Shown: in pieces, positions 1 to 9,433 of the stretch
Numbering within the stretch: position 1 is the stretch's first letter
Layout of the letters: every line of letters begins with the position of its first letter
Source of the DNA: Prevotella sp. UBA7764
GTDB taxonomy: Bacteria; Bacteroidota; Bacteroidia; Bacteroidales; Bacteroidaceae
Assembly (NCBI GenBank): GCA_002481295.1
Contig: DLDU01000006.1
Span: forward strand, 1 to 9,433
Reading direction: 5' to 3'
DNA: 9,433 nt
The notes under the pieces: generated by a model
What the model was told of the DNA's origin: nothing
The model's input: only the letters and a program-made list of their open reading frames with translations
Databases searched by the model: none
Position numbers and translations under genes: made by a program

Positions 1-86
1 GGATTGTCGTCCTCACTGTTGCAGCAGGTAATCACACAGGCGCCGCATATAATTACAAGGATGGCGGCGAGCATCCATAATTTCAT
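1..86 (-). CDS. Lipoprotein, N-terminal fragment (runs off the left edge)
   Basis: Only the first 28 codons are inside the window. They encode a lipoprotein signal peptide: MK, a hydrophobic core LWMLAAILVIICGA, then VITC with the probable lipid-carrying cysteine at residue 21. The following residues, CNSEDDN, are acidic, as in Bacteroidetes lipoproteins exported to the cell surface. The mature domain is not visible, so no function can be given. The DNA of the first ten codons is nearly identical (27 of 29 bases) to the start of the TonB receptor gene at 8077. The present start codon (84-86) directly abuts the end of the IS110 element. I infer that the original start lay three codons further upstream and was cut off by the insertion: it survives at 1695-1697. 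The gene keeps an ATG, but its natural upstream region now lies beyond the element. Confidence 0.75.
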   Translation of the reverse strand, partial: MKLWMLAAILVIICGACVITCCNSEDDN

Positions 87-190
87 TCGAAAATGATTTA
101 TTGTGAACACCCGATAATTCGGGCATTCGGGTTTAACTTATTTGATTTGACACAACAAAAGAATTAGCAGACTGCGGATGCCGTCTGCGG

Positions 191-335
191 CTATCGGAAG
201 GCTTTTATAGTTTTAAAACGACTGGAAAGTAGGAAATTTCATTCGAGTGCTCTTAGCAACAATCTTTGCCTCTCAGTCGTTTAGGCCAGTTTCATTTTCA
301 GGCTTGGAGTCCCAGTAATAGTCGGCCTTAGGGTT
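191..335 (-). ncRNA. Candidate IS110/IS1111 bridge RNA (seekRNA)
   Basis: This is the non-coding region just downstream of the transposase stop, on the same strand. Read on the minus strand it has two successive stems. Stem 1 pairs AGGCC (328-324) with GGCCT (287-283). Stem 2 pairs AAACGACTG (282-274) with CAGTCGTTT (224-216), a perfect 9 bp, followed after a bulge by AAAG (267-264) with CTTT (229-226). The stem 1 loop contains AAATGAAAC (297-289), identical to the xpt-side junction at 1690-1682. The stem 2 loop contains TCGAATGAAATT (246-235), identical to the lipoprotein-side junction at 90-79. Just after stem 2, AAAAGCCTTC (206-197) is the exact reverse complement of DNA 8-17 nt inside the xpt-side end (1675-1666). 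Two guide-bearing loops are the published architecture of IS110 bridge RNAs. The RNA ends are guesses, and no experiment or covariance model supports it here. Confidence 0.55.
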
Positions 336-344
336 CGTGCGCCT

Positions 345-665
345 CTATGCGCTTTCTTTACCGGGCGAATCCTCTCCGGTGAGTTTCTTTATCTGGTCCT
401 GATAATACTTGATTTGTGCCTGTTTACGCTTGTCGTCCATGTAGTCAGGTCCAAGCTCCTGATATGCAGTGCCGTCCTTGATCATATGATAGATGACCTT
501 GAGCATTTCCGCTGCGATTGCCACCAGCGCGCGTTTCTTTCCCCGTCTTGCAGCAAGTCTCTTGTAGCGTTCCGAGAAGTAGGTACCCTTTGTTCTTGTT
601 GCACACCACGCACATTCTGTCATTATGGCCTTTGTTGCCTTGTTTCCGTGGTTGGTGTGTGAACT
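345..665 (-). CDS. IS110 transposase, C-terminal part in the shifted frame
   Basis: This open frame continues the transposase after the A9 run. From about 664 downwards it reads SSHTNHGNKATKAIM, then TECAWCATRTKGTY, RLAARRGKKRALVAIA and DGTAYQELGPDYMD, which are the usual last blocks of IS110-family proteins. It ends at a TAG (347-345). Taken with the upstream frame and a one-base shift, the total is 418 residues, reasonable for a Bacteroidales IS110 transposase. The first ATG in this frame is at 623, but a protein starting there would have no catalytic residues, so separate translation is unlikely to be useful. Either a recoded fusion makes the whole transposase, or this is the orphaned end of a pseudogene. 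Confidence 0.7.
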   Translation of the reverse strand, partial: SSHTNHGNKATKAIMTECAWCATRTKGTYFSERYKRLAARRGKKRALVAIAAEMLKVIYHMIKDGTAYQELGPDYMDDKRKQAQIKYYQDQIKKLTGEDSPGKESA

Positions 666-1600
666 TTTTTTTTACCTGCGCTCTCGTTGTTGCCAGGGGC
701 CAGACCAGCCCACGAGGTAAGATGCTCTTCGGTAGGGAACACTTCCATGTCAACCCCTATCTCGGCAAGAAGTTCCTTGACCGAAGAGTTTTGCATGCCA
801 GGCACTTCACAGAGTTGTTCTATACGTCCCTGCAAGGGCTTCATCCGCCGGTCTATCTCCTTGTCGAGGACTTCTATCTCGTCCTCGATGTTCCTGATAC
901 TCTTGCGGATTGCCCTAATCATGAACTTGTGATGTTCAGTGAAGTGCCCTTCAACGGCCTCGGCGATTTCCTCCTGCGAGTGCTTAAGTCGCGGATGCGT
1001 ACATAGTTCTGCAAGTTTCTGAGGGTCGGTCTCACCGTTTATAACCTCGTCTATCACAGCTGTGCATGTCTTGCCGCGTACGTTGCTGAACACGCTTGAC
1101 AACTTAAGGTTGGCATCCTCGAAGATGCGTATCATTCGGTTGTGCTCTGCAGCCCGTTGCTGCACGAGCTTACGGCGGTAGCGTGTCAGGTCACGGAGAT
1201 CACGCTGGTCACGCCTGGGGATAAAACTCCCTTTAAGCAGACCGGCGCGCAAGAGCTTACATATCCATGCAGAGTCTTTCTTGTCAGTCTTGTGACCTGG
1301 GACATACTTGATGTGGCGTGCGTTCACCACCATGATGGTGAAACCGCCAGGTTCAAGGATGTTCATCACCGGCTTCCAGTAAACTCCGGTGCTCTCCATT
1401 GCTACATGGGTAACACCAAGTTCCAATAGCCATTCTTTCAATTGTGTCAAAGATCTCGTTGTCGACTGGAACGTACGTGTCTCTTTCTTGATGTTCGTCC
1501 CACTGACTGTTGCCACAATCTCCTTCTTGTGAACGTCAAGACCGCATCCGCGAGCTACGACTTCTTCGAAGGATACTTCGTTCTTCTGTTGTTTCGCCAT
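623..1600 (-). CDS. IS110-family transposase, N-terminal and catalytic part (frame ends early)
   Basis: IS110 transposases are RNA-guided DNA recombinases with a RuvC-like DEDD domain and a C-terminal domain bearing a catalytic serine. The RuvC-like set is visible as D22 (GLDVHKKEI), E69 (VAMESTGVYW), and D106/D109 (GHKTDKKDS). A helical, probably coiled-coil stretch lies at about 210-262. The C-terminal Transposase_20 block starts near CEVPGMQ (264-270), and the likely catalytic serine is S307 in LAPGNNESAGKKK. Three codons after GKKK would normally begin a conserved tail, but here the frame runs into 13 unrelated residues and stops (325 aa). The conserved tail is present in another frame directly downstream. 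Start: the ATG at 1600-1598 lies about 35 nt after a TATCTTTG promoter element; no Shine-Dalgarno sequence is seen. Confidence 0.85.
   Translation of the reverse strand: MAKQQKNEVSFEEVVARGCGLDVHKKEIVATVSGTNIKKETRTFQSTTRSLTQLKEWLLELGVTHVAMESTGVYWKPVMNILEPGGFTIMVVNARHIKYVPGHKTDKKDSAWICKLLRAGLLKGSFIPRRDQRDLRDLTRYRRKLVQQRAAEHNRMIRIFEDANLKLSSVFSNVRGKTCTAVIDEVINGETDPQKLAELCTHPRLKHSQEEIAEAVEGHFTEHHKFMIRAIRKSIRNIEDEIEVLDKEIDRRMKPLQGRIEQLCEVPGMQNSSVKELLAEIGVDMEVFPTEEHLTSWAGLAPGNNESAGKKKVHTPTTETRQQRP
665..673 (-). other. Run of nine A residues at the frame break in the transposase
   Basis: The coding strand reads GGT followed by nine A residues and GTT. In the upstream frame this is G-K-K-K-V. The conserved IS110 tail (SSHTNHGNKATK...) needs AGT in place of GTT, which requires one extra A or a ribosomal slip back by one base. 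The phase A-AAA-AAA fits a -1 slippery heptamer, and runs of nine A residues are also prone to transcriptional slippage. Simple mutation or a homopolymer sequencing error would look the same. Confidence 0.6.
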
Positions 1601-1633
1601 AGTTGTAAAGGGTTGAAGTTACTGTATCTGTGG

Positions 1634-1641
1634 CAAAGATA
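1634..1641 (-). promoter_or_regulatory. Candidate -7 element of the transposase promoter
   Basis: The minus strand reads TATCTTTG, an exact fit to the Bacteroidetes -7 consensus TAnnTTTG, ending 33 nt before the transposase ATG. No clear TTTG -33 element lies at the usual spacing, so the assignment rests on the -7 match and its position. Confidence 0.4.
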
Positions 1642-1682
1642 CGAAAATTTTCATTCCCTTTGGCGAAAAGCCTTCATGTACG

Positions 1683-1697
1683 TTTCATTTGATTCAT
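1683..1697 (-). pseudogene. Displaced first five codons of the gene interrupted by the IS110 element
   Basis: Eight bases after the xpt stop the minus strand reads ATG AAT CAA ATG AAA and then enters the insertion sequence. Joined to the DNA at 80 and below (TTA TGG ATG CTC), it gives MNQMKLWMLAA, in frame and nearly identical to MKQMKLWMHAA at the start of the receptor gene at 8077. This is the best evidence for the insertion point. It also implies that the interrupted lipoprotein gene once followed xpt directly and probably shared its transcript. Confidence 0.6.
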
Positions 1698-1705
1698 ATC
1701 TGTTT

Positions 1706-2287
1706 TTATTGTTGACGGAAACGGATGGCTTGCGTTTCGGGATCCATGGATTCTACGATAGCGATGGACTCCAGATGGTAACCCTCGCTGCGCAGTATGC
1801 GCCCGCCCTGCTGTTGGCCTTTTTCGATGGCGATGCCGATGCCAACCACCTCAGCGGCGGCCTGATGCACGATGTCGATGAGGGCGTGGACGGCCTGACC
1901 GTCGGCCAGGAAATCATCGACGATGAGGATGCGCTCCCCAGCGTGCAGGTAGGGCCGCGAGATGAACACCTGATTCATCCGCTTGTGGGTGAACGAGTAA
2001 GCCTCAGACACATACTTGTCGTCGGTGCTGTTGGCCGTCTCGCCTTTCTTGGCAAACACCACGGGCACGCCGCAGAGGTCGCCCAGCAGGGTGGCGATGG
2101 TGATGCCACTGGCCTCGATGGTGACCACCTTGTCAATGCGCTCACCCTCGAAGCGCCGTTTCAGTTCGTGGGCTATCTGGCGTATCACGTTGATGTCTAT
2201 CTGATGGTTCAGAAAATTGTCAACTTTCAGGATGTCGCCCGCCTTGACCACACCGTCTGCCATAATCTTTTCTTCCAAGAAGTTCAT
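1706..2287 (-). CDS. xpt: Xanthine phosphoribosyltransferase
   Basis: This cytosolic purine-salvage enzyme converts xanthine and 5-phosphoribosyl-1-pyrophosphate (PRPP) to XMP, which feeds GMP synthesis. At 193 residues it is the usual Xpt length. The type I phosphoribosyltransferase PRPP-binding motif is clear at residues 119-132 (ERILIVDDFLADGQ). Other conserved Xpt blocks are LKVDNFLNHQID (20-31), VVTIEASGI (54-62) and GIGIAIEKGQQQGG near the C-terminus. The start at 2287 gives MNFLEEKIMADGVV, which fits the family. A -7-like element, TAATTTTG (2320-2313), lies about 25 nt upstream, and the leader is too short for a purine riboswitch. No purine permease gene (pbuX) is adjacent. The IS110 element begins about 17-23 nt after the stop and separates xpt from its former downstream lipoprotein gene. 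Confidence 0.95.
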   Translation of the reverse strand: MNFLEEKIMADGVVKAGDILKVDNFLNHQIDINVIRQIAHELKRRFEGERIDKVVTIEASGITIATLLGDLCGVPVVFAKKGETANSTDDKYVSEAYSFTHKRMNQVFISRPYLHAGERILIVDDFLADGQAVHALIDIVHQAAAEVVGIGIAIEKGQQQGGRILRSEGYHLESIAIVESMDPETQAIRFRQQ

Positions 2288-2312
2288 AATCCGTTATCTT
2301 TAATTCTGGCTG

Positions 2313-2320
2313 CAAAATTA
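2313..2320 (-). promoter_or_regulatory. Candidate -7 element of the xpt promoter
   Basis: The minus strand reads TAATTTTG, matching TAnnTTTG, 25 nt before the xpt ATG and immediately after the terminator hairpin of the preceding gene. A promoter is needed here because that hairpin should separate the two transcripts. No convincing -33 element is seen. Confidence 0.4.
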
Positions 2321-2322
2321 CT

Positions 2323-2360
2323 AAAAATTCCCCATACTCAGGCGACTATGGGGAATTTTT
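2323..2360 (-). terminator. Strong hairpin terminator after the lipoprotein gene cluster
   Basis: AAAAATTCCCCATA (2323-2336) and TATGGGGAATTTTT (2347-2360) form a perfect 14-bp inverted repeat around a 10-nt loop. On the minus strand it begins 7 nt after the stop of the lipoprotein gene at 2368 and ends in a T tract (TTTTT). The A/T arms make it able to work in both directions. It marks the end of the envelope-protein cluster and the boundary before xpt. Confidence 0.9.
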
Positions 2361-2367
2361 AATGATG

Positions 2368-2829
2368 CTAATATGAACGCGCGAACATCACCTCGCAGGT
2401 CCTGTTCAAGTCGTAGAAGAAGAGAGTACACGTCATGCTTCCTGTTCCGAACTCGATGTTCGACAGACGGAAGAACTTGTTGCCATCGCTGTCGGTGGCC
2501 TCTATGGCCTTGTTCTTCCCGTCAACGGTGTAAGTGCCGCTCTTGTTCACCTCTGTCGCATCACCATCTCGTCCAACTGAGCGATGGGCGGTAAATGTGC
2601 GGCCAGAGGCTTTGAGGTTCATGTCGAACCACAGGTCCCAGTCGGTCTCGTACTTATCCACGTATTCGCCATTCACTTTCACGCGGTCGAGCGACCACTT
2701 GCTATCGAGCATGTTGCGCATGACCCATGCGTCCCAGTCTTCGCCGTCCTCGGCATCGGAACAGCTCACGAAACTAGCAGGCAGCACGACTGCCAGCATC
2801 ATCATTAAAAATGCTAATTCCTTTCTCAT
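2368..2829 (-). CDS. Small lipocalin-like lipoprotein
   Basis: The product is 153 residues from the ATG at 2829; an in-frame ATG at 2838 would add MYK. I prefer 2829 because the neighbouring genes also start MRK. A lipoprotein signal peptide ends in FVSC, with the lipid-carrying cysteine at residue 23, followed by SDAEDGEDWD. That acidic stretch suggests export to the outer surface. The mature part has SKWSLDRVKVNGEYVD near its start, then alternating short strands (GRTFTAHR, KSGTYTVDGKNKAIEATD, FFRLSNIEFGTGSMTCTLFFYD). This resembles the small lipocalin-like beta-barrel proteins common in Bacteroidales. The ligand is unknown. It is the last gene before the terminator at 2323-2360 and lies 48 nt after the preceding lipoprotein gene. 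Confidence 0.75.
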   Translation of the reverse strand: MRKELAFLMMMLAVVLPASFVSCSDAEDGEDWDAWVMRNMLDSKWSLDRVKVNGEYVDKYETDWDLWFDMNLKASGRTFTAHRSVGRDGDATEVNKSGTYTVDGKNKAIEATDSDGNKFFRLSNIEFGTGSMTCTLFFYDLNRTCEVMFARSY

Positions 2830-2877
2830 CTTATACATGATATGATTAGTAATGCTTCTTCAATGCTTGGATGGCCG

Positions 2878-3324
2878 TTAGCTGCGAGGCGCTGAGGGCG
2901 GGAAGTTGTTGACGTCGGGTTTGATGCCGCTGGTGCGCCGGAAGGGGTACTGCTGGCCGTCGATGGTCAGGGTGAGCGTCGTGTCGGTCAGTTTATAGGT
3001 GAACTTCTTGCCGCCGAAGTGCACGGTGCCGGTGGTGCCATCGATGAGGTAGGTGTCGGTCGATGGATACAAGTACCAAAGGCCGTCGGCCACGGAGCGG
3101 GCGTAGATGTCGATGCCCTTCTCGCTGCCGTCGGAATAGGTGGTCACATCGAGTGCCACGGCATCGATGTTCTTGTAGTCGAGCCACTGGCCTTCGTAAA
3201 GCCACTGGCCCGCAGGCCACTTGTTCAGTTGGTTATCGTCATCGTCGCTGCCGCACGATGTCAGCACGATTGCACTCATTGCAGTCATCATGGCGACTGC
3301 GGCCAATACAAAAATCTTTCTCAT
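2878..3324 (-). CDS. Small surface lipoprotein of unknown function
   Basis: The product is 148 residues from the ATG at 3324; an ATG at 3348 is also in frame (adding MIQVKRRI). The start at 3324 gives MRKIFVLAAVAMM, matching the gene just upstream. The lipobox is LTSC with cysteine 24, followed by GSDDDD, a typical Bacteroidetes surface-export sequence. The mature part is rich in W and Y (WPAGQWLYEGQWLDY) and strand-forming segments, and ends in PFRRTSGIKPDVNNFPPSA. It may be a lipocalin-like fold, but no family is certain. The first 17 codons share a 26-base identical block with the gene at 4431, although the mature proteins are unrelated. A broken relative of its C-terminus lies at 4477-4580. 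It starts 30 nt after the upstream stop, so it is probably co-transcribed. Confidence 0.75.
   Translation of the reverse strand: MRKIFVLAAVAMMTAMSAIVLTSCGSDDDDNQLNKWPAGQWLYEGQWLDYKNIDAVALDVTTYSDGSEKGIDIYARSVADGLWYLYPSTDTYLIDGTTGTVHFGGKKFTYKLTDTTLTLTIDGQQYPFRRTSGIKPDVNNFPPSAPRS
3275..3300 (-). repeat. 26-bp signal-peptide repeat, copy 1
   Basis: This block lies in the signal-peptide region of the lipoprotein gene at 3324 and is identical base for base to 4382-4407. It encodes AVAMMTAMS. The flanking start ATGAGAAAGATTTT is also shared, and similarity stops where the mature proteins begin. Confidence 0.85.
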
Positions 3325-3354
3325 TATTCTGCGTTTTACTTGAATCAATTAACC

Positions 3355-4431
3355 TTACTTTCCCCACTGGCTCTTCAGTTTGCCGATGGCTTGGAGCGTG
3401 GCGGGCGAGAGGGAGGGGATGTGGTGCTGGCGCTCGTACTCGGCCAGTTGGTCGAGGGTCATCGACTCGCCGTACTCCTTCTTGATGGCCTTCTTGCGAG
3501 CGTTCCACTCCTCCTTGTCCATATAGTAGTGGTCGGTGGCGTAGGTCTCGACGAAGAATTTCACGTGACCCTTCTTGTCGTTGTACTCCCAGTGGTTGGA
3601 GTCCATCAGGAAGTTCTCAACGCCAGTAGTCCGCTCTTCGTTCTCTTTCCAGGCTATGACGAACTGGTACTCATAGCCCATTTCCTGGCGTTTTTCCAGT
3701 AGTTTTGTCTCGCCCTTCACCTCGTTAGCATACATCTGCTCCTTGCCTGCATCGAGGGTCATGCGCACCTGTCCATTGTTGCGGGTGAGGTAGCCGATGA
3801 CACCCTTTGCGTTGCTGTAGGTGGAGCGTGATGGACTGTTCACCGTGGTCGACATGAAATATCTGTCTTTCATCTTCTGTTCCACCACGTCAAGAGGAAA
3901 GGTTGTAATCATTCCTGCATGATACACCTGTGCCCTGGCACCCCATGTGGTAGAGGCACCCCAGTTGGCGCAGTATTCGGCACGGGCCTGATAGTAACTG
4001 CCGTGCTCCAGTTTCTTCTTCTGCACGTTGTAGGCATTGGGCATGATGCCGCTCATGAAGTAGCAGAGCGAGTCGTTGCGATAGACATAAACGCGATAGA
4101 GGGCCTCAACGTAGATGTAGGGCTTGGGCTTGACCACCACCTCGGTGAGGCTGTAGTCCAAGTCTTCCATCGTCACCTTTCCATCGACGAGCGAGGCCAC
4201 GGTGACCATCTGCGGCTTGTAGGCCACGTGGGTCAGGGCCACCTTCGCATTGCCCTTCACGTCGCTGAGCGCACCGCTCAGGTCGGTGGTGCCGATAAGG
4301 GTTCCGTCCTCGGTCAACACGCTCACCAGCGGGATGCCGTGACCGTCGGCATCCACCACCTCAATCTTCTGCGCCACGGCGCTCATTGCAGTCATCATGG
4401 CGACTGCAACCATCATTAAAATCTTTCTCAT
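3355..4431 (-). CDS. Secreted protein with a carboxypeptidase-regulatory-like domain
   Basis: The product is 358 residues from the ATG at 4431; an ATG at 4443 would add MERK. A signal peptide (MRKILMMVAVAMM...SAVA) is probably cut after A20, leaving QKIEVVDADG. There is no lipobox, so it is periplasmic or outer-membrane associated. Residues about 21-95 resemble the carboxypeptidase-regulatory-like fold found at the front of many Bacteroidetes outer-membrane proteins: GIPLVSVLTEDGTLIGTTDLSG, then VALTHVAYKPQ, ending in LTEVVVKPKPY. The following 260 residues have no motif I can name; they are rich in Y and W and contain two cysteines (CYFMSG, EYCANW). There is no beta-barrel signature at the C-terminus. 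The charged tail ends LKSQWGK. It is upstream of, and probably co-transcribed with, two small lipoproteins, which suggests an envelope role that I cannot specify. Confidence 0.75.
   Translation of the reverse strand: MRKILMMVAVAMMTAMSAVAQKIEVVDADGHGIPLVSVLTEDGTLIGTTDLSGALSDVKGNAKVALTHVAYKPQMVTVASLVDGKVTMEDLDYSLTEVVVKPKPYIYVEALYRVYVYRNDSLCYFMSGIMPNAYNVQKKKLEHGSYYQARAEYCANWGASTTWGARAQVYHAGMITTFPLDVVEQKMKDRYFMSTTVNSPSRSTYSNAKGVIGYLTRNNGQVRMTLDAGKEQMYANEVKGETKLLEKRQEMGYEYQFVIAWKENEERTTGVENFLMDSNHWEYNDKKGHVKFFVETYATDHYYMDKEEWNARKKAIKKEYGESMTLDQLAEYERQHHIPSLSPATLQAIGKLKSQWGK
4382..4407 (-). repeat. 26-bp signal-peptide repeat, copy 2
   Basis: This block is identical to 3275-3300 and lies in the signal-peptide region of the gene starting at 4431. 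The two mature proteins do not resemble each other. Confidence 0.85.
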
Positions 4432-4476
4432 TTTTCTTTCCATTATGAACTAAAACATGGAATAAATTCCTTTGTC

Positions 4477-4719
4477 TCATTTCTTGGATGCTTCGGGCGG
4501 TAAATCGTTCACGTCGAACCTGATGCTGCTGGCGCACTGGAAAGAATTCCGTCTGCCGCCGATGACCAGAATGGATGTCGGTGGCGCGTCGGCTCGCCCG
4601 AAATCCCCGATTGCTTACCTTTTGCTCCGTCGGGCAGCCCGACTGACTGCCGAAGCGATTCTTTTTGGTCCGTCCGATGCTCGGATCGCGGCCAGCATCC
4701 ATAGTTTTGTTTGTTTAAT
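4477..4719 (-). pseudogene. Decayed lipoprotein gene: signal-peptide start plus C-terminal remnant
   Basis: Read on the minus strand from 4719, this stretch gives IKQTKLWMLAAI, the same start as the receptor gene at 8077 (MKQMKLWMHAAI) but with ATG changed to ATT. After AAI the frame becomes basic and low in hydrophobicity and meets an in-frame TAA at 4617-4615. In the same frame, after that stop, TSILVIGG...FDVNDLPPEASKK ends at a TGA (4479-4477). This aligns without gaps to the last 33 residues of the lipoprotein at 2878-3324 (TLTLTIDG...PDVNNFPPSAPRS), with 13 identities. I read it as the two ends of a lost paralogue with a scrambled or foreign middle. It fills most of the 291 nt between the TraX gene and the next start. 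No complete alternative gene is seen. Confidence 0.6.
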
Positions 4720-4722
4720 ATC

Positions 4723-5445
4723 CTAAATGATTCTTGCCAGCAGGCCGATGAGGGCCATGTGGGCGGGGTAGTAATAGTAGAAGAACTTGCCGAGCCAGCG
4801 GCAGCGGCCTCGCTGTCCGTTGTAGAGCGACAGCAACGGCACCGCCAGCCAGCAGGCCATGTGCACCATGCCGTAGGTCTGGCTGTGGACGACAAAGAAG
4901 GCGACGGCATAGCCCGTGATGATGACCATCATCCACAGCATCTGCTTGCAGAAGTTGCCACGGCTACGCCCAATCATAAGGATGGCCAGCGGGGCGGCGC
5001 AACTCCAGTCGGACGTAAAGGTGAGCGCACAGGCCAGTAGCGTGATGGCTACCTTATGCCAGTGTACCAACTGCGGCATGTCCCACACCTTCAGCAGTAT
5101 CAGTCCCCACAAGAGCGGCCAGGCGATGCTCGTAGCATTGAAGAGCAGGTTGTCCAGCGGATTGAAGCCCGACATGTTGAAATAGCAGAAGGCGAAGTGG
5201 CTCACCACGGCCAGCATCAGCAGACGGCGCAGGTAGCACCGGAAGTCGTGCGTGTGGTAGTAGCCCTCGGCCACGAAGAATATCATCATCGGAGCCGTCA
5301 GCCGTCCGATGCAGTGCAGCCCAATCTGCATGGGCGTCTCTGCCTGCTGGTAGGTCTCAATGCCCACCCAGGCCAGATGGTCTATCGTCATGGCAATGAT
5401 GGCGATAACCTTCAGCGCATTGCCGCTCAGTCCTTTGGTCTGCAT
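4723..5445 (-). CDS. TraX-family integral membrane protein
   Basis: This 240-residue polytopic inner-membrane protein belongs to the TraX family. Plasmid F TraX N-acetylates pilin, but most chromosomal relatives have no assigned substrate. The family-defining N-terminal motif is present: LKVIAIIAMTIDHLAWV (11-27). It is followed by GLHCIGRLTAPMMIFFVAEGYYHT, with conserved R, P and H residues, and by CYLRRLLMLAVVSHFAFCY. About seven hydrophobic segments follow, and the C-terminus reads FYYYYPAHMALIGLLARII, typical of the family. The length matches F TraX. It starts 3 nt after the cupin remnant stop, so it is translated from the same message as its upstream neighbours. There are no conjugation genes around it, so a role in envelope acylation or acetylation is more plausible than pilus assembly; that is inference. 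Confidence 0.85.
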   Translation of the reverse strand: MQTKGLSGNALKVIAIIAMTIDHLAWVGIETYQQAETPMQIGLHCIGRLTAPMMIFFVAEGYYHTHDFRCYLRRLLMLAVVSHFAFCYFNMSGFNPLDNLLFNATSIAWPLLWGLILLKVWDMPQLVHWHKVAITLLACALTFTSDWSCAAPLAILMIGRSRGNFCKQMLWMMVIITGYAVAFFVVHSQTYGMVHMACWLAVPLLSLYNGQRGRCRWLGKFFYYYYPAHMALIGLLARII

Positions 5446-5448
5446 TCG

Positions 5449-5661
5449 TTACTCAAGCGGTATCTCCGGATGCTGCACAGCCAGCGGCATGTCCTTCTGC
5501 GAGAGGTAGAACATGTAGAGGATGACGGGCTTCGTGCCGCGGTTCTCGCCGTGGTGGATGGTGTTCACCATCTCGACGACGGCCTCGCCCTCATGCACTA
5601 CTTTTTCCTTGCCGTCCTGCCCGATGATGGTCAGTTCGCCCTGCACCAGCAAGCCATAATG
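5449..5661 (-). pseudogene. Cupin-domain protein, C-terminal half only
   Basis: This 70-residue stretch (HYGLLVQGELTIIGQDGKE...AVQHPEIPLE) is the second half of a single-domain cupin. GELTI and the GEAVVEMVNTIHHGENRG block (motif 2, with a likely metal-binding H and the family N) are recognisable. The first half, which should carry the HxH metal ligands, is missing: only 13 nt separate HYG from the stop of the receptor gene. No ATG opens this frame. The only possible starts are weak, such as TTG at 5652. Just upstream, in a different frame, ATGAGAAAAACATTATGG encodes MRKTLW, like a signal-peptide start. A normal member would be about 110-170 residues, so metal binding and function are doubtful. 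It could still be translated by coupling, since TraX begins 3 nt later. Confidence 0.65.
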
Positions 5662-5674
5662 TTTTTCTCATTTA

Positions 5675-8077
5675 TTAGAAGTCGAGACGATAGAAGATGT
5701 TAGGCAGTGAGATACCTGCCTTGTCGGTACGGATCTCACCAGTGGCGAGGTCGTAGCGCTGCCATTGCGGAGCCTCAGCATCGAGGATGTTCAGACCCTC
5801 GAAGGCGATGGTGTGGCTCACCTTGCGGCGGTTGATTTTGTAGCTCACAGTCAGGTCGACAACGCTCGTCGGCTTGAAGCGCTTAGAGAATGCCTCATTC
5901 TCCTTATAGATAGGATCATCATTGATGATACCGGCTGCTACGTTGGCACGCATGGCCTCCACATCGATAGGTGTGTAGCGCAAACCGCCCTGAATAGAGT
6001 ACTTAGCGCTGACATTAAGCACGTTCTTACCAATCATCCACTCCTTACCACCCAGGATCTTGAACATGAAGCCACGGTCGTAGAGCTGGTTGCGCCATAC
6101 CTTGTCAACGCCTCTGTACTGTGATTTATAGAGCGAGAAGTTGGTTTGGCCAAAGAAGCCGTGACTCATATAGTGCTCCAGCGTGATGTCTCCACCGTAG
6201 TTACGGGTGTTGCCCTTATTCACAAGCGGTTCATCGGTGTAAGCATAGAAGCGGTTGGTGACGCAGTAGGTGCTACCATTGATACCCACAGGCGTGTCGA
6301 AACCATACTGGTAGAACATGTTCAGACGCAGGTTGAGGTTGTCTGTGAACTTATGGGAGTAGGAAAACTGCAGGTGGTGGGCCTTGCTCAGACCGAGGTC
6401 TTTGTTCACCAGTCGGCCAGTTTCATCGCGATAGAAATAGGTGTCGAGTTTCTCAACCATTGAGTGCAGACCGTAGCCCAGTGAGAAGCTGCCACCGTTG
6501 TAGGGCTGCCACTTCATGCTGGCGCGTGGCTCAACAGAAACATCATCTGAGAGTACGAAGTAGTTGGCTGCTACACCCAGCGACATACTGAACTTATCGC
6601 TCAGTGTGAGGAGGTTCTGCCAGAAAGCGCTGGCGAGACCCGTGTCGTCCTTCATATCGGTGTAGGTCTTCATCGTTGAGGGGTCGGCATAGAGATAATC
6701 CACGCTGCTGTATTTCAAGTCGAAGAAACGGTGGGAGTATTCGGCACCGAACTGTGTGAGCCATTTTCCTGTTATCTGCTTCGACAGTTCTGTATTGAAG
6801 AGCAGACGGTCTTCATTTTGCTTCTGCTTGCTGAAGAGGTATTGCGTCTCAGGCTCCTCAAAAGCCAGCGGGGTCTTCAGTACTCCATTGGCATCGCGTT
6901 CCAAACCATAGTATAGATTATCTACACCGATATGTTGCATATTGTAAGCCGCTGTGGTGTTCCACGACCACTTGTTACCCAGGTGAATCTTGTGTGAGAT
7001 ACCAGCCAGCAACTGTGTCATATCACCATTGAAATTAGAGGCATCGTAAGCCGAGTGCACATCCTTCAAATCGATACGGTCGGTATGTGTCTTGTCCAAT
7101 AGTGCCAGTCCAAAGATAGAGAATGTTCCAGCTTTCTTAGTGGGCAGGTTCAGTTTCCATGAGAAGTCCTGGAAGTTGAGTTGGTCGCCTTCGGTATCAA
7201 CGAGCCCCAGCTGACTGATGAGCGCAGTGAAGCCATAGCGGTAGTTCACGATATAGCTGGCATTGCTCTTCTTCGAGAGCGGACCTTCTAATGTCAGTTC
7301 CTCGAATGCCGAACCCAGCTGTAGGATGTTTTCGTGTTTGGAGTTGTTACCCGGTCGCATCTTTACGTCGAACACACCACTCAGCGCATTTGAGTAGTTG
7401 GCATTGAAGGTGGAGGTGAAGAAGTCGGAGTTGCCTATAACGTTAGAGTTCAGTCCGCTAATCAGTCCGTAGCCGGCATTCCACATGTCATTGTAGTGGT
7501 TAGGTGTAAACACCTCCACACCCTCTATGCGATACTGCATACGCTCCGGAGCATTGCCATGAATGGAGAGACCACTACCATCAGCTTCACCCGACACACC
7601 AGCGAAGGCCATCACCAATCGGGCAGGGTCGTTGGCACCACCCGCAAAACGGCTGGCTTCCTCCATAGAGAGCATCACTCCACCAGTCAGTACGGCAGGA
7701 TTGACTGTTGACTCCTTGTTCACACGGGGGCGCACCACCACTTCCTTCAGTTCGGTACTGTTCTCACGCAAAGCGATGTCCAAGACCACCTCCTTGACGC
7801 CGGAAATCAGTATTTCCTTCATCATACTCGGTTCGTAGCCGATGTAGGTCGATTCGATGGTGTAACGTCCACCCTGACTGATATTAATCAGATAGTTACC
7901 ATCGATATCGGTCACAGCAGCTGCTCCCTGAAGCTCTACAACCCTCACCGTAGCGCCAATCAGCGGTTCGCCAGTGATAGCGTCTTTCACGGTGCCGCGC
8001 AGGGTCTCAGCCTGCATGCTTACAGTGCCGCAGATGATCAGGATGGCGGCGTGCATCCATAGTTTCATTTGTTTCAT
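5675..8077 (-). CDS. TonB-dependent outer-membrane receptor
   Basis: The 800-residue product imports an unknown ligand across the outer membrane using energy passed on by TonB-ExbB-ExbD. The signal peptide MKQMKLWMHAAILIICG...MQA is probably cut after A23. Residues about 24-105 form a carboxypeptidase-regulatory-like domain (LRGTVKDAITGEPLIGATV, TDIDGNYLI, YIGYEP). The plug follows at about 125-245, with MSMEEASRFAG..DPARLVMAFAGV, LSIHGNAPERMQYRIEGVEV and a hydrophobic stretch ending in SGVFDVKMRPGN. The rest is a beta-barrel ending in the aromatic residue F (FYRLDF), as expected for barrel assembly. The length and the absence of a SusD-like partner argue against a SusC starch-type receptor. 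No substrate is evident. It starts 13 nt after the upstream HAD-M15 gene and is almost certainly on the same transcript. Confidence 0.9.
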   Translation of the reverse strand: MKQMKLWMHAAILIICGTVSMQAETLRGTVKDAITGEPLIGATVRVVELQGAAAVTDIDGNYLINISQGGRYTIESTYIGYEPSMMKEILISGVKEVVLDIALRENSTELKEVVVRPRVNKESTVNPAVLTGGVMLSMEEASRFAGGANDPARLVMAFAGVSGEADGSGLSIHGNAPERMQYRIEGVEVFTPNHYNDMWNAGYGLISGLNSNVIGNSDFFTSTFNANYSNALSGVFDVKMRPGNNSKHENILQLGSAFEELTLEGPLSKKSNASYIVNYRYGFTALISQLGLVDTEGDQLNFQDFSWKLNLPTKKAGTFSIFGLALLDKTHTDRIDLKDVHSAYDASNFNGDMTQLLAGISHKIHLGNKWSWNTTAAYNMQHIGVDNLYYGLERDANGVLKTPLAFEEPETQYLFSKQKQNEDRLLFNTELSKQITGKWLTQFGAEYSHRFFDLKYSSVDYLYADPSTMKTYTDMKDDTGLASAFWQNLLTLSDKFSMSLGVAANYFVLSDDVSVEPRASMKWQPYNGGSFSLGYGLHSMVEKLDTYFYRDETGRLVNKDLGLSKAHHLQFSYSHKFTDNLNLRLNMFYQYGFDTPVGINGSTYCVTNRFYAYTDEPLVNKGNTRNYGGDITLEHYMSHGFFGQTNFSLYKSQYRGVDKVWRNQLYDRGFMFKILGGKEWMIGKNVLNVSAKYSIQGGLRYTPIDVEAMRANVAAGIINDDPIYKENEAFSKRFKPTSVVDLTVSYKINRRKVSHTIAFEGLNILDAEAPQWQRYDLATGEIRTDKAGISLPNIFYRLDF
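8040..8068 (-). repeat. LWM-type signal-peptide repeat (copies also at 58-86 and 4682-4710)
   Basis: These 29 bases encode MKLWMHAAIL in the receptor gene. The copy at 58-86 matches at 27 of 29 bases and encodes MKLWMLAAIL; the copy at 4682-4710 matches less well (the start codon is lost). The proteins that follow are unrelated, so the similarity is confined to the signal peptide. Confidence 0.75.
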
Positions 8078-8090
8078 AGTTATTCAAAGT

Positions 8091-9433
8091 TTATTCAATT
8101 AACTCAAAATGTTGGTAGTCCTTGCACGATGTCCAGTCGCCGCCCCACTCGAAGCCGGCGGCGGTGAAGAGGCGGAAGCAGAGGTCGTCGTGGTCTATCT
8201 TGTAGGGGAAGTCCCACGTGCGGTCGCAGTAGTCGGTAGCCGTGGCGGGCTGGATGTAACGGGTGCCGTCGGTGCGGTCTTTGTAATAGGGATTGTAGAG
8301 CGTGTTAATGTCGACGGCCAGACCGCGGGCATGCTTCGACAGGACGGTGGTTCCAGCGACAGCGCGGTAGCAGAAGCACGACGAGTTGTTGTCGCGCATC
8401 TGAGTCTCGTCATCTGCATCATATACGTCGGGCAGGAGCATCCGCTGGATGGGATACTGGGCGTCGAAGAGCTGACGCAAGATGCTGACGACGCGGTCGG
8501 CAATCTGAGCGTTGCAGACCATCTCGCCGACGTGCATCTGATTGTCGTAATCCCAGTGCAGGGCGCGGATGTGGCGCAGGTCGTCGCGGCCGATGTAGGG
8601 GTTCTCCTTGTAGGTCTTGCCCTGCATCCGTGCCCATACACCATCGGGAATGGGCTCAGCGGCAAAGCACTTGTCTATGCCGCCAAAAGCATCGACATCC
8701 GCCTGACTGACGGTGCGCCCGGCCTGCCACTCGGTGAGGGCCCGAGTGTCAACGGGAAAGGTGAAATCTGTCTTCACGACACCATCGCCGTAGATGGTCT
8801 TGAAGTCGTCGTGCATGGAGATGACGTGGTAGCCGGCCGTGCGCCACTGCTCGCCTAAGGAGAGCGCCTTTTCGCGGTTGGCGTGGTCGCGCGCATCATC
8901 GTCGGCGATAAGCATGAAGGCGGCGGACTTGTACTTCTGGTTGCCTAATGCGTAGTTGTGCATGGCGGCATCGCCACCACTGTTGCCGAACGACAGGACG
9001 GGCACCTTGCCAATCTCCTGCGAGATCTGCAGCACCTTGTTCGTCTTCAGGTTCTTGATGATGAGTTCGTCGGTGCGCACAAGGTCCTCCTCGCGTCCCA
9101 TCGTGTAGTTGACGCCCTCCTCGGTGCCCTGACTGGTGGAATGCAGTTTCACGTCCATGCCTATGACGCGGTTCGACGGGACGCCGATGGACTCTGTCAA
9201 AGCGCGGCAGATGAAGCGGTCGGAGCCAGAGACAACGTAATACGTAAAACCGTTGTCGCGAAGGTAGTCGAATACCTGAAGCATGGGTTTAAAGAAACTC
9301 TGTCCGTAGGTCATGCCCGAAAAACCGTTGGCAGGCTGCTGGGCGTAGGCCTTCACGTAGGCATCAAACTCGGCCAGCGTCATGCCGCTGTAAGCTTTGG
9401 CAGCGGCCAGGGCATGCTTCATGTCGAAGTGGT
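8091..9433 (-). CDS. HAD-family phosphatase fused to an M15-family peptidase (5' end outside window)
   Basis: The frame is open to the right edge (HFD precedes the first M at 9422), so the N-terminus is missing. Counting from that M, residues 1 to about 218 are the rear part of a HAD hydrolase: motif II serine S65 in YYVVSGSDR, a lysine near 123-126, and motif IV with D151 in LSFGNSGGDAAM. The DxDxT nucleophile motif must lie outside the window. Residues about 250-443 are an M15 peptidase: AEPIPDGVWARMQGK, then SKHARGLAVDIN with zinc ligands H364 and D371, and FEWGGDWTSCKDYQHFEL with catalytic-type D435 and zinc ligand H438. M15 enzymes cut peptidoglycan peptides, and the DxxHF pattern resembles the L-Ala-D-Glu or CwlK-like branch. 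The joint is a single uninterrupted frame. Secretion cannot be judged without the N-terminus. It is the first visible gene of the cluster. Confidence 0.85.
   Translation of the reverse strand, partial: HFDMKHALAAAKAYSGMTLAEFDAYVKAYAQQPANGFSGMTYGQSFFKPMLQVFDYLRDNGFTYYVVSGSDRFICRALTESIGVPSNRVIGMDVKLHSTSQGTEEGVNYTMGREEDLVRTDELIIKNLKTNKVLQISQEIGKVPVLSFGNSGGDAAMHNYALGNQKYKSAAFMLIADDDARDHANREKALSLGEQWRTAGYHVISMHDDFKTIYGDGVVKTDFTFPVDTRALTEWQAGRTVSQADVDAFGGIDKCFAAEPIPDGVWARMQGKTYKENPYIGRDDLRHIRALHWDYDNQMHVGEMVCNAQIADRVVSILRQLFDAQYPIQRMLLPDVYDADDETQMRDNNSSCFCYRAVAGTTVLSKHARGLAVDINTLYNPYYKDRTDGTRYIQPATATDYCDRTWDFPYKIDHDDLCFRLFTAAGFEWGGDWTSCKDYQHFELIE

Follow-up and report, generated by a model that had tools for sequence, protein, structure and literature searches.

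A very likely bridge RNA in the tail of a Prevotella IS110-family element, with loops that follow the target and the element's right end

Comparison among relatives makes it very likely that the non-coding tail of an IS110-family element from Prevotella sp. UBA7764 encodes a bridge (seek) RNA, with loop 1 as the guide for the target and loop 2 as the guide for the donor. The element lies in the window, by which we mean the whole stretch of 9,433 nt of DNA that was analysed. An initial annotation had proposed a candidate bridge RNA in this tail, and that proposal is now supported by covariation in the stems and by loops that track the junctions of each element.

The element, its ends and its host site

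The window holds a single IS110-family element, on the minus strand, with xpt on one side and a lipoprotein gene on the other (Table 1). It is the sole full copy found in its genome. The ends were fixed with relatives. In genome G645, five identical 1,644-bp copies stand at different sites, and their common part runs from AATGAAAC to TTTTCGTATGAAA. Similarly, an element of Hallella multisaccharivorax (L033), with a transposase 98% identical to the window's, has nearly the same ends at another site. The five G645 copies and three identical copies in G649 all lie within AATGAAA, in constant orientation relative to the motif. These copies display the site- and orientation-specific insertion of the IS110 family, with a shared core alone at both ends.

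What did the element insert into? The window's flanks, when joined, read MNQMKLWMLAAILVIICG, which resembles the start of an uninterrupted gene at 8077 (minus strand, same window), MKQMKLWMHAAILII. Hence, judging from this resemblance, the xpt-side and lipoprotein-side flanks very likely belong to a single gene. A search of relatives for an intact xpt neighbourhood gave four strong matches, with no such lipoprotein start within 200 bases behind three of them. Near-identical signal sequences also begin other genes of the window's genome (L002, G000:C38 end; window 1-79; 8077), and the window's contig may end here for that reason. A search of viral contigs, by transposase and by two loop patterns, gave no match.

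Only 82 bases separate the left core from the start of the transposase, and the non-coding tail spans 87-344. Of the 21 distinct left ends, 10 carry a TAnnTTTG-like element, against 0.54 expected from mononucleotide shuffling; this motif is the -7 box of Bacteroidales promoters. Two arrangements among the relatives stand apart. First, in G233:C92 two different full elements (L036/L029) occur in tandem, one copy inside the other's left junction; the target guide of the outer element, TAT, fits the outer flank when the inner copy is discounted by eye. Second, a derivative in Hallella multisaccharivorax (L042) is missing most of the transposase and has kept the RNA region and right end; its site is the ATGAAA start of a long ORF.

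By its domain matches, the transposase belongs to the IS110 family. Pfam reports PF01548 and PF02371 (E 5.7e-32 and 4.5e-11), NCBIfam NF033542, “IS110 family RNA-guided transposase”, scores 206.9 bits against a cut-off of 140, and a relative (L044) matches IS621 in PDB (E 7.7e-08). The C-terminal part at 345..623 gave no Pfam match by itself. The reading frame changes just behind an NNESAGKKK motif, where nine A stand in a row (plus strand T665-673); the same run follows this motif in nine distinct elements (the window, L033, L004, L007, L008, L029, L045, L066 and L099) and also in L063. Five others (L005, L039, L058, L072 and L080) have eight-A runs, while L010, L011, L044 and L068 are without an A run and have an intact frame; in the remaining rows, a search for the NNESAGKKK motif gave no match. 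The nine-A run could be a site of programmed slippage. Since its transposase frame is broken, the window copy may not be active alone.

Table 1. Features of the element and its candidate RNA, in window coordinates
Feature	Position	Strand	Basis or remark
IS110-family element, including both flanking ATGAAA core copies	81..1688	-	boundaries from relatives' copies at differing sites
Left core ATGAAA	1683..1688	-	preceded by target flank ...ATCAA; element's first base after the core is C
TATCTTTG, TAnnTTTG-like promoter element in left end	1634..1641	-	motif search of left ends
Transposase, first 325 aa (DEDD_Tnp_IS110 and start of Transposase_20)	623..1600	-	Pfam, NCBIfam
Transposase C-terminal part, other reading frame, after nine-A run	345..623	-	likeness to L044 and L010 C-termini
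Stretch aligned and modelled as candidate bridge/seek RNA	198..355	-	alignment of relatives, model
Loop 1 outer stem, 5' side (partner 284-288)	323..327	-	95.6% of cells paired
5' strand of loop 1, with many U in the majority of relatives; place expected for a top-strand guide	315..322	-	alignment
Loop 1 inner stem, 5' side (partner 299-301)	312..314	-	100% of cells paired
Loop 1 inner stem, 3' side (partner 312-314)	299..301	-	alignment covariation
Putative target guide, loop 1 3' strand, AAA-ATGAAA-C; last C is the left end's first base, handshake-like	289..298	-	guide scan, table
Loop 1 outer stem, 3' side (partner 323-327)	284..288	-	alignment covariation
Loop 2 outer stem, 5' side (partner 217-226)	272..281	-	both-side changes in 7/10 pairs
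Loop 2 inner hairpin, 5' side (partner 249-250), weak	256..257	-	72.9% of cells paired
Loop 2 inner hairpin, 3' side (partner 256-257), weak	249..250	-	alignment
Putative donor guide, loop 2 3' strand, CGA-ATGAAA; copies the element's right end	237..245	-	guide scan, table
Loop 2 outer stem, 3' side (partner 272-281)	217..226	-	alignment covariation
Right core ATGAAA	81..86	-	preceded by element end ...TTTTCGA; then lipoprotein gene TTATGG

Loop letters follow the junctions of each element

Evidence for guide function comes from the relatives. Junctions were located independently of the loops, with a few ambiguous left ends chosen by distance or by left-end motif. Variable RNA columns were then scanned against flank positions in 27 elements (6,054 tests), with L029b excluded because its left junction contains another, nested copy. 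Four pairings head the ranking: loop 2 position -1 with right end -1 (27/27 elements, 8.3 expected), loop 1 -1 with left target -1 (24/25, 7.9 expected), loop 2 -2 with right end -2 (26/27, 15.4 expected), and loop 1 +7 with left end +1 (25/25, 13.5 expected). An extended table, compiled by hand and enlarged by four elements, covers 29 of the 32 complete distinct RNAs (left out are L030 and L042, both lacking a left junction, and L029b with its nested copy). There, agreement is 29/29 for loop 2 -1, 28/29 for loop 1 -1, 26/29 for loop 2 -2 and 29/29 for loop 1 +7, while swapped controls (loop 1 against the right end, loop 2 against the target) each agree in 11/29, the level of chance. The misses are L070, which contradicts loop 1 -1, and L080, L064 and L101, which contradict loop 2 -2. 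Neither loop 1 -3 nor loop 2 -3 carries information, and each guide spans no more than about 7-8 letters, of which six hardly vary. The initial annotation had named fixed loops beside differing flanks as grounds for abandoning the idea; the loops are not fixed, and the loop 1 base switches between A, T, G and C with the left flank.

How much of this agreement is shared ancestry? Clades were set by eye, in agreement with a transposase tree made without L039, and letters were permuted within them. The observed agreement was reached in none of 100,000 permutations for loop 1 -1, in 700 for loop 1 +7, in 1,104 for loop 2 -1 and in 1,312 for loop 1 -2; for loop 2 -2 it was reached in 19,893, which is not significant. 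The target guide is thus firmly supported by within-clade permutation, and the -2 letter of the donor guide depends on differences between clades. In clades E-G, the left flank often resembles another copy's right end. Within clades A-D alone, loop 1 -1 equals the left flank in 18/18 (mean 8.1; reached by 17 of 200,000).

The core itself has changed in a few relatives, and here too loop and junction changed together. L104 has AATAGAAAC in loop 1 and the left junction, with GGATGAAA retained in loop 2 and the right end. Conversely, CGTGAAA stands both in loop 2 and at the right end of L064 and L101, whose loop 1 and left junction retain ATGAAA; these two, sisters in the transposase tree, probably record one event. 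Joint changes are therefore seen in three relatives and two events, and they imply that the guide extends into the core. The letters kept at both junctions would place the crossover within GAAA.

The same letters could be given another meaning: the loops might serve excision by encoding the finished left (loop 1) and right (loop 2) junctions, instead of specifying target and donor for an insertion. Loop 1 does read as target flank, core and first left-end base, which is the left junction product, and its +7 letter agrees throughout the extended table. Nevertheless, this one extra base would be explained by handshake pairing of the kind described in PMC11208158. Moreover, loop 2 has no handshake-like letter; the letter after its core equals the right-flank letter at only 13/35 sites, so loop 2 ignores that position and does not reproduce the right junction product. 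We consider the finished-junction assignment improbable and take loop 1 as the target guide and loop 2 as the donor guide.

Two stems that covary

The structure was examined in 27 distinct relatives, the window included, with L030 excluded because of a degenerate 5' part. Both stems covary across these non-coding ends, as the initial annotation had proposed should be checked. Indeed, RNAalifold with no structure supplied recovers stem 1, the loop 1 inner stem and stem 2. Across 20 named pairs, 91.5% of cells hold a standard pair, against 82.2% in shuffles, and compensatory changes on both sides occur in 56 cells, against 15.9 (0/500 shuffles reach either value). Pairs with at least one such change number 10, against 7.1 in shuffles (15/500 reach). 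When one partner is slid by 1 to 3 columns, pairing falls to 24-45%. The shuffles ignore relatedness, and the slid controls retain it but use a structure drawn from the same rows. In the loop 1 outer stem, for example, U-A becomes C-G on both sides in 12 rows. The helices of the initial annotation (328-324/287-283 and 282-274/224-216) are there, with exact positions off by one or two bases. The ten letters between the inner and outer stems of loop 1 read NNN-ATGAAA-Y across the alignment, and loop 2 reads NN-ATGAAA. The recombinase gene is thus adjoined by two structured loops. The single-sequence fold of the window has z = -2.0, and an Rfam scan of the window reported no family at its gathering score. 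Two more hairpins, on the minus strand and within 98-190, are predicted in the interval that separates loop 2 from the right end. The distance from the loop 2 core to the right end is about 155-173 bases in the window's clade and clades B-C, and 67-78 in most others.

The loop copies could instead be DNA-level repeats of the recombination site, serving as spare crossover or protein-binding sites, with hairpins forming in single-stranded DNA. Consistent with this, ATGAAA is common to the loops and both junctions as DNA, and relatives have mini-elements with ends but no middle. Two stem pairs, however, are G-T in 27/27 rows (G-U or U-G as RNA) and others alternate between G-C and G-U, which speaks for transposase-strand RNA rather than a hairpin in DNA; furthermore, an internal DNA site would have no reason to track the target flank as loop 1 does. 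DNA repeats are therefore a very unlikely account, and a bridge RNA the far better one.

The matches within the window

The observation that first drew attention to the tail was a pair of exact matches. The exact cores (minus strand) lie at 295-290 in loop 1 and 242-237 in loop 2, and at 1688-1683 and 86-81 in the left and right junctions. Loop 1 does carry the xpt-side junction sequence, since AAATGAAAC occurs both there and at the left junction. The 12-mer TCGAATGAAATT, claimed for loop 2 and the lipoprotein-side junction, is present as well, but its last two bases, TT, fall within the flank and look like a chance match because close relatives keep TT in the loop despite other flanks. Both matches have the core ATGAAA in common. 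The 12-base match was rightly called improbable, with 0/3,000 dinucleotide shuffles of the tail (345-105) reaching it, whereas the 9-base left-junction match was reached in 81/3,000. The right-junction match alone is beyond chance, the left-junction match only weakly so, and the window alone would not settle the guide question; the relatives do. It is scarcely credible that chance in an AT-rich tail with ATGAAA words, together with common ancestry of loops and ends, explains the pattern: ATGAAA is indeed common, the left 9-mer recurs in shuffles, the elements are related rather than independent and loop 2 -2 is unremarkable within clades, but no within-clade permutation reproduces loop 1 -1, swapped controls stay at chance and core letters switch jointly.

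The initial annotation had also expected a target loop and a donor loop with guides to both; guides of both kinds were tracked, but no complementary top-strand guides, with which a canonical bridge RNA is equipped as well, were found. Specifically, no convincing top-strand (right) guide, RTG or RDG, was seen in the 5' strands of both loops in the 6,054-test scan, and the best such column (z 3.9) was set aside as a clade-level signal. The loop 1 5' strand is U-rich and varies little among relatives. An A stands at +1 of the right flank at 25/38 sites, against 35% in the control. This A-rich flank could reflect pairing with the U-rich strand, although start codons may be A-rich anyway.

How might such an RNA work? 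The 198-355 stretch would be transcribed and bound by the transposase. The guiding strands would be those identical to the top strand, pairing with the bottom strand. For loop 1, whose 3' strand is identical to the top strand, the partner would be the bottom strand at the left side of the target and its core (N-ATGAAA); for the loop 2 3' strand it would be the bottom strand at the right end of the element itself, core included (NN-ATGAAA). The RNA would thereby bring the two DNAs together, and the transposase would swap strands inside the common core. Once the strands had been exchanged, the last loop 1 base would pair with the left end in the manner of a handshake.

Comparison with known systems

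The candidate RNA resembles the IS621 bridge RNA of the IS110 group (Durrant et al. 2024, PMC11208160; Hiraizumi et al. 2024, PMC11208158) in several respects. The recombinase is of the same family, there are two stem-loops, the first for the target and the second for the donor, with the core in both, and an internal loop lies between an outer stem and an inner hairpin. The handshake-like base, which matches the non-cognate DNA, is also reminiscent of IS621, where handshake guides pair with partner DNA after exchange (PMC11208158). There are differences as well: the RNA is downstream of the transposase here and upstream in IS621, the loop has its bottom-strand match on the 3' rather than the 5' side, the column scan found no right (top-strand) guides, and the core of target and donor is ATGAAA rather than CT.

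IS1111 seekRNAs, represented by ISEc11 (Siddiquee et al. 2024, PMC11187229), share the downstream position of the non-coding RNA and the bottom-strand match on the 3' side. The short ISEc11 target GTGAAAATACTG contains TGAAA too, and natural redirection between relatives is described there as well. In addition, the end letters here, 7 (ATGAAAY) and 3 (CNN), agree with the 7/3 count of the terminal extensions in IS1111. Unlike in IS1111, exact subterminal inverted repeats of 11-13 bp were not found: the longest is 6 bp in the window and 5-8 bp in 12 relatives, 11 of them not above shuffles, and the 8-bp match of L099 was reached by 3/200 shuffles. Also unlike the seekRNAs, no top-strand match 5' of the bottom-strand match was found in the scan, and the donor loop covaries with the right end, which the accessible parts of PMC11187229 do not describe. 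The donor-binding nucleotides of IS1111 members were predicted by inspection in Durrant et al. 2024 (PMC11208160). For start-codon targeting, IS900 of Mycobacterium avium subsp. paratuberculosis, also of the IS110 family, is a precedent by title: Doran et al. 1997, listed among the references of PMC8141618, is reported to describe it as targeting signals for translation initiation.

The IS110 group sensu stricto has its RNA upstream of the recombinase; here the non-coding region is downstream, as in IS1111. Its RNA is downstream, and the exact subterminal repeats by which IS1111 is defined were not found, so the element fits neither group cleanly. It is very likely a variant bridge-RNA system with a downstream RNA, no exact subterminal inverted repeats, and bottom-strand guides the only ones found. 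The literature on IS110 elements, covered by titles and abstract openings with preprints and most subscription journals outside, contained no description of this clade.

Start codons as possible targets

Does the six-letter core reflect a preference for start codons? In all, 38 right flanks were collected, and 27 sites were judged with both sides; three right flanks were too short (the window, L067 and L068) and eight sites had no usable left flank. Under a strict rule, the 27 comprise 13 start codons, 10 other places and four that are open upstream (narrowly so for L007, L066 and L100). The 13/27 compares with 80/546 control ATGAAA (Fisher p 7.0e-5), where the control is 400 kb of one genome, G645, and the sites come from many genomes. 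This excess could also stem from selection against gene-breaking insertions. A strict need for start codons was rejected: the G645 copies divide into two at starts, four elsewhere, one open upstream and one unjudged. Since ATGAAA is rebuilt at the right junction, the downstream frame retains a start. Thus, because ATG-AAA is a common start (Met-Lys), insertions often split a gene from its old 5' side and yet rebuild its start.

Arrays of mini-elements

A strict pattern of right end, ATGAAA and left end was run on 21 chosen genomes, and 70 stretches around 83 places were inspected. The pattern occurs in six of the 21, at 20 places in G1092, 18 in G1078, 23 in G961, four in G945, 17 in G1529 and one in G1419; it is absent from the other 15, the window's genome included, and a reversed control pattern had no match in the 21. 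Four genomes (G1092, G1078, G961 and G1529) have head-to-tail units without a transposase, up to five in a row. Unit spacing is 135-136 in G1078, 127-139 in G1092, 87-92 in G961 and mostly 88-117 in G1529. In G945 the places do not amount to a clear array, and G1419 may hold a single unit. The mini-element loci are L141-L210, from these six genomes, together with L063, L068 and L099. Of the array ends, 37 were judged, and 25 of these lead into 50 or more open codons, against 37/209 control ATGAAA from the same loci. The 17 ends with a known left side divide into eight start-like, five open upstream and four other, against 21/209 start-like in the control.

The shared ends suggest that the bridge RNA moves the mini-element units. 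There is also a broader reading, which we place somewhat short of probable: the clade may be an RNA-guided installer of movable 5' leaders at start codons. Full elements, and mini-elements of 90-140 bp in trans, would insert at N-ATGAAA with the start rebuilt, and the right-end/ATGAAA junction would again be a target, giving head-to-tail arrays of up to five before host genes.

Implications

What does the finding mean for this family of elements? First, the relatives amount to a natural experiment on the two halves of a bridge RNA: individual letters of the guides, and three times letters of the core, have changed along with the DNA they match. Second, they provide covariation support for a donor loop in elements with a downstream RNA, where the earlier basis, in the accessible part of PMC11208160, was prediction by inspection. 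Third, they raise the question of whether the six-letter core, which spells Met-Lys, has been retained because the host gene is spared by an insertion at that place. Fourth, the mini-element arrays at start codons may be mobilised by the RNA in trans.
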